Shown: piece by piece, positions 1 to 64,000 of the stretch | Numbering within the stretch: position 1 is the first letter of the stretch | Layout of the letters: each line of letters starts with the position of its first letter | Assembly: GCA_902516625.1 (NCBI GenBank) | Contig: CABXYU010000001.1 | Location: forward strand, 31,001 to 95,000 | Reading direction: 5' to 3' | Origin: an uncultured Pelagibacteraceae bacterium | GTDB lineage: Bacteria > Pseudomonadota > Alphaproteobacteria > Pelagibacterales > Pelagibacteraceae | DNA length: 64,000 bases | The notes under the pieces: generated by a model | Seen by the model: only the letters and a program-made list of their open reading frames with translations | The model's database searches: none | Told to the model about the DNA's origin: nothing | Position numbers and translations under genes: made by a program

Positions 1-1045
1 CTAAACCAGGTGATATAGCTTTTATAAATCGTAGATCAGAAGTTCCACCTGTAGTAGATAATCTCGGTTTTATTTTGGTAATTCTTTTTATGATATTTTG
101 TATCATAAAAGTTGTTTTATTTGGTTTAGTTAAAAAAGCTTCACCAGAAACCCGATAATCAATTATGAATTTTGACTTATTTTTTTTAGTTATCTTCTTG
201 AAAATTTTATTAAGTCTTTTTTTAATTGAATTTGAAGAATGTTTGTTATTAAATCTTATATTAAAAGTGGCTTCTGCCGATCCTGGAATAATATTATCTG
301 CATCATTTTCTATATTTATTTTAGTAACTTCCAAATTAGTCGGCTGGAAGTGTTTATTTCCTTGATCAAATTTTACATCTTTAATTTCTTTAAGAATTTG
401 AACCAATGTTGTTGAAGGATTATTTCCTCTATGTTGATATGCGACGTGACACTGTTCACCTATAATTTTAATTTTACCTGTTATACTTCCTCGTCGTCCG
501 ATTTTTATCATTTCACCTAATCTATTTGGATTTGTTGGTTCGCCCACTAAACAAAAATTTATTTTTTCTTTTTTTCTAAGTAAATACTCCACTACTTTTT
601 TTGTACCATTAATTGCATCGCCTTCTTCATCACCTGTAATTAAAAAACTTAGTGATCCATTAAATTTTTTATTTTTTGTTAGAAAAGTGCTCACAGCAGA
701 CACAAAAGCTGCAACAGAACTTTTCATATCATTTGCACCTCTTCCAATTAAGTGGCCATTTTTAATAGATGGTTTAAATGGATTTACTGTCCAGTCTTTT
801 ATATTACCTGGTGGAACAACATCTAGGTGACCTGCATAACAAAAATTAGGTCCTTTTGTTCCCAACCTTGCGTATAAATTCTTAACTGGTTTGAAACCTT
901 TCTCTTTAAATTCTAGTATTTTTGTTTTGAAACCAAGTTTTTTGAGTTTTTTTTCTAAAAACTTCATCACCCCAACATCTACTGGAGTAATAGATGGGAA
1001 ACTTATTAGCTCTTTAGCTAATTGCAATTCATTAATTTTTTGCAT
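1..1045 (-). CDS. dapE: Succinyl-diaminopimelate desuccinylase (3' end outside window)
   Basis: Reverse-strand translation from ATG at 1045: MQKINELQLAKELISFPSITPVDVG...YAGHLDVVPPG...GRGANDMKSS...TGDEEGDAINGT; M20 peptidase motifs; open to window edge. Confidence 0.9.
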   Translation of the reverse strand, partial: MQKINELQLAKELISFPSITPVDVGVMKFLEKKLKKLGFKTKILEFKEKGFKPVKNLYARLGTKGPNFCYAGHLDVVPPGNIKDWTVNPFKPSIKNGHLIGRGANDMKSSVAAFVSAVSTFLTKNKKFNGSLSFLITGDEEGDAINGTKKVVEYLLRKKEKINFCLVGEPTNPNRLGEMIKIGRRGSITGKIKIIGEQCHVAYQHRGNNPSTTLVQILKEIKDVKFDQGNKHFQPTNLEVTKINIENDADNIIPGSAEATFNIRFNNKHSSNSIKKRLNKIFKKITKKNKSKFIIDYRVSGEAFLTKPNKTTFMIQNIIKRITKIKPRLSTTGGTSDLRFIKAISPGL

Positions 1046-1047
1046 GT

Positions 1048-1875
1048 TTAATCTCTTAAAAGATCATTAATTGATGTTTTTGATCTAGTTTTTTCGTCTA
1101 CTTGCTTGATTATTACTGCGCAACTTAGTGATGGAGCAGATGGATTTTTTTTATCAGGAAGAGAACCTGGTACAACAACTGAGTATGGAGGAATTTTTCC
1201 ATACGTGATCTCACCGGTTGATCTATTTACTATTTTTGTAGATTGTGTAATCAGCATTCCCATGCTTAACACAGAACCTTCTCCAACTATAACTCCTTCT
1301 ACTACTTCAGACATTGCTCCTAAAAATACATTATCTTCTATTATTGTAGGTAATGCCTGAGCAGGTTCCAGCACTCCCCCAACTCCTGATCCCGCAGATA
1401 TATGGCAATTCTCTCCAATCTGACAACAACTACCAGCACGACTGAATGTATCCATCATGGTTTTAGCCCCAATGTAAGAACCAATGTTTACATAACATGG
1501 CATAAGAACAGCATCTTTTCCTACGAACGATCCTTTTCTAACAGGCGAGTTTGGAACCATCCTAAAACCTGCTCTCTCATGATCTTCTTTTGTCCAGCCA
1601 GCCGTTTTTCCTTTTAACAAATGAGCTTTGTCATACCAACTAGAATATGGTCCATTTAAATTTTCCATTGGATAAATTCTAAAACTCAGCATAATTGCTT
1701 TCTTTAGGTGTTGATGAGTTACCCATTCACCATTTATTTTTTCAGCAACTCTTGATTTACCACTATCCAAGTCACTTATTACTTGATTAATTGCATCCTT
1801 TAAAGACTGATCCGAATTAGGATTCACTTTATCTTTATTTCCCCAAGCATCATTTATAATTTTTTCTATAGACAT
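1048..1875 (-). CDS. dapD: 2,3,4,5-tetrahydropyridine-2,6-dicarboxylate N-succinyltransferase
   Basis: Hexapeptide-repeat protein; RMVPNSPVRKGSFVGKDAVLMPCYVNIGSYIG; adjacent to dapE. Confidence 0.95.
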   Translation of the reverse strand: MSIEKIINDAWGNKDKVNPNSDQSLKDAINQVISDLDSGKSRVAEKINGEWVTHQHLKKAIMLSFRIYPMENLNGPYSSWYDKAHLLKGKTAGWTKEDHERAGFRMVPNSPVRKGSFVGKDAVLMPCYVNIGSYIGAKTMMDTFSRAGSCCQIGENCHISAGSGVGGVLEPAQALPTIIEDNVFLGAMSEVVEGVIVGEGSVLSMGMLITQSTKIVNRSTGEITYGKIPPYSVVVPGSLPDKKNPSAPSLSCAVIIKQVDEKTRSKTSINDLLRD

Positions 1876-1878
1876 AAT

Positions 1879-2568
1879 TTATTGACTTTTTAATAACCTT
1901 ATTTCCTTAAGAAATAAAGACAGATTTTCAATTTTGTGTGAAATAAAATCTTTATCAGCATCCATCTTTCCAAAATGTTCATCATTAATTAACCAAACAG
2001 TTGTACAGCCTCGTTTATGTCCAATGCTCAGATTCTTTGCAATATCTTCTATGTAGATTGTTTCTTTTGGATTAATACCGAATTTTTTAACCATAAGATC
2101 AAAAGTTTTTGCCTCAGGTTTGGGCACATAACCAGCGTCTTCTATATCAAATACTTTATCTCGTCCGAATAAGTCATATATTCCTAAGTGGGTTAAAATA
2201 TTTTCTGCATGTTCAGCACTTCCATTGGTAAAAATAAATTTCTCCATATCCAATTGTTCTAGCTCTTTTCTCATAACCATATCTGCTTTCATAAATGAAA
2301 GATCGATTGTATGAACATATTTTAAAAATTCTTGTGGTGGTATGTTGTGGTGGATCATAAGACCATTTAAACTTGTGTTATATTTGTAAAAATAATTAGT
2401 TTGAAGTTCTTTCGCAGAATCAATATCTATTTCAAGTCTCTCTGAAATAAACTTAGTCATTCTTTGTGATACTTGACCAAAAACTTTTTCAAGAGAATAG
2501 TTATTATGTTTGCCATAACACACTCCGTCAAGATCTAATAAAAGATATTTTTTTTCTCTTAAATTCAT
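1879..2568 (-). CDS. HAD-superfamily hydrolase (pyrimidine 5'-nucleotidase-like)
   Basis: LLLDLDGVCYG, FTNGSAEHA, YIEDIAKNL HAD motifs. Confidence 0.85.
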   Translation of the reverse strand: MNLREKKYLLLDLDGVCYGKHNNYSLEKVFGQVSQRMTKFISERLEIDIDSAKELQTNYFYKYNTSLNGLMIHHNIPPQEFLKYVHTIDLSFMKADMVMRKELEQLDMEKFIFTNGSAEHAENILTHLGIYDLFGRDKVFDIEDAGYVPKPEAKTFDLMVKKFGINPKETIYIEDIAKNLSIGHKRGCTTVWLINDEHFGKMDADKDFISHKIENLSLFLKEIRLLKSQ

Positions 2569-3431
2569 GATCTGATTAGTGTCCCTGCACCTTTATCTGA
2601 GAGTAATTCATATAAAATTGAGTGTTTTAAACGTCCATCTATAATACAAACTCCTTTAACGCCATTATTTGCAACATCTAAACAATTATTTATTTTTGGA
2701 ATCATACCACCACTAATTGTTTCATTTTTTATTAGCTCACTAATTTTATTAGTATTGATTTCAGATATTAATTTTTTATCATTATCTAATACACCCTCAA
2801 CATCACTCATTATAATTAATCTTCTAGCATTTAGTTTTTTTGCAATAGCACCAGCGGCTGTATCAGCATTGATATTGAAAACTTGATTATCTTTATCTAG
2901 CCCTAAAGGAGCTATTACAGGAACTTTTTTTTCTTTTACTATCTGTTCAATGATTGATTGGTTAATCTCTTGAGGGGTGCCAACAAAGCCAAGTTTATGA
3001 TTTTCCTGTTCAACTAAAAGAATATTATTTTTTTTATTTGTTACACTTTGACTATCGCAACCATTTTTTTTTAAAGCATTTGTTATTTCTGTATTAAAGT
3101 CACTTAAAACACTCTCAACAATCTTTATTGATTTTTCATCTGTAACTCTTAATCCATTGATAAAATTACTTTTAATTCTAGATTCATTTAATTTATTTGA
3201 AATTCTTTTACCTCCACCATGAATTATGACAGGTATAAAACCTAGTTTGTTCAGAATTGAAATGTCATTAATAAAATTATCAAATAAATTCTGATCAACT
3301 AAAACACTACCACCACATTTAATAACGATGTATTCATCATTGTATTTATCTAAATAGTTTTTTACTTCTTCAAAAGAAGGACCGTTTATTGGTAAAATTT
3401 GTTGAATTTCTTCGTCTGTAATCTTTGACAT
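2565..3431 (-). CDS. argB: Acetylglutamate kinase
   Basis: VIKCGGSVL, VIIHGGGKRIS, NINADTAAGAIA, GGMIPKI motifs. Confidence 0.95.
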   Translation of the reverse strand: MSKITDEEIQQILPINGPSFEEVKNYLDKYNDEYIVIKCGGSVLVDQNLFDNFINDISILNKLGFIPVIIHGGGKRISNKLNESRIKSNFINGLRVTDEKSIKIVESVLSDFNTEITNALKKNGCDSQSVTNKKNNILLVEQENHKLGFVGTPQEINQSIIEQIVKEKKVPVIAPLGLDKDNQVFNINADTAAGAIAKKLNARRLIIMSDVEGVLDNDKKLISEINTNKISELIKNETISGGMIPKINNCLDVANNGVKGVCIIDGRLKHSILYELLSDKGAGTLIRS

Positions 3432-5116
3432 TAAGTTACAGTTTTAACTGTTGTTCGTCTCATTATGAATACTTGTTGAAGCATAGTGAGGCAATTATTT
3501 ACAAACCAATAGAGAACCAATCCGCTTGGAAAAGGTGCAAGTATTACTGTTAAGAAAAGAGGAAAGAATGCAAAAATCTTAGCCTGAATAGGATCTGTGG
3601 GAGCCGGATTTAATTTCTGTTGTGCCCACATACTAAGGCCCATTGCTATCGGGAGCGCCCCGATTACCAAAAAAGAAGGCACATCATATGGTAATAGACC
3701 AAACAAGTTAAACACAGAACTTGGATCACGTTCCGATAGGTCTTTTAAATATCCATAAAATGGCATTTGCCTCATTTCGATAGTTACAAATAAAACCTTA
3801 TACAGACTAAAAAATATAAAGACCTGCGGGACGATGGGAAGACAACCTGACATAGGATTAACACCCTCTTTCTTATATAAAGCCATCATTGACTGTTGTA
3901 ATTTCATTTTGTCATCTTTGTGAAGCTCTTTAAGTCTCACCATTTCAGGCTGCAAAGCTTTCATTTTAGCCATGCTTTTAAAAGAATAATTTGCCAGTGG
4001 AAATACTGCTAATCTAATACAAACAGTAACAGCAATAATAGCTAAGCCATAATTACCAAACATTTTAAAGAAATAATCTAATGCATACCACATGGGTTTT
4101 GTTAAAAAATACAAAAATCCCCAATCAATTACTAAATCAAATTTTTCGATTTTTAAGTTCTCAGCATAACCATCTATTGCCCGAACTCTTTTTGCACCCA
4201 CAATTGCCTGGAATTTTTCTTCAATGAAACTATTTTGATTTAATTCTTGTGGATCTGTGGAAATAAAATTTATTCTAAATTTATTTTTATAATCAAATGT
4301 GGTTTTAAATTCTTTATTTTTTGGAGGAATAATAGAGGTAATAAAATACTTATCACTAACCCCGAGCCATCCTTTTTGAGCAGTTTTTGAAAATTTTTTA
4401 TCCTGTATATCGTCATAATCTTCCTCAATGAGTTCATCATCTAGCGTAGCAATTGGACCTTCATGCAATATAAAAAAATTCAACAAGTCCTCTGGAATTT
4501 TATTTCTTATTATTTGGCCATAAGAAAAAAAGTCATATTTTTTGTCTGTAGAATTGATTACCTTTTGTTTTATTGTGAATAAAAAATTATCATCTAATGA
4601 AATTTCCTTTTCAAAAGTAATACCTTGATTATTTGACCATGATAATTTTATAGGAGATTGGTCCGTTAACTTATTATTTCCAACAATTGACCAAATTGAA
4701 TTTGAGTCTGGAATATCAATATTTTTATCTGTTGTAACAAATCCACTTTCAATAAAATAACCATCTTCAACATTTCTTGGACTTAACAAAGTAATCTTTT
4801 CCTCATTTTCAAGACTGACTTTATAATCTTTAAATGTTAAATCATCTATTGTTGCTCCTTTTAGTGATATTGTTCCAATGATACTCTCATTTTCAAACTG
4901 AACTCTTTTACTTTCTTTTAATGCATCATCTCTGGAGATTTGAACTAAAGTCTCCTTTTCATCTAAAGTTGGCGTATCAGTATTTTGTTCAATTTTATTT
5001 TTTTCTGATAAATTTTGTTTTGTTGTTGATTGTTCGGGAGGAACAAAAAACAATGAGTATAAGACTAAAATTGCTGTTGATAACGCTAGGGCAGCGATGA
5101 GGTTCTTGCTTTCCAA
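3431..5116 (-). CDS. yidC: Membrane protein insertase YidC
   Basis: N-terminal TM, periplasmic domain, Oxa1-like C-terminus (FPLANYSFKSMAKMKALQPEM); next to yidD/rnpA/rpmH. Confidence 0.95.
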   Translation of the reverse strand: MESKNLIAALALSTAILVLYSLFFVPPEQSTTKQNLSEKNKIEQNTDTPTLDEKETLVQISRDDALKESKRVQFENESIIGTISLKGATIDDLTFKDYKVSLENEEKITLLSPRNVEDGYFIESGFVTTDKNIDIPDSNSIWSIVGNNKLTDQSPIKLSWSNNQGITFEKEISLDDNFLFTIKQKVINSTDKKYDFFSYGQIIRNKIPEDLLNFFILHEGPIATLDDELIEEDYDDIQDKKFSKTAQKGWLGVSDKYFITSIIPPKNKEFKTTFDYKNKFRINFISTDPQELNQNSFIEEKFQAIVGAKRVRAIDGYAENLKIEKFDLVIDWGFLYFLTKPMWYALDYFFKMFGNYGLAIIAVTVCIRLAVFPLANYSFKSMAKMKALQPEMVRLKELHKDDKMKLQQSMMALYKKEGVNPMSGCLPIVPQVFIFFSLYKVLFVTIEMRQMPFYGYLKDLSERDPSSVFNLFGLLPYDVPSFLVIGALPIAMGLSMWAQQKLNPAPTDPIQAKIFAFFPLFLTVILAPFPSGLVLYWFVNNCLTMLQQVFIMRRTTVKTVT

Positions 5117-5118
5117 AT

Positions 5119-5355
5119 TTATATCACATCCTTTCTCTCAACTGGATCATGTCCACCATGACCAAACCAAGGATTACATCTTAAAATTCTTAATACTGAT
5201 TTGTAGAATGCTTTAACAAAATTATATTTTTCAAAGCACTCTAAACAATAAGAACTACAAGATGGTTCAAATTTACATGAATTATAAAAGAATGGGCTTA
5301 AAAAAAACTTATATAGCTTGATAGGAATGATAAAGATTTGATTGATTATTTTCAT
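5119..5355 (-). CDS. yidD: Membrane protein insertion efficiency factor YidD
   Basis: IKLYKFFLSPFF...CKFEPSCSSYCLE...RCNPWFGHGGHDPV. Confidence 0.93.
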   Translation of the reverse strand: MKIINQIFIIPIKLYKFFLSPFFYNSCKFEPSCSSYCLECFEKYNFVKAFYKSVLRILRCNPWFGHGGHDPVERKDVI

Positions 5356-5696
5356 TATTTAATATTTTCGAGTTCCTGAAATAAAGTTTCTTTTATATTT
5401 TTAAATTCACTATTTATAATATTTTGTTTTGGAATCACAAGATATGAATAATCCATTTTTATAGATATTTTCTTAACAGCATCATTCATAATTGACCGCA
5501 ATCTTCTTTTGATTTTGTTTCGACAGACAGCATTTCCAATTTTTTTTTTTACAGAAAAAGATATATTCAATCTTTGGTTATCTTTATTTTCTAAGTTACC
5601 AAAGAAAATAGTTACATATTTATTCGAAACCTTTTTCTTTTTGAGAAGTTTTTTAAATTCTTCATTTTTAGAAAGAGCAAGTATTTTGCTTTTCAT
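5355..5696 (-). CDS. rnpA: Ribonuclease P protein component
   Basis: FSVKKKIGNAVCRNKIKRRLRS motif; position between yidD and rpmH. Confidence 0.92.
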   Translation of the reverse strand: MKSKILALSKNEEFKKLLKKKKVSNKYVTIFFGNLENKDNQRLNISFSVKKKIGNAVCRNKIKRRLRSIMNDAVKKISIKMDYSYLVIPKQNIINSEFKNIKETLFQELENIK

Positions 5697-5706
5697 GAAT
5701 TGAAAT

Positions 5707-5868
5707 TTATTTCCTTTTTCTTTTCATTGTAGAAGAGACTGTTAGGTGCTTTCTTTTTCTAGCTCTTCTCCTTTTGATGAGCTTCCTTCCACCTTTAGTT
5801 TTCATTTTAGAGCGAAATCCATGCTTTTTTTTTCTACGGCCAAATTTTCTTTGAAGAGTTCTTTTCAT
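5707..5868 (-). CDS. rpmH: 50S ribosomal protein L34 (53 aa, C-terminally extended)
   Basis: Not in ORF track; manual translation MKRTLQRKFGRRKKKHGFRSKMKTKGGRKLIKRRRARKRKHLTVSSTMKRKRK; upstream of rnpA. Confidence 0.93.
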   Translation of the reverse strand: MKRTLQRKFGRRKKKHGFRSKMKTKGGRKLIKRRRARKRKHLTVSSTMKRKRK

Positions 5869-5967
5869 GACTTTATTTTAGTTAAATGTTTAATAAAATT
5901 GCGCTCTTTATATTAACTAAAATTAAAAATAGCAAATAGAAGATTAAGTATTAAACTACCAATAATC

Positions 5968-6699
5968 ATGGAAAAAACAAAAAAAATTAAATTATATATA
6001 GGTTTATTTTACTTAGCATTTATTGGATTGTTCCTATATTATTTTTTTTCAAAGTTTAGTCTTCAAGAAATTAAAAGCTTTACAAGTTATGAATTTATAA
6101 AAAATAATAGAGATTATTTTTTTGAATTAAAAAATTCTAATCTTTTATTATTATTCATATTTTTCTTAATATTCTCAATATTATGGGTATTCCCGTTTTT
6201 AGGTTTTGGTTCACCCATTGCTCTTCTTGGTGGTTTTCTTTTTGGTCCTTGGATAGGAACAATAGTCGTAGTTTTAGGATTAAGTATAGGAGCTACCTTT
6301 TTATATATATTCGGGAATTTTTTTTTAAAAAATTTAATTAGAGAAAAATTTTTAAATAAATACCAGAAACTTGAAATTAAATTTAAAAAATCAGAATTTA
6401 TTTATTTGTTATTGTACCGTTTTGTGGGAGGAATCCCTTGGCAACTAAGCTGTCTTTTACCAACAATTTTTAATGTTAAAGTAAGAAACTTTTTTTTTGC
6501 TTCATTAATAGGAATTATTCCACAAATTTTTTTAGCTGTATCTATTGGAGCCGGATTAGAAAAAGTAATAGATAAAAATTCTGAACTTCCGGGTATTGCT
6601 GACATAATATTTTCACCAGATATTTATATTCCAATTTTAGCTTTTTTTGGATTGATTTTGATTACAATATTTTTAAGAAAAATATTTTATAAAAATTAG
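5968..6699 (+). CDS. VTT/DedA (TVP38/TMEM64)-family membrane protein
   Basis: Multiple TM segments; FGSPIALLGGFLFGPWIGTIVVVLGLSIGA and YRFVGGIPWQLSCLLP. Confidence 0.8.
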   Translation: MEKTKKIKLYIGLFYLAFIGLFLYYFFSKFSLQEIKSFTSYEFIKNNRDYFFELKNSNLLLLFIFFLIFSILWVFPFLGFGSPIALLGGFLFGPWIGTIVVVLGLSIGATFLYIFGNFFLKNLIREKFLNKYQKLEIKFKKSEFIYLLLYRFVGGIPWQLSCLLPTIFNVKVRNFFFASLIGIIPQIFLAVSIGAGLEKVIDKNSELPGIADIIFSPDIYIPILAFFGLILITIFLRKIFYKN

Positions 6700-6775
6700 T
6701 GGTGCCCCGACCATGTACTGACCATGGAACTGACAATTACCAATCGCCTGTTTTGCCATTAAAAACTACCGGGGC
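6700..6775 (-). tRNA. tRNA-Thr (GGT), CCA encoded, non-canonical T-loop
   Basis: Reverse strand folds: GCCCCGG/TCGGGGC acceptor, A73, CCA; D-stem GTTT/AAAC; anticodon arm GGCGA-TTGGTAA-TTGTC; T-arm CCATG-GTCAGTA-CATGG; G1:C72 and C2:G71 as in Thr tRNAs. Confidence 0.82.
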
Positions 6776-6852
6776 GGTTCAACTTTTAATTTAATATCCT
6801 AATATTGCCATATTAGTTAATTAGTTTATAAATAAATTGCTTAGATTATATT

Positions 6853-7140
6853 ATGAAAATTTATACAAAAATAATACTGGATAAAAATAACAAAGTTTTA
6901 AAAGAAGAATTCTTTGAATATTCGGGTGTTATGGCGTTGGCAGGTATCCACTACGACTTTAAGAGTCAAAAAGGCAATAAGTTAATGGAGAAGCAAGCTA
7001 AACGAGAAAGAAAATTAGCTGAAAGAAAGGCTAAACGTTTAGCGAAAGAAGGCCCAAAAAAAGAAGAAGATAAAAAACCAGAATTAGATCCAAATACTGC
7101 CTTGTCACTAGATTTTCTAACAAATCCAAATAAAGAATGA
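6853..7140 (+). CDS. Conserved small hypothetical protein, Lys-rich C-terminus
   Basis: ORF 95 aa; MKIYTKIILDKNNKVLKEEFFEYSGVMALAG start resembles a small protein type I associate with alphaproteobacteria and marine phages. Confidence 0.55.
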   Translation: MKIYTKIILDKNNKVLKEEFFEYSGVMALAGIHYDFKSQKGNKLMEKQAKRERKLAERKAKRLAKEGPKKEEDKKPELDPNTALSLDFLTNPNKE

Positions 7141-7247
7141 GTTCAAAGGATAAAAATGAGCGCTTAAGCTTAGCGCTTAAAAAGAATTTAAAAAAAAGAA
7201 AAATTTTCCAAAAAAAGAATAAAAAGAAAAATGATACTAAACGATAA
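7137..7247 (+). CDS. 36-aa Lys/Arg-rich small protein
   Basis: ATGA overlap with upstream ORF; MSSKDKNERLSLALKKNLKKRKIFQKKNKKKNDTKR; overlaps dcd start by 17 nt. Confidence 0.5.
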   Translation: MSSKDKNERLSLALKKNLKKRKIFQKKNKKKNDTKR

Positions 7248-7782
7248 GCAAATTAAAAAGTTAGCTAAAGAAGAGGAAATGATCAGTCCATTTGTAGGCG
7301 AGAGTATATCCAAGGGTATAAGTCATGGACTTAATTCTTTTGGTTATGATTTAAGGTGTGGATCAGAATTTAAAATATTTACAAATATCAAAGGAGCAAC
7401 AGCAGATCCAAAAAATTTTAGTGAAGATAATTTTATTACAGTAAAAGATGAAGAGTCTATTTTAATCCCACCAAATTCTTTTGCGCTTGCTTCAAGTCTT
7501 GAATATTTTAAAATGCCAAGAAATGTTACAGGTCTTGTCACAGCAAAATCAACTTATGCAAGGTGCGGTTTAGGTGTTCCTCCAACAGTTCTAGAGGGAG
7601 GTTGGCAAGGAGTATTGGTCTTGGAATTTTCTAACCATACAAGTAATTCAATAAAACTGTATGCAAATAGTGGTGCAGCTCAAATACTCTTCTTCCAAGG
7701 AGAACAGCCAGAAGTTTCTTATGCAGATCGAAAAGGAAAATATCAATTTCAGCAGGGAATCACTTTAGCAAAATCAAAATAA
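7231..7782 (+). CDS. dcd: dCTP deaminase
   Basis: GLNSFGYDLRCG, AKSTYARCGLGVPPTVLEGGWQG, EQPEVSYADRKGKYQ. Confidence 0.95.
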   Translation: MILNDKQIKKLAKEEEMISPFVGESISKGISHGLNSFGYDLRCGSEFKIFTNIKGATADPKNFSEDNFITVKDEESILIPPNSFALASSLEYFKMPRNVTGLVTAKSTYARCGLGVPPTVLEGGWQGVLVLEFSNHTSNSIKLYANSGAAQILFFQGEQPEVSYADRKGKYQFQQGITLAKSK

Positions 7783-7785
7783 TTT

Positions 7786-9060
7786 ATGGATAAATTTTCT
7801 ATCACTGGTCCTTGTCGAGTGATGAAAGGTGAAGTTTCAATTTCAGGTTCTAAAAATGCTGCTTTACCAATACTTGCTGCATCACTGTTGATTGACAAAC
7901 CTGTAATTATCGAAAACTTACCTAGGGTCAGAGATATTGATACAATGCTTAATTTATTAAAAACTCTTGGATCAAATATTCAGTTTTTAAATAATAAAAA
8001 AACAGTAAAAATTACAAAGACCAAAAAGCAAAAGCAGTTTGGATCATATTCAATTCTTAAGACGATGAGAGCCGGAATACTAATTTTGGGACCCTTAGTC
8101 TCTAAGTATGGAAAGTCAATTTGTAGTTTTCCTGGCGGATGTGTTTTAAATGGCAATTCTGGTAGGCCAATTAATTTACATTTAGAAGCATTAAAAAAGC
8201 TTGGAATGAATTTCGAAATAAAAAAAGGGTACATACACGCCAACTCAAAAGGAAAATTAAAAGGTAATAAAATTAAACTTCCTTCAATAAGTGTTGGGGC
8301 TTCACAACAGCTACTCATGTCGGCAGTTTTAGCAAAAGGCAAAACGATTCTCTATAATTTAGCATGTGAGCCAGAAATTTTAGATTTAACTAATTTTTTA
8401 ATTTCTGCTGGTGCTAATATTAAATGGACTGGTAAAAGAACCTGTCAAATTGTTGGTGTAAATTCTCTTAATGAAACAAAATATTCTGTAATGGGTGATA
8501 GAATTGAAACGGGAACCTTTTGTGTTGCTGCTACATTAGCAAAAGGAGATTTATTAATTAAGAATTTTGATCCAAAGTTAATTAAAACTGAATTAAATAT
8601 ATTAAAAAAAGTTGGAGCAAAAATTAAATTATTTAAAAATAGCATTCACGTTAAAGGACCAGAAAAAACAAAAAGTATAAGAAATATTACTACTAAGGAA
8701 TACCCTGGATTTCCTACAGATCTTGCCCCTCAATTTATGGTCCTTCTTTGTAAGGCTAGCGGTATAAGCTCAATTACTGAAAATATATTTCAAGGTAGAT
8801 TTCTACATGCAATGGAGCTTCAGAGATTGGGAGCTAAAATAACAATAAAAAATAGAACCGCAAAAATAGGGGGTAATACAAACTTTATAGCAGCAGAAGT
8901 AATGTCAAGCGATCTAAGAGCATCAGCCGCCTTAGTGCTTGCTGGTATCGTTTCAAAAGGCAACACAGTAGTAACCAGAGTTTATCATTGTGATCGAGGT
9001 TATGAAAATTTTGAAAATAAACTAAAAAAAATTGGCGTTAAAATTAAAAGATTAAAATAA
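7786..9060 (+). CDS. murA: UDP-N-acetylglucosamine 1-carboxyvinyltransferase
   Basis: SGSKNAALPILAASLL, FPGGCVLNGNSGRPINLHLEAL, GRFLHAMELQRLGA. Confidence 0.95.
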   Translation: MDKFSITGPCRVMKGEVSISGSKNAALPILAASLLIDKPVIIENLPRVRDIDTMLNLLKTLGSNIQFLNNKKTVKITKTKKQKQFGSYSILKTMRAGILILGPLVSKYGKSICSFPGGCVLNGNSGRPINLHLEALKKLGMNFEIKKGYIHANSKGKLKGNKIKLPSISVGASQQLLMSAVLAKGKTILYNLACEPEILDLTNFLISAGANIKWTGKRTCQIVGVNSLNETKYSVMGDRIETGTFCVAATLAKGDLLIKNFDPKLIKTELNILKKVGAKIKLFKNSIHVKGPEKTKSIRNITTKEYPGFPTDLAPQFMVLLCKASGISSITENIFQGRFLHAMELQRLGAKITIKNRTAKIGGNTNFIAAEVMSSDLRASAALVLAGIVSKGNTVVTRVYHCDRGYENFENKLKKIGVKIKRLK

Positions 9061-9449
9061 TGAGCAAATATTTAGCAAAAATAATTGCAAATGATCAAGA
9101 AGGTTTACAAATGATTTCTGCATGTATTTCTGGATCTAAAGTCAAAGTCTCAGATATAAAGTACCTAGAATCTAATAAAGTATTCTTGTTATCAATCGAA
9201 AGAATTAAAGTAGAGAATGAAAATGAAAATAAAAAGGTTAATAGCATTGCACGCTTTGATTTTATTGACAAAGTAAGATCAAAGAAAATAGATCAATCAA
9301 ATCAAAAAACAGTTTTAGAATTAATAGGTATAGATTATTTGAAAAATAATGATGTTTATGAAATAAATCTTATTTTTAATGAAAATGCTCATATTATATT
9401 AACTACAGAAACTATTGAGGCTAGGCTAGAAGATCAAAATGAAATTTAA
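9060..9449 (+). CDS. DUF2948-family protein
   Basis: Position between murA and hisD; sequence type familiar from alphaproteobacteria. Confidence 0.65.
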   Translation: MSKYLAKIIANDQEGLQMISACISGSKVKVSDIKYLESNKVFLLSIERIKVENENENKKVNSIARFDFIDKVRSKKIDQSNQKTVLELIGIDYLKNNDVYEINLIFNENAHIILTTETIEARLEDQNEI

Positions 9450-9454
9450 AAACA

Positions 9455-10732
9455 ATGAAAATATTAGATAGTAATAAAAAAAATTTTTACAAAGACCTTG
9501 ATAAGATAATTAATAAGAGGAAGACTATTGATAAATCTACATTAAGAATAGTAGAAAAAATTATTAGTAGAGTTCGAAGAAATGAAGATAAAGCTTTAAT
9601 TTATTATGAAAAGAAATTCAATTCTAATACAAAAATTGTTTCAAGCAAAAAAGAAATTTCAAGGGCAATTAAATTACTAGACCCTAAAATCAAAAGAGCA
9701 ATTGATGAAACTTGTAAAAGGGTTAGAGATTGGCATTTAAAACAAAAACCAAAAGATATTTTTTATAAAGACAAATTAAACAACAAATTTTATTACAAGA
9801 ATAAAAGTATAGGTAGCGTAGCATGTTATGTCCCAGGAAACTTGCCAAGTACTTTAATTATGTGTGCAACACCAGCTATCATTGCAGGTGTAAAAAGAAT
9901 TGTTTTATGCACTCCAAGTTTAAATGGAAAATTGAATAGTGCGGTTTATTATGCTGCATCAAAACTTGGAATAAAAGAATTTTATAATTTAGGGGGTGCA
10001 TCAGCAATTGCGGCATTAGCAATGGGAACACCAAAGGTTAAAGCTGTAGATAAAATTGTGGGCCCAGGATCTAAATGGGTAGCTCTGGCCAAAAAAAAAG
10101 TTTTTCTTGAGGGATTATGTGGCATAGAAGCAGCCAACATGGGTCCAAGTGAAATTTTATGTATAGCTGACTCGTCTTCAGATCCTGAAATAATTGCATC
10201 AAGTTGTATAGCACAAAATGAACATAGTAGTGACTCAATGTCTATATTATTAACTAAGGATAAAAAATTAATTAAAAAAGTTCAACTATCGATTATTGAA
10301 CAAATGAAAGATTTACCGAGAAAAAAAATAGCTGGTTCAAGTTTTAAAAAAAATAGTCTGTTTATTTATGTGTCGAATGATAAGACAATCATTTCAATAG
10401 TAAATCATATCGCTCCTGAGCACATTGAAATTTCGACAAAAAATTATAAAAAATATTTAAAAAGTAATATAATTGCAGGGTCTGTTTGTATCGGGCCTTA
10501 TAGCAGTATGGCCTTAAGTGATTATGGTCCTACACAACATTCATTACCAACTCATTCAAGTGCTAAATTTTCATCAGGATTGAGTGTAAAAGACTTTTTA
10601 ATTCAAACAAGTTATAATGAACTTAGTAAAAAAGGAGTTGCAAAGCTTGGGAAGAGTGGGTACTTAATGTCTAATTTTGAAAACTTAGTAGGTCATAGTA
10701 GATCTATAAAAAAAAAAATGGAGAAACAATAA
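9455..10732 (+). CDS. hisD: Histidinol dehydrogenase
   Basis: [59 protein letters not shown]. Confidence 0.95.
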
Positions 10733-10733
10733 A

Positions 10734-10952
10734 TTGGCAAAAGAAGAAAATATCTTAGAATTTAGAGGAAAAGTTTCAGAACTTCTTCCCAACGCCATGT
10801 TTCGCGTTTTATTAGAGAATGGTCATACAGTAACATGTGTGGCCGCCGGGAAGCTCAGAAAAAATAGAATTCGTGTCCTTCAAGGAGATTCTGTGACCGT
10901 CGAGGTGTCCGGTTATGATTTGCAACGTGGAAGGATAACTTTTCGTGGTTAG
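10734..10952 (+). CDS. infA: Translation initiation factor IF-1 (TTG start)
   Basis: [31 protein letters not shown]; first codon is ttg. Confidence 0.95.
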
Positions 10953-10992
10953 TTATTTAATTTTTAATTATTATATTGACCACCATGACGAT

Positions 10993-11067
10993 GGCCTTGT
11001 AGCTCAGTAGTAGAGCAGTACCCTGAAAAGGTATGTGTCGTTTGTGCGATTCAAACCAAGGCCACCA
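10993..11067 (+). tRNA. tRNA-Phe (GAA), CCA encoded, A18/G55 variant
   Basis: GGCCTTG/CAAGGCC acceptor; D-arm GCTC-AGTAGTA-GAGC; anticodon arm GTACC-CTGAAAA-GGTAT; T-arm GTTTG-TGCGATT-CAAAC; ACCA. Confidence 0.92.
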
Positions 11068-11179
11068 CACCACTTTCATTATTCTTCAAGTATACAAACA
11101 TATATTAATTTTTTTTGTTATTGAAAATATTAAATAAATAAAATATCTTTTTTAAAAAAAATAACACAAGGTAAGAAAA

Positions 11180-11395
11180 ATGAGTCTACAAGGGAAAGTA
11201 AAATGGTTCAATCCAGCCAAAGGTTTTGGTTTTATTGAAAGAGAAGATAAAGAAAAAGATGTGTTTGTACACATTTCAGCTGTCAAGGAGGCTGGCATTC
11301 AAAAACTTTTAGAGAATGATAAAGTTCAATTTGAATTGAGTCAGGATGATAAAGGCAAAGGACCTTCAGCAACTAATCTTAAGAAAATAGATTAA
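11180..11395 (+). CDS. Cold-shock domain protein
   Basis: GKVKWFNPAKGFGFIEREDKEKDVFVHISAV (RNP1/RNP2 motifs). Confidence 0.93.
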   Translation: MSLQGKVKWFNPAKGFGFIEREDKEKDVFVHISAVKEAGIQKLLENDKVQFELSQDDKGKGPSATNLKKID

Positions 11396-11411
11396 TTATT
11401 TTAAATATTTT

Positions 11412-11447
11412 AAGGACGATATATCTATTAATTTGATAATCGTCCTT
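11412..11447 (+). terminator. Stem-loop terminator after cold-shock gene
   Basis: aaggacgat ... atcgtcctt perfect 9-bp stem followed by T/A-rich sequence. Confidence 0.6.
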
Positions 11448-11496
11448 TATTAATTTAAGGCTTGATTAATTATAATTTTAGCCTATTACAACTCAC

Positions 11497-11613
11497 ATGT
11501 TAGAAAAAATGATTAAAAATTACACTATTAAAGGTACTTTAAGAAAAGCTCTTAAAGGAACTAATAGAGGTGTACACAATCATCATTTCCATGCTGGCTT
11601 TGCTAGCAAATAA
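11497..11613 (+). CDS. 38-aa small protein with His-rich C-terminus
   Basis: MLEKMIKNYTIKGTLRKALKGTNRGVHNHHFHAGFASK; free-standing between terminator and tRNA-His. Confidence 0.5.
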   Translation: MLEKMIKNYTIKGTLRKALKGTNRGVHNHHFHAGFASK

Positions 11614-11693
11614 TCATTTAAAAATTTAAAATATATATAAATTAGTATAAAATAAAATTGTGTAATTAATATTAATTATGCGGACGTAGTTAA

Positions 11694-11767
11694 GGCCGTT
11701 TAGTTCAATAGCAGAACACGGGTTTGTGGAACCTGGGACGGTGGGGCAGAACCACCAACGGCTGCCA
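11694..11767 (+). tRNA. tRNA-His (GTG), no encoded G-1, G1:U72, G73, non-canonical D/T loops
   Basis: GGCCGTT/AACGGCT acceptor then G-CCA; D-arm GTTC-AATAGCA-GAAC; anticodon arm CGGGT-TTGTGGA-ACCTG; T-arm GGTGG-GGCAGAA-CCACC. Confidence 0.9.
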
Positions 11768-11811
11768 ACTTAAAGTTGGATAAATTAAGTACGAAGTGAA
11801 AGTACGAAAAA

Positions 11812-13215
11812 ATGAGTAAAAAATTATTAGAACCTGGTTTACCTAGAGGATTTGAAGATTCTTTTGGAAAATCTTTAATTATTGAAAAAAAGATAAAAGA
11901 AGTTATTGAAAAAAACTTTTTAAGGTATGGCTATACTGAAATTAAAACTAGTCCATTTGAATACTCGGAAAATATTGGAGGTTTTTTAACTGATGATTTA
12001 AACGATTTTTCAAAAGATATTTTTACATTTGATGATAAAGATAGGAAAATTAGTCTTCGTTTTGATCTTTCAGCTCCGCTGGCTCGAGTTGTTTCAGAAA
12101 AATATTTAGAATTTGCTTTTCCATTTCGTAGGTTTCAAATTGCAGAAGTTTTTAGAAATGAAACTAGTAAAACGGGAAGAGGGAGGTACAGAAGCTTCCT
12201 GCAAGGTGATTTCGATCAAATTTTTTTTGGTAAAGTTCCTTCACAAGCAAATGCTGAAATTCTTCAAATTATTTGTGACACTATGTTTGATCTGAAATTT
12301 AAAAAAGATCAATTTAAAATTAATATTTTCAACAGAAAGATTATTGAAGGTTTATTAAATGATCTTAAAATCAAAGATGAAAATCAAAGATTCAAAGTGC
12401 TAAGGGCAATAGATAAATATGATAGAATCGATGAAAACTTTATAGATTTATTACAGAAGGAGAGAGTGGATCCAATCTCTGGAGATAAAATAACTGGTGC
12501 TAATTTAAGTAATGATCAAGCAAAATTAATAATAGAATTTTTAAAATTAAAAGATTTAAAAGATTTAAAATTAGAGTGTAAAAATGAACTTCAAAAAGAG
12601 GGCATTACCGAGCTCGAGGAAATTTTTAAAATATTAAACGACAATAAATATTTAGATCAAGTTCGGGTCGATAGCAGTAAGGTCAGAGGTTTAAATTATT
12701 ATGACTCTGTAACTTTTGAGACAACTATTAATTTCAAAGTTAAAAATAAACAAAATAAACCTGTTGATTTAGGTAGTGTGGCGTCTGGAGGTTCTTATGC
12801 TAAATTATGTTCACGGTTTAAGGGTGGAGCAAATTTTGAAGGCACTGGGTGTTCATTTGGTATCTCTCGGATGGTTTATCTTTTGTTACAATTAGATCAA
12901 TTAGAAACTGATCAAAAACTCCCAGTAATTATCTGCACTATGAATAAAGAGTATTTTTCTTATGCCAATGAAATAGCCAGCATTTTGCGTAACAATAATA
13001 TTAATACTGAGGTTTATTCAGATCCAAAAAAAAATTTAGGAAAACAACTTACTTTTGCCAATAAAAAAGGAAATCCAGTTGCTTGTATTATCGGCGACAA
13101 TGAATTTAAAGATCAAACTATTACTCTTAAAAATTTGATGGCAAAAAAAGGTGAGAACAATCAAACAACAATTAAAAAAGAAAATTTAATCAATGAAGTT
13201 AAAAAATATATCTAA
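11812..13215 (+). CDS. hisS: Histidyl-tRNA synthetase (divergent alphaproteobacterial type)
   Basis: LPRGFEDSFG, ISLRFDLSAPLARVVSEKY, RFQIAEVFRNE...GRYRSFLQGDFDQI; followed by hisZ/hisG. Confidence 0.92.
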   Translation: MSKKLLEPGLPRGFEDSFGKSLIIEKKIKEVIEKNFLRYGYTEIKTSPFEYSENIGGFLTDDLNDFSKDIFTFDDKDRKISLRFDLSAPLARVVSEKYLEFAFPFRRFQIAEVFRNETSKTGRGRYRSFLQGDFDQIFFGKVPSQANAEILQIICDTMFDLKFKKDQFKINIFNRKIIEGLLNDLKIKDENQRFKVLRAIDKYDRIDENFIDLLQKERVDPISGDKITGANLSNDQAKLIIEFLKLKDLKDLKLECKNELQKEGITELEEIFKILNDNKYLDQVRVDSSKVRGLNYYDSVTFETTINFKVKNKQNKPVDLGSVASGGSYAKLCSRFKGGANFEGTGCSFGISRMVYLLLQLDQLETDQKLPVIICTMNKEYFSYANEIASILRNNNINTEVYSDPKKNLGKQLTFANKKGNPVACIIGDNEFKDQTITLKNLMAKKGENNQTTIKKENLINEVKKYI

Positions 13216-14233
13216 TATTCTTAAATCAAGTGGATTTAAGAATATTGAGCTCGATAGTATTATTGAATCTAATCAAGTTTTAAAAAGATCTGGTGGAAAT
13301 TTTAGACAGTATTTATTTTCTTTTTATGATCAACATTATAAAGAATGGGCTTTAAATCCTGATCTCTCATTAGCCAGTGTTAAAAAATACATTGAAAGTA
13401 AGACTAATAATAAAACGAAATGGTCATACAGTGGTGAGGCATACCGTAAACAAGATAAAAGTAATAAATCACCAATAGTAAAGCAAACTGGATTTGAAAT
13501 TTTTGGTTCCTACAATAAAGCGAAAGACGATAATGAAATAATACAAACATCTTTGAAAATATTTAAAAAATCAAATTTTAAAAAGTGTGAATTGAATTTG
13601 AGTAATATGGAGATATTCCATGTTCTTATAGATAAGCTTTCATTACCACTTAGATGGAGGGAAAAAATTAAAAGACACTTTTCTAGGAAAGAATATTTTG
13701 AAGAATTGTTGAAGAAATTATCAGATGATAAAGATATAAACCCCAAAATTGTTGAAACTGATAAGCGATTAGCTGAAAAATTAAGGAAAAGTAATTTAGA
13801 AAAAATTTATTCAGGACGAAGTTTGAAAGATATTTTAGATAGATTTGATCTAAAAAATTACAAAGATGTACGTGATCAATCAAATAAAAAAGATATAAAA
13901 ATCATAAGAGAGTACTTAAAAATTTCGTGTCCTATTGAGAAAGCACCAGAGGTTTTAACTAACTTTTTTTACAAGTATAATATGAATATTTTTATAAGCC
14001 CTGACTATTTTCCAATTAAAAAAAATAATATTAAAAATGTTAAAGTTCTATTCACATCAAATATTAATAGAACTGTAGAATATTATACAGGTATGAACTT
14101 TAACTTAATGGTAGATATTAAGAAAAAGAAGAACACCCTTTTGAGCGGAGGGAGATTTGACAAATTAATTGGAAACTTAGCTTCTAAGAATATTCCAGCA
14201 GTAGGAGCGGCATTAAACTCCGATATTTTATGA
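13193..14233 (+). CDS. hisZ: ATP phosphoribosyltransferase regulatory subunit
   Basis: HisRS-like fold protein between hisS and hisG; YYTGMNFNLMV, LLSGGRFDKLIG. Confidence 0.85.
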   Translation: MKLKNISNILKSSGFKNIELDSIIESNQVLKRSGGNFRQYLFSFYDQHYKEWALNPDLSLASVKKYIESKTNNKTKWSYSGEAYRKQDKSNKSPIVKQTGFEIFGSYNKAKDDNEIIQTSLKIFKKSNFKKCELNLSNMEIFHVLIDKLSLPLRWREKIKRHFSRKEYFEELLKKLSDDKDINPKIVETDKRLAEKLRKSNLEKIYSGRSLKDILDRFDLKNYKDVRDQSNKKDIKIIREYLKISCPIEKAPEVLTNFFYKYNMNIFISPDYFPIKKNNIKNVKVLFTSNINRTVEYYTGMNFNLMVDIKKKKNTLLSGGRFDKLIGNLASKNIPAVGAALNSDIL

Positions 14234-14916
14234 TAAAAGAAACAATAAATATTTTGATACAATCTAAAGGAAGAATGGCATCCGATGTAGAAAAAATATT
14301 TAAAAAAAATAAACTTAAAATTTTAAAACAAAATGAAAGATCTTTAGTTGGATCTGTCAAAGGTCACTCAAACGTTAAGATATTATTTATGAATACATCA
14401 GAGATATGTGAGGCTTTGGCTAAGAATGTTGGTGATATTGGCATAAGCGGAAAAGATTTATGGAAAGAAAGTGAACCAAGTATTCAATCAAAAATTTCTC
14501 TTGCCAAAGAATATTCTTTTGGAAAAAGTTCTTTGATTGTTGCTGTAGATAAATTCTGGTTAGATTGTGTTAACTCTGGAGATCTAGAAGACATTTCATA
14601 TGAATTTTATCAAAAGAAAAAAAGATTAATGAGGGTAGCAACTAAATTTAAAAATTTAACACGTGAATGGTTTGCTTCAAAAGGGATCACTCAATACGAA
14701 GTTATTTCCTCTAAAGGTGCCACTGAAGGCACTATTGCAGCTGGAATCTCTGACATGTGCACAGACCTCACATCTTCTGGTGAAACTCTTAGACAAAACA
14801 ATTTGAAAATTATTGATACGATTCTCAAATCATCCGCTTGCTTGTTCTATTCGAAAAAATCTTTGAAAAAAAAGGGTGTGAAAAAATTTATTAAATTACT
14901 TTCGTCTAAAAATTAA
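14230..14916 (+). CDS. hisG: ATP phosphoribosyltransferase
   Basis: GRMASDVEKIFKK, VGDIGISGKDLW, ATKFKNLTREWFASKGI. Confidence 0.93.
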   Translation: MIKETINILIQSKGRMASDVEKIFKKNKLKILKQNERSLVGSVKGHSNVKILFMNTSEICEALAKNVGDIGISGKDLWKESEPSIQSKISLAKEYSFGKSSLIVAVDKFWLDCVNSGDLEDISYEFYQKKKRLMRVATKFKNLTREWFASKGITQYEVISSKGATEGTIAAGISDMCTDLTSSGETLRQNNLKIIDTILKSSACLFYSKKSLKKKGVKKFIKLLSSKN

Positions 14917-15030
14917 GTCTTTCCAATAAATTAAGATTATTTTGATAATGTCCAAATTTCTTAATATTGCATAAGAACCAATGATTAATCCTATAACAAA
15001 TAGGATTTTAAATATTAATAATAATTCCAT
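14896..15030 (-). CDS. Possible 44-aa single-TM small protein
   Basis: MELLLIFKILFVIGLIIGSYAILRNLDIIKIILIYWKDLIFRRK; convergent, overlaps hisG end by 21 nt. Confidence 0.3.
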   Translation of the reverse strand: MELLLIFKILFVIGLIIGSYAILRNLDIIKIILIYWKDLIFRRK

Positions 15031-15093
15031 AAATAAATTGACGTAATAAACTAAATTAACAATAATATATTTATACTGTAAAGATTATTAAAA

Positions 15094-15645
15094 ATGAAAA
15101 AAAAAGGTAAAGAGATCAGTTCGGACAAAGATAATACTATTGATACAAGCCCAATTAAAACGGACGTATATAAGTATCCAAGAGGAAATAGATATAATAT
15201 TGTATATGCCAAAACACCAAACAATAATCAGCATGTCAGAAGGTCAGACGAAGAACTTCAAAAAATAATTGATAGTAAGCCAAAAAATTGGACTAAAAAG
15301 GATTTTTTAGGAGAGGGTAAACTAAATGATCAAAAACTCTTAACTAGGAAAGAGACAGATAGAAAGACTCTAAAATTCTATCAAACTGGAAAAAGAATAA
15401 ATATGAAAAATATTTTTGATAATTCCACTGAAGAAAGCATTCGTGAATTTAAAAAAGGTGAAATAGATTTTGAAACACTTAAAAATAGATCTTCAACGAT
15501 TAAATGGCGCAGCAATATGTCTAATCAAGAACGTAAATTGTATGATAAGGAAATTTATAAAAAGATAAAATCAGATCCTGAACAGCTAGAGGCCAAAAGA
15601 GAAAGACAAAGAGATTTTTTCGAAAAATATTTGAAAAAAAATTAA
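15094..15645 (+). CDS. Hypothetical Lys-rich protein (183 aa)
   Basis: ORF; no family recognised. Confidence 0.6.
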   Translation: MKKKGKEISSDKDNTIDTSPIKTDVYKYPRGNRYNIVYAKTPNNNQHVRRSDEELQKIIDSKPKNWTKKDFLGEGKLNDQKLLTRKETDRKTLKFYQTGKRINMKNIFDNSTEESIREFKKGEIDFETLKNRSSTIKWRSNMSNQERKLYDKEIYKKIKSDPEQLEAKRERQRDFFEKYLKKN

Positions 15646-15677
15646 TTTTTACCCCAACGTCTCAACAGACGCTAGAT

Positions 15678-15772
15678 GTAGAGCGGTGCCCCCAGTTTTT
15701 GGCTCGGTAGCTCAGGAGACGATGAGGCATAGGGCAGTACACTCAAGTTTTTGGCTCGGTAGCTCAGGAGAC
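15678..15772. repeat. Two-copy 52-bp-period tandem direct repeat
   Basis: agtttttggctcggtagctcaggagac exact at 15694-15720 and 15746-15772; flanking sequence also partly similar. Confidence 0.9.
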
Positions 15773-15818
15773 ACAATATCTTTGTTAGCACAAATGTTAG
15801 ATTTATTGTAAATAAACA

Positions 15819-16529
15819 ATGAATATGAAATGGAACAAAAAATTTAATTATACTTCATTAAATCGTATTCCAGTAAATGGATCTCGACACTACGCCGTTG
15901 GACAACATCGTTTACCTTCAGTTTCTACCATATTGAGCAAAACTAGAGCGCCCGAAGATAAAGCTGCACTTGCTGCATGGATTGCTCGAGTTGGGGAGAA
16001 AGAAAGTGAGCGTATTAAAAATGCAGCTAGTGCAAATGGCACAAAAATGCACTCACTAATTGAAAGGTACTTGAAGAATAGAGAAAATTTAGAATTATTA
16101 GAAACTGAAGAAGAAACTGGCCTTGCAAAACAAATGGCAGATAAAATTATTTCTGAGGGTATTCAAGGAAAAGTAAATGAAATTCATGGAATAGAATGCC
16201 CTATTTATTATGATAGTCCTAGGGGCTGGGCTGGGACAGCTGATCTTGTGGCCACATATGAATCCAAACTTTCAATTTGTGATTTTAAGCAAAAAAATTC
16301 TATTATGAAGGAAACTTACTCTAGTTATCACGAATATATGACCCAAATTGCCGGGTATAGCCTAGCGCACGATAAATTATTTGGTTCAACTATAACTCAA
16401 GGAGTTATTCTATTAGCAACTACAGATCTAGTTTTTCAAATTTTTAGAATTAATCACGAAAAACTTAAAGAATACCAGCAGAAGTTTTTAGATAGAGTTG
16501 AACAATATTATTCTTTAATTAATAAATAA
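15819..16529 (+). CDS. Phage-type PD-(D/E)XK exonuclease (MGME1/pelagiphage exonuclease-like)
   Basis: LPSVSTILSKTRAPEDKAALAAWIARVG, GWAGTADLVATYESKLSICDFKQKN, YMTQIAGYSLAHDKLFG. Confidence 0.75.
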   Translation: MNMKWNKKFNYTSLNRIPVNGSRHYAVGQHRLPSVSTILSKTRAPEDKAALAAWIARVGEKESERIKNAASANGTKMHSLIERYLKNRENLELLETEEETGLAKQMADKIISEGIQGKVNEIHGIECPIYYDSPRGWAGTADLVATYESKLSICDFKQKNSIMKETYSSYHEYMTQIAGYSLAHDKLFGSTITQGVILLATTDLVFQIFRINHEKLKEYQQKFLDRVEQYYSLINK

Positions 16530-16716
16530 CTCATTATTTATCCTACAAAATATTGGATTAAAATTATTTAATTTAATATTGACTTCTTAATTTCACTATG
16601 TTAATGTTCAAATAACTTAATAAAAAGTTAACCTTTTTATGTATACCGAATTATTAAGTCAGTTCTTAAACAAAAATAATTCTCACTACACATAAACAAG
16701 GTTAACCAAAAAATGG

Positions 16717-16950
16717 GTGATTATGTTTATGGAGAAAAAAAAAGATAAGATACGAATAAGACGTTATTCTTGTAACTATTGTAATTGTACAGGCTTTTTT
16801 AATAGAACGCAGATAATTTTCCAAATTTGGAACTGGGGATATCAGTTCATTAATAAGGATATTTGTAATTACTGCGAAGGCCGAGGTTATATAGTTTTTA
16901 AACGTAAGTACGAAGATATTAATAATTATCAAAGTTTTTTGGAGCATTAA
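16717..16950 (+). CDS. Small protein with paired CxxC motifs (DnaJ zinc-finger-like)
   Basis: RRYSCNYCNCTGFF...DICNYCEGRGYIVF. Confidence 0.5.
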   Translation: MIMFMEKKKDKIRIRRYSCNYCNCTGFFNRTQIIFQIWNWGYQFINKDICNYCEGRGYIVFKRKYEDINNYQSFLEH

Positions 16951-16952
16951 CC

Positions 16953-17033
16953 ATGAAAATTCCAAATATTCCTTATTATATGGGCCTTTTTACTATTCTC
17001 TGTGTTTTATGCTTTTTAAGGGAGATTATATGA
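16953..17033 (+). CDS. 26-aa hydrophobic small ORF
   Basis: MKIPNIPYYMGLFTILCVLCFLREII; ATGA overlap with a following 50-aa ORF. Confidence 0.25.
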   Translation: MKIPNIPYYMGLFTILCVLCFLREII

Positions 17034-17085
17034 TTTTATTCAAAATCCTAATTTCTATTTTTCTACCGGCAAAAAATTTAATGTT

Positions 17086-17145
17086 GAATCTTGGCCTGGG
17101 GCAACCTTCCTTTCTTTCTTTCTGTTATGCCCCAGACCTAGATTC
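17086..17145. promoter_or_regulatory. Long GC-rich inverted repeat/hairpin upstream of accessory operon
   Basis: gaatcttggcctggggca / tgccccagacctagattc: 18-nt arms, 16/18 paired, 24-nt pyrimidine-rich loop. Confidence 0.7.
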
Positions 17146-17174
17146 AAATGTAAAAAAAATGAGAGGTAATTTTA

Positions 17175-17447
17175 ATGACTGATAAAACAAAATACTCAAA
17201 TATAAGCGTTTCAAAAGAGACATACTCTTCACTGCAGAAATTAAGCAAAGAAATATTACCAAATGCATCTTTATCTATTTCAAAAACTGTCACTTATTTA
17301 GTGGATTGTAAAATTAAAGAATCAAACGAGTATTTAAGATCTCAAGGATATCAAACAGAAGAGATAGGTTTTACCCCACCTAAAAAAATAATTGATTGGG
17401 TAATAAATAACACAAACAACAAAGGAGAAAAAAATGGAAAAAAATAA
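17175..17447 (+). CDS. Small putative DNA-binding protein (ribbon-helix-helix-like)
   Basis: YSNISVSKETYSSLQKLSKEILPNASLSISKTVTYLV pattern; overlaps next ORF start. Confidence 0.45.
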   Translation: MTDKTKYSNISVSKETYSSLQKLSKEILPNASLSISKTVTYLVDCKIKESNEYLRSQGYQTEEIGFTPPKKIIDWVINNTNNKGEKNGKK

Positions 17448-19011
17448 AAAAATAGAAATATACAAAAACTTAATATTAGATGTGCCTGGAGTAAATACCG
17501 CACAATTTGACAAGTCTATTGAAAGTTCAGTAACTACATCATGGGGTGTAAATTGGGATGCTGATTTTATAGCACGAGATATTTTACAAAATTTTAGGGA
17601 CTCAAATTTATCAGAAATTGAGAAAGTGGTTGTAAATACAAAGAACGACAAAATACTGGTTGAAGGCAATAATTGTTTTGATTTAAGAAAACTATTTTTT
17701 GTAGGTTCTAACAAAGCAGGTGATGACACAACCGTTGGTGAATATGGTGAAGGATTTAAAGCAGCTGTGGTTTCAATGCTGAAACGAGGTATTCAAGCAC
17801 CAGTATCAGTTTCTGGAGATACAGCGATAGTGATAGATGTGGGAGATGAAGTTGTCGAAGATTTAAGGCCACTCGTTTATCATTTTTTTAAGGTTAATAA
17901 ACAAAACAAAACATCATTTCTTATTCACACTTATGACAAAGAACTTAAAGCAGCGTTTGATTTTGGAATGTCACATTTTTGGTTTGAAAAAAATCCATTA
18001 GTTGGCGAAGAGCTTCATTCTTATAATGATATATCATGCTACAAAAGTAAAAACCCAAAAGAGGGGTATTTATTTTATAGGGGAGTGATGAGAGGAAAAA
18101 TTTCTCATATTCCAGTAGTAATCAATATTCCAAAAAAATATGCTCAAATAGAAAATAAGATTAAATCAGATAGAGATCGTAATTCATTTGATAATAAGCT
18201 AGTGAATAGTTTTTTAAGTATTTGGGCAAGATCTGGTTTCCATTATCATGGTATGACTGATAATCCAGCAATTAAATTTGTATTAGAATGTTCAAAAAAG
18301 ATATGGGACAAAGGTCATCCGCTACTTGCTGCTCTAGCGAATAACGCTTGGAACATTAAAGATGACAAATCTTTAATAAAATTATTTGGAAATAAATATT
18401 TTGCTGATTCTGCTCATTATCATTCAAGAAGTATTACTTGGTCAGAATGGTACGATAAAAAAACTCAAACTTATATTATAAAAAAAGATAGAGAACTTGA
18501 GAAAAAAGGTAAAATAAAACTGCCGAGTTATTTTGTAAGGTTTGGTGTTACTTCTTCACTCGAAATGTTTATTAAAAATAGAGAAGCTTTAGAAAAAAGA
18601 ATTAGAACTAAAAAAACCGCAGCCTTAAGTCCCAAACAAAAAAAGGCAGTCAATTATGCTATGGAATGTATTTCAAAAGTAGCTCCTAATTTCAGTTCCC
18701 TTTATAATAATTTTAAAGAGGACCAGGGTATTTACGAGCTTGATTTTAAAACAATCGAGTCGAAGGATCTACTTGGAGAATTAAAGGACTCAAGAGATTA
18801 TGATGGAAAAACTATTTATCTAAATAAAGATTTATTTAAAAGTAATTTTGGTAAATTCTTTGCAATAATGACACATGAAATGGGCCATGTATTTGGAAAA
18901 GATGGTGAGAGAGAGTTTTCAGATGTCCTGACCCACATCATTGCTCAAGCTGTAGATAAAAATTCTGTGATCTCAAAATATTCTAAAAATTGGAGTAGGT
19001 ATAAAATATGA
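17434..19011 (+). CDS. GHKL (HATPase_c) ATPase fused to C-terminal HExxH zinc-metallopeptidase domain
   Basis: N-box-like ARDILQNFRDSN; G2-box-like VGEYGEGFKAAVVSML; C-terminal MTHEMGHVFGKDGEREFSD. Confidence 0.65.
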   Translation: MEKNKKIEIYKNLILDVPGVNTAQFDKSIESSVTTSWGVNWDADFIARDILQNFRDSNLSEIEKVVVNTKNDKILVEGNNCFDLRKLFFVGSNKAGDDTTVGEYGEGFKAAVVSMLKRGIQAPVSVSGDTAIVIDVGDEVVEDLRPLVYHFFKVNKQNKTSFLIHTYDKELKAAFDFGMSHFWFEKNPLVGEELHSYNDISCYKSKNPKEGYLFYRGVMRGKISHIPVVINIPKKYAQIENKIKSDRDRNSFDNKLVNSFLSIWARSGFHYHGMTDNPAIKFVLECSKKIWDKGHPLLAALANNAWNIKDDKSLIKLFGNKYFADSAHYHSRSITWSEWYDKKTQTYIIKKDRELEKKGKIKLPSYFVRFGVTSSLEMFIKNREALEKRIRTKKTAALSPKQKKAVNYAMECISKVAPNFSSLYNNFKEDQGIYELDFKTIESKDLLGELKDSRDYDGKTIYLNKDLFKSNFGKFFAIMTHEMGHVFGKDGEREFSDVLTHIIAQAVDKNSVISKYSKNWSRYKI

Positions 19012-19958
19012 GTTTAAATAGTAATTCAAATTTCCAATTTGTTGTCTCTGAGCCCATGAGAAAGAACAATTTATCAGTTTTCTTTTTGAATTCTAAGGTA
19101 AAAAAAGTAGATAATTATTTGTGTTTTTCTGAAGCTATAAATAAAGACTTAATATTAGTCAATGAAGTTAATGATAGAGGGTCAGTTAGGTGGTTAAAGT
19201 TATCTAACAAATCAAATCAAAAAATTTTAGTTTTAGAATCAGAACTAATAACTGGGAATGCTTTAAAGCAGGATAGAGTTGTTGATAGAACAACTCTGGT
19301 TCCTGAAAATACAACTATAATGTTACAAGTAAGTTGTTGTGAAAAAAATAGATGGAGTCCAGCCGTTGCAAACAACATTTCTGTTTCAGATACACTTTTT
19401 TTTTCAAAAGGGCGTTTAGATAATTCTCTCGATATTTATGAAAAGTCTAAAACTGATCAATTTAAAATTTGGGATAATATCTCTAAAAGATTAAATGATT
19501 TTAAAATTAAATCCTTTACAGGATCTACTGAAGAAATATATCAAAAAAAAAAAAAGGATATTGAAGATTTATTATTGTCGTTCAAACCAAAATTTAATAG
19601 TTTAGGAGTAGCTATTGCAATTGGTAATCGGATAATCTCAATAGATATATTTGGTGATTCAAATATTTTTAACATTTATTTCCCAAAAATCTTGAGGTCT
19701 GTAATAATTGATAGTTACACAAAAAAAACTTATCAAAATTTTATTTATAAAGAAAATGTGTATAAACTTCTTAGACAATTTGAAAAATCACAAAAAAAAT
19801 TACATAAGTCACCAGGAGGATGTTTGGGAGAAGAGATAAAATTTAATAATAATCAAGTAGTTGGCTCTTGTTTGCAGTATAATGATAAGATGATTCATTT
19901 TTCAGGTTTTTTAAAAGATAGTCCTGATATACCTCAATACAAAAGTGAGGTAGCTTAA
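19008..19958 (+). CDS. ARPP-1 (DUF6569)-like protein
   Basis: VLESELITGNALKQDRVVDRTTLVPENTTIMLQVSCCEKNRW matches remembered ARPP-1 pattern; 4-nt overlap with upstream ORF. Confidence 0.7.
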   Translation: MSLNSNSNFQFVVSEPMRKNNLSVFFLNSKVKKVDNYLCFSEAINKDLILVNEVNDRGSVRWLKLSNKSNQKILVLESELITGNALKQDRVVDRTTLVPENTTIMLQVSCCEKNRWSPAVANNISVSDTLFFSKGRLDNSLDIYEKSKTDQFKIWDNISKRLNDFKIKSFTGSTEEIYQKKKKDIEDLLLSFKPKFNSLGVAIAIGNRIISIDIFGDSNIFNIYFPKILRSVIIDSYTKKTYQNFIYKENVYKLLRQFEKSQKKLHKSPGGCLGEEIKFNNNQVVGSCLQYNDKMIHFSGFLKDSPDIPQYKSEVA

Positions 19959-19961
19959 AAA

Positions 19962-20990
19962 ATGAATGACTATATAATAATCATACTTTTAATAATCTTA
20001 ATTATTATAGTTATTATTAAAAATAAAAAAAATAATAATCAAGAATCTTATGATCCACTAAAACATGAAGGTTATAATAAAGATATTAAGGATGATATTA
20101 AGGGTGATATTTCTACCAAAATTGAAAATTTAAGAACAGCAATTACAAATAGTGTTAGTACAGTGAGTACAAATGTAGGTGTAAATAAAGGAATTATTGA
20201 GTCTAAATCAGGAGAAATATTAGAAGCACATCGAAGGTTAGTAGAAAGTATATCTGGTAGTAAAAAATCAGGTATAGCTGGAGAACTTTTGTTAGAAAAT
20301 TTTTTTAGATCTTCTGGATTAGTAGAAAATACACAATGGGTTAAAAATCAATCTTATGAGAAAGATGGAACAACTTTATCTGTAGAATTTGCAATAAAAC
20401 ATCCAACTGGATTAGTATTACCTGTAGATGCCCATTGGACTAAAACTTTATATGAGCAACTATCTAAACTTAGAGAAGAGCCAAAAAATGATGAAAGAGA
20501 TAGAAGAATTGATGAGGTCTATAAAGAAATAATCAAAAGCTATGGCAACAAAGCTAAAGAAGTTAGTAAAAAATATATTGATAGTCCGATTAGCACAGAT
20601 TTTGCTTGTGTTTATGTACCAAGTGAAAGTCTTTATTTAGAACTTAATACTCACATAACAACAGACAAAGAATTATGGATATCAGAAATACAAAAAAAAT
20701 ATAAAATTAATTTTATGGGGCCTTCAACTTTCTCAGCTTATTGTAGTGCAATTTTATTAGGTTTTAATTCTATTGCAGTCGATCAAAAAGCAAAAACATT
20801 TTTAAAACATGTGGACGCTTTGAATCTTTTGATCAAAAATCATTTTGAAAGTGCAGAAACTCATGAAAATAACATGAAAAGAGCTTTTAAAAGTGCTTCA
20901 GATATAGTTTCGACATCTGAAAAAATTAAGAATCAAATGGAAAAGGCAGAAGAGTCAATCAAAGAGATAGAGGATAAGAATAATGGATAA
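19962..20990 (+). CDS. RmuC-family protein, membrane-anchored, non-canonical active-site motif
   Basis: N-terminal TM + coiled coil; SGIAGELLLENFFRSSGL; DFACVYVPSESLYLEL; GPSTFSAYCSAI. Confidence 0.75.
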   Translation: MNDYIIIILLIILIIIVIIKNKKNNNQESYDPLKHEGYNKDIKDDIKGDISTKIENLRTAITNSVSTVSTNVGVNKGIIESKSGEILEAHRRLVESISGSKKSGIAGELLLENFFRSSGLVENTQWVKNQSYEKDGTTLSVEFAIKHPTGLVLPVDAHWTKTLYEQLSKLREEPKNDERDRRIDEVYKEIIKSYGNKAKEVSKKYIDSPISTDFACVYVPSESLYLELNTHITTDKELWISEIQKKYKINFMGPSTFSAYCSAILLGFNSIAVDQKAKTFLKHVDALNLLIKNHFESAETHENNMKRAFKSASDIVSTSEKIKNQMEKAEESIKEIEDKNNG

Positions 20991-21225
20991 AAAAACAAAC
21001 TTCCCAGATCTTGAAAGACTACCTCCACATAATCACTTTAAACATTTTTTAAATTGGTTAATAAACAAACCTAAGGTGTTTTTTAAGGATTATATTATAA
21101 AAAATTTTCTAGATAAAAATTTAGAATTAGAGATTTTAAAATTAAACTTAGAATTGAAGGAATATGAATTAACACTTTTAAAGAAAGAAATGCAAGAGAT
21201 AAGAAAATATTCTAATTTTTTGTAA
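20983..21225 (+). CDS. Small coiled-coil protein
   Basis: 80-aa ORF overlapping upstream gene by 8 nt; Leu/Lys heptad-like C-terminus. Confidence 0.5.
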   Translation: MDKKTNFPDLERLPPHNHFKHFLNWLINKPKVFFKDYIIKNFLDKNLELEILKLNLELKEYELTLLKKEMQEIRKYSNFL

Positions 21226-21250
21226 AAATAGATACAAAAACTCAAAAAAC

Positions 21251-22681
21251 ATGAAACAAATTATTGTAAAAGATTATGAGACGTCAGATGGTAGGGTAAA
21301 TTTTGGCCAAATTATACAGGCAGGAATTTTAATTACCGATGAGAATTTAAAAATTAAACAAAAACACGAATTGAGATGTAGACTAAAACCCAATGTTATT
21401 CCATCTATTGGTGCAAGTTTAGTGCACCGCTCAACAGTCGACCAGCTTAAGAATTCTAATATGTCCCATTATCAAATGGCAATGGAACATTACAAAATTA
21501 TTAAAGATGCCACAAAACATAACCCAAGTTTTATCACTGGCTTTAATAATATAGCTTTTGATTTGGAGTTTACACGTAGAATGTATTTTAAAAACTTAAT
21601 ACCAGATATTTACCAAACAAATACGAATGGCAATAGTCACCTAGATATTTTAAATGTTGCCAGAGCATCAAAATTTTCTAATAACGATGCTTTTAAAACA
21701 GTTCTTTCAGATAAAGGACGACCCTCATTTAAACTTGAAGATCTTTGCAAAGCGAACTCTATTGATAATGGTACTTCACATGATGCTATAACAGATTGTC
21801 TTAATACAATTTCTTTAGCTGACATTATTTTTAAAAAAACACCTGATATTTGGAATGCTGCTTTATTGACAACTACTAAGAAGGAAGTGGAAAATTTTAT
21901 TTTAAAAAATAAAGTTTACACATCATTAGAATATTTTTATGGACGATCAGTACCTTTTGCATGTCATCATATTTTATTTCATGAACAATACCAGTGGAGT
22001 ATAAATTGGGATCTCAAAGTTGACCCAACAAATTATTTAGAGATGGATAGATACAGATTATCAAAGGCTTTAGACTCATCTCCTAAATTTATAAGAACGG
22101 TCCGGCAAAATAAATCACCCGTTTTATTAAAAGCAGACTATGCACTAAATACAGATAATTATTCGAAACTGGGAAAAGATGAAATTAATAGAAGAGTTGA
22201 AATTTTAGATAATAATCCAAAATTTATTGAATTAATTGGTTCAATACTTTCTGATAAAGCTAAAGAAAAAATGTCTATGGATCAAACAGAACTTCTTTTT
22301 GAAGAAACAATATATGCAGCTGGTTTTGCTAATGCTAAAGACAAAGCATTAATGAATAAGTTTCATGAGGTGGATTGGGGAGAAAAAGTTAAGTTGATTG
22401 ATAAATTCTCTGAGGAACGTTTTCAATATTTTGCTGAATGTTTAATATATGAAGAAAGCCCAGAATCACTACCTAAATCAATTTATAATAAAATTCACAG
22501 AAGTTTTGCACAACGTCTTCTGTCTACTAATAAAGAGAAGTGGGAAACAACAGCAAGTTTTTTTAACGAGGTAGATAATTTACGTGAATCTAAATACAAA
22601 GATAATCCAGAGATGCTTGAGGTAATTGAAGATTATAATAAGTACGTAATGGAGATTCAATCTAAATTTGAGAGCGCTTAA
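21251..22681 (+). CDS. Exonuclease I (SbcB)-like DEDDh exonuclease
   Basis: VKDYETSDGRVNFGQIIQAGILI (DxE), FNNIAFDLEFTRR, HDAITDCLNT. Confidence 0.85.
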   Translation: MKQIIVKDYETSDGRVNFGQIIQAGILITDENLKIKQKHELRCRLKPNVIPSIGASLVHRSTVDQLKNSNMSHYQMAMEHYKIIKDATKHNPSFITGFNNIAFDLEFTRRMYFKNLIPDIYQTNTNGNSHLDILNVARASKFSNNDAFKTVLSDKGRPSFKLEDLCKANSIDNGTSHDAITDCLNTISLADIIFKKTPDIWNAALLTTTKKEVENFILKNKVYTSLEYFYGRSVPFACHHILFHEQYQWSINWDLKVDPTNYLEMDRYRLSKALDSSPKFIRTVRQNKSPVLLKADYALNTDNYSKLGKDEINRRVEILDNNPKFIELIGSILSDKAKEKMSMDQTELLFEETIYAAGFANAKDKALMNKFHEVDWGEKVKLIDKFSEERFQYFAECLIYEESPESLPKSIYNKIHRSFAQRLLSTNKEKWETTASFFNEVDNLRESKYKDNPEMLEVIEDYNKYVMEIQSKFESA

Positions 22682-22696
22682 CATTATTAAACTTTT

Positions 22697-25600
22697 ATGA
22701 AGAAGAATTTTTATTCACCTACTATGCTTGTGAATTATATTAATTACAAGCATTTTATTACAGATGAATTTAATGAAAAATTATTTAATTTAAAAAAGTC
22801 AGAAAAAACTATTGCAGAAAATTTAAGAATAAAAAAGGGGTTAGCTCACGAGAAGGAATATTTTAACGAATTAAAAAAAAAATATAAAAAAGTTAAAAAT
22901 ATTAAAATATTAAAAGATTTATCAAAAGAAGAAAAAATCAAAGAGACAATTAATGCATTAAAAAATGGGTATGAATTAATTTATGGTGGATGGCTGTCAT
23001 CAGGAAATTGGATTGGAGAATTGGATTTTTTAGAAATTAACAATCATGTTAAATCAGATTTAGGTAGCTGGAGTTATGAAGTTACAGATACAAAAAATAG
23101 TCCAAAAGTAAAAAAAGATCACATCTATCAAGTTAGTTTATATTCTTTTCTGCTTAAAGAGGTTCAAGGAATACTTCCAAAAAATTTTTATATTTTACTT
23201 AAAAATAAAAAAAAGGAAGTCATCAAACTAAAAGAGGTTTTTAGCACCTTTTCATTACATAAAAAATATTTTGAAAAATTTATAGAAAATGATTCAAATA
23301 AAAAAAAACTAGAAAAAATTAGCAGTATTTCTCTTCGTGATTTAAAAGAGTTTTATGAAAATGAATGGAAAGTACAAAAACATCTAAATTCATTGTTAGG
23401 AAGCAATAAGAATAGTGTTAAAAAATTAAATCAAGCTGGTATCCATAGTTTTGATAAATTAGCAAAACTTGATCCTAAAAAAGAGATTAAAGGATTAAAA
23501 GAAGAGGCAAAAATAAAATTGATTAATCAAGCTAAATTACAAATGGAAGCAGAAAAAGAAGGGGTTATAAAATTTAAATATATCGAAGAAAATTTTGCTT
23601 TAAATAAAGGATTTAATCTTTTACCAGAACCAACAGAGTCAGATCTTTTTTTTGATTTAGAAGGAGTCCAGGATTTTGTCTACCAAGGAAAATTAGAATA
23701 TTTATTTGGTATTTTTTATGAGGAAAAAGGAGAAAAAATATTTAAACCGTTCTGGGCACATAATAGAGAGGAAGAAAAAAAAAGCCTGATTAAATTTTTC
23801 GAATTTACAAAAAAACATTTTAAAAAATATCCAAAATCAAAAATTTATCATTACGCACCATATGAAATAAATGCATTAGAAAGATTAACATCGTTTCACA
23901 AAGTTCATGGAGTTGATTTCGATCACTATTTAAACCTTAATAAATTTGTGGATTTATTTAGGGTAGTTAAACAGGCAATTTATGTATCTCAAAAAAGTTA
24001 TTCAATTAAAGATATTGAAAAATATTACGATTTTAAAAGGACTGGAGATATTTTAAAGGGAGATATTTCAGAAGAGTTTTATATCCAATGGATGCAAAAT
24101 AATGATCAACAACTTTTGGATAAAATTGAAGAATATAATAAACAGGATTGTATATCTACCTTTAGACTTAGAAAGTGGCTTTTAAGAATTAAACCCAAAC
24201 AAACAAAATGGTTTGTACCAGAAAAAGACCAATTAGAGATCAGACCTTTTGAAGAAATATTATTGGAATACCAAGAAAAATTTAAAAATTTGAATATAAA
24301 ATCTAATAAAATTATTCAGTTGCTATCAGATATTATTGGTTTTTTTAATAGAGAACAAAAACCACAGTGGCGTCAGCATTTTGATAGAAAAGATCTTTCT
24401 AATAGTGAATTAATTGAAGATAGAGAATGTATAGCAAATATGAAACTTGCATCAGTTTTTCAGGATAAAAAGTCGTTTGTTTATAAATATATTTTTCCAG
24501 AGCAAGAGTATAAATTAAAGGAGGGAAGAAAATGCATAATTGCGAACAATACAGACCCTGAGAGATCAGATTATGCAGGTAAAATTCAAGAATTAGATCA
24601 AATCAATAGGTCATTATTATTAAGAAAAGGAATTTCTAAAGAAGAGAAAAAATTACCAAAGGTTTTGTCTATAGGGGAAGAGGTTATGGGCCATTCTTTT
24701 TTTGAGAATTTGAATAAAAATACTTATAGGTTTTGTGACAATGTTTTAAATAAAGAAGATGGTTATGAGGCTATTAAAAGTTTTATTAATAGAGATACTC
24801 CTAAAATAAAAGGAATTAAAAATGGAGAAAAAATAATAAAAAATGACAATTTTGATATAGAAATTCCAAAAATTATATCGAATTTACAAAATTCATATAT
24901 TTTTTTACAGGGTCCACCAGGTAGTGGTAAGACCTATCAAGCATCTAATGCAATCATTGAATTGCTTAAAAAGAATAAAAAAATTGCAGTAACAGCTAAC
25001 TCACATAAAGTAATTCATACCTTACTAGAAAAGGTAGAAAATTTAGCTAGTAAACAAAAATATATATTCAAAGGACTTAAAAAAGGTAACCCTGATGATC
25101 CAGATACATTTTACGATGGCAAATTTATTAAAACTGATAGAAATGAGAAACACTATATAGATGGGTTAAAACACAATAAAATTTTGCTTTATGCTGGAAC
25201 AAAATATCACCTATCACAGTGGTATTACCAAAATGAATTAGATTATCTTTTTGTAGATGAGGCATCTCAAATTTCTGTCGCAGATTTAGTCGCTTTAGGA
25301 GGTATTGCAAAAAATATTATCTTGATCGGGGACCAAATGCAATTAGGTCAACCTACTCAAGGTTCACACCCGGGTGAATCAGGTTGTTCAGTCCTAGATT
25401 ATTTATTAGAAGGAAAAGACACAATTGCTAATAATAGAGGTATATTTTTAAATAAAACTTATCGGCTTCACCCACAAATAAATTCATTCATATCAGAAAA
25501 TTTTTATGAAGATAGATTATTGGCTAATCAAGAAAATATTAACAGAAAAATAGAATATAAAAAAAATAGTATTATAAAGTCAGAAGGAATTCATACAATC

Positions 25601-26071
25601 TCAATGAATCATGAGGATAGATCACAACAAAGTATTGAAGAGTTTGAAATAATAAAAAAAATTATTGATCAATTGATCGGTTGTAAATTTACTGATTTTG
25701 ATAAATCAGTGAGAAAAATTAATGTAGATGATATTTTAATTGTTAGTCCTTACAATGTTCAAGTAAACTTCTTAAAAGAAAGATTAATCAAAGGTATTCG
25801 CTGTGGAACAATAGACAAATTTCAAGGAATGGAAGCGCCAATTACAATTATTAGCATGACTTCATCGTCAGTGGAAGATTTACCGAGAAATAAAAAATTT
25901 TTTTTTAATAGAAATAGATTAAATGTTGCAATTTCAAGAGCTCAATGTTCATCAATAATTCTTCTCAATCCAAGCTTATTAGAGTCAGTACCTACAGATT
26001 ATGAGGAATTTAAATTAATCAATAATTTTCAAAAATTAATGCAATTTCAAATAAAAACTGATAATATCTAA
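22697..26071 (+). CDS. TM0106-type RecB-like nuclease + DEDD exonuclease-like domain + SF1 (UPF1/DNA2-like) helicase
   Basis: GELDFLEI..YEVTDTKNS..YQVSLYSF; LFFDLEGVQDF..YNKQDCISTFRLRKWL; LQGPPGSGKT, LFVDEASQIS, TYRLHPQIN, GTIDKFQGMEAPITII. Confidence 0.85.
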   Translation: MKKNFYSPTMLVNYINYKHFITDEFNEKLFNLKKSEKTIAENLRIKKGLAHEKEYFNELKKKYKKVKNIKILKDLSKEEKIKETINALKNGYELIYGGWLSSGNWIGELDFLEINNHVKSDLGSWSYEVTDTKNSPKVKKDHIYQVSLYSFLLKEVQGILPKNFYILLKNKKKEVIKLKEVFSTFSLHKKYFEKFIENDSNKKKLEKISSISLRDLKEFYENEWKVQKHLNSLLGSNKNSVKKLNQAGIHSFDKLAKLDPKKEIKGLKEEAKIKLINQAKLQMEAEKEGVIKFKYIEENFALNKGFNLLPEPTESDLFFDLEGVQDFVYQGKLEYLFGIFYEEKGEKIFKPFWAHNREEEKKSLIKFFEFTKKHFKKYPKSKIYHYAPYEINALERLTSFHKVHGVDFDHYLNLNKFVDLFRVVKQAIYVSQKSYSIKDIEKYYDFKRTGDILKGDISEEFYIQWMQNNDQQLLDKIEEYNKQDCISTFRLRKWLLRIKPKQTKWFVPEKDQLEIRPFEEILLEYQEKFKNLNIKSNKIIQLLSDIIGFFNREQKPQWRQHFDRKDLSNSELIEDRECIANMKLASVFQDKKSFVYKYIFPEQEYKLKEGRKCIIANNTDPERSDYAGKIQELDQINRSLLLRKGISKEEKKLPKVLSIGEEVMGHSFFENLNKNTYRFCDNVLNKEDGYEAIKSFINRDTPKIKGIKNGEKIIKNDNFDIEIPKIISNLQNSYIFLQGPPGSGKTYQASNAIIELLKKNKKIAVTANSHKVIHTLLEKVENLASKQKYIFKGLKKGNPDDPDTFYDGKFIKTDRNEKHYIDGLKHNKILLYAGTKYHLSQWYYQNELDYLFVDEASQISVADLVALGGIAKNIILIGDQMQLGQPTQGSHPGESGCSVLDYLLEGKDTIANNRGIFLNKTYRLHPQINSFISENFYEDRLLANQENINRKIEYKKNSIIKSEGIHTISMNHEDRSQQSIEEFEIIKKIIDQLIGCKFTDFDKSVRKINVDDILIVSPYNVQVNFLKERLIKGIRCGTIDKFQGMEAPITIISMTSSSVEDLPRNKKFFFNRNRLNVAISRAQCSSIILLNPSLLESVPTDYEEFKLINNFQKLMQFQIKTDNI

Positions 26072-26075
26072 TCTT

Positions 26076-26546
26076 ATGGAAAGCAATCCATATAATTTAA
26101 AATTAGTTGAAAAAAAACCAGCAGATTATCTGAATGGAGAAGAATTTAAAAATTTTTTAGATAAAAATAAAATACCTGTAAAAAGAGTGGATAATTTACC
26201 ACGATTTGCAAATCAAAATAATATAGAAATGAAAAAACTTGTTAGAGAAGGATCGAGTGGTTCAGTTCCAACAATATATAAAATTCCAAATTCTACACAA
26301 ATAAAAAATATTTTAGAGAGTATGCAGCGTAATAACAATAGTGTTTTAGGAAAAGAGTTATTAAAAAAGAAAAAAGAAAAAATATTAGAAATATTTGATA
26401 AAGCTGAAGATAGAAAAGAAACGAGAACATCAATAGCGGACAAAGTTGCGAAAAGTTTGGGTGTAAATTGTAATAGAAAATTAGTAAGAGCAGTTTTAGA
26501 CTCTAAAAGATCATCCAAGCTGGAAAAGCTTAAAAAAATTTCTTAA
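26076..26546 (+). CDS. Hypothetical protein (156 aa)
   Basis: 5 nt after helicase ORF; C-terminal segment ETRTSIADKVAKSLGVNCNRKLVRAVLDSKR could be a small helical DNA-binding unit. Confidence 0.55.
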   Translation: MESNPYNLKLVEKKPADYLNGEEFKNFLDKNKIPVKRVDNLPRFANQNNIEMKKLVREGSSGSVPTIYKIPNSTQIKNILESMQRNNNSVLGKELLKKKKEKILEIFDKAEDRKETRTSIADKVAKSLGVNCNRKLVRAVLDSKRSSKLEKLKKIS

Positions 26547-26568
26547 AATACTAATTTAATAATCTCAT

Positions 26569-26587
26569 AAACGACCATTAGTCGTTT
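26569..26587 (+). terminator. Possible terminator of accessory operon
   Basis: aaacgac-catta-gtcgttt hairpin, downstream of last accessory ORF. Confidence 0.45.
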
Positions 26588-26640
26588 GACTTTATAATAA
26601 AAAAATTTATTACTTAATAAGTAATTAGAAAGGATAATTT

Positions 26641-26961
26641 ATGCTTAAAGAATTTAAAGACGAAATGTTTGAAACAGATATTAAAAATGAAGATGTCTCA
26701 ATTGTTCAATTCTCAGCGTCATGGTGCTCGCCATGCAAACAGCTTAAGCCAATTATGGAAAAATTTTCAGAATCAGAGCAATACAAAAATAAAAATTTTT
26801 ATATTGCAGATATAGAAACAGATGGAATTAATACCGCCTCGGCGGCCGGTATAAGAGGAGTACCTACCGTAATTATTTATAAGAAGGGAACAGAGACTAA
26901 TAGAATAGTGGGAGGCGTGCCGGCGGGCAAAATGCAAGAATTCCTTGATGAAAATATTTAA
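26641..26961 (+). CDS. trxA: Thioredoxin
   Basis: QFSASWCSPCKQLKPIMEKF; GIRGVPTVIIYKKG. Confidence 0.92.
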   Translation: MLKEFKDEMFETDIKNEDVSIVQFSASWCSPCKQLKPIMEKFSESEQYKNKNFYIADIETDGINTASAAGIRGVPTVIIYKKGTETNRIVGGVPAGKMQEFLDENI

Positions 26962-28223
26962 TTTAGATTTAAAAATTCCCCGCTTAGATACAAAGAGCCA
27001 GTAATAATTAATAAGTCATTTTTTTTAAGAGATATCGATTTAATTGCTTCTTCTATGCTTTCTTTATAATGAACATTAGGAACATCATTAAATTTTTCTT
27101 TTAATTTTTTCCCACTTATAGCATTGGGTTGATTAGGTATATCAATTGTCGTAATAGAAGAGATGTTTTTAAAATAACTGATATATTTTTTGTGATTTTT
27201 ATTTTCCATCATTCCTAAAATAACATGTTTGTTGCAATCTAAAGTTTGAAGGTATTCATTTAAAACTCTTGCCCCATCTTCATTGTGGCTTCCATCAAGA
27301 AGTAATCTGTTATATTTAACAAGTTCTTTTAGTTTTCCAGATTTAATCTCTTGAAGTCTTGCTATATTTCTGATTTTTGTTATTCCATTTTTAATATTAT
27401 CTTCTTTGATCCCCATATTACATATTCTTAAAGTTGCGATTGCAGTTGAAATATTTTCTAATTGAAATTGTCCTAAAACATTTGGTAATGGAAGTTTTAA
27501 TCCTCCAAATTTATCCTCATAATAAAAAAAACCATTTTCACCAGTAGTGTAACTAAAATCTTCATTGAAAAAAAATTTATTAGACAAGTTTTTTGAAATT
27601 GTTTCTTTGATACATTTTGTAGTTTTCTGAGAATTTTGTTTGGCTACAATTATGTTTGAATTTAAAAGTGTTGATGTTTTTTCAAATATAATTTTTTCTA
27701 TTGATTGTTGGTTTTTTGGGAGCCAATCAAGGTGGTCAATGCTTATTGAACACAATACACTAGCTAAATTTTTTTTTAATATATTAGTTGCATCAAATCT
27801 ATGAAATAAACCCGCCTCGATTAGATTTATATTTTTAGGATATTGGGCCGCTTTATAAAAAAAACACGCAGACAATATTTCAAAAAACGTTATAGGTTGA
27901 TTGTTATTCACTTCCTCCACTTTCTCAAAAAGACTTGCTAATTCTTCATCATTTAATTCTTGATTGTTAAAAATAAATCTTTCATTAATCTTTTGAATAT
28001 GTGGACTTGTAAAAACATTACATTGAATTTTTGCTTCATTTAAAATTGAAAAAATTGCATTAATTGTAGATTGTTTACCGTTAGTACCAATTATTGAAAA
28101 AGCTTTTATTTTATCTTGAGGGTTGCCTAGTTTTTTACAAAGATTTTTTATACGATCTAAACTTAGATCTATTTCCTTAGGATGCAACTTTTGAAAGCGA
28201 CTGAGTATTTTTTTTAGTTTCAT
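26958..28223 (-). CDS. folC: Folylpolyglutamate/dihydrofolate synthase
   Basis: IIGTNGKQSTINAIFSIL, TSPHIQKINERF, LLDGSHNEDGARVL; next to accD. Confidence 0.92.
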   Translation of the reverse strand: MKLKKILSRFQKLHPKEIDLSLDRIKNLCKKLGNPQDKIKAFSIIGTNGKQSTINAIFSILNEAKIQCNVFTSPHIQKINERFIFNNQELNDEELASLFEKVEEVNNNQPITFFEILSACFFYKAAQYPKNINLIEAGLFHRFDATNILKKNLASVLCSISIDHLDWLPKNQQSIEKIIFEKTSTLLNSNIIVAKQNSQKTTKCIKETISKNLSNKFFFNEDFSYTTGENGFFYYEDKFGGLKLPLPNVLGQFQLENISTAIATLRICNMGIKEDNIKNGITKIRNIARLQEIKSGKLKELVKYNRLLLDGSHNEDGARVLNEYLQTLDCNKHVILGMMENKNHKKYISYFKNISSITTIDIPNQPNAISGKKLKEKFNDVPNVHYKESIEEAIKSISLKKNDLLIITGSLYLSGEFLNLN

Positions 28224-29109
28224 TTTCTTCAGTGCTTATAACAGAATTTTTCTTTAATAATATCGACAATAATTTTTCTATTGTTGGCAAAATATCTTTT
28301 CTATCCAAAACAATATCAACCTGACCCTTTTCCATTTGCCATTCAACGGTTTGAAAGTTATTCGGTAATTCAGTTTTTGTGGTAGCTTCGACAATTCTTT
28401 TTCCCGCAAATGCCATAGTTGCTCCTCTTTCACCAATACAAATATCACCTGTAGAAGCTATACTAGCTTGTAAACCACCAGTGCTGGGGCTTGCGACGAC
28501 AACAAGATAAGGTAGATTATTTTTTTTTAATTCATTAATTGCGATCGTCATTCGGGTCATTTGCATTAAACTAAGCATATTAGTCATCATTCTCATACCT
28601 CCTGAGCCGCTCACAAATATATATGGACATTTTTTTTCTATAGCTGTCTGAACTGATGCAAGTACATTTTCACCTTCATTCAGGGATATACTGCCTCCGA
28701 TAAATTTGAAGTTTACAGCGGATACAACAATATCAATGTCATTAATTTTAGCCTCACATGACAAAATCGCATTATCTTGTCCAGTTATTTTTTTTGCTTC
28801 TTTTAATCGATCTGTATATTTTTTTTTATCTTCCCAACGATAAGGATCCGGATCTGCAACTTTAGGGGAGTCTATTTTCGTCCAATTATTTTTACCAAAC
28901 CACATATCAAATCTTTGAGATGGTGTTTGATAATGATGAAAATTACATTCAGGACAAACAAAATTATTTTCTTCTATTATTTTTTTTTCAGTAGGAACAC
29001 CATGACAACTTATATACTTTGAAGCAGCTATTTCCGATTTAGTTGCTCTTTTACGTACAGCAGTTTTAATTTTATCTGCTACTGATATGATACGTGTGAT
29101 CCAATTCAT
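28177..29109 (-). CDS. accD: Acetyl-CoA carboxylase carboxyltransferase subunit beta
   Basis: CPECNFHHYQTPSQRFDMWF, SGSGGMRMMTNMLSLMQM, STGGLQASIASTGDI. Confidence 0.94.
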   Translation of the reverse strand: MNWITRIISVADKIKTAVRKRATKSEIAASKYISCHGVPTEKKIIEENNFVCPECNFHHYQTPSQRFDMWFGKNNWTKIDSPKVADPDPYRWEDKKKYTDRLKEAKKITGQDNAILSCEAKINDIDIVVSAVNFKFIGGSISLNEGENVLASVQTAIEKKCPYIFVSGSGGMRMMTNMLSLMQMTRMTIAINELKKNNLPYLVVVASPSTGGLQASIASTGDICIGERGATMAFAGKRIVEATTKTELPNNFQTVEWQMEKGQVDIVLDRKDILPTIEKLLSILLKKNSVISTEENETKKNTQSLSKVAS

Positions 29110-29906
29110 TTAATTTTATTTTTTAATTTTCTAACTACATTAGTAACATTTGTGACAGCATTTTGTCTGTTTTTAATTGATTTAGATATTTCCTTACAAA
29201 TTGCACTTCCAACAACTAATCCATCAGCTTTTTTCAAAGATTTTATAGTCTTTTCAGTAATACCGAATCCAATTGCAACATTTTTTGAGGGGTTTACTTT
29301 TTTAATTAATTTATAATTTTCCATAATTTTTTTTGTTGTTACTTTTAAAGCTGATCCAGTAGTGGATATCATTGAAATCATGTAAACCATATCGTGAGAA
29401 ATTTTGATTATTTCTCTCATTCTTTTTTTACTTGTAGTTGGTGCAATTAATTGAACAAAACATATAGAATTTTTTTTACATATTTGAGCGAATTTTTTGT
29501 TATCAGGATAAGATAAATCAACAACGATAAGACCGTTTACTCCTGCATCTCTACACCTTTTTACAAATTTCTTTTCCCCATAATTAAAAATCATTTGATA
29601 ATAGCCCATTAGTATTAAAGGTTTAGCGTTTTTATTTTTTTTATATTTTTTAACCATCTCAAAAACATTATTGAGTTTAATGCCATTTTTAAGGGCTCTA
29701 TAAGAACTATTTTGTATCTCTTTTCCATCTGCTGTGGGACAATTATGAGGGACTCCCCACTCAACCACATCTAAGTAACTTGAGATAGAATTTAAAATAT
29801 CTAAAGATATTTTTTTATTGTTGTCACCACACACTGTGTAGCTAATTAAAGCAGGTCTATTTTCTTTATTTGCATTTTTAAATGCATTAGCAATTATATT
29901 TTTCAT
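29106..29906 (-). CDS. trpA: Tryptophan synthase alpha chain
   Basis: VVEWGVPHNCPTADGKEIQ, LMGYYQMIFNYG, VNGLIVVDL. Confidence 0.93.
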   Translation of the reverse strand: MKNIIANAFKNANKENRPALISYTVCGDNNKKISLDILNSISSYLDVVEWGVPHNCPTADGKEIQNSSYRALKNGIKLNNVFEMVKKYKKNKNAKPLILMGYYQMIFNYGEKKFVKRCRDAGVNGLIVVDLSYPDNKKFAQICKKNSICFVQLIAPTTSKKRMREIIKISHDMVYMISMISTTGSALKVTTKKIMENYKLIKKVNPSKNVAIGFGITEKTIKSLKKADGLVVGSAICKEISKSIKNRQNAVTNVTNVVRKLKNKIK

Positions 29907-31117
29907 TTAGGGTAATATCCAATATTCTCAATATAAATTTTTTTGTCTTTGTAGCCTGAACCACAATTATTTACGACTAAAACAGTATCCTTGTTTAGTT
30001 TGGGTGCAATTCGGATACACTCACTCCATGCATGTGCTGGTTCTAAACTTGGTCTAAGTTTTTCTAATTTTGTAACTAGCTTGAAGGCATTTAAAGCCTC
30101 TTTATCAGATGCGAATGTATAACGTGCTCTTTTAGAATCTTTTAAAAGGCCGTGCAAGGGACTCGAGCCCGGGTAGTCAAGTCCGGCTGAAAGTGAATGT
30201 GTATCAGAAATTTGGCCATCTTTGTCTGTTAAACAATATTGGGCCGCACCATGAAGAATTGCAACTCTAGCATTTGTAGCTAGAGGAGCTGCATACTTTG
30301 CTTCAACACCAATTAGCTCTACATGTTTTTTGTCGTAATCAATAAATTCATTCCAAAAGCCAAGCGCCGAGCTACCACCACCAATGACGTTAACAAGTTT
30401 TAATTTAGGTATTTTGCCAAATTCTTTAATTAACTGTCGTTTTAACTCCCTTGAAATTTGGGATGTCGACCACGCACATATCTTCATAAAGACATTTGCT
30501 CCAATTGCTGATCCTACGGCTAAGTGAGTGTTATCACAGTTAGAAACATAATGGCGCATACACTCAGATACAGCATCAACTAAAGTTTTTGATCCAGAAT
30601 CTACGGGCACAACTTCCGCACCAGCTTCTCTCATAAATTTTACATTAGGAGATTGTCTTTCAATATCTTTAGTACCCATAAAAATTTTGGCAGAAAGGTT
30701 CATTTTTTTTGCTGCTAAAGCAAGATTCTTACCAAACATTCCTGCTCCTGTATCCCCAGCTATAAATTTTTTACCAGACTCTTTACAAATTAAAGCATTT
30801 ACGGTTGCATGATATGCCTTGTGAGCATCCCCATTTATTGCAGAAACATCTTTACACCAAATTTGAGCACCACCAAGATGCTTTGTTAAATTCTTTAGGG
30901 GAAAGAACGGTGTTTCACCACCTAAATAATGTTTAAAGTAATAATCTCTTTTTTTTAGAAATTTTTTACTTTTTCTTAATTTTTCAAAAAGTTTTGATAA
31001 ATCTTCTATAGGTTTTCGAGCAGTTTCCGCTACAAAATTTCCTCCAAATTTACCATTGCCATAGAAGCCGTTTTTGTCATGTTGATCAATTAAAGGGATA
31101 TTCTTTTTAAGTTTCAT
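29903..31117 (-). CDS. trpB: Tryptophan synthase beta chain
   Basis: EDLNGDAHKAYHA-like KDVSAINGDAHKAYHATVNAL, ETGAG-type AGDTGAGMFG, GGGSSALGFW. Confidence 0.94.
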   Translation of the reverse strand: MKLKKNIPLIDQHDKNGFYGNGKFGGNFVAETARKPIEDLSKLFEKLRKSKKFLKKRDYYFKHYLGGETPFFPLKNLTKHLGGAQIWCKDVSAINGDAHKAYHATVNALICKESGKKFIAGDTGAGMFGKNLALAAKKMNLSAKIFMGTKDIERQSPNVKFMREAGAEVVPVDSGSKTLVDAVSECMRHYVSNCDNTHLAVGSAIGANVFMKICAWSTSQISRELKRQLIKEFGKIPKLKLVNVIGGGSSALGFWNEFIDYDKKHVELIGVEAKYAAPLATNARVAILHGAAQYCLTDKDGQISDTHSLSAGLDYPGSSPLHGLLKDSKRARYTFASDKEALNAFKLVTKLEKLRPSLEPAHAWSECIRIAPKLNKDTVLVVNNCGSGYKDKKIYIENIGYYPK

Positions 31118-31736
31118 TTTTTATTTTATTTACATTATTTAAAAAAATTTCTATTTTCGATTTATCTTTTAATCCAGAAGTTTCTAGGCCACCTGATATA
31201 TCAATAATATCTGCTATTTCTGCAACATTTTCAAGATTATCATCAAACTGTATATTGCCTGCTATCATCACTTCTTTATCAAATTGAACATTTTTTAATA
31301 AAGAGTGATCGAAAGACTCACTTTTTTCATAACCTTTGCTATCAAATAAATAAATATCTGAAATATTCCTATAAAGTTTATATTTTTCTACATCTTTAAG
31401 ATCTTTAATAGTTAAAGCAGTAATAATTTTTTTATTATACTTTTGTTTAATTTTTTTTATTTCATCTGGTGTGCAGTCATAAATTTGATAATAATCAAAA
31501 GGAAGGTGTTTAATTTTTTCTAAAATATCTCCATCAGGTTTTACAAGAACTGCTACAAAATAAGATTTCTTTTTATCTAATGTTAAAAGTTCATTAAGTT
31601 TTTCAATATTTACATATCTCGAGCTTTTTTTATAATTGCAAATGAAACCAATAAATTGAGGTGGGTAAGGGTGATTGATAATAAAATTAAGAGTATCAAG
31701 ATCTGAGATCCCACAGATTTTTGACCCATTAATCAT
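31107..31736 (-). CDS. trpF: Phosphoribosylanthranilate isomerase-like protein (divergent)
   Basis: KICGISDLDTLNFI, AGNIQFDDNLE, DISGGLETSGLKD; between trpB and pyrF. Confidence 0.82.
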   Translation of the reverse strand: MINGSKICGISDLDTLNFIINHPYPPQFIGFICNYKKSSRYVNIEKLNELLTLDKKKSYFVAVLVKPDGDILEKIKHLPFDYYQIYDCTPDEIKKIKQKYNKKIITALTIKDLKDVEKYKLYRNISDIYLFDSKGYEKSESFDHSLLKNVQFDKEVMIAGNIQFDDNLENVAEIADIIDISGGLETSGLKDKSKIEIFLNNVNKIKNET

Positions 31737-32425
31737 TTATTTAAGTGATCAATTAATCTTTGAGTATTATTTCTGATATTTCCTTTTATTAACGATCTTC
31801 CCATTACAATGCCTGACACTTTATTTCTAAAAGCATCATTAGGGGTCATTACTCTCGATTGATCGTTAGCACTATCTCCAGGCAGTCTTATTCCAGGCGT
31901 TACAATAAATAAGTTTTTATATTTTTTTCTAACCATTTTGGCTTCTAGTGCAGAGCAAACTATACCATCACAGTTTGATTTCTTGATTAGCCCAGCTTGT
32001 TTTAAAACTAATTGTTCTACAGACTTTGTATGTCCCATTTCTTTAAGCGATTTATTGTTAAGACTTGTTAGAATTGTAACGGCGAGTACTTTTAAATCTT
32101 TATTGATTGATTTAGCTTTCTTTTTGATAGCTTTTAACATTTCAAAACCACCATTCGCATGGACAGTTATATATTTACATTTTTTAAGATCTTTTAAGCT
32201 GTCTAATGCAGCTAATGCTGTTTGTGGAATATCATTAATTTTTAAATCTAGCCAAAATTCTTTTTTAAAATTTTCTAAAAATTTTCTTCCATTTTTAGAG
32301 TAAAAAAATTGTAGTCCAAACTTCGGAACAACTTTGAGTTTATTTGTATGGGTTTGTTTTATGATTTTTTTTATTTCACTTAAATTAGAAGTATCACAGG
32401 CAACAAATATTTTATTCTTTTTCAT
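31733..32425 (-). CDS. pyrF: Orotidine 5'-phosphate decarboxylase
   Basis: FWLDLKINDIPQTALAAL, VHANGGFEML, GIRLPGDSANDQSRVMTP. Confidence 0.93.
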   Translation of the reverse strand: MKKNKIFVACDTSNLSEIKKIIKQTHTNKLKVVPKFGLQFFYSKNGRKFLENFKKEFWLDLKINDIPQTALAALDSLKDLKKCKYITVHANGGFEMLKAIKKKAKSINKDLKVLAVTILTSLNNKSLKEMGHTKSVEQLVLKQAGLIKKSNCDGIVCSALEAKMVRKKYKNLFIVTPGIRLPGDSANDQSRVMTPNDAFRNKVSGIVMGRSLIKGNIRNNTQRLIDHLNK

Positions 32426-32705
32426 TATTTAATTTTTTAAACAACTCTTTAGACATTTTAAAGTGAATTGTTTTTTTTTCGGGAGTATTTACCTTTTCAC
32501 CTGTTTTCGGGTTTCTCGAAATTCTTGCTTTTTGTGTATTTGTAAAAAAAACTCCAAATGTCCTTAGTTCTACACGCTCACCTCTTTTAAGAGTTTCTTT
32601 GATTTCTTTGAGAATAATTTCAGAGAACTTTTCCAGGTCTTTTTTTAAAAAATTTGGATAGTTCTTGGAAAGTTGTTTTAAAAGCTTTGATTTTACAATA
32701 GCCAA
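32412..32705 (-). CDS. ihfB: Integration host factor beta subunit (HU/IHF family)
   Basis: GERVELRTFGVFFTNTQKARISRNPKTGEKV. Confidence 0.88.
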   Translation of the reverse strand: MAIVKSKLLKQLSKNYPNFLKKDLEKFSEIILKEIKETLKRGERVELRTFGVFFTNTQKARISRNPKTGEKVNTPEKKTIHFKMSKELFKKLNNEKE

Positions 32706-32720
32706 TTTAAATCTTCTGAG

Positions 32721-34448
32721 TTATTTTTTTTCTTTATCCTTTTTTTTCAAATCTTGTGACAAAGATGAAAACGGCAAATTTTTTCCTGAACCTTCTGCCC
32801 CATATTTCTCCAGAGCCTCCTTTTTTTCAATTTCTTCTAAAAGTTTAATACTTAAATTTACTTTGCGTTTATTCAAATCTAAATCTGCAATGGCGCAGTC
32901 AATTCTTTCTCCCCCAGTAAATCTTGAAGGTCTTGCATCTGCTGAATTGATTGCAATTTGAGATTTTTTAATTGTGAAATCCATTTCACAACCTTCTGGT
33001 CTTACAATTAATCCTTTATTATCAGTTGAGATTATTTTAACAGTTATTGCTTGATTCATTTTTTTGCCTTTGAACCAATCGAAAGGGTCATTTTTAGTTT
33101 GTTTAAAACCAACTCTAATTTTTTGTTCTAAAGATTTAATCTCCAAAACTTTTACCTTAATTTTATCGCCTTTTTTATATTTGGTTAACTCTTCTTCACC
33201 GTTATTTAAATATGTCAAATCATTACAATGTAAGAAAGCATCAATATCTAAATTATCAATTTTAACAAATAATGAATATTCATTTTTATTTACAACCTCT
33301 CCATCAACAATAGTGTCGACAGGAAATTTTTTTTCAAAAGTTTCAAATGGATTTTCAAGTGTAAGTTTATGTGATATTGCCACTCTTCTTTTTTCTTTGT
33401 CAATCTCAGTAATTACACAATCAATTTCATCACCAACCTTAAGCATTTTTTTTGGTGATACATTTTTTTTCGTCCAACTTAGTTCACTTGAATGTAAAAG
33501 TGTTGTTAGCCCAGGTTCCAATTCACAAAAAGCTCCAAAGTCCATAAGTTTTACCACTTTAACTTTATAAACTTTGTTTAACTCATAGTTTTCTATATGT
33601 TCAAAAGGATCAGGGGAAAGTTGTTTAACCGAACAACCAACCTGTAGCTTTTCCATGTCTACAGAAATCACTTTTAAATCATGTTTTTCACCAATATTAA
33701 AAACCTCATCTGGATGATTCACTCTTGAATACGAGATTTCTTGTAAATGAACGAGCACATCTAATTCTCCATTTACATTAAAAAAACATCCAAAGTTACT
33801 GTAGCCCTTAACTTCTGCACCTTTAATGATATCTCCAATTTTATATTTTTCTATAATTTTTGCTTTATCCTCTTTCTTAAAAGAAGAAATGATTTCTTTT
33901 CTAGAAACGCAACAGTTTCCACGAATTTTATCGAGCTTAATTACTGCAAATTTTTGAGGTTCATTCATTAAATGACTAATATCTTTTAATGGCTTGTCAC
34001 TAATTTGTGATCCAGGTAAAAACATTAGAGAACCTGTATCGATATGCTCGACGATGGCACCTCCCTTGCATTTTGATGTAATTTTTCCCATTATAGGTTC
34101 ATTTTTTTCAAAGGCTTCGACTAGTTTATCCCAACCTTTTATTTTTTGTGCTTTACTTGCTGAAACTAAAACCTCTCCATTTTTATCCTCAATTTTTTCC
34201 AATAAAACTGAAATTTTTTCACCCAACTTTATTTTGTCCGCTAGTCCCATACTTTTTAGTTCATTAATGTCCAATACAGGCTCACTTTTAAGACCTTCAA
34301 CAAATAAAAAAACAAATTTTTCTGTTATCTTATTAATTTTACCCTCAATAATTTTGCCTTCCTCGATGTTTATTTTTGAGAGCTGACTATTGAGAAGTTT
34401 TTCGAATTCTTGAGATGCGGGGCTTTTAAGGCTTTTATAAATTTCCAT
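32721..34448 (-). CDS. rpsA: 30S ribosomal protein S1
   Basis: Multiple S1 repeats; adjacent ihfB. Confidence 0.94.
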   Translation of the reverse strand: MEIYKSLKSPASQEFEKLLNSQLSKINIEEGKIIEGKINKITEKFVFLFVEGLKSEPVLDINELKSMGLADKIKLGEKISVLLEKIEDKNGEVLVSASKAQKIKGWDKLVEAFEKNEPIMGKITSKCKGGAIVEHIDTGSLMFLPGSQISDKPLKDISHLMNEPQKFAVIKLDKIRGNCCVSRKEIISSFKKEDKAKIIEKYKIGDIIKGAEVKGYSNFGCFFNVNGELDVLVHLQEISYSRVNHPDEVFNIGEKHDLKVISVDMEKLQVGCSVKQLSPDPFEHIENYELNKVYKVKVVKLMDFGAFCELEPGLTTLLHSSELSWTKKNVSPKKMLKVGDEIDCVITEIDKEKRRVAISHKLTLENPFETFEKKFPVDTIVDGEVVNKNEYSLFVKIDNLDIDAFLHCNDLTYLNNGEEELTKYKKGDKIKVKVLEIKSLEQKIRVGFKQTKNDPFDWFKGKKMNQAITVKIISTDNKGLIVRPEGCEMDFTIKKSQIAINSADARPSRFTGGERIDCAIADLDLNKRKVNLSIKLLEEIEKKEALEKYGAEGSGKNLPFSSLSQDLKKKDKEKK

Positions 34449-34587
34449 TAATTAAATTTTAGTATGTGTTTTAAGTTGTTCATTTTTTAAAATCTCGAAC
34501 TTTTAGTTAAATTTAAGCTTTTAATCAATACTGAATTTAGATTAATTTCTCAAAAAAATTAAAAAATTAGGGGTTTTTTATATGTTT

Positions 34588-35913
34588 TTAGACTAAAGTG
34601 GCTCCAAGACTTTTAATTTTTCCAATAAATGTTGGAAAAGATGTTTTTATAGAGTTTTTATCAAATATTTTCCAATTACCTCCAAAAACTAATGCAGCAA
34701 CCACGCTTGACATAAATACCCTATGATCTTTTAAAAAATTTTTGATTATTATATTCTTTTTAATTCTAAGTTTTGGATTTCCATAAATTTTAATACTGTT
34801 TTTTGTTAAAATTGTCTTTACTCCCATTTTGTTTAGAATTCTTGAACCCCACACTAATCTAGGACTCTCTTTTTGATTAAGTTCAGAGAGGTCTTTAAAA
34901 TAAGAAATACCTTTAGCTCGAGCAGCAACTAGAAAAATTAGTAAAAATTCATCAATTGCAGCACTATTTAGTTTTCTTGGACAATTAATAGGTTTAATAG
35001 ATTCTTTACTTTTAACAATTAAATCTGCAACTTTTTCTCCCTTATAAATCCTTATCTTTTTCATTGTGATTGATATTCCCATTAATTTGAGGATTTCTAA
35101 TATTCCTGTCCTTGAGGGATTAATGTTTACATTTTTAATTTTTAAAGTTGAATTTCTTGATAACACAGTAAGGACAATAAAAAAAGCGCATGAGCTAATG
35201 TCAGAGGGAATGGTATAGTCAATTGGTTTAATATTTTTTCCTCCTTTAATTTTGATAAAATCAAAATTTTTTTGTTTTTTTACTTTTATAGGAAGTTTTA
35301 AGTTTTTAAAAAAAATTTCCGTATGGGTTCTTGATTTCTTTGCTTTTATAAAAGTTGTACCCTTAGTGTTAAGTGCTGCTAACATGACGCTACTTTTACA
35401 TTGGGCTGAACCCCTTGATTCATAATACTTTATAGGTTTTGGAAATTTCGTACCCATGATACTGATAGGTAATTTACCTGAATTTGTTTTAAATTTTGCT
35501 CCAAATTTTTCAAGTGGTTTAGTAACTCTGAGAAAATCTCTTTTTGAAAGGCTTCTATCGCCTTTAATCAAAATTTTTTTTTTGGAATGGACCAAGAGAC
35601 CCATTATAAGTCTTCCTAAAGTTCCAGAATTTCCAGCATCAATGATAGTATTCTTTTTATAATTAAAGTTACTTAATCCATTACCAAAAATTTTACATGA
35701 ATTTTTTGTTAACTTGTAATGAACACCAAGTTTTTTTAAACACTTTAAGGTACTTATTACATCTTCAGATCTAAGAATATTTTTACAAGTTGATACCCCT
35801 TCGGCTTGAGATGCGAATAAAGCCCATCTTATTGATAAACTTTTGTCTCCTTCAATAGACAATGATTTGTTAAATTTTTTTATTTTTTTTGAAATTTTTA
35901 GAAAATTAGCCAC
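34588..35913 (-). CDS. aroA: 3-phosphoshikimate 1-carboxyvinyltransferase
   Basis: IEGDKSLSIRWALFA, IDAGNSGTLGRLIMGLL, AQCKSSVMLAALNT. Confidence 0.92.
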   Translation of the reverse strand: MANFLKISKKIKKFNKSLSIEGDKSLSIRWALFASQAEGVSTCKNILRSEDVISTLKCLKKLGVHYKLTKNSCKIFGNGLSNFNYKKNTIIDAGNSGTLGRLIMGLLVHSKKKILIKGDRSLSKRDFLRVTKPLEKFGAKFKTNSGKLPISIMGTKFPKPIKYYESRGSAQCKSSVMLAALNTKGTTFIKAKKSRTHTEIFFKNLKLPIKVKKQKNFDFIKIKGGKNIKPIDYTIPSDISSCAFFIVLTVLSRNSTLKIKNVNINPSRTGILEILKLMGISITMKKIRIYKGEKVADLIVKSKESIKPINCPRKLNSAAIDEFLLIFLVAARAKGISYFKDLSELNQKESPRLVWGSRILNKMGVKTILTKNSIKIYGNPKLRIKKNIIIKNFLKDHRVFMSSVVAALVFGGNWKIFDKNSIKTSFPTFIGKIKSLGATLV

Positions 35914-35922
35914 GTTTAAATT

Positions 35923-36699
35923 TTAGCTTATCTTAAATGATTCTCCAAAATAAACATTTCTTGCATCAATATTTTGAATGAGATTTGTGGGAGTTCCATG
36001 AGCCACAACTTTACCATTATGAATTATTGCTGCAGTGTCAACACATGCCAACAAATCGCGAGCTTGGTGATCGCAAAGGATAATTGAGATGTTGTTATTA
36101 CTTTGTAAATTGACAATTATTTCTTGAAGCGTCTTAATTGTTAATACATCAAGAGCAGCGAATGGCTCATCTAAAAGAAGTATTTTTGGATCCGAAATCA
36201 GTGCAATAGCAATAACAAGTTTTTTCTTTTGACCTCCAGATAAAAAATTTGCCTTGATATCCCTAACAGCATCCAACTCAAATTTAGAAATGAGTAAATC
36301 AATTTTTTCATTTCTAAAACTAATATTATCAATTGCAATTTCAGCAATTGCTTTAAGATTTTCAAAGACTGTTAAATCATGAAAAAAACCACCATGTTGA
36401 GGCACAAAACCAATTTTAAATTTAATTGTTCTTTGATAGATGGGATATTTATTTACTAGATCAGAGTTAATATAAATAGATCCATAATCTGGAGAAATTA
36501 AGCCTGTTATTAAATTAAAAATTGTGGATTTACCAACACCATTTGGACCTAACAAACCTAAAATTTGACCGCCATTTAATTGAAGGTCTAAATTATCTAA
36601 AATCATTTTTCTTCCAAATTTAAGTGAAATTTTCTCAAGTTTTAAAATTGATTTTTTTCTCTTAAAAGATTTTATTCTAAATTTTTTTACGTTACTCAT
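35923..36699 (-). CDS. lptB: LPS export ABC transporter ATP-binding protein
   Basis: LGLLGPNGVGKSTIF, FLSGGQKKKLVIAIAL, LLLDEPFAALD. Confidence 0.92.
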   Translation of the reverse strand: MSNVKKFRIKSFKRKKSILKLEKISLKFGRKMILDNLDLQLNGGQILGLLGPNGVGKSTIFNLITGLISPDYGSIYINSDLVNKYPIYQRTIKFKIGFVPQHGGFFHDLTVFENLKAIAEIAIDNISFRNEKIDLLISKFELDAVRDIKANFLSGGQKKKLVIAIALISDPKILLLDEPFAALDVLTIKTLQEIIVNLQSNNNISIILCDHQARDLLACVDTAAIIHNGKVVAHGTPTNLIQNIDARNVYFGESFKIS

Positions 36700-37283
36700 T
36701 TATTTTTTGACTTTATTTCTACTTTGTCATTGTTGTTATTCATAAAAATTTCAACATCTTTTGAGACTAAATCTATAGTAATATTATCAGTTTTTAAAAG
36801 TCCCTGTATCCCCTCATATATAATATTATCACTTATTGTCACAATATTTTCCTCAAAATTTAATAGTAATTTTTGTGATTTAATAATGTTATCTAAATAG
36901 CTGATATTAACTCCCTTTTCGAAAATTGTATTATAATTGGAATTATTAAATAATGCAGTATTAGATACAACTTTTAAAGCTGAACCGTCTTCATCTTTAA
37001 AAATTGCATTTACTCCTTGCATCTTAACAACCTCCACACCTTCTATATAAGAAATTTCGCTTAAGTCAGAAGTAATGATATATTGAGTTTTATTTTCAAA
37101 TTTTACATCATATCTTAAATTTTTTATAAGATTGCTTGCACTTTCATTTTCAATTTTTTCTTTTTGGGGAACATCAACTTTCATTTTTTTTTCCTTAAAA
37201 AGATATTTATTATAGAAAATAAAACAAATGATAAGAATAAGAATAAATAGTAAAATCTGAAGTAAAATTTTTTTTCTCAACAA
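36696..37283 (-). CDS. lptC: LptC-like LPS export protein
   Basis: N-terminal TM + beta-rich periplasmic domain; between lptB and kdsD. Confidence 0.65.
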   Translation of the reverse strand: MLRKKILLQILLFILILIICFIFYNKYLFKEKKMKVDVPQKEKIENESASNLIKNLRYDVKFENKTQYIITSDLSEISYIEGVEVVKMQGVNAIFKDEDGSALKVVSNTALFNNSNYNTIFEKGVNISYLDNIIKSQKLLLNFEENIVTISDNIIYEGIQGLLKTDNITIDLVSKDVEIFMNNNNDKVEIKSKNK

Positions 37284-37284
37284 T

Positions 37285-38265
37285 TTATCTCGAATTCTCT
37301 AAAAGATGGTGAATATGTAAAACCCCTACAACTTTTTTTTTATTTCCATTTTTATAGACAAATGCACTAGTAATTTTTTTTTTGTTCATTTGCATTAAAA
37401 TATCAGAGGCAAGAGTATTTTCTTCAACAGAGAATGGGTTTTTTGACATAAAAGATCGAATTTTTAAATTTTCAATTTTTCTTTTTTTTTGTAAAAGTCT
37501 TTTTAAGTCACCATCAGTGAAAATGCCACTACTTAATCCCTTACTATTTATTATAACTATAAAACCAAGCTTCTTTGCGTTTAAAATTTTTAAAGCATTT
37601 CTCATTAGTTGATTTTCATTTACAAAAGGAATCTTATTTTTAGTTAACATAATATCGCTTGCTGTTTTCAATTTAGCACTCAGTGCACCACTTGGATGAA
37701 ATTTTTTAAAATCTAGTTTGCCAAATTTTTTTTTTTTCATTAAAGCTATCGCAAGCGCATCACCTATTGACAATTGCATAGTAGTGCTTGACGTTGGAAC
37801 GATTCCATCACCAGATTCTAATACTTCAGGAATTAATAATTTAATGTTTGCAGATTTATATAAGGTTGAATTTTTATTAGACATTATTCCTATTAAAAGA
37901 ATTTTATTTTTTTTAGAATAATCGATTACATTTTGAAGCTCAGAGGTATTTCCAGAATTGCTTATTAGAATTAAAATATCGTTTTTAGTAATTCTTCCTA
38001 AATCACCATGAGAACAATCAGAAGCAGATATAGAAAACGAAGGTGTCCCTACAGACGATAAGGTAGCAGAAATTTTTGATGCTATTATTCCACTTTTCCC
38101 AACCCCACAAATTATAATTTTTGATTTACATTTTGATATTGCTTTTACTGATTTTTCAAAAGAGTCATTAATTGAATGCTTTAGTTTTTCTAAAGCAATG
38201 ATCTGTAAATCAATCACATTTTTACCAATTTTCTTTATTTCATTTTTCATCTTTAATGAGACCAA
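37285..38265 (-). CDS. kdsD: Arabinose-5-phosphate isomerase (KpsF/GutQ)
   Basis: SIS domain GVGKSGIIASKISATLSSVGTPSF...SDCSHGDLG + CBS pair. Confidence 0.93.
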   Translation of the reverse strand: MVSLKMKNEIKKIGKNVIDLQIIALEKLKHSINDSFEKSVKAISKCKSKIIICGVGKSGIIASKISATLSSVGTPSFSISASDCSHGDLGRITKNDILILISNSGNTSELQNVIDYSKKNKILLIGIMSNKNSTLYKSANIKLLIPEVLESGDGIVPTSSTTMQLSIGDALAIALMKKKKFGKLDFKKFHPSGALSAKLKTASDIMLTKNKIPFVNENQLMRNALKILNAKKLGFIVIINSKGLSSGIFTDGDLKRLLQKKRKIENLKIRSFMSKNPFSVEENTLASDILMQMNKKKITSAFVYKNGNKKKVVGVLHIHHLLENSR

Positions 38266-38894
38266 ATATCATCCTTAAATAATGCAAGATCTAGATCGAC
38301 TCTTGTTTTCAAAAATTTTAAACATTCCTTATATAATTCAACTCGTTTTTCCCTCTTAAGTATTTTTTCTAACTCGTCGTGAATCTTATGTAGATATATC
38401 ACATCATTTGCACAATATTTTTGTTGAGCAACACTTAGCTCACCGCCAAAATCTGAATTTTGAAATTGTTTACTAATATCAATGTTCATAAACTCTTTAA
38501 TCAAAGTTTTTAAAGAATGATTATCTGAATAAGACCTAGCAAGTTTGGATGCAATCTTAGTATCAAGAATATTATTTGTTTGTGTTTTTAAATAATATTT
38601 AATATGTGCAATGTCAGCTCTTCCAAAATGAAAAATTTTTTTGATTTTTTCATTTGCCAGCATTTTTACTAAATTTGGAGCCTCATAATTGGATCTATCT
38701 AATTGAACTATGTGAGCATCATTTTTTCCACTTGATATCTGTATCAAACATAGGGGATCTCTCCTTACATTTAGACCCATGAATTCACCATCTATAGCTA
38801 TAACGTTGCCTAAATTCAAATCATCTGGTAAATCTTTTTTATACAATTTAATATCAATACTCATACAATTATAATTATATATATATGAAAGCAA
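38253..38894 (-). CDS. rnd: Ribonuclease D-like 3'-5' exonuclease
   Basis: VIAIDGEFMGLNVRRDPLCLIQIS, FHFGRADIAHIKYYL, YCANDVIYLHKI (DEDDy). Confidence 0.88.
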   Translation of the reverse strand: MLSYIYNYNCMSIDIKLYKKDLPDDLNLGNVIAIDGEFMGLNVRRDPLCLIQISSGKNDAHIVQLDRSNYEAPNLVKMLANEKIKKIFHFGRADIAHIKYYLKTQTNNILDTKIASKLARSYSDNHSLKTLIKEFMNIDISKQFQNSDFGGELSVAQQKYCANDVIYLHKIHDELEKILKREKRVELYKECLKFLKTRVDLDLALFKDDIWSH

Positions 38895-39853
38895 AAAATT
38901 GTCTAATTTTTGGTGGCAGTGGTCAAATTGGTAGGCACTTAATTAGAAAGCTTACAAAAAATAACTATAAAGTAACTGTCGTTACAAGAAATATTCACCA
39001 AAAAAGCTATATTATAAAGACGCAAGCTAATGCTGGATACATAGATATTGTTGAGGCCAATATTTTTGATGAAGAAAAAATAAGAAAATTATTCAAAAAT
39101 GCAGACATTTGTATAAATCTTATAGGGATATTATACGAAAAAAAGAGAGGGGCTACTTTTAACAATATTCACGCTATTTTTCCATCATTGTTATCTAAGC
39201 TCTGTAAAGAGTACAACATAAATAAATTTGTTCATGTATCGGCATTAGGCATAAATAATGCAACAGACTCAGATTATGCGATAAGCAAATTAGAGGGAGA
39301 AAAAAAAGTTTTAGAAAATTTTCCTTTATCAACAATTTTAAGACCCTCTATTGTTTATTCTGTAGATGATAACTTTACTACTAATTTCATGTCATTACTA
39401 AGTAAGCTTCCCGTTTTCCCATTATATTATGCAGGAAAGACCAAATTTATGCCCATTCATTGTTCAGATCTTACAGATATAATATATTTTGTTATATCCA
39501 AAAATATTGATACACAAATAGTTGAGTGTATAGGGCCTGAGATAATTACTTTTAAAGAAATTTTAGAAAAACTTTTAATTTTAATTAATAAAAAAAGATT
39601 ACTAATACCATTTCCACTTATTCTAGCACAATTATCAGCAAAATTTTTTCAGTTATTTCCATCACCTATTTTGACTGAGGACCAATTGAAGCTTTTAAGA
39701 CACGACAATATAAACTCTGGAAAATACAAAACAAACGCAGATATTGGAGTGCCTAGTAGAAAAAATTTTTTTAATGAGGTTGAGAAATATAGCTTTATGT
39801 GGAGAGACGGTGGCCAGTTTTCAACAAAAAAATACCACTCACAAAGTGACTAA
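38885..39853 (+). CDS. NAD(P)-binding NDUFA9-like SDR protein
   Basis: IFGGSGQIGRHLIRKL; VHVSALGINNATDSDYAISKLEGEK. Confidence 0.85.
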   Translation: MKAKNCLIFGGSGQIGRHLIRKLTKNNYKVTVVTRNIHQKSYIIKTQANAGYIDIVEANIFDEEKIRKLFKNADICINLIGILYEKKRGATFNNIHAIFPSLLSKLCKEYNINKFVHVSALGINNATDSDYAISKLEGEKKVLENFPLSTILRPSIVYSVDDNFTTNFMSLLSKLPVFPLYYAGKTKFMPIHCSDLTDIIYFVISKNIDTQIVECIGPEIITFKEILEKLLILINKKRLLIPFPLILAQLSAKFFQLFPSPILTEDQLKLLRHDNINSGKYKTNADIGVPSRKNFFNEVEKYSFMWRDGGQFSTKKYHSQSD

Positions 39854-39870
39854 AATTTAAAGTGTTAATC

Positions 39871-40365
39871 TTAAGCTGATTTAATTTTTTTTTCTATAAA
39901 TTCTGGAACATCTTCTTTTTCTGCTGTATCGTCTTTTTTGCCTTTAGGCTGATATGCATAAAGCAAATGAAGCTTACAATATGAAAAATCTTTTAGAGAA
40001 GATCTCCCACAAAAATAAAAGGACTTTTCATCTGGATGTCCTATTGGCCATTTACAAGAATTTTCATCTAATTCTTCCAATTGTTTTGGATTTTCTGGTT
40101 CAAAGTCTTTATCAATTATCAAAGATTTAAATTTGCTTCTTCTACCTCTCCTCGAACTGGGAGTTTTACTAACAATAGAATTTTCAAAATTTTTAGTGGT
40201 TGCTGCCGATCGAGTTTTTATCTTTGCTGATAAATTTAATCTATGAGCTTTTCCAATGACTGCATTTCTGCTAATTCCACCAATAATTTCTGCAATTTGG
40301 CTGGCAGTATTTCCTTTTCCCCAAAGCTCCTTAAGTTTTGCTATTTTTTCTTCAGTCCAACTCAT
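39871..40365 (-). CDS. gcrA: GcrA cell-cycle regulator
   Basis: MSWTEEKIAKLKELWGKGNTASQIAEIIGGISRNAVIGKAHRLNL; C-terminal CKWPIGHPDEKSFYFCG. Confidence 0.93.
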   Translation of the reverse strand: MSWTEEKIAKLKELWGKGNTASQIAEIIGGISRNAVIGKAHRLNLSAKIKTRSAATTKNFENSIVSKTPSSRRGRRSKFKSLIIDKDFEPENPKQLEELDENSCKWPIGHPDEKSFYFCGRSSLKDFSYCKLHLLYAYQPKGKKDDTAEKEDVPEFIEKKIKSA

Positions 40366-40553
40366 AATTTACAATATATAGTATTATATATTAATTTAAA
40401 TACTATATAATGTTAAAGAAAATCAATTAACAAGTAAAAGTTAGGACTTATTAACAATATTTTAAAAATGTGATTAAAATTCTACAATCGTTACTTGAAT
40501 CTATTTAGTTTATTTATAAGAGAATTATTTAAGATTAAGAGTTAAAAATTAAT

Positions 40554-41717
40554 ATGAGTTATTTAGCAGGAAATTACAAAAGAAGAAAGCTATCTTTTAA
40601 AAAAGGAAGAGGATCTTTTTTATACTCAACTGATGGAAAAAAATATTTAGATTTTTTAAGTGGTATAGCGGTTAATACTTTAGGACATTCTAATCCGAAG
40701 TTAATAAAAGCTTTAAATTTACAAGCTAAGAAAGTTTGGCATGTTTCAAACTCATTTCAAATACCCGAAGGAGAAATTTTAGCTAAAAAGTTGGTAAAAA
40801 GAACCTTTGCAGATAAAGTAATTTTTGTTAATTCTGGTGCAGAAGCTAATGAAGCTGCAATAAAAATTGCAAGAAGATACTTCTACTCTATAGGCAAACC
40901 AAAGAAAAATAGAATTCTGTGCATAAAGAATTCTTTTCATGGAAGAACTTTAGCCAATATTTTTGCCAGTGGATCAAAAAAAATGACAGAAGGTTTTGGA
41001 CCGAAAGTAAGTGGTTTTGATCACTTTAAATTCTCAGATTTAAAATCTCTCAAAAAAAAAATTACAAAAAAAACTGCTGCAATATTTTTTGAGACAGCTA
41101 TGGGTGAGTCAGGTATTAAAGTTCATTCAAGAAAATTTTTAAAACAAGTAAAAAAAATTTGTAATCAAAAAAATATTCTTTTGATCCTTGATGAGGTACA
41201 ATGTGGCATTGGAAGATCAGGAAAATTTTTTGCTTATGAATATGCTAATGTTAAGCCTGATATAGTGCCTATCGCAAAAGGGATAGGAGGAGGTTTCCCT
41301 ATTGGAGCCGTCTTAATGTCAAATAAAGTATCAAAATGTATGATTCCAGGAACTCATGGAAGTACTTATGGAGGAAATCCTTTAGCCATGGTAATTGGAA
41401 ATGTTATTATGGATGAGGTTTTTAAAAAAGGATTTTTAAAAAATGTAAGAAAAAATTCGAATTATTTTTTGGAACAACTATTAATTATTAAAAAAAATTA
41501 CCCTCATGTTATTAAAGAAATTAGAGGAATAGGTTTATTAATCGGCATAAAGGTAAGTGTAGATTTAGCAAATTTTATTAATAAACTCACAAAAAATAAA
41601 CTTTTGACTATTAGAGCAGCAGAAAATGTGGTTAGAATATTGCCTCCTCTTAATGTAAAAAAAAAAGAAATAGATTTGGCATTGAAAATAATCAATAAAG
41701 TCTGCTCAGAATTTTAA
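40554..41717 (+). CDS. argD: Acetylornithine aminotransferase
   Basis: LDFLSGIAVNTLGHSNP, VNSGAEANEAAIKIAR, DEVQCGIGRSGKFFAYE. Confidence 0.93.
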   Translation: MSYLAGNYKRRKLSFKKGRGSFLYSTDGKKYLDFLSGIAVNTLGHSNPKLIKALNLQAKKVWHVSNSFQIPEGEILAKKLVKRTFADKVIFVNSGAEANEAAIKIARRYFYSIGKPKKNRILCIKNSFHGRTLANIFASGSKKMTEGFGPKVSGFDHFKFSDLKSLKKKITKKTAAIFFETAMGESGIKVHSRKFLKQVKKICNQKNILLILDEVQCGIGRSGKFFAYEYANVKPDIVPIAKGIGGGFPIGAVLMSNKVSKCMIPGTHGSTYGGNPLAMVIGNVIMDEVFKKGFLKNVRKNSNYFLEQLLIIKKNYPHVIKEIRGIGLLIGIKVSVDLANFINKLTKNKLLTIRAAENVVRILPPLNVKKKEIDLALKIINKVCSEF

Positions 41718-41721
41718 GCTG

Positions 41722-42651
41722 ATGAGTCATTTTGTAAATCTTAAAGATATATCATCTAAGGATTTAAGAAAAATTTTAATAGATGCAAAAAAAAGAAAAA
41801 AAATGAGAGAAAATTTGTCCACATTAGAAGTTGATAAAGGCGCACCATTAAAAGGTAAATTATTAATTCAAATGTTTGAGAAACCAAGTTTAAGAACAAG
41901 ATTAAGTTTCCACTTGGCAATCAAGCAGCTTGGTGGAGCTACTTTAACACTAAGATCTAATGAGCTTCATCTAGGTAGAGGTGGTGAAACCCTAGAAGAC
42001 ACTGCGAAAATTTTGTCAACTTATGGCGATGCATTTATGCTGAGAACCGATAGTGAAGAAAAAATTGAGAATTTCAAAAAAAATTTAAAGATACCAGTCA
42101 TTAATGGATTAAGCCCTAATTCTCATCCAACTCAAGCTCTTTCAGATATATTCACAATTGAGGAAATTAAAAATAAGTCAATTTCAAAATTAAAGATTGT
42201 TTGGATTGGAGACTCAAACAACGTTTTAAACAGTCTGATTGCTGTATCTGTTAAACTAAAATTTAATCTTTATGTAGGTTGTCCCAAAAAATACTATCCA
42301 AATAAATTTATTTTAAATTGGGCAAAAAGAAATGGAGGAAATATTTTTATTTTTGATGATCCAAAAAAGGCAGTATCAAACGCAGATGTAATAATTAGTG
42401 ATAAAGTTATTTCTTTAAATGATAAAGTAGATAAAAAAAAAAAGTTAAAGTTTTTTAAATCATTTAGAATCACAGAAAAATTAATAAAGTTAGCTAAAGA
42501 AGACTGTGTTTTTTTACATTGTTTACCGAGAGGTACTGAAGTTGAGGAAAAAGTTTTTTTAAGTAAGAAATCAAAGGTTTGGCAACAAGCCCTTAATAGA
42601 GTTCATGTTCAAAAGAGTATATTATTATACTGTTTTAATAAATTAAGGTAG
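41722..42651 (+). CDS. argF: Ornithine carbamoyltransferase
   Basis: MFEKPSLRTRLSFHLA, NGLSPNSHPTQALSDIFTI, FLHCLPRGTEVEEKVF. Confidence 0.93.
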   Translation: MSHFVNLKDISSKDLRKILIDAKKRKKMRENLSTLEVDKGAPLKGKLLIQMFEKPSLRTRLSFHLAIKQLGGATLTLRSNELHLGRGGETLEDTAKILSTYGDAFMLRTDSEEKIENFKKNLKIPVINGLSPNSHPTQALSDIFTIEEIKNKSISKLKIVWIGDSNNVLNSLIAVSVKLKFNLYVGCPKKYYPNKFILNWAKRNGGNIFIFDDPKKAVSNADVIISDKVISLNDKVDKKKKLKFFKSFRITEKLIKLAKEDCVFLHCLPRGTEVEEKVFLSKKSKVWQQALNRVHVQKSILLYCFNKLR

Positions 42652-43182
42652 TGGTAAAGGGTTATCAGAATTCTGGTTTAAATACTTTATAACCGAAGCC
42701 CTGTCACTCTCTTTTCTTAAACCAGCGTATGCCATTTTTGTGCCTTTTATCCATTTTGCTGGTTTGATTAAAAAGCCGTTGAGTTCCTCAAAGCTCCATT
42801 CCTTACCATATTTAACTAAAGCTTTCGAATATTTGTAATTAGACATGCCGCCAATTTTTCTTCCAACCACATTGTATAATGCAGGACCAATATTATTTTT
42901 CCCACCTTTATTTATTGAATGACAAGCAGCACATTTTTTAAAAATTTTTTCTCCTGCGGTCGCATCTCCTAAAGTCATTAGCGCAGCAATATCAACTTTT
43001 GCTTCAGTTACTGTCTCCTTAGGTAATGAGGCAGTAGTTACCTGATCTAATTCTACTTCGTATCCTGGTTTTTTTGGCTTTTCAACATGAAATACAATTT
43101 CAGACAGTTTTCCAATACCAATTATCAGAAGAGCAACCATCAGGATTGCAGCAACTATTTTGTTAATCTCAAAAGAATCCAT
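42643..43182 (-). CDS. Membrane-anchored c-type cytochrome
   Basis: N-terminal TM; FKKCAACHSINKGGKNNIGPALYNVVGRKIG; KGTKMAYAGL. Confidence 0.93.
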   Translation of the reverse strand: MDSFEINKIVAAILMVALLIIGIGKLSEIVFHVEKPKKPGYEVELDQVTTASLPKETVTEAKVDIAALMTLGDATAGEKIFKKCAACHSINKGGKNNIGPALYNVVGRKIGGMSNYKYSKALVKYGKEWSFEELNGFLIKPAKWIKGTKMAYAGLRKESDRASVIKYLNQNSDNPLPLP

Positions 43183-43284
43183 TTTATAAAAATATATTTT
43201 GAACGTATAACATTATAAATTAAAAATTGCTTATAATTAAAATGTACAACTTTGCCTCTGGTGAAGTCCTTATTTAGATAAAAA

Positions 43285-44019
43285 ATGAAAACATTAGTAA
43301 TAATTCCATCAAGATTGTCAGCTTCGAGATTGCCAGGAAAGCCATTATTAAAGATAAATGGTATATCAATGATTTCCCATGTTTTTCAAAAAGCCAAACA
43401 AGCAAATATTGGAAATGTTTTTGTTGCCACAGAAGATCAAGAAATTATTGACGATGTGAAAAAAAATGGTGGACAGGCAATTTTGACTAGTAAAAATCCT
43501 AAAACAGGGACGGATAGAATATATGAAGCAATTAATAAAATTGAAAATCAAGACATCGAATTAGTAATGAATCTTCAAGGTGATGAGCCTTTGATGGATA
43601 TAGATGACATAAGAAATTTATACAACCACATGGTAAGAACAAAATCTAAGATGGGCACTTTAGCTTCAAAAATTTCAAATAAGGACTTTTATGAAAAAGA
43701 AAGTGTTGTAAAAGTTATTACTCATGAAGAACTTAATTTTAATAAGTTTATTTTAGCATCAAATTTTACGAGAAAGTCAAAAAAAGATAACAAAAATACA
43801 TACCATCATTTGGGAATCTATTGTTACCAAATAGATGTTCTTAAAAATTTTGTATCTTTACATCAAACAGAAAGTGAAATTAAAAACAGATTAGAACAGT
43901 TAAGAGCATTAGACAATCAAATTGAAATAAATGTTGGTCTAGCACACTCATCTCCTGTAGGAGTAGATACTGTGGAAGATTTTGTAGCTATCAAAAAAAT
44001 TATGGAATATAAATCCTAA
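43285..44019 (+). CDS. kdsB: 3-deoxy-manno-octulosonate cytidylyltransferase
   Basis: IIPSRLSASRLPGKPL, NLQGDEPLMDIDDI, YHHLGIYCYQ. Confidence 0.92.
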   Translation: MKTLVIIPSRLSASRLPGKPLLKINGISMISHVFQKAKQANIGNVFVATEDQEIIDDVKKNGGQAILTSKNPKTGTDRIYEAINKIENQDIELVMNLQGDEPLMDIDDIRNLYNHMVRTKSKMGTLASKISNKDFYEKESVVKVITHEELNFNKFILASNFTRKSKKDNKNTYHHLGIYCYQIDVLKNFVSLHQTESEIKNRLEQLRALDNQIEINVGLAHSSPVGVDTVEDFVAIKKIMEYKS

Positions 44020-44849
44020 TGGCAAAAATTTTTTTTCAGGGAACTTATGGAGCTTATTCACACCTTGCAGCATTATCAATAGAGCCAAAGGCTGACATAA
44101 TTCCTTGTAAAACCTTTGATGAATGTTTTTCAAGAGCTTTAAACGATTCAACTTCGAAAATCATAATTCCAGAGTCAAATAGAATTACTGGAAATATAGG
44201 CATTGAATACCTTATTTTTAAATATAGGCTTAATATTTACTCTGAATGTTTTCAAAAAATTGAACATAACCTGTTAGCTTTAAAGGGCACAAAGATTAAT
44301 GAAATTGAACATGTTTATTCACACGCTCAAGCACTATCTCAGTGTTCGAAATTTATTAAATCCAATAAACTTATTGAACATGTAAGAGCTGATACCGCCG
44401 GATCAGCAGAAATGGTCTCTAAAAGTAATAGCAAAAAGATTGCGGCAATAGCTTCTCAATTAAGTGCTAAAACTTATAATCTTGAGATAATTAAAAACAA
44501 TATTGAAAATGAAAAGGGTAATCTCACTAGATTTTTACTAATGGGGAAAAATATTTCCCAACCTAATTATGGAAAGAAAAAATATATCACCTCATTTTTG
44601 TTTAAATTGAAAAGTAAACCAGCTGCCCTTTATCAATCCTTGGGTGGATTTGCTATTAATGGTGTAAATTTAACAAAATTGCAAAGCTATCCTGAAAAAA
44701 ATACTTTTGACTCATTTTTTTTTTTATGTGACCTCGATGGACACATAGAAGATCCAAAAGTGCAAAAATCTTTAGAAGAATTGGGTTTACATTGTCAAGA
44801 TTTTCACGTCCTAGGTGTTTTTGAAGCAGATGTTTTGAGAGAAAAGTAA
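44019..44849 (+). CDS. pheA: Prephenate dehydratase
   Basis: FQGTYGAYSHLAAL, YSHAQALSQCSKFI, GNLTRFLLMG; ACT domain. Confidence 0.92.
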   Translation: MAKIFFQGTYGAYSHLAALSIEPKADIIPCKTFDECFSRALNDSTSKIIIPESNRITGNIGIEYLIFKYRLNIYSECFQKIEHNLLALKGTKINEIEHVYSHAQALSQCSKFIKSNKLIEHVRADTAGSAEMVSKSNSKKIAAIASQLSAKTYNLEIIKNNIENEKGNLTRFLLMGKNISQPNYGKKKYITSFLFKLKSKPAALYQSLGGFAINGVNLTKLQSYPEKNTFDSFFFLCDLDGHIEDPKVQKSLEELGLHCQDFHVLGVFEADVLREK

Positions 44850-44900
44850 AAACTAAACTTTTCTTGTAGATTAGAAATTATTACTGCTATAATAATTGAT

Positions 44901-44984
44901 GGAGGCTAGAGGTGGGTGCTGCTTGAACCCGACCAGATCTTAACGGAAGCAGTCGTAAAGACAGTTATTCAGGTTCTAGTCTCC
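44901..44984 (+). ncRNA. ffs: Small bacterial SRP (4.5S) RNA
   Basis: ggaggctaga...ctagtctcc terminal stem; GGTGCTGC...CCCGACCAGATC..AACGGAAGCAG core; directly upstream of dnaX. Confidence 0.85.
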
Positions 44985-44995
44985 TTTAAATATTT

Positions 44996-46642
44996 ATGAA
45001 AAAAAATTCAAAAGTCTTGGCTTTGAAGTATAGACCACAATTATTTGATGATTTGATTGGTCAAAATATTATTTCAGAAACAATTACAAATTCTATTAAA
45101 TCAAAAAAAATTCCTAATGCATATCTTTTTACTGGTATTAGGGGAGTGGGTAAAACAACAATCGCAAGAATTGTAGCAAAATCATTAAATTGCATAAATG
45201 GCATTGAAAAAATATGTAAAGAAAATTTGTGTGAAAATTGTGAGGCTATATCGAATTCAAATCATATAGATGTCCTCGAGATGGATGCCGCCAGTAAAAC
45301 TGGAGTTGATGATGTAAGAGATCTTATTGAATTTTCAAGATACGGGCCTTCATCTGCCAAATATAAAATATTCATCATTGATGAAGTTCATATGTTAAGT
45401 AAACAAGCTTTCAATGCTCTATTAAAAACATTAGAGGAACCACCTGAGTACTTAAAATTTATTTTCGCAACAACAGAAATTAAAAAAATCCCAGTAACTG
45501 TAGTCTCTAGGTGTCAGAGATTTGACTTATCTAGGGTGAAATCTTTAGAGCTTTTTGAGTTTTTAAAAAAAATAAAGAACATGGAAAATGGAAAGGTTTC
45601 AGATGATTCTCTTAAACTAATTGTGAAGATATCCGAGGGATCCGTTAGAGATGCCCTTTCTCTACTTGATAGAGGTTTGTTAGCCTTAGATAAAAATAAA
45701 GAACTTGATTTAAAGTCTGCACAAAAAATCTTTGGTTATTTTGATAAATCTCAACTTATTGATTTATTTAGTCTGATATTAAAAGCAGAGGAAAAAAAAG
45801 TCATTAATGTTTACAGAGAAATATATAATCAAGGTATTGATCCTAAAATTTTTGTAAATGATTTCTTAGAACTTCTTTATTATTTTAAGAATATTAATTT
45901 AATTACACTTGAGAGTACTAATTTCGCTCTAAATGACGAAGAATTTGTCAGAATAAAAAAAATAGCTGACCAGGTTGATCATCATGTTTTTATTATGTTT
46001 TGGCAATTTACAATAAAAACACTTGAAGAAATTGACATAGTTTCAAATCAAAATTTATCTATTGAAATGTTTTTAGTGAGATTAATGCACCTGGTTTCTT
46101 TAAAACCATCAGAAAATCAAGTCGTCAAAAATGATTTACCAAAAAATTATGAAAAAAAAGATACTTCATCTAGCTATATGATCGATACTATTGATCAAAT
46201 TAAAAATGTTTCTCAAGAAAAAAAATTAAAAATTGAAACCCAATCAGAAGTTAAAGCTGAAAATAAAATATCTGTAAATTCTTTTGAGAGGCTTTTACAA
46301 ATTTGCTCAGAAAAAAAAGAGATTAAATTAAAATATGAATTAGAAAATAATGTAAATTTGGTGAGTTTTGAAAAAAATAGAATAGAAATTTCGTTTAATG
46401 ATAATCTTGATAAAAATTTTTTGAAAGATCTATCATTAAAACTTTTTGAATGGACATCGGTAAGATGGATTATAACTTTAAGTAAAACAAAAGGTGAGAT
46501 ATCAGTTAAAGAAAAAGTACAAAATCAGAAGAATCTTTTGATAGAAAAAGCTAAAGACTCAGAAATGTATAAATCTATATTAGAAAAATTTCCTGATGCA
46601 AGAATGGTGAATGTAAAACCTAAAAAAAATTTTGATGAGTAA
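44996..46642 (+). CDS. dnaX: DNA polymerase III subunits gamma/tau
   Basis: ALKYRPQLFDDLIGQ, FTGIRGVGKTTIARI, IIDEVHMLSKQAFNALLKTLEEPP. Confidence 0.94.
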   Translation: MKKNSKVLALKYRPQLFDDLIGQNIISETITNSIKSKKIPNAYLFTGIRGVGKTTIARIVAKSLNCINGIEKICKENLCENCEAISNSNHIDVLEMDAASKTGVDDVRDLIEFSRYGPSSAKYKIFIIDEVHMLSKQAFNALLKTLEEPPEYLKFIFATTEIKKIPVTVVSRCQRFDLSRVKSLELFEFLKKIKNMENGKVSDDSLKLIVKISEGSVRDALSLLDRGLLALDKNKELDLKSAQKIFGYFDKSQLIDLFSLILKAEEKKVINVYREIYNQGIDPKIFVNDFLELLYYFKNINLITLESTNFALNDEEFVRIKKIADQVDHHVFIMFWQFTIKTLEEIDIVSNQNLSIEMFLVRLMHLVSLKPSENQVVKNDLPKNYEKKDTSSSYMIDTIDQIKNVSQEKKLKIETQSEVKAENKISVNSFERLLQICSEKKEIKLKYELENNVNLVSFEKNRIEISFNDNLDKNFLKDLSLKLFEWTSVRWIITLSKTKGEISVKEKVQNQKNLLIEKAKDSEMYKSILEKFPDARMVNVKPKKNFDE

Positions 46643-46959
46643 TGACAGACTTTAATAAAATTCTCGAAAAGGCAAAGGAACTTGAGGCCAAAATGAAAGA
46701 AAGCCAAAAAAACATAAAGAATATTAGAGTTGAAGGTGTCTCAGGGTCGAATTCTGTTAAAGTAGTTCTTGATGGTGATGGTGAAATGTTAAAAATTGAG
46801 ATATTAGATGAATTATTAAAAGAGGAAAAATCAATTATAGAGGACCTGATTGTTGCAGCTTACAATAATGCAAAAGCTGAACTTAAAAACAAAACATCAG
46901 AAGAAATTTCAAAAGCAACCGGTGGATTTGGTATTCCAGGTTTCAAATGGCCACTTTAA
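46642..46959 (+). CDS. YbaB/EbfC nucleoid-associated protein
   Basis: Position between dnaX and recR; small YbaB-like protein. Confidence 0.88.
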   Translation: MTDFNKILEKAKELEAKMKESQKNIKNIRVEGVSGSNSVKVVLDGDGEMLKIEILDELLKEEKSIIEDLIVAAYNNAKAELKNKTSEEISKATGGFGIPGFKWPL

Positions 46960-46962
46960 ATA

Positions 46963-47574
46963 ATGCAAAAAATTAATGAGATAGAAGATTTAATTAAAAT
47001 AATTTCTAAACTTCCAGGTTTAGGTCCAAAATCAGCCAAACGAATTGTCTTGAAATTAATTAATAATAGAGACGAACTTGTAAAACCAATGACCAATAGT
47101 TTAGCTAAGATCTATAAAAATATTACAAGATGTAATTCATGTGGATCTTTAAAATCATCGATAGAAGGTTGTGCAAATTGTCAAAATTTAAATAAAAAAT
47201 TTGATAAGATTTGTGTTGTAGAGGATATTGCTGATCAATGGTCAATTGAAAATTCAAACATTTTTCAAGGCTATTTTCACATACTTGGAGGAACACTTTC
47301 ATCAGTGGGAAATAGAAAAGAAGATTTGTTAGTAAATTCTTTAGTAGAACGTGTAAATAAAGAAAAAATTGAAGAAGTAATTTTAGCGACAAGTGCTACA
47401 GTCGAGGGACAAACAACAGCTTTTTATATTCAAAATAGCTTGAAAAATACCAAAGTAAAAGTTACAAAATTAGCGCAAGGATTACCAATTGGAGGAGAAA
47501 TAGAAAGTTTAGATGATGGAACTTTATTCTCAGCTTTTAAAAATAGGTCTAAATTAAATTCAAGCTCTAGTTAG
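46963..47574 (+). CDS. recR: Recombination mediator RecR
   Basis: KLPGLGPKSAKRIVLKL; C-x2-C zinc motif; VVEDIADQWSIENS; Toprim. Confidence 0.94.
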   Translation: MQKINEIEDLIKIISKLPGLGPKSAKRIVLKLINNRDELVKPMTNSLAKIYKNITRCNSCGSLKSSIEGCANCQNLNKKFDKICVVEDIADQWSIENSNIFQGYFHILGGTLSSVGNRKEDLLVNSLVERVNKEKIEEVILATSATVEGQTTAFYIQNSLKNTKVKVTKLAQGLPIGGEIESLDDGTLFSAFKNRSKLNSSSS

Positions 47575-49741
47575 ATTTTTTTTTTAATCTATTAAGGTGT
47601 AATAGGGGCTCTGTATATCCTGATGGCTGCTCTTTACCTTTAAATATTAAATCGCAAGCAGTTTTAAAAGCGATTGAACTCTCGTAGTTTTCACTCATTT
47701 TTGTATAATTTTTGTCATTTTCATTTTGCTTATCCACAACCTTTGCCATTTCTTTCATAATTTCAGTTACTTGTATCTTTGTTGTGATACCATGGCGTAT
47801 CCAATTTGCAATATGCTGCGAAGATATTCTTAAGGTTGCCCTATCTTCCATCAAACCAACATTATTTATATCAGGCACCTTTGAACATCCGATGCCCTGA
47901 TCTACCCATCTAACAACGTAACCTAATAAAGTTTGCGCAGAATTAGAAATTTCAGAATTTATTTCATCTACAGACCAATTAGGTCTATCAGCAATTGGTA
48001 TTGTTAAAAGATTGTCTAATTTGGCTTTTTCTCTATTAAGAATTTTTCTTTGTTCATCGAAAATATTTATTTTATGATAATGTAATGCATGTAAAGAGGC
48101 TGCAGTAGGGGATGGCACCCATGCACAATTAGCACCTGCCTCTAAATGAGAAATTTTTTCATTCATCATTTGCTTCATTTTATCAGGGGCAGCCCACATT
48201 CCTTTACCGATTTGAGCCATACCAGAAAATCCACATTTTAGACCAACATCAACATTATTATTTTCATAGGCAGAAATCCATTTTGCAGATTTCATGTCTC
48301 CTTTTTTAATCATAGGACCAGCTTCCATAGAGGTATGCATTTCGTCCCCGGTACGGTCTAGAAAACCTGTATTGATAAAAAAAACTCTATTTTTCAATGA
48401 TCTTATACATTCTTTAAGATTGGCCGAAGTCCGTCTTTCTTCGTCCATTATACCAATTTTACAAGTATACTTTTCTAGGCCAAATAAGTCCTCAACATTT
48501 TCAAAAATTGTATCTGTAAAAGCTGTCTCATCGGGTCCATGCATTTTTGGTTTAACTATATAGATTGAACCTGCTCTTGAATTTTTCTTTCTTTTTAAGT
48601 CATGGATTGCAGCAGCTGTTGTCATAAAAGCATCCATTATTCCTTCTGGCACTTCACTTCCGTCTTTTAACAAAATAGAAGAGTTTGTCATGAGATGCCC
48701 AACATTTCTAATTAACAACAAACTTCTACCATGAAGTTTTAAGCCCTTGCCATCTTTAGAAATATAACTTCTGTCTGGGTTAAGTTTTCTTTCTAAATTT
48801 TTTCCATTTTTTTCGAATTGAATCTTTAAATTTCCTTTCATTAAACCAAGCCAATTTTTATAACAAACAACTTTATCTTCCGCATCAACAGCTGCAACAC
48901 TGTCCTCATTGTCACAAATAGTAGAGATAGCTGACTCAGCTATAACATCACTTATTCCAGCTATATCATGAGCAGCGCTAAATGCTCTTGGATTAATAAT
49001 AATTTCAAAGTGTAATTTATTATTTTGAAGTATTATGGCACTTGGTTTATTAGCATCACCTCTATGCCCAACAAATTTATCTTGATCTTTTAATTTATAT
49101 TCATAGTCATCTTTTAAGATGATTAAATCTTTATTTGAGACTTTTAGACCAGCTATATTTTTCCAGCTTGTGCCATCTATGGGAATGTGTAAATCAAAAA
49201 ACTCTCTTACATATCTAATTACTTCTTGGCCTCTATTTGGATCATATCTCTCACTTCCACCTTCCTCTGACTCAATTATATCTGTTCCGTAAAGACTGTC
49301 ATAGAGACTTACCCATCGAGCGTTTGCAGCATTTAATGTATATCTTGCATTCATTATAGGAACAACTAGCTGTGGACCAGCAATTTTAGAGATTTCCTCA
49401 TCAACATTTTTTGTCTCTATTTTAAAATCCGGACCCTCATCTTTTAAATAACCAATTTCTTTTAAAAATTTTTTATATTCGGTAATTTTAATTTCCTTAC
49501 CCTTATTATTTTGATGCCACCCATCAATTTTTTTTTGTAAATCTTCTCGTATTTTTAACAATTCTTTATTTTTAGGTGCTAAGTCATGAACTATTTTATC
49601 AAACCCAGACCAAAATTTTTCTGGTGAAATATCTAAATCTTTTAATAATTGATTGTCTACAAAATCTAGCAGTTCTTTTGAAACTTTTAAGTTTTTTATG
49701 GTTTGATAATTTATTGTCATCAATTTATTTTTAAAACCCAA
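47567..49741 (-). CDS. glcB: Malate synthase G
   Basis: NARYTLNAANARWVSLYDSLYGTDII, IMDEERRTSANLKECI, GFLDRTGDEMHTSMEAGPM; true start may be the internal Met (MTINYQTI). Confidence 0.94.
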   Translation of the reverse strand: MGFKNKLMTINYQTIKNLKVSKELLDFVDNQLLKDLDISPEKFWSGFDKIVHDLAPKNKELLKIREDLQKKIDGWHQNNKGKEIKITEYKKFLKEIGYLKDEGPDFKIETKNVDEEISKIAGPQLVVPIMNARYTLNAANARWVSLYDSLYGTDIIESEEGGSERYDPNRGQEVIRYVREFFDLHIPIDGTSWKNIAGLKVSNKDLIILKDDYEYKLKDQDKFVGHRGDANKPSAIILQNNKLHFEIIINPRAFSAAHDIAGISDVIAESAISTICDNEDSVAAVDAEDKVVCYKNWLGLMKGNLKIQFEKNGKNLERKLNPDRSYISKDGKGLKLHGRSLLLIRNVGHLMTNSSILLKDGSEVPEGIMDAFMTTAAAIHDLKRKKNSRAGSIYIVKPKMHGPDETAFTDTIFENVEDLFGLEKYTCKIGIMDEERRTSANLKECIRSLKNRVFFINTGFLDRTGDEMHTSMEAGPMIKKGDMKSAKWISAYENNNVDVGLKCGFSGMAQIGKGMWAAPDKMKQMMNEKISHLEAGANCAWVPSPTAASLHALHYHKINIFDEQRKILNREKAKLDNLLTIPIADRPNWSVDEINSEISNSAQTLLGYVVRWVDQGIGCSKVPDINNVGLMEDRATLRISSQHIANWIRHGITTKIQVTEIMKEMAKVVDKQNENDKNYTKMSENYESSIAFKTACDLIFKGKEQPSGYTEPLLHLNRLKKKSN

Positions 49742-49820
49742 GATAAATTAAGTCAAATAATTTATAGAAGCACCCACATTTTATTATCATTTTCAATACT
49801 AATGTATTAATAGTAATTAG

Positions 49821-50918
49821 ATGAAAAATTATCTCAATTTTGAAACAGACATAAAAGATTTAGAGACTGAAATCGAAAAATTAAAAGATCCTTACAATCA
49901 AAGTGGTCTATCAGAGGTGGATACCCAAAAAATTTTAAAAACACAAAATGAAATAGATGAAAAATTAAGACAAATTTACTCAAATCTTGATCCCTGGCAA
50001 ACTACAATGGTTGCTAGACACGAGGATAGACCTAAGTCTAAATTTTTTATAGACAATTTATTTGATGATTTTATTTCATTGTCTGGTGATAGATATTATG
50101 GTGAAGATAAATCAGTATTAACAGGTTTTGCAAAATTTCATGGTCAATCAGTTTTAGTTATTGGTCAAGAAAAAGGAGAAGACTTGGATACTAGAATTCA
50201 GAGAAATTTTGGAATGATGAGGCCAGAAGGTTATAGGAAAACTATTAGATTAATGGAATTAGCAGAAAAATTCAAAATTCCAGTTATTTCTTTTATAGAC
50301 ACTCCTGGTGCTTATCCCGGTGTAGGGGCTGAAGAAAGAGGCCAAGCAGAAGCTATAGCAAAATCAATAGAGTGTTGTATGAAATTGAAAGTTCCGACAT
50401 TAGCAATAATTATTGGTGAGGGTGGTTCTGGAGGTGCTATTGCCCTAGCTTCTGCCAATAAGGTTGTAATGTTGGAAAATGCAATCTATTCAGTTATTTC
50501 TCCGGAAGGATGTGCAACTATTCTTTGGAGAGATCCAAAAAAAATGCTTGATGCAGCTAAAGCAATGAAACTATCAGCGAAAGATTTATTAGATCTTCAA
50601 ATTATAGATGAAATTGTGAAAGAACCTCTTGGTGGAGCCCACAGAGATAGAAATTTAATTTTAACAAATGTTAAAAATTCTATAATTAAGAATCTAGATT
50701 ATTTTAAGCAAATGTCATCTGATGAAATTTTTAGTGATAGAAAAAATAAATTTTTAAGAATTGGAAGATCAGAGGGTTTTATTGATAATACTGACAAACT
50801 AAGTTCTTTAGGAGATCCTGTAAGCAATTCAAGATTTTTTCAAAAACATAGAAAAAATCTTCTTATACTTTCATCTTTTGTTTTATTAGCCTTAGCTTTA
50901 ATACTAATATTTTTATAA
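49821..50918 (+). CDS. accA: Acetyl-CoA carboxylase carboxyltransferase subunit alpha, with C-terminal hydrophobic extension
   Basis: ARHEDRPKSKFFIDNLFDDFISLSGDR, FIDTPGAYPGVGAEERGQ; C-terminus KNLLILSSFVLLALALILIFL. Confidence 0.93.
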   Translation: MKNYLNFETDIKDLETEIEKLKDPYNQSGLSEVDTQKILKTQNEIDEKLRQIYSNLDPWQTTMVARHEDRPKSKFFIDNLFDDFISLSGDRYYGEDKSVLTGFAKFHGQSVLVIGQEKGEDLDTRIQRNFGMMRPEGYRKTIRLMELAEKFKIPVISFIDTPGAYPGVGAEERGQAEAIAKSIECCMKLKVPTLAIIIGEGGSGGAIALASANKVVMLENAIYSVISPEGCATILWRDPKKMLDAAKAMKLSAKDLLDLQIIDEIVKEPLGGAHRDRNLILTNVKNSIIKNLDYFKQMSSDEIFSDRKNKFLRIGRSEGFIDNTDKLSSLGDPVSNSRFFQKHRKNLLILSSFVLLALALILIFL

Positions 50919-53459
50919 TGCACCACAGCAACGTTTATATTTTTTACCAGATCCACAAAAGCAAGGTTCGTTTCTATTCATTTTTTTCCCAAATGATGCT
51001 GGGTTGAAATTTTTTTTGGCAATTTTTTCTTCTTCTTCTTTTGGAGCTTCTACTACTTTTAAATTCATTAAAATTGTAATGAAATCTAATTTTAATTTAT
51101 TAAGAAGATTTTCAAATAGATTGAAAGCTTCTTTTTTATATTCAATAAGAGGATCTCTCTGACCATAGGATCTTAATCCAATAACTTGTCTTAGTTGTTC
51201 TAAGTATTGAATATGTGACTTCCAATTTACGTCGATGGATTGTAAAAAAATTCTTTTTTCAATTTCTTTAGATTGTTTTTCTCCTAGAAGTTTTATTCTT
51301 TCTTGACGAGAATTTTGAAATTTCTCATTTATTTTCAATTTAAAGATATCCTCCCTTGCTGTAATTAGGTCTTGAAGCTCACTTTCATTTAAATTTCTTC
51401 CCAACATTGATTTTAGTTTATTTTCAAAATCCTTGTTTCTAGGATCATTTCTTTTTAAATTTTTAAGCTGTATTAGTTCCTCAACAATTTGATATAAAAA
51501 ATCATTTGAATATTCAAAAATTTGATTACTATCCATTGCATTTTTTCTCTGAGAAAAAATGACATATCTTTGATCATTCAGCACATTATCAAATTTTATC
51601 AAAGTTTTTCTAATATCAAAATTTCTTGCCTCAACTTTCTGTTGCGCTCTTTCTAAAGCTTTATTAATCCATGGATGATCTATACTTTCACCATCTTTAA
51701 GTCCTAATTTTTGCAAAATGTTATTCATTGACTCTGAGCCAAATATTCTCATTAGATCGTCCTCTAAACTTACATAAAATATTGAACTTCCTTCATCCCC
51801 CTGCCTACCAGACCTTCCTCTTGCCTGATTATCTACTCTTCTTGACTCCATTCTCTCTGTACCTATTACAAACAAACCTCCTAAAGTCTTAATATTTTTT
51901 TTGTTGATCTGAAGTTCTTTCTCGTCAATTGAGCCTTTTTTGCCACCCAGTTGAATATCAACACCTCTTCCAGAAATACTAGTTGTTATTATTACAGATC
52001 CTTTTTTTCCTGCATTGGCTATTATTTCAGCCTCATTTTCATGATTCTTAGCATTTAAAACTACATGTTTTATATTTTCTTTTAATAAAAGCTTTGAGTA
52101 GATCTCAGACTTATTTACACTTGATGTAAAAACTAAAAGTGGTTGACCAATTTTATTACACTCAATAATTTTTTGAATTATTGAATTATTTTTTTCTTTT
52201 TCTGTTCTAAAAATTTGATCATTAAAATCTTTTCTAACCATTTTTTTATTTGTTGGGATTACAATAACTTGCAGATTATAAATTTCGAAAAATTCCTGTG
52301 ACTCAGTTACAGCGGTACCTGTGCATCCAGATATTTTTTTATATAATTTGAAATAGTTTTGATATGTAATAGATGCCAACGTCTGGTTTTCAGCCTGTAT
52401 ATCAATTCTTTCTTTCGCCTCTAAAGCTTGGTGAAGTCCATCACCAAATCTTCTTCCTTCCAAAATTCGTCCAGTTAGCTCATCTACTATCTTTAAAATT
52501 CCATCTTGAATAATATAATCTTTTCCATTCTCAAATAGATGATTTGCACGCAGTGCTTGATTTACAAAATGTACCAAATTTAAATTTTCTGGGTCATAAA
52601 AATTTTTATTTTTTAATATTCCAGCTTCTGAAAAAATATTTTCTATATTCGTGATACCATCATTTGTTAATAAAATATTTTTATCTTTTTCATCAATTTC
52701 ATAATCATTTTTACCAAGTTTTTTGACTAATTTATCAACTGCTAGATATTGATTAGTTTTATCTTCTGCTGCTCCAGAAATTATGAGTGGTGTTCTGGCT
52801 TCATCTATCAAACAAGAATCGATTTCATCTACGATAGTAAAAAAATGCTCTCGCTGTACCATGTCATCTTTTGAGAATTTCATATTATCTCTAAGATAAT
52901 CAAAGCCAAGTTCGCTATTAGTTGCATATGTTATATCACAATTATAATTTTTCTTTCTTTCATAATCATTCTGATCATTATTAATAAAACCTGAACTTAA
53001 CCCTAAAAAATTATATACTTCCCCCATTTCTTGAGAGTCTCTTTTTGCCAAATAATCGTTAACTGTCACAACATGTACGCCTTTATTTTCAAGTGCATTC
53101 AAATAAGCTGCCAGCACAATTGTTAGCGTTTTTCCTTCACCAGTTTTCATCTCAGCTATTTTAGCCTCATGTAAAACTATTCCTCCAATTAATTGGACAT
53201 CGAAATGACGTTCTTTTCTTACTCTTGACGATGCCTCCCTTACAATTGCGAACGCCTCAGGCAATATTTCATTAAGACTTGATCCATTTTTAATTCTTTC
53301 TTTAAACTCTTCTGTTTTTTTTGGAAATTCTTCATTTCTCAAAACTTTTAAATCTTTTTCAAAGGAGTTAATTTCATAAACAATTTTGGTAATTCTATCT
53401 AACTCCCTTTGATTGGTTGATTTAATCAATTTTGTTAAAAATTTTAAAGGGTTTAGCAT
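50913..53459 (-). CDS. secA: Protein translocase subunit SecA
   Basis: EMKTGEGKTLTIVLAAYLNAL, ESRRVDNQARGRSGRQGDEG; C-terminal EPCFCGSGKKYKRCCG. Confidence 0.96.
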   Translation of the reverse strand: MLNPLKFLTKLIKSTNQRELDRITKIVYEINSFEKDLKVLRNEEFPKKTEEFKERIKNGSSLNEILPEAFAIVREASSRVRKERHFDVQLIGGIVLHEAKIAEMKTGEGKTLTIVLAAYLNALENKGVHVVTVNDYLAKRDSQEMGEVYNFLGLSSGFINNDQNDYERKKNYNCDITYATNSELGFDYLRDNMKFSKDDMVQREHFFTIVDEIDSCLIDEARTPLIISGAAEDKTNQYLAVDKLVKKLGKNDYEIDEKDKNILLTNDGITNIENIFSEAGILKNKNFYDPENLNLVHFVNQALRANHLFENGKDYIIQDGILKIVDELTGRILEGRRFGDGLHQALEAKERIDIQAENQTLASITYQNYFKLYKKISGCTGTAVTESQEFFEIYNLQVIVIPTNKKMVRKDFNDQIFRTEKEKNNSIIQKIIECNKIGQPLLVFTSSVNKSEIYSKLLLKENIKHVVLNAKNHENEAEIIANAGKKGSVIITTSISGRGVDIQLGGKKGSIDEKELQINKKNIKTLGGLFVIGTERMESRRVDNQARGRSGRQGDEGSSIFYVSLEDDLMRIFGSESMNNILQKLGLKDGESIDHPWINKALERAQQKVEARNFDIRKTLIKFDNVLNDQRYVIFSQRKNAMDSNQIFEYSNDFLYQIVEELIQLKNLKRNDPRNKDFENKLKSMLGRNLNESELQDLITAREDIFKLKINEKFQNSRQERIKLLGEKQSKEIEKRIFLQSIDVNWKSHIQYLEQLRQVIGLRSYGQRDPLIEYKKEAFNLFENLLNKLKLDFITILMNLKVVEAPKEEEEKIAKKNFNPASFGKKMNRNEPCFCGSGKKYKRCCGAL

Positions 53460-53525
53460 TAGTTTTTTGATTTATTATTTACTTATATCCTTTAATATAA
53501 TTATTTAATAATTATTTTAAATAGC

Positions 53526-54827
53526 ATGGGTATCAATTTAAGCAACTTTTTGGCTTCAAAATCTAAAAATAAAAGAATGAAGGAATTCCAAGATTTGGAC
53601 CATATTGATGGTGTTTCAATTTCAACAGTAAGTGCAAACTTGTACAATAATCCAAGAGATGATTTGGTAATGTTTTACTTTAGAGATGGTGCAAATAACG
53701 CATCACTTTATACACAATCAAAAATTATTTCTGAAAATATTAAATGGAATTTAAAACACAAAAGTAAAAAGATATTTTCACTTATTGTAAATACAAGAAA
53801 TGCGAACTGTTTTACAGGAAAACAAGGATACAGGAGTCTTGAAAAGATAGCTGAAACTATTTCCATACAATTATCAGAAAAGCAAAAAGAGGATGATGCT
53901 CAACCAAAAAAAATAAAAAAAAAAGAAATAATTTTTGGTTGCACAGGCACGATTGGAGAAATTTTTCCTGAGGAAAAAATTAGAAACAAAGTACCTGACC
54001 TGATTGATAAAATAAAATATACACAAAATAAATATATTTGGATGAAAGCTGCATTAGGGATTATGACAACAGATACCCAGCCTAAGATGGCTATGGAAAA
54101 TTGTACGATCGGTAATAGTGATATCAAAATTTTTGGTTTAGCCAAAGGCTCAGGAATGATCCAGCCCAATATGGCTACAACACTTGCATATATTTTTACA
54201 GATGCTGATATTCCGAATGATGTACTGAAAAAGCTTCTTAAAAAGAATATTTTAAACACATTTAATGCAATTAGTTGTGATGGAGATACTAGTACAAACG
54301 ATATGGTTACAATATTTTCAACAGGAAAAGCAAAACATCCTAAAATTAATAATTTAAATGATGAAAAATTAAATAATTTTGATGAAGCTTTAAACAAGGT
54401 ATTACTCAACCTGGCAAAAAGAGTTGTGGCAGATGGTGAGGGAGCTTCAAAGTTTATTAAGATACAGGTTAATAATTGCAAAACAGATAATGATGCAAAA
54501 AAAATTGCTTTTTCAATAGCAAACTCTCCGTTGGTAAAAACTGCTATTGCAGGAGAAGATCCAAATTGGGGAAGGATTATAATGGCAATTGGTAAGGCCG
54601 GGGTAGTTATTAACTTTGAAAAATTATCAATAAAGTTTGGAGATGTTTTAATAATTCAAAATGGAAAACTTAACCCAAATTATAATGAGTTAGATGCGTC
54701 GAACTATATGAAAAATGATAACATAGAAATTGATATTGATATCTCAAATGGATCAAAGAATTTTTCGGCATTTACAATGGATTTAACAAAAAAATATGTT
54801 GAAATAAATGCAAATTATAGAAGTTAA
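53526..54827 (+). CDS. argJ: Glutamate N-acetyltransferase / amino-acid acetyltransferase
   Basis: GLAKGSGMIQPNMATTLAYI cleavage motif; GEDPNWGRIIMAIGKAG. Confidence 0.94.
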   Translation: MGINLSNFLASKSKNKRMKEFQDLDHIDGVSISTVSANLYNNPRDDLVMFYFRDGANNASLYTQSKIISENIKWNLKHKSKKIFSLIVNTRNANCFTGKQGYRSLEKIAETISIQLSEKQKEDDAQPKKIKKKEIIFGCTGTIGEIFPEEKIRNKVPDLIDKIKYTQNKYIWMKAALGIMTTDTQPKMAMENCTIGNSDIKIFGLAKGSGMIQPNMATTLAYIFTDADIPNDVLKKLLKKNILNTFNAISCDGDTSTNDMVTIFSTGKAKHPKINNLNDEKLNNFDEALNKVLLNLAKRVVADGEGASKFIKIQVNNCKTDNDAKKIAFSIANSPLVKTAIAGEDPNWGRIIMAIGKAGVVINFEKLSIKFGDVLIIQNGKLNPNYNELDASNYMKNDNIEIDIDISNGSKNFSAFTMDLTKKYVEINANYRS

Positions 54828-54868
54828 TTACTATTGAATTTTTTGCCAAAATTATTAAATCAAAGTAT

Positions 54869-55294
54869 ATGATTAAATACAAATTAATTTGTAAGAGTTG
54901 CGAACTATCATTTGATAGTTGGTTTGCATCTTCTCAAGAATATGACAAGTTGAAAAAAAGGAATTTTTTAAACTGCCACAACTGTAATTCTAACAATGTA
55001 ATCAAAACTTTAATGGCTCCTAAATTAATGAATAAATCCTCCGATAAGGATTATTTAAAAAATTTAAAAACTAATACAGTTGGAAAAAAAATTAAAGAGT
55101 ATCAAAAATTTATAAAGGATAATTTTAAATTTGTAGGTGAAAATTTTGCACAAGAGGCCAGAATAATTCATTACAGCGACAAAAAAAAAGCAAAAGGGAT
55201 TTACGGAACCGCTTCTAAGGATGAAATCACGGAACTCAAAGAGGAAGGAATTAATGCAGAGATTATTCCTTGGACTAAAGATAATAGAAATTAA
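54869..55294 (+). CDS. DUF1178-family protein
   Basis: MIKYKLICKSCELSFDSWFASSQEYDKLKKRNFLNCHNCNS. Confidence 0.85.
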   Translation: MIKYKLICKSCELSFDSWFASSQEYDKLKKRNFLNCHNCNSNNVIKTLMAPKLMNKSSDKDYLKNLKTNTVGKKIKEYQKFIKDNFKFVGENFAQEARIIHYSDKKKAKGIYGTASKDEITELKEEGINAEIIPWTKDNRN

Positions 55295-56019
55295 TTTTTT
55301 ATAAATTTTCCAATATAGTTTATTGATTTATCTTTACTAATAGACCACTGATCTTTAATTAAATTAAATTTCATTCCATTAAGAGCATCAAGTCTAAAAT
55401 TATACTTCTCTAAATTTTTTATTAAATCCTCAGGTCTTACAAATTTTTCCCAATCGTGAGTACCTATCGGAAGCCAGCGTAGAATATACTCTGCTCCAAT
55501 AATTGCGAATAGATATGATTTTAATGTTTTGTTAAGAGTTGCCACGAACATAATACCATTTTTTTTTAATAATTTTTCACAAGATCCTAAAAAAAAATCT
55601 ACATTTTCTACATGTTCAATAATCTCCATGTTTAAAATAACATCAAATTTCAAATTTGAATCTAATTTTTCTGGTGAGGTACATTTATAATTTATTTTAA
55701 GATTATTTTTTTTTGCGTGTAATTTAGCAATTTCTATATTTTTAGATGAAGCATCTATGGCAGTAACTTCAGCACCTAATCTAGTAAGTGGCTCAGACAG
55801 CAGTCCGCCACCGCATCCTATATCAAGAATTCTGATATTTTCTAGGGGTTTTCGTTTATTTTCAATTTCCAAAGTTTGAATAATATTATCTTTTATATAA
55901 GAGATTCTAATAGGATTAAACTTGTGTAACGGTTTAAATTTTCCCTCAGGATCCCACCATTCCTCTGCAATTTTTGAAAATTTTTCTATTTCTTCTTTGT
56001 TAATTGTGTTATTTTTCAT
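55291..56019 (-). CDS. ubiG: Ubiquinone biosynthesis O-methyltransferase
   Basis: FSKIAEEWWDPEGKFKPLHKFNPIRI, ILDIGCGGGLLSEPL; start placed at internal Met because the track ORF extends over lysC. Confidence 0.92.
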   Translation of the reverse strand: MKNNTINKEEIEKFSKIAEEWWDPEGKFKPLHKFNPIRISYIKDNIIQTLEIENKRKPLENIRILDIGCGGGLLSEPLTRLGAEVTAIDASSKNIEIAKLHAKKNNLKINYKCTSPEKLDSNLKFDVILNMEIIEHVENVDFFLGSCEKLLKKNGIMFVATLNKTLKSYLFAIIGAEYILRWLPIGTHDWEKFVRPEDLIKNLEKYNFRLDALNGMKFNLIKDQWSISKDKSINYIGKFIKN

Positions 56020-56089
56020 TACTAAGTTGACTTTATATTCAACATGTATTTTATCAATATATTTTAATTTATTAAGTGAAATTCTTATC

Positions 56090-57304
56090 ATGAAAATTGT
56101 AGTTTTAAAATTTGGAGGCACTTCAGTAGGAACGATTGATAAAATCAAAAAAGTAAGCGATATAATTAAAATTTATGTAAGAAAAAATTACAAAGTAATT
56201 GTTGTTTCCTCTGCCATGAAAGGTGTAACAAACGATTTGGTAAAAAAATCAAATCAAATAAGCCCAAATTTTTCAGAGGAGGAATATGATGTATTGGTTT
56301 CCACTGGTGAGCAAGTAGCATGTTCTCTAATTGCAGGCAGATTAATTAATAATGGTATTAGGTCTAGGTCATGGCTGGCTTGGCAGGTTCCAATATTAAC
56401 AACTGGGCACCATAAAAACTCAAGAATTAACCTTGTAAAAAAAAATGCTATTTTAAAATATTTAAAGAAAGGTGGTGTACCTGTTGTTGCAGGTTTTCAG
56501 GGAATAAATGATAAGGAAAGGATAACGACAATCGGAAGAGGTGGTTCTGATGCGACAGCAATTATGCTCGCTAAATTTTTTAAAGCCAAACGATGTATAA
56601 TCTACACGGATGTTGAGGGAGTTTATACTACCGATCCTAATAAACTTAAAAAAGCAAAAAAGATTAAAGTAATTTCTTATGAGGAAATGTTGGAAATGGC
56701 ATCATTAGGAGCCAAAGTAATGCAACCAGTATCTATACAAGATGCCAGACTAAATAGAATAGATATACAAGTTAAATCTTCTTTTGTAAATAAAAGTGGA
56801 ACACTGATAACCAAAAGATCCAATATTCTAGTAAACAAAATTGTAACTGGCATTACCTCAACTCATAACGATGCAAAGGTAACTTTAATTGGAGTAAAAG
56901 ATAAACCTGGTGTTGCTGCGTCTATCTTTAAACCTTTATCAAGAAATTCTATAAATGTTGATATGGTTGTTCAAAATATTTCTTCAAACGGTAAAGAGAC
57001 AGACTTGACATTTACTATTAAAAACGAAGATTTAGATAAAACAAAAAAAATTATAAAAGAAAATAAAAGTATTAATTTTAGAAAATTATTGTTTAATAAA
57101 GGAGTTTCCAAAATTTCCATCATCGGGGTGGGAATGATTACTACTCCTGGCGTAACATTTAGAATGTTTCAGTCACTTGCTAAAAAAAGAATAAATATTC
57201 AAGTTATTTCCACATCTGAAATTAAAATTTCTGTTTTGATTGACAAAAAGAATATTAAAAAAGCTTTAAATGCTTTACATAAGGAGTTTAAATTAGATAG
57301 TTAA
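56090..57304 (+). CDS. lysC: Aspartate kinase
   Basis: [14 protein letters not shown] start, [13 protein letters not shown], two ACT domains. Confidence 0.93.
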
Positions 57305-57309
57305 GAAAA

Positions 57310-58410
57310 ATGAATATCAGACCATTTAGAAATATTAAAAGAAAAAAAACTAAAGTCATTTCAGTTGGAAAAGTAAAAATTGGTGGAGAAAATCCAATTT
57401 CAGTTCAATCTATGACTAACACTCTTACAACAGATATTAAGGCAACAATAAATCAAATTATTGAAATTCAAAGTGAGGGAGCAGACATTGTAAGAGTATC
57501 CTGTCCAGATGAGTCCTCCTCAAAAGCATTAAAAGAAATTGTGAAACATGTTGATATACCAATTGTTGCTGATATACATTTTCATTACAAGAGAGCTATT
57601 GAGGCTGCAGAGAACGGAGCAAGTTGTTTAAGAATTAATCCAGGAAATATTGGAGATAAAGGTAAGATTAAAGAAATTTTGTCTGCAGCAAAAGACAATG
57701 AATGCTCTATAAGAATTGGTGTAAATGCTGGCTCATTAGAAAAAGAGATTCTTGAAAAATTTAAGGAGCCTTGCCCAGAAGCTTTAGTCGAAAGTGCTTT
57801 GAAAAATATTAAAATTTTAGAGGATCAAAACTTCTTTAATTTTAAGATAAGTGTAAAATCTTCAGATGTTTTTTTGTCAATTGAAGCCTATAGACAACTT
57901 TCAAAAGTTACCGATTATCCCCTTCATCTAGGAATAACAGAGGCTGGAAGTTTTGTGTCAGGCAGTATTAAATCCTCGATTGGAATAGGGTCTCTTCTAT
58001 TAAATGGAATTGGGGATACAATTCGAATTTCTCTATCAGATGACCCAGTCCAAGAGGTAAAGATTGGAAATGAAATACTTAAATCACTAAATTTACGAAA
58101 TCGGGGTGTTAAAATCATATCTTGTCCATCATGTGCCAGGCAGGGTTTTCAAGTAATAGATACAGTCAAAATTTTAGAGGAAAAACTGTCTCACATAAAA
58201 ACTCCAGTTACTTTGTCAATTATAGGCTGCGTTGTTAACGGACCAGGTGAGGCCGCGATGACAGATGTCGGTATTACGGGAGGTAAAAAAGGTAATAACA
58301 TGTTGTACTTGTCAGGAATGCAAAAGGAAAAAGTATTGACTGAGGATATGATTAAAAAAGTTGTTTATGAAGTTGAAAAAAAAGCGTCTGAATTTGAGAA
58401 AACTAAATGA
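57310..58410 (+). CDS. ispG: 4-hydroxy-3-methylbut-2-en-1-yl diphosphate synthase
   Basis: [42 protein letters not shown]. Confidence 0.95.
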
Positions 58411-59482
58411 TACCTGAAAAGACTATCAAAGAACTAATTTACAAACATTCAAATTTAGAAAAGGATTTATCGTCTGGTAATTTAAATAAAAATGAATTTG
58501 CAGAAAAATCAAAAGAATATTCTGACCTAAATGAAATTATTGCAGATGCAAAAAAGTACTTATCTTTTGAAAAAGATCAAAATGAATTACAAAAAATCAT
58601 TGAGGATAAAAATGGAGATTTAGAGCTAAAAAAGATGGCTGAAATCGAGTTAAAAGATCTCAAACATTTGAATGAGCAAAATGAGAAAAAATTGAAATTA
58701 TTTTTATTACCCAAAGATGAGGCAGATAAGAAAAATGCTATTATCGAAATTAGAGCAGGCACAGGAGGCTTAGAAGCAAGTCTTTTTGCTGGAGATTTAT
58801 TTAAGATGTATGAAAAAGTAAGTCACAAAAAAAAATGGTTATTAGACCTGATATCAATCTCTAAAAGTGAGGCAGGAGGACTTAAAGAAGTAATTGCTTC
58901 AATTAAGGGAACAAATATTTACTCAACCCTTAAATACGAGAGTGGTGTCCATAGAGTTCAACGAGTGCCTGATACTGAAACACAAGGAAGAGTTCATACC
59001 TCAGCTGCAACGGTAGCAGTTTTACCTGAAGTTGAGGAGGTAGATTTAAAAATAAACGAGGCTGATTTAAGAATAGATGTTTTCAGAGCTGGTGGTCCAG
59101 GTGGGCAGTCAGTTAATACAACTGACAGTGCTGTAAGAATAACCCATATACCAACAGGTCTTTCGGTTTCACAACAAGATGAGAAATCTCAGCATAAAAA
59201 AATAAGGCAAAAGGAATGAAAATTTTAAGAGCTAGGTTATACGAATTAGAGAGAAACAGGATTGAAAAAGAAAGATCACAAGATCGAAAAACTAAAATAG
59301 GAACTGGAGACAGGTCAGAAAGAATAAGAACTTACAATTTTCCTCAAGGTAGAGTTACTGATCACAGAATTAATTTAACATTACACAAACTAGATGAATT
59401 TTTAGAGGGCGAAGCATTTGATGAAATGATAGAGTCATTGACTCTTCAAGCTCAAGAAGAAAGTCTGAGTAACTTAAAATAA
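58407..59482 (+). CDS. prfA: Peptide chain release factor 1, frame-disrupted (two ORFs joined by -1 shift at A7 run)
   Basis: ORF1 58407-59219 has [26 protein letters not shown]2 59216-59482 continues [13 protein letters not shown]; conserved DEKSQHKNKAKxMK reading is recovered by a -1 shift in 59196-59202. Confidence 0.88.
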
Positions 59483-59486
59483 AATT

Positions 59487-60329
59487 ATGAACATAGAAAA
59501 AGCATTAAAAAATGCAAAGGCTATTTTAGAAAATGGTGGTTCTAAATCACCATGTTTAGATAGTGAAATCTTGATGTCTAAAACTTTAGAAAGTAAAAGA
59601 GAATATATTCTGCTTAATCTTAAAAAAAATCTAGAAAAAAAAAAATTAAATTATTTTGAGGATTTAATTTCTCAAAGACTCAAGGGGAAACCAATTGCTT
59701 ACTTGACTGAAAAAAAAGAATTCTGGAAATATGAGTTTATTATCAAAAAGAATATTCTTATACCAAGACCCGACACCGAAACTCTTATTGAAGAAGTGTT
59801 TAAATTGACAAAAAATAAATCAAATCTGAGAATTTTAGATATTGGAGTTGGTTCTGGGTGTATATTGTTATCAATATTAAAAGAAAAAAAAAATTTTCAT
59901 GGAATAGGTGTTGATATTAGCAAAAAATGTATTTCGTTGTGTAAAACAAATGCCCAAAAGCTAGGTTTAACAAATAGGGTAAAGTTTTTTCAATATGATA
60001 TTGACAATTTCTCAAATGGCAAATATGATTTAATTATATCTAATCCTCCTTATATAAAAAAACATTGTTTAAAATATTTGGAAAAAGATGTAATAGGATT
60101 TGAGCCAAAATTGGCACTTAATGGTGGATTAGACGGATTATCAGAAATCAGAAAGATAGTATTAAAGTCGTCTGAATTGATAAAAAAGAAAGGTAAATTT
60201 GTTTTGGAAATAAATTTTGATCAAAGAAAAGAAGTTAAAAACTTATTAGAAAGAAATGGATTTTATATTAACAAAATTGTGCAAGATTTAGCAAAAAACG
60301 ATAGATGTGTTGTAAGCACTAAAATTTAA
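59487..60329 (+). CDS. prmC: Release factor glutamine methyltransferase
   Basis: PRPDTETLIEEVF, ILDIGVGSGCILLSIL, LIISNPPYIK. Confidence 0.93.
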   Translation: MNIEKALKNAKAILENGGSKSPCLDSEILMSKTLESKREYILLNLKKNLEKKKLNYFEDLISQRLKGKPIAYLTEKKEFWKYEFIIKKNILIPRPDTETLIEEVFKLTKNKSNLRILDIGVGSGCILLSILKEKKNFHGIGVDISKKCISLCKTNAQKLGLTNRVKFFQYDIDNFSNGKYDLIISNPPYIKKHCLKYLEKDVIGFEPKLALNGGLDGLSEIRKIVLKSSELIKKKGKFVLEINFDQRKEVKNLLERNGFYINKIVQDLAKNDRCVVSTKI

Positions 60330-60340
60330 AAACAATAACT

Positions 60341-60751
60341 ATGGTAACGTTTAGAAATAATAATGGCAGAAGAGGCAGCTTCAGAAGAGGTGATAGGAAT
60401 TTCAAACAAAATTCTGACAGATCCAAGTATGGATCTAATTTTTCAAACAATGATAGCTTTCAAAGAAAGGCTCCTGGTAGAAACAACCATAATGCATCAA
60501 AATTAATAGAGAAATATAGCAACCTTGCAAGAGAGGCATTATCAAGTGGTGACAAAATTTTATCAGAAAATTACTTTCAACACGCTGATCATTTCACAAG
60601 AATTTTGAGTGAACAAGAAAATTTTAAGAAGTCCAAAAATCTTGAAAATAATTTTGAGCAGAATAAAAAAACTTCTGAGGACGAAAAAGATAAAAAAATT
60701 TCACAAACTGAAAACGTAGATAAAAATAATATCCAGTCTGAGGCAAACTAA
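60341..60751 (+). CDS. DUF4167-family protein
   Basis: RNNHNASKLIEKYSNLAREALSSGDKILSENYFQHADHFTRIL. Confidence 0.85.
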   Translation: MVTFRNNNGRRGSFRRGDRNFKQNSDRSKYGSNFSNNDSFQRKAPGRNNHNASKLIEKYSNLAREALSSGDKILSENYFQHADHFTRILSEQENFKKSKNLENNFEQNKKTSEDEKDKKISQTENVDKNNIQSEAN

Positions 60752-62040
60752 TTTATTCCAACAATCTTTTCAGATTTTAAAACATCTAATTTTATCTTTT
60801 TTGTCTCAAATAATTTTCTTTCATTACCTTTAAGAATTTTGCCAGAAGGCAATTTCAATGTTTGTGAATTAATTTTTTTTCCATTAACTATTACTTCGTA
60901 ATGAAGGTGAGGACCGGTTGATTTTCCGGTAGATCCAACGTATCCAATAACTTGAGCTTGTTTTACTCTTAAACCTTTTCTAATTCCTTTTGCAAATTTA
61001 GACATATGTGCATAAACGGTTTGATATGTTGAATTATGTTTAATCACAATACAATTTCCACCACCACCACACCATCCTGCTTTTTTAATTACGCCGTCAC
61101 CAGATGCCATGATTGGAGTTCCCATTGGAGCTGCAAAATCCGTCCCTCGATGCATCTTATTAAATCCATCTATAGGATGTTTTCTCATTCCAAAGGGAGA
61201 AGAGAGTCTAGCTCCGTTTATAGGAGTTTTCATTAATGCTTTCTTAACACTTTTACCACTCTTATCGTAGTGTCCTTCGCTTCCGTTTTTATCAAAGTAG
61301 TAAAGTGAATTATCTTGACCACTCAATTTGAGATTGGCAAAAAGAATATTACCTGTTTCGATTACCTTTCCATTATCATTTATAAATACTTCATACATTA
61401 TTTGAAAACTATCACGTTTCCTTATATCTCGTTGAAAGTCTACCTGAAAACCATATATCCTTGCAAATTCAACGATGATGTTTGCCGGGATCTTTTGTTT
61501 TGACGCAGACTTATAGAGACTTTGTAATATAATATTTTCCTTATATAAAATATTCTTATTAAGTTTCGATACTAAAATTTTTTGATCAAATTTATTAGAT
61601 TCAGTATTTCTAGATAAGTAAATTTTTTCAGTGTTAGAGATTTGAAAAATGAATTCTTTAATTAAGGAATTTGTCTGATCTATGGTAAATTGGATCTTAT
61701 GATTAGTGTTTAATTTATTTAGATTAATTTTTTTTGAAATTTTATTTTTAATTTCCTCAATTTCTTTACTATTAATTTCATAAGACTCCAAAATTTTATC
61801 AAAAGTCTCACCTGATAAAATTTTATGTTCAATTTCTTTAAATCTAGGCTCAAGCTGATTAAAAGTATGATCTAAAGTTTTTTGTAGATAGATATTGTTA
61901 ATTATTGTTTTGTAATTACTGTAAATTTTTTTCTTATTGAAATTATAATATGATGTAGAGATAATAGTTACCAATAATAAAATAAACAAAGCAAATATCT
62001 CTGAATTTTTCCTGATTTTGCTTTTTAAAAAATTTATCAT
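60748..62040 (-). CDS. M23-family peptidoglycan peptidase (LysM/M23-like)
   Basis: SSPFGMRKHPIDGFNKMHRGTDFAAPMGTPI; VYAHMSKFA; GYVGSTGKSTGPHLHYEV. Confidence 0.92.
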   Translation of the reverse strand: MINFLKSKIRKNSEIFALFILLLVTIISTSYYNFNKKKIYSNYKTIINNIYLQKTLDHTFNQLEPRFKEIEHKILSGETFDKILESYEINSKEIEEIKNKISKKINLNKLNTNHKIQFTIDQTNSLIKEFIFQISNTEKIYLSRNTESNKFDQKILVSKLNKNILYKENIILQSLYKSASKQKIPANIIVEFARIYGFQVDFQRDIRKRDSFQIMYEVFINDNGKVIETGNILFANLKLSGQDNSLYYFDKNGSEGHYDKSGKSVKKALMKTPINGARLSSPFGMRKHPIDGFNKMHRGTDFAAPMGTPIMASGDGVIKKAGWCGGGGNCIVIKHNSTYQTVYAHMSKFAKGIRKGLRVKQAQVIGYVGSTGKSTGPHLHYEVIVNGKKINSQTLKLPSGKILKGNERKLFETKKIKLDVLKSEKIVGIN

Positions 62041-62141
62041 TTAAATTTTTAGTTTTAAGATTATTAGTGCAGCATTGTATAAAAATCAAAAAAAACCCTT
62101 TAAAATAGTGGTTTTTTCAGCTACTTTTTATTTATATATGC

Positions 62142-62169
62142 TTGATTTCCTTTAATTTTAGCCTATAAG
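62142..62169 (+). promoter_or_regulatory. Candidate rrn promoter
   Basis: TTGATT - 16 nt - TATAAG upstream of 16S. Confidence 0.35.
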
Positions 62170-62375
62170 CAACGGACTTTCTCAAAAAATTGTATCTTTT
62201 ATGACAAAATAATGAGGATTATTGAGACTTTTAGCTCAATTAGCTATTTAAAAAGTAAATATTTAAGAAGAGAAGTGTGGACGGTTAAGGTTACCAAAAT
62301 TTGTCGTACACACTTCAACATTATATAAATTTTATTCTTAGAATTTATATAGAAGCTAGTGTGCGCCGTTTTTAA

Positions 62376-63850
<1,475 letters not shown>

Positions 63851-63948
63851 AAGGATGAATGAAAGTAAAATTTCATTCTAAATAATATACACGGTTAATG
63901 TTGACCGTCCTCATTTCTCTTCTTAAAGTTAGTGTTTCTCTTGCATGG

Positions 63949-64000
63949 GGGCCGGTAGCTCAGTTGGTTAGAGCACACCCTTGATAAGGGTGGGGTCGAA
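63949..64000 (+). tRNA. tRNA-Ile (GAT), truncated by window end
   Basis: GGGCCGGTAGCTCAGTTGGTTAGAGC...CTTGATAAG anticodon loop after 16S. Confidence 0.93.

Follow-up and report, generated by a model that had tools for sequence, protein, structure and literature searches.

Gene content between hisG and trxA

The window analysed here is a 64,000-nucleotide stretch of a SAR11 genome that is itself incomplete (completeness 65%). Between hisG and trxA it carries the features listed in Table 1. An earlier note, made from the letters alone, had described a packed run from 17175 to 26546, and all of its ORFs are present, lie on the + strand and overlap or stand at most 25 nt apart. The ORFs at 17175-17447 and 17434-19011 overlap by 14 nt, the one at 19008 overlaps the preceding GHKL ORF by 4 nt, RmuC starts 3 nt after ARPP-1 and is in turn overlapped by 8 nt by the ORF at 20983, and the gaps before 21251, 22697 and 26076 measure 25, 15 and 4 nt.

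Table 1. Features of the hisG-trxA region (positions in the window)
Feature	Position	Strand	Evidence
183-aa basic protein, unknown function	15094..15645	+	ORF; cluster a183 in 7 loci
Two exact 27-nt direct repeats	15694-15720 and 15746-15772	+	resemble tRNA 5' end
PD-(D/E)XK (RecB/Cas4-like) exonuclease (exo)	15819..16529	+	phrog_298 2e-43
77-aa CxxC zinc-motif protein (cxxc), recurrent partner	16717..16950	+	weak DnaJ_CXXCXGXG
90-aa protein, opens the packed run, possible small regulator	17175..17447	+	homologues in 8 loci
GHKL (Hsp90/MutL-type) ATPase and HExxH metallopeptidase fusion, signature gene of the module	17434..19011	+	AlphaFold2 and Foldseek, motifs
ARPP-1 protein	19008..19958	+	PF20208 2e-59
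RmuC	19962..20990	+	PF02646 7e-32
80-aa helical/coiled-coil small protein	20983..21225	+	ORF; homologues in 4 loci
ExoI/SbcB-like DEDDh 3'-5' ssDNA exonuclease	21251..22681	+	PRK11779 7e-43; RTasSbcB 7e-66
TM0106-family RecB-like nuclease, DEDD nuclease and SF1B helicase	22697..26071	+	TIGR03491 3e-61
156-aa conserved protein, unknown function	26076..26546	+	18/28 loci; homologue alignment

Profile searches agree with the domains that had been read by eye for ARPP-1, RmuC, the ExoI-like protein, the TM0106 nuclease/DEDD/SF1 helicase and the phage-type exonuclease. The small proteins fared less evenly. The 90-aa protein, which had been called RHH-like, finds no support in profile searches, and the CxxC protein does match the DnaJ zinc motif but with a score below the cut-off. 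For the 183-aa and 156-aa proteins, profile searches gave no family; homologues of the former are found at this position in a number of SAR11 loci, on the opposite strand in some of them, and the C-terminus of the latter is possibly nucleic-acid-binding.

The repeat that had been seen upstream of the run is 27 nt long, in two exact copies. The pair occurs nowhere else in its genome, and the other loci that we fetched lack it. The repeats are probably incidental, and may be left over from a tRNA duplication or integration event. The supposed GC-rich hairpin did not hold up, as shuffled sequence folds equally well (z = 0.00); this value, together with the lack of an Rfam match, led us to reject an upstream structured RNA or retron-like element. 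Scans for promoters and terminators returned signals at the level of shuffled sequence. A second tRNA, scored by Rfam and missed by ARAGORN, is found at 11694-11764 of the window, just upstream of hisS.

An expanded allele of a conserved nuclease locus

In 15 of 19 GHKL-negative genomes read downstream of hisG, chosen as relatively complete and not at random, we found RmuC, a PD-(D/E)XK exonuclease and ExoI, followed by trxA, all on the + strand within about 3.4 kb. The window holds the same three genes between hisG and trxA, in a changed order and with additions interposed. Since the trio holds this site elsewhere, the genes in the window are more than an insertion: they form an enlarged allele standing in for a conserved core nuclease locus. 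The earlier note was therefore half right in stating that core genes stop after hisG, since three of the genes that follow, exo, RmuC and ExoI, are homologous to the core genes found at this site in other SAR11. Its accessory cassette stands for GHKL, ARPP-1, TM0106, the 156-aa protein and the small partners, all of them variable, but not for RmuC, ExoI and the phage-type exonuclease, which make up a near-universal SAR11 locus.

RmuC and ExoI also overlap or abut in other SAR11 genera and in the second family, in either order, and in one genome (G001) about 50 kb separate the pair from hisG. Expanded loci that lack GHKL exist as well (L071, L072, L073), and the locus can do without GHKL, ARPP-1 and TM0106. 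A trio so nearly universal points to housekeeping repair no less than to defence.

The GHKL-HExxH protein and ARPP-1

For the 525-aa GHKL/HExxH protein, a Pfam search gives no family and a profile search against PDB sequences yielded a chance match only. Its assignment is nevertheless upheld by an AlphaFold2 model built from 21 sequences (pLDDT 84), the N-terminus of which gives Foldseek matches to N-terminal domains of Hsp90 (E 4e-3, probability 0.99) and to MutL. The N-box QN..D, the GEG motif, and the HExxH and DGxRxFSD motifs of the C-terminus are invariant across 26 homologues. The adenine-contacting G1 box (DxGxG) is degenerate, so that ATP binding by the GHKL domain is likely but not assured.

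The gene is rare, being found in 8 of 298 Pelagibacterales genomes, a sample in which single-amplified genomes are incomplete. Among a 338-genome sample of the alphaproteobacteria, we detected no credible distant homologue of the GHKL-zincin, the search giving one match over 85 positions (4e-4). A phage or plasmid origin was considered and rejected: no relatives on viral contigs and no plasmid match were found, and the only phage match, to the GHKL part in two Vibrio phage records, is 26% identical over 99 residues.

ARPP-1 keeps the conserved Gln88 and Cys110. Its fold has no confident match in the PDB (model pLDDT 74, best E 0.09), and we infer that it acts on ribose or on DNA-end chemistry. 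It is present in three of the 298 SAR11 genomes, all three GHKL-positive, and wherever it occurs it stands directly downstream of GHKL.

RmuC

The RmuC profile (PF02646, 7e-32) spans residues 51-339 of the protein, which begins with a hydrophobic segment, as read from its sequence, a feature shared with the ShdA protein of the Shield system discussed below. The catalytic lysine of the PD-(D/E)XK centre is replaced by histidine (E..DxH instead of DxK), whereas DxK is kept in all 12 RmuC proteins that we examined from other alphaproteobacteria. As this loss affects both the core RmuC and that of the window, a nuclease role is doubtful, and the DxH form may serve in anchoring or in DNA binding instead of cleavage.

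RmuC is single-copy in 27 of 27 genomes, GHKL-positive ones included, and the window copy is the only one found in its genome. In a phylogenetic tree it joins the clade of the core locus with a support of 100/100. Other GHKL loci hold a different RmuC subfamily, even L024, in which GHKL is 98% identical to that of the window. The replacement of lysine by histidine runs through the Pelagibacter core clade that we examined (L053, 872-1969, and other core-trio loci).

Exonucleases and helicase

The PD-(D/E)XK exonuclease is homologous to the gene in the middle of the trio (43-52% identity to the core-trio proteins), and its D..DxK..Q motifs are invariant in 25 homologues. Pelagiphage exonucleases are homologous to it, the best phage match being Pelagibacter phage HTVC023P (38.8%). 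The ExoI-like protein combines an RNase_T domain with an ExoI C-terminal domain (2e-14), its catalytic residues D8, E10, D104, H177 and D182 are invariant, and its best PADLOC match is RTasSbcB. ExoI is present in 279 of 298 SAR11 genomes, nearly always as a single copy; between allele types it is divergent yet homologous, at 25-38% identity.

The TM0106 protein contains RNase_H_2 (8e-27) and AAA_12 (4e-27) domains, matches Dna2 structures and other SF1B (Upf1/Dna2-like) structures, and conserves the D..DTK, DEDD and Walker motifs. It is found in 5 of 8 GHKL-positive genomes and in 10 of 290 others (Fisher p 8e-6, uncorrected for relatedness). TM0106 genes located outside the locus (L075, L076, L077, L079) lie near likely DNA methyltransferase genes, judging from sequences inspected by eye. 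No AddA/RecB-type enzyme scored over the cut-off of TIGR02784 in 27 SAR11 genomes, each of which returned only a UvrD-type ORF of about 680-750 aa.

Composition and exchange of GHKL loci

Among 85,462 species genomes scanned, 27 GHKL loci were found, nearly all from Pelagibacteraceae, or 28 with the window. The co-occurrence that had been proposed as a check is borne out for RmuC and ExoI: GHKL is found in 28/28 loci, and both ExoI and RmuC in every locus uncut by a contig end (26/28 each). We define here the GHKL-zincin module as a GHKL-HExxH gene that shares its site with RmuC and ExoI, and the window carries such a module. Less constant members are the 156-aa protein (18 loci), a WGR protein (18), TM0106 (16), a 463-aa protein (16), an extra PD-(D/E)XK nuclease (11) and ARPP-1 (10). 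The idea of a single functional unit is favoured by the joint movement of the cassette genes between lineages described below, but has to accommodate a modular make-up in which ARPP-1, TM0106 and the 156-aa protein come and go.

Two layouts can be distinguished. Type A resembles the window, on a single strand and with ARPP-1, and in type B ExoI and the 463-aa protein are divergent from WGR-GHKL-RmuC. The 77-aa CxxC protein occurs in several type A loci, and a 67% identical homologue stands beside the module of G203. The WGR-domain protein found in 18 of the 28 modules (L033 and other type B loci) is a stand-alone protein of about 75 aa. One contig with a SAR11-type GHKL locus (L032) comes from a MAG labelled Bdellovibrionales and probably belongs to SAR11, having been misbinned.

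Comparison of the window with locus L026 shows that the block was exchanged between divergent SAR11 lineages. The proteins are 98% (GHKL) and 97% (RmuC) identical, against 44% for accD and 50% for trpA. At third codon positions, identity reaches 93% for RmuC, 85% for ARPP-1 and 83% for GHKL, as compared with 51% for folC, 45% for accD and 44% for trpB among the comparison genes (range over folC, accD, trpA and trpB, 43-51%), so the cassette has moved recently. The transfer probably took place by homologous recombination at the flanks. In L043, the whole cassette has been turned round with respect to its flanks.

Defence genes lie near several of these loci. The neighbours of L027 are type I restriction-modification genes and those of L033 an Eco57I-type methylase and a helicase; Z1-domain systems stand beside the expanded loci L047 and L069; and L044 has a Mza-like system (359-4777; MzaC 1e-107, MzaB 2e-28) upstream of its type B module. 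L073 carries a methyl-directed AspBHI/Mrr nuclease. In L073 (64-9500) and L074 (181-9000), Hsp70 and LRR genes are found beside TM0106 in place of GHKL, and L074 has further genes, for an M48 metallopeptidase and for a PDZ/TerB protein. The Hsp70, M48, PDZ/TerB and LRR proteins that we tested from these two loci gave no match in PADLOC, and the Hsp70-LRR gene set is possibly a separate uncharacterised system. At a fixed hotspot, the proximity of defence genes could also be coincidental.

Comparison with named systems

As the earlier note had suspected, the locus corresponds to no named system, and PADLOC yields single-gene matches only. The nearest is Shield, composed of the RmuC-domain nuclease ShdA and the metallopeptidase-like ShdB, in which RmuC is a proven anti-phage nuclease and the partner lowers its level (PMC10270631). 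Both are built around one RmuC-domain membrane protein and include a partner of the metallopeptidase type; both come in variable subtypes and are found in defence islands (PMC10270631). They differ in several respects. ExoI, a helicase-nuclease, GHKL and ARPP are all missing from Shield, the M15-type fold of ShdB differs from the GHKL-HExxH protein, and the RmuC of the window lacks the catalytic lysine and thus the intact PD-(D/E)XK centre of the Shield nuclease. RmuC is accessory to Shield hosts in Pseudomonas and a single-copy core protein in SAR11. As for partners, ShdB, ShdC, ShdD or ShdE are encoded downstream in Shield, Shield I having none; 3' of the window RmuC lie the genes of the coiled-coil protein, of ExoI, of TM0106 and of the 156-aa protein.

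The locus shares the RmuC and SbcB nuclease families with DRT systems (PADLOC RTasRmuC, RTasSbcB), but profile searches found no reverse transcriptase among all ORFs of the segment. The fusion of a RecB-like nuclease to an SF1 helicase in TM0106, with ExoI-type and exonuclease partners, recalls RecBCD, AddAB and Dna2; unlike RecBCD/AddAB, the TM0106 protein is of the SF1B (Upf1/Dna2-like) type, has an extra DEDD nuclease and comes without a Chi-recognition subunit. ARPP, with its conserved Cys and Gln, is predicted to be an enzyme of conflict systems (Iyer et al., 2022, PMC9503650). The part of that article considered here describes ADP-ribosylglycohydrolase, rhodanese-phosphatase, HIRAN or WYL partners, which the window lacks, and does not report a GHKL-RmuC-ExoI context (PMC9503650). 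Literature searches on RmuC with SbcB and reverse transcriptase, on SAR11 with RmuC, and on TM0106 returned nothing relevant beyond Shield.

Possible functions of the locus

We give an even chance to the reading that the window carries an expanded, horizontally exchanged allele of the SAR11 DNA-end nuclease locus, with an anti-phage role and gating by the GHKL-metallopeptidase. The helicase-nuclease and the PD-(D/E)XK exonuclease would open and resect free DNA ends, from phage or from broken DNA, while ExoI would strip 3' single strands and membrane-anchored RmuC would position the DNA or a complex of these proteins. The GHKL-metallopeptidase may gate the nucleases through an ATP-driven conformational change and proteolysis, triggered by infection or by inhibition of the nucleases. 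That RmuC can serve in defence alongside a peptidase-like regulator has a precedent in Shield. Both halves of the original guess, an anti-phage system or a DNA-end-processing machine, fit such a role.

ExoI and RmuC have classical recombination roles, and the locus may simply replace AddAB/RecBCD in double-strand-break repair and recombination control, the expanded allele having no immune function. The near-universal trio, the lack of an AddA/RecB-type enzyme in the 27 genomes and the Dna2-like architecture of TM0106 are all consistent with this; we consider it rather unlikely for the window, where the allele is rare and patchy (8/298) and was recently transferred, restriction-modification genes often adjoin, and ARPP-1 is of a kind known from conflict systems.

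Phages might also inhibit the core exonucleases, as lambda Gam does with RecBCD, and such pressure might drive swaps of whole alleles. The GHKL-zincin, or Hsp70 with M48, would then be a guard that senses nuclease inhibition and triggers a response. The divergence of homologous ExoI proteins and the two RmuC subfamilies at one site would be expected from it, and the replacement of GHKL by Hsp70 and LRR genes in L073 and L074, with M48 in L074, would be an analogous pairing of chaperone and metallopeptidase. Diversification of this kind is nonetheless improbable as the main explanation, given that GHKL is missing from most loci and that the guard is purely conjectural.

It is very unlikely that hisG-trxA is merely a recombination hotspot where unrelated genes piled up around the trio with no joint function, for although expanded loci vary in composition (including the Z1-type systems of L047 and L069) and a tRNA-like repeat lies upstream of the run, the GHKL-RmuC-ExoI association is strict, ARPP-1 always lies directly 3' of GHKL where present, the ORFs overlap, the genes were transferred together, and TM0106 is associated with GHKL (with relatedness uncorrected).

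Returning to the gated anti-phage allele, a broader form of it can be put forward tentatively: an undescribed class of SAR11 immune loci, in which a RmuC-ExoI core, present in one copy and mostly at a fixed site, is swapped as whole alleles and combined with interchangeable sensors made of a chaperone-like ATPase and a metallopeptidase. These would be either the Hsp90-like GHKL-zincin, alone or accompanied by ARPP-1, or Hsp70, M48 and LRR proteins, and the class might couple RecBCD/AddAB-like work to proteolysis-gated immunity.

SAR11 are among the most abundant bacteria of the ocean and are heavily infected by pelagiphages; to our knowledge, their defences are poorly known. The present data indicate that the hisG-trxA region is one fixed site where SAR11 strains differ in their DNA-end nuclease machinery. 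It makes two ideas testable, that a RmuC-ExoI locus serves both repair and immunity in a streamlined genome devoid of AddA/RecB-type enzymes, and that Hsp90-like ATPase-peptidases act as gates of nucleases. As a simple marker, the allele type at this site could also be compared with the phage susceptibility of isolates, among them HTCC9565 with its GHKL allele (L035).
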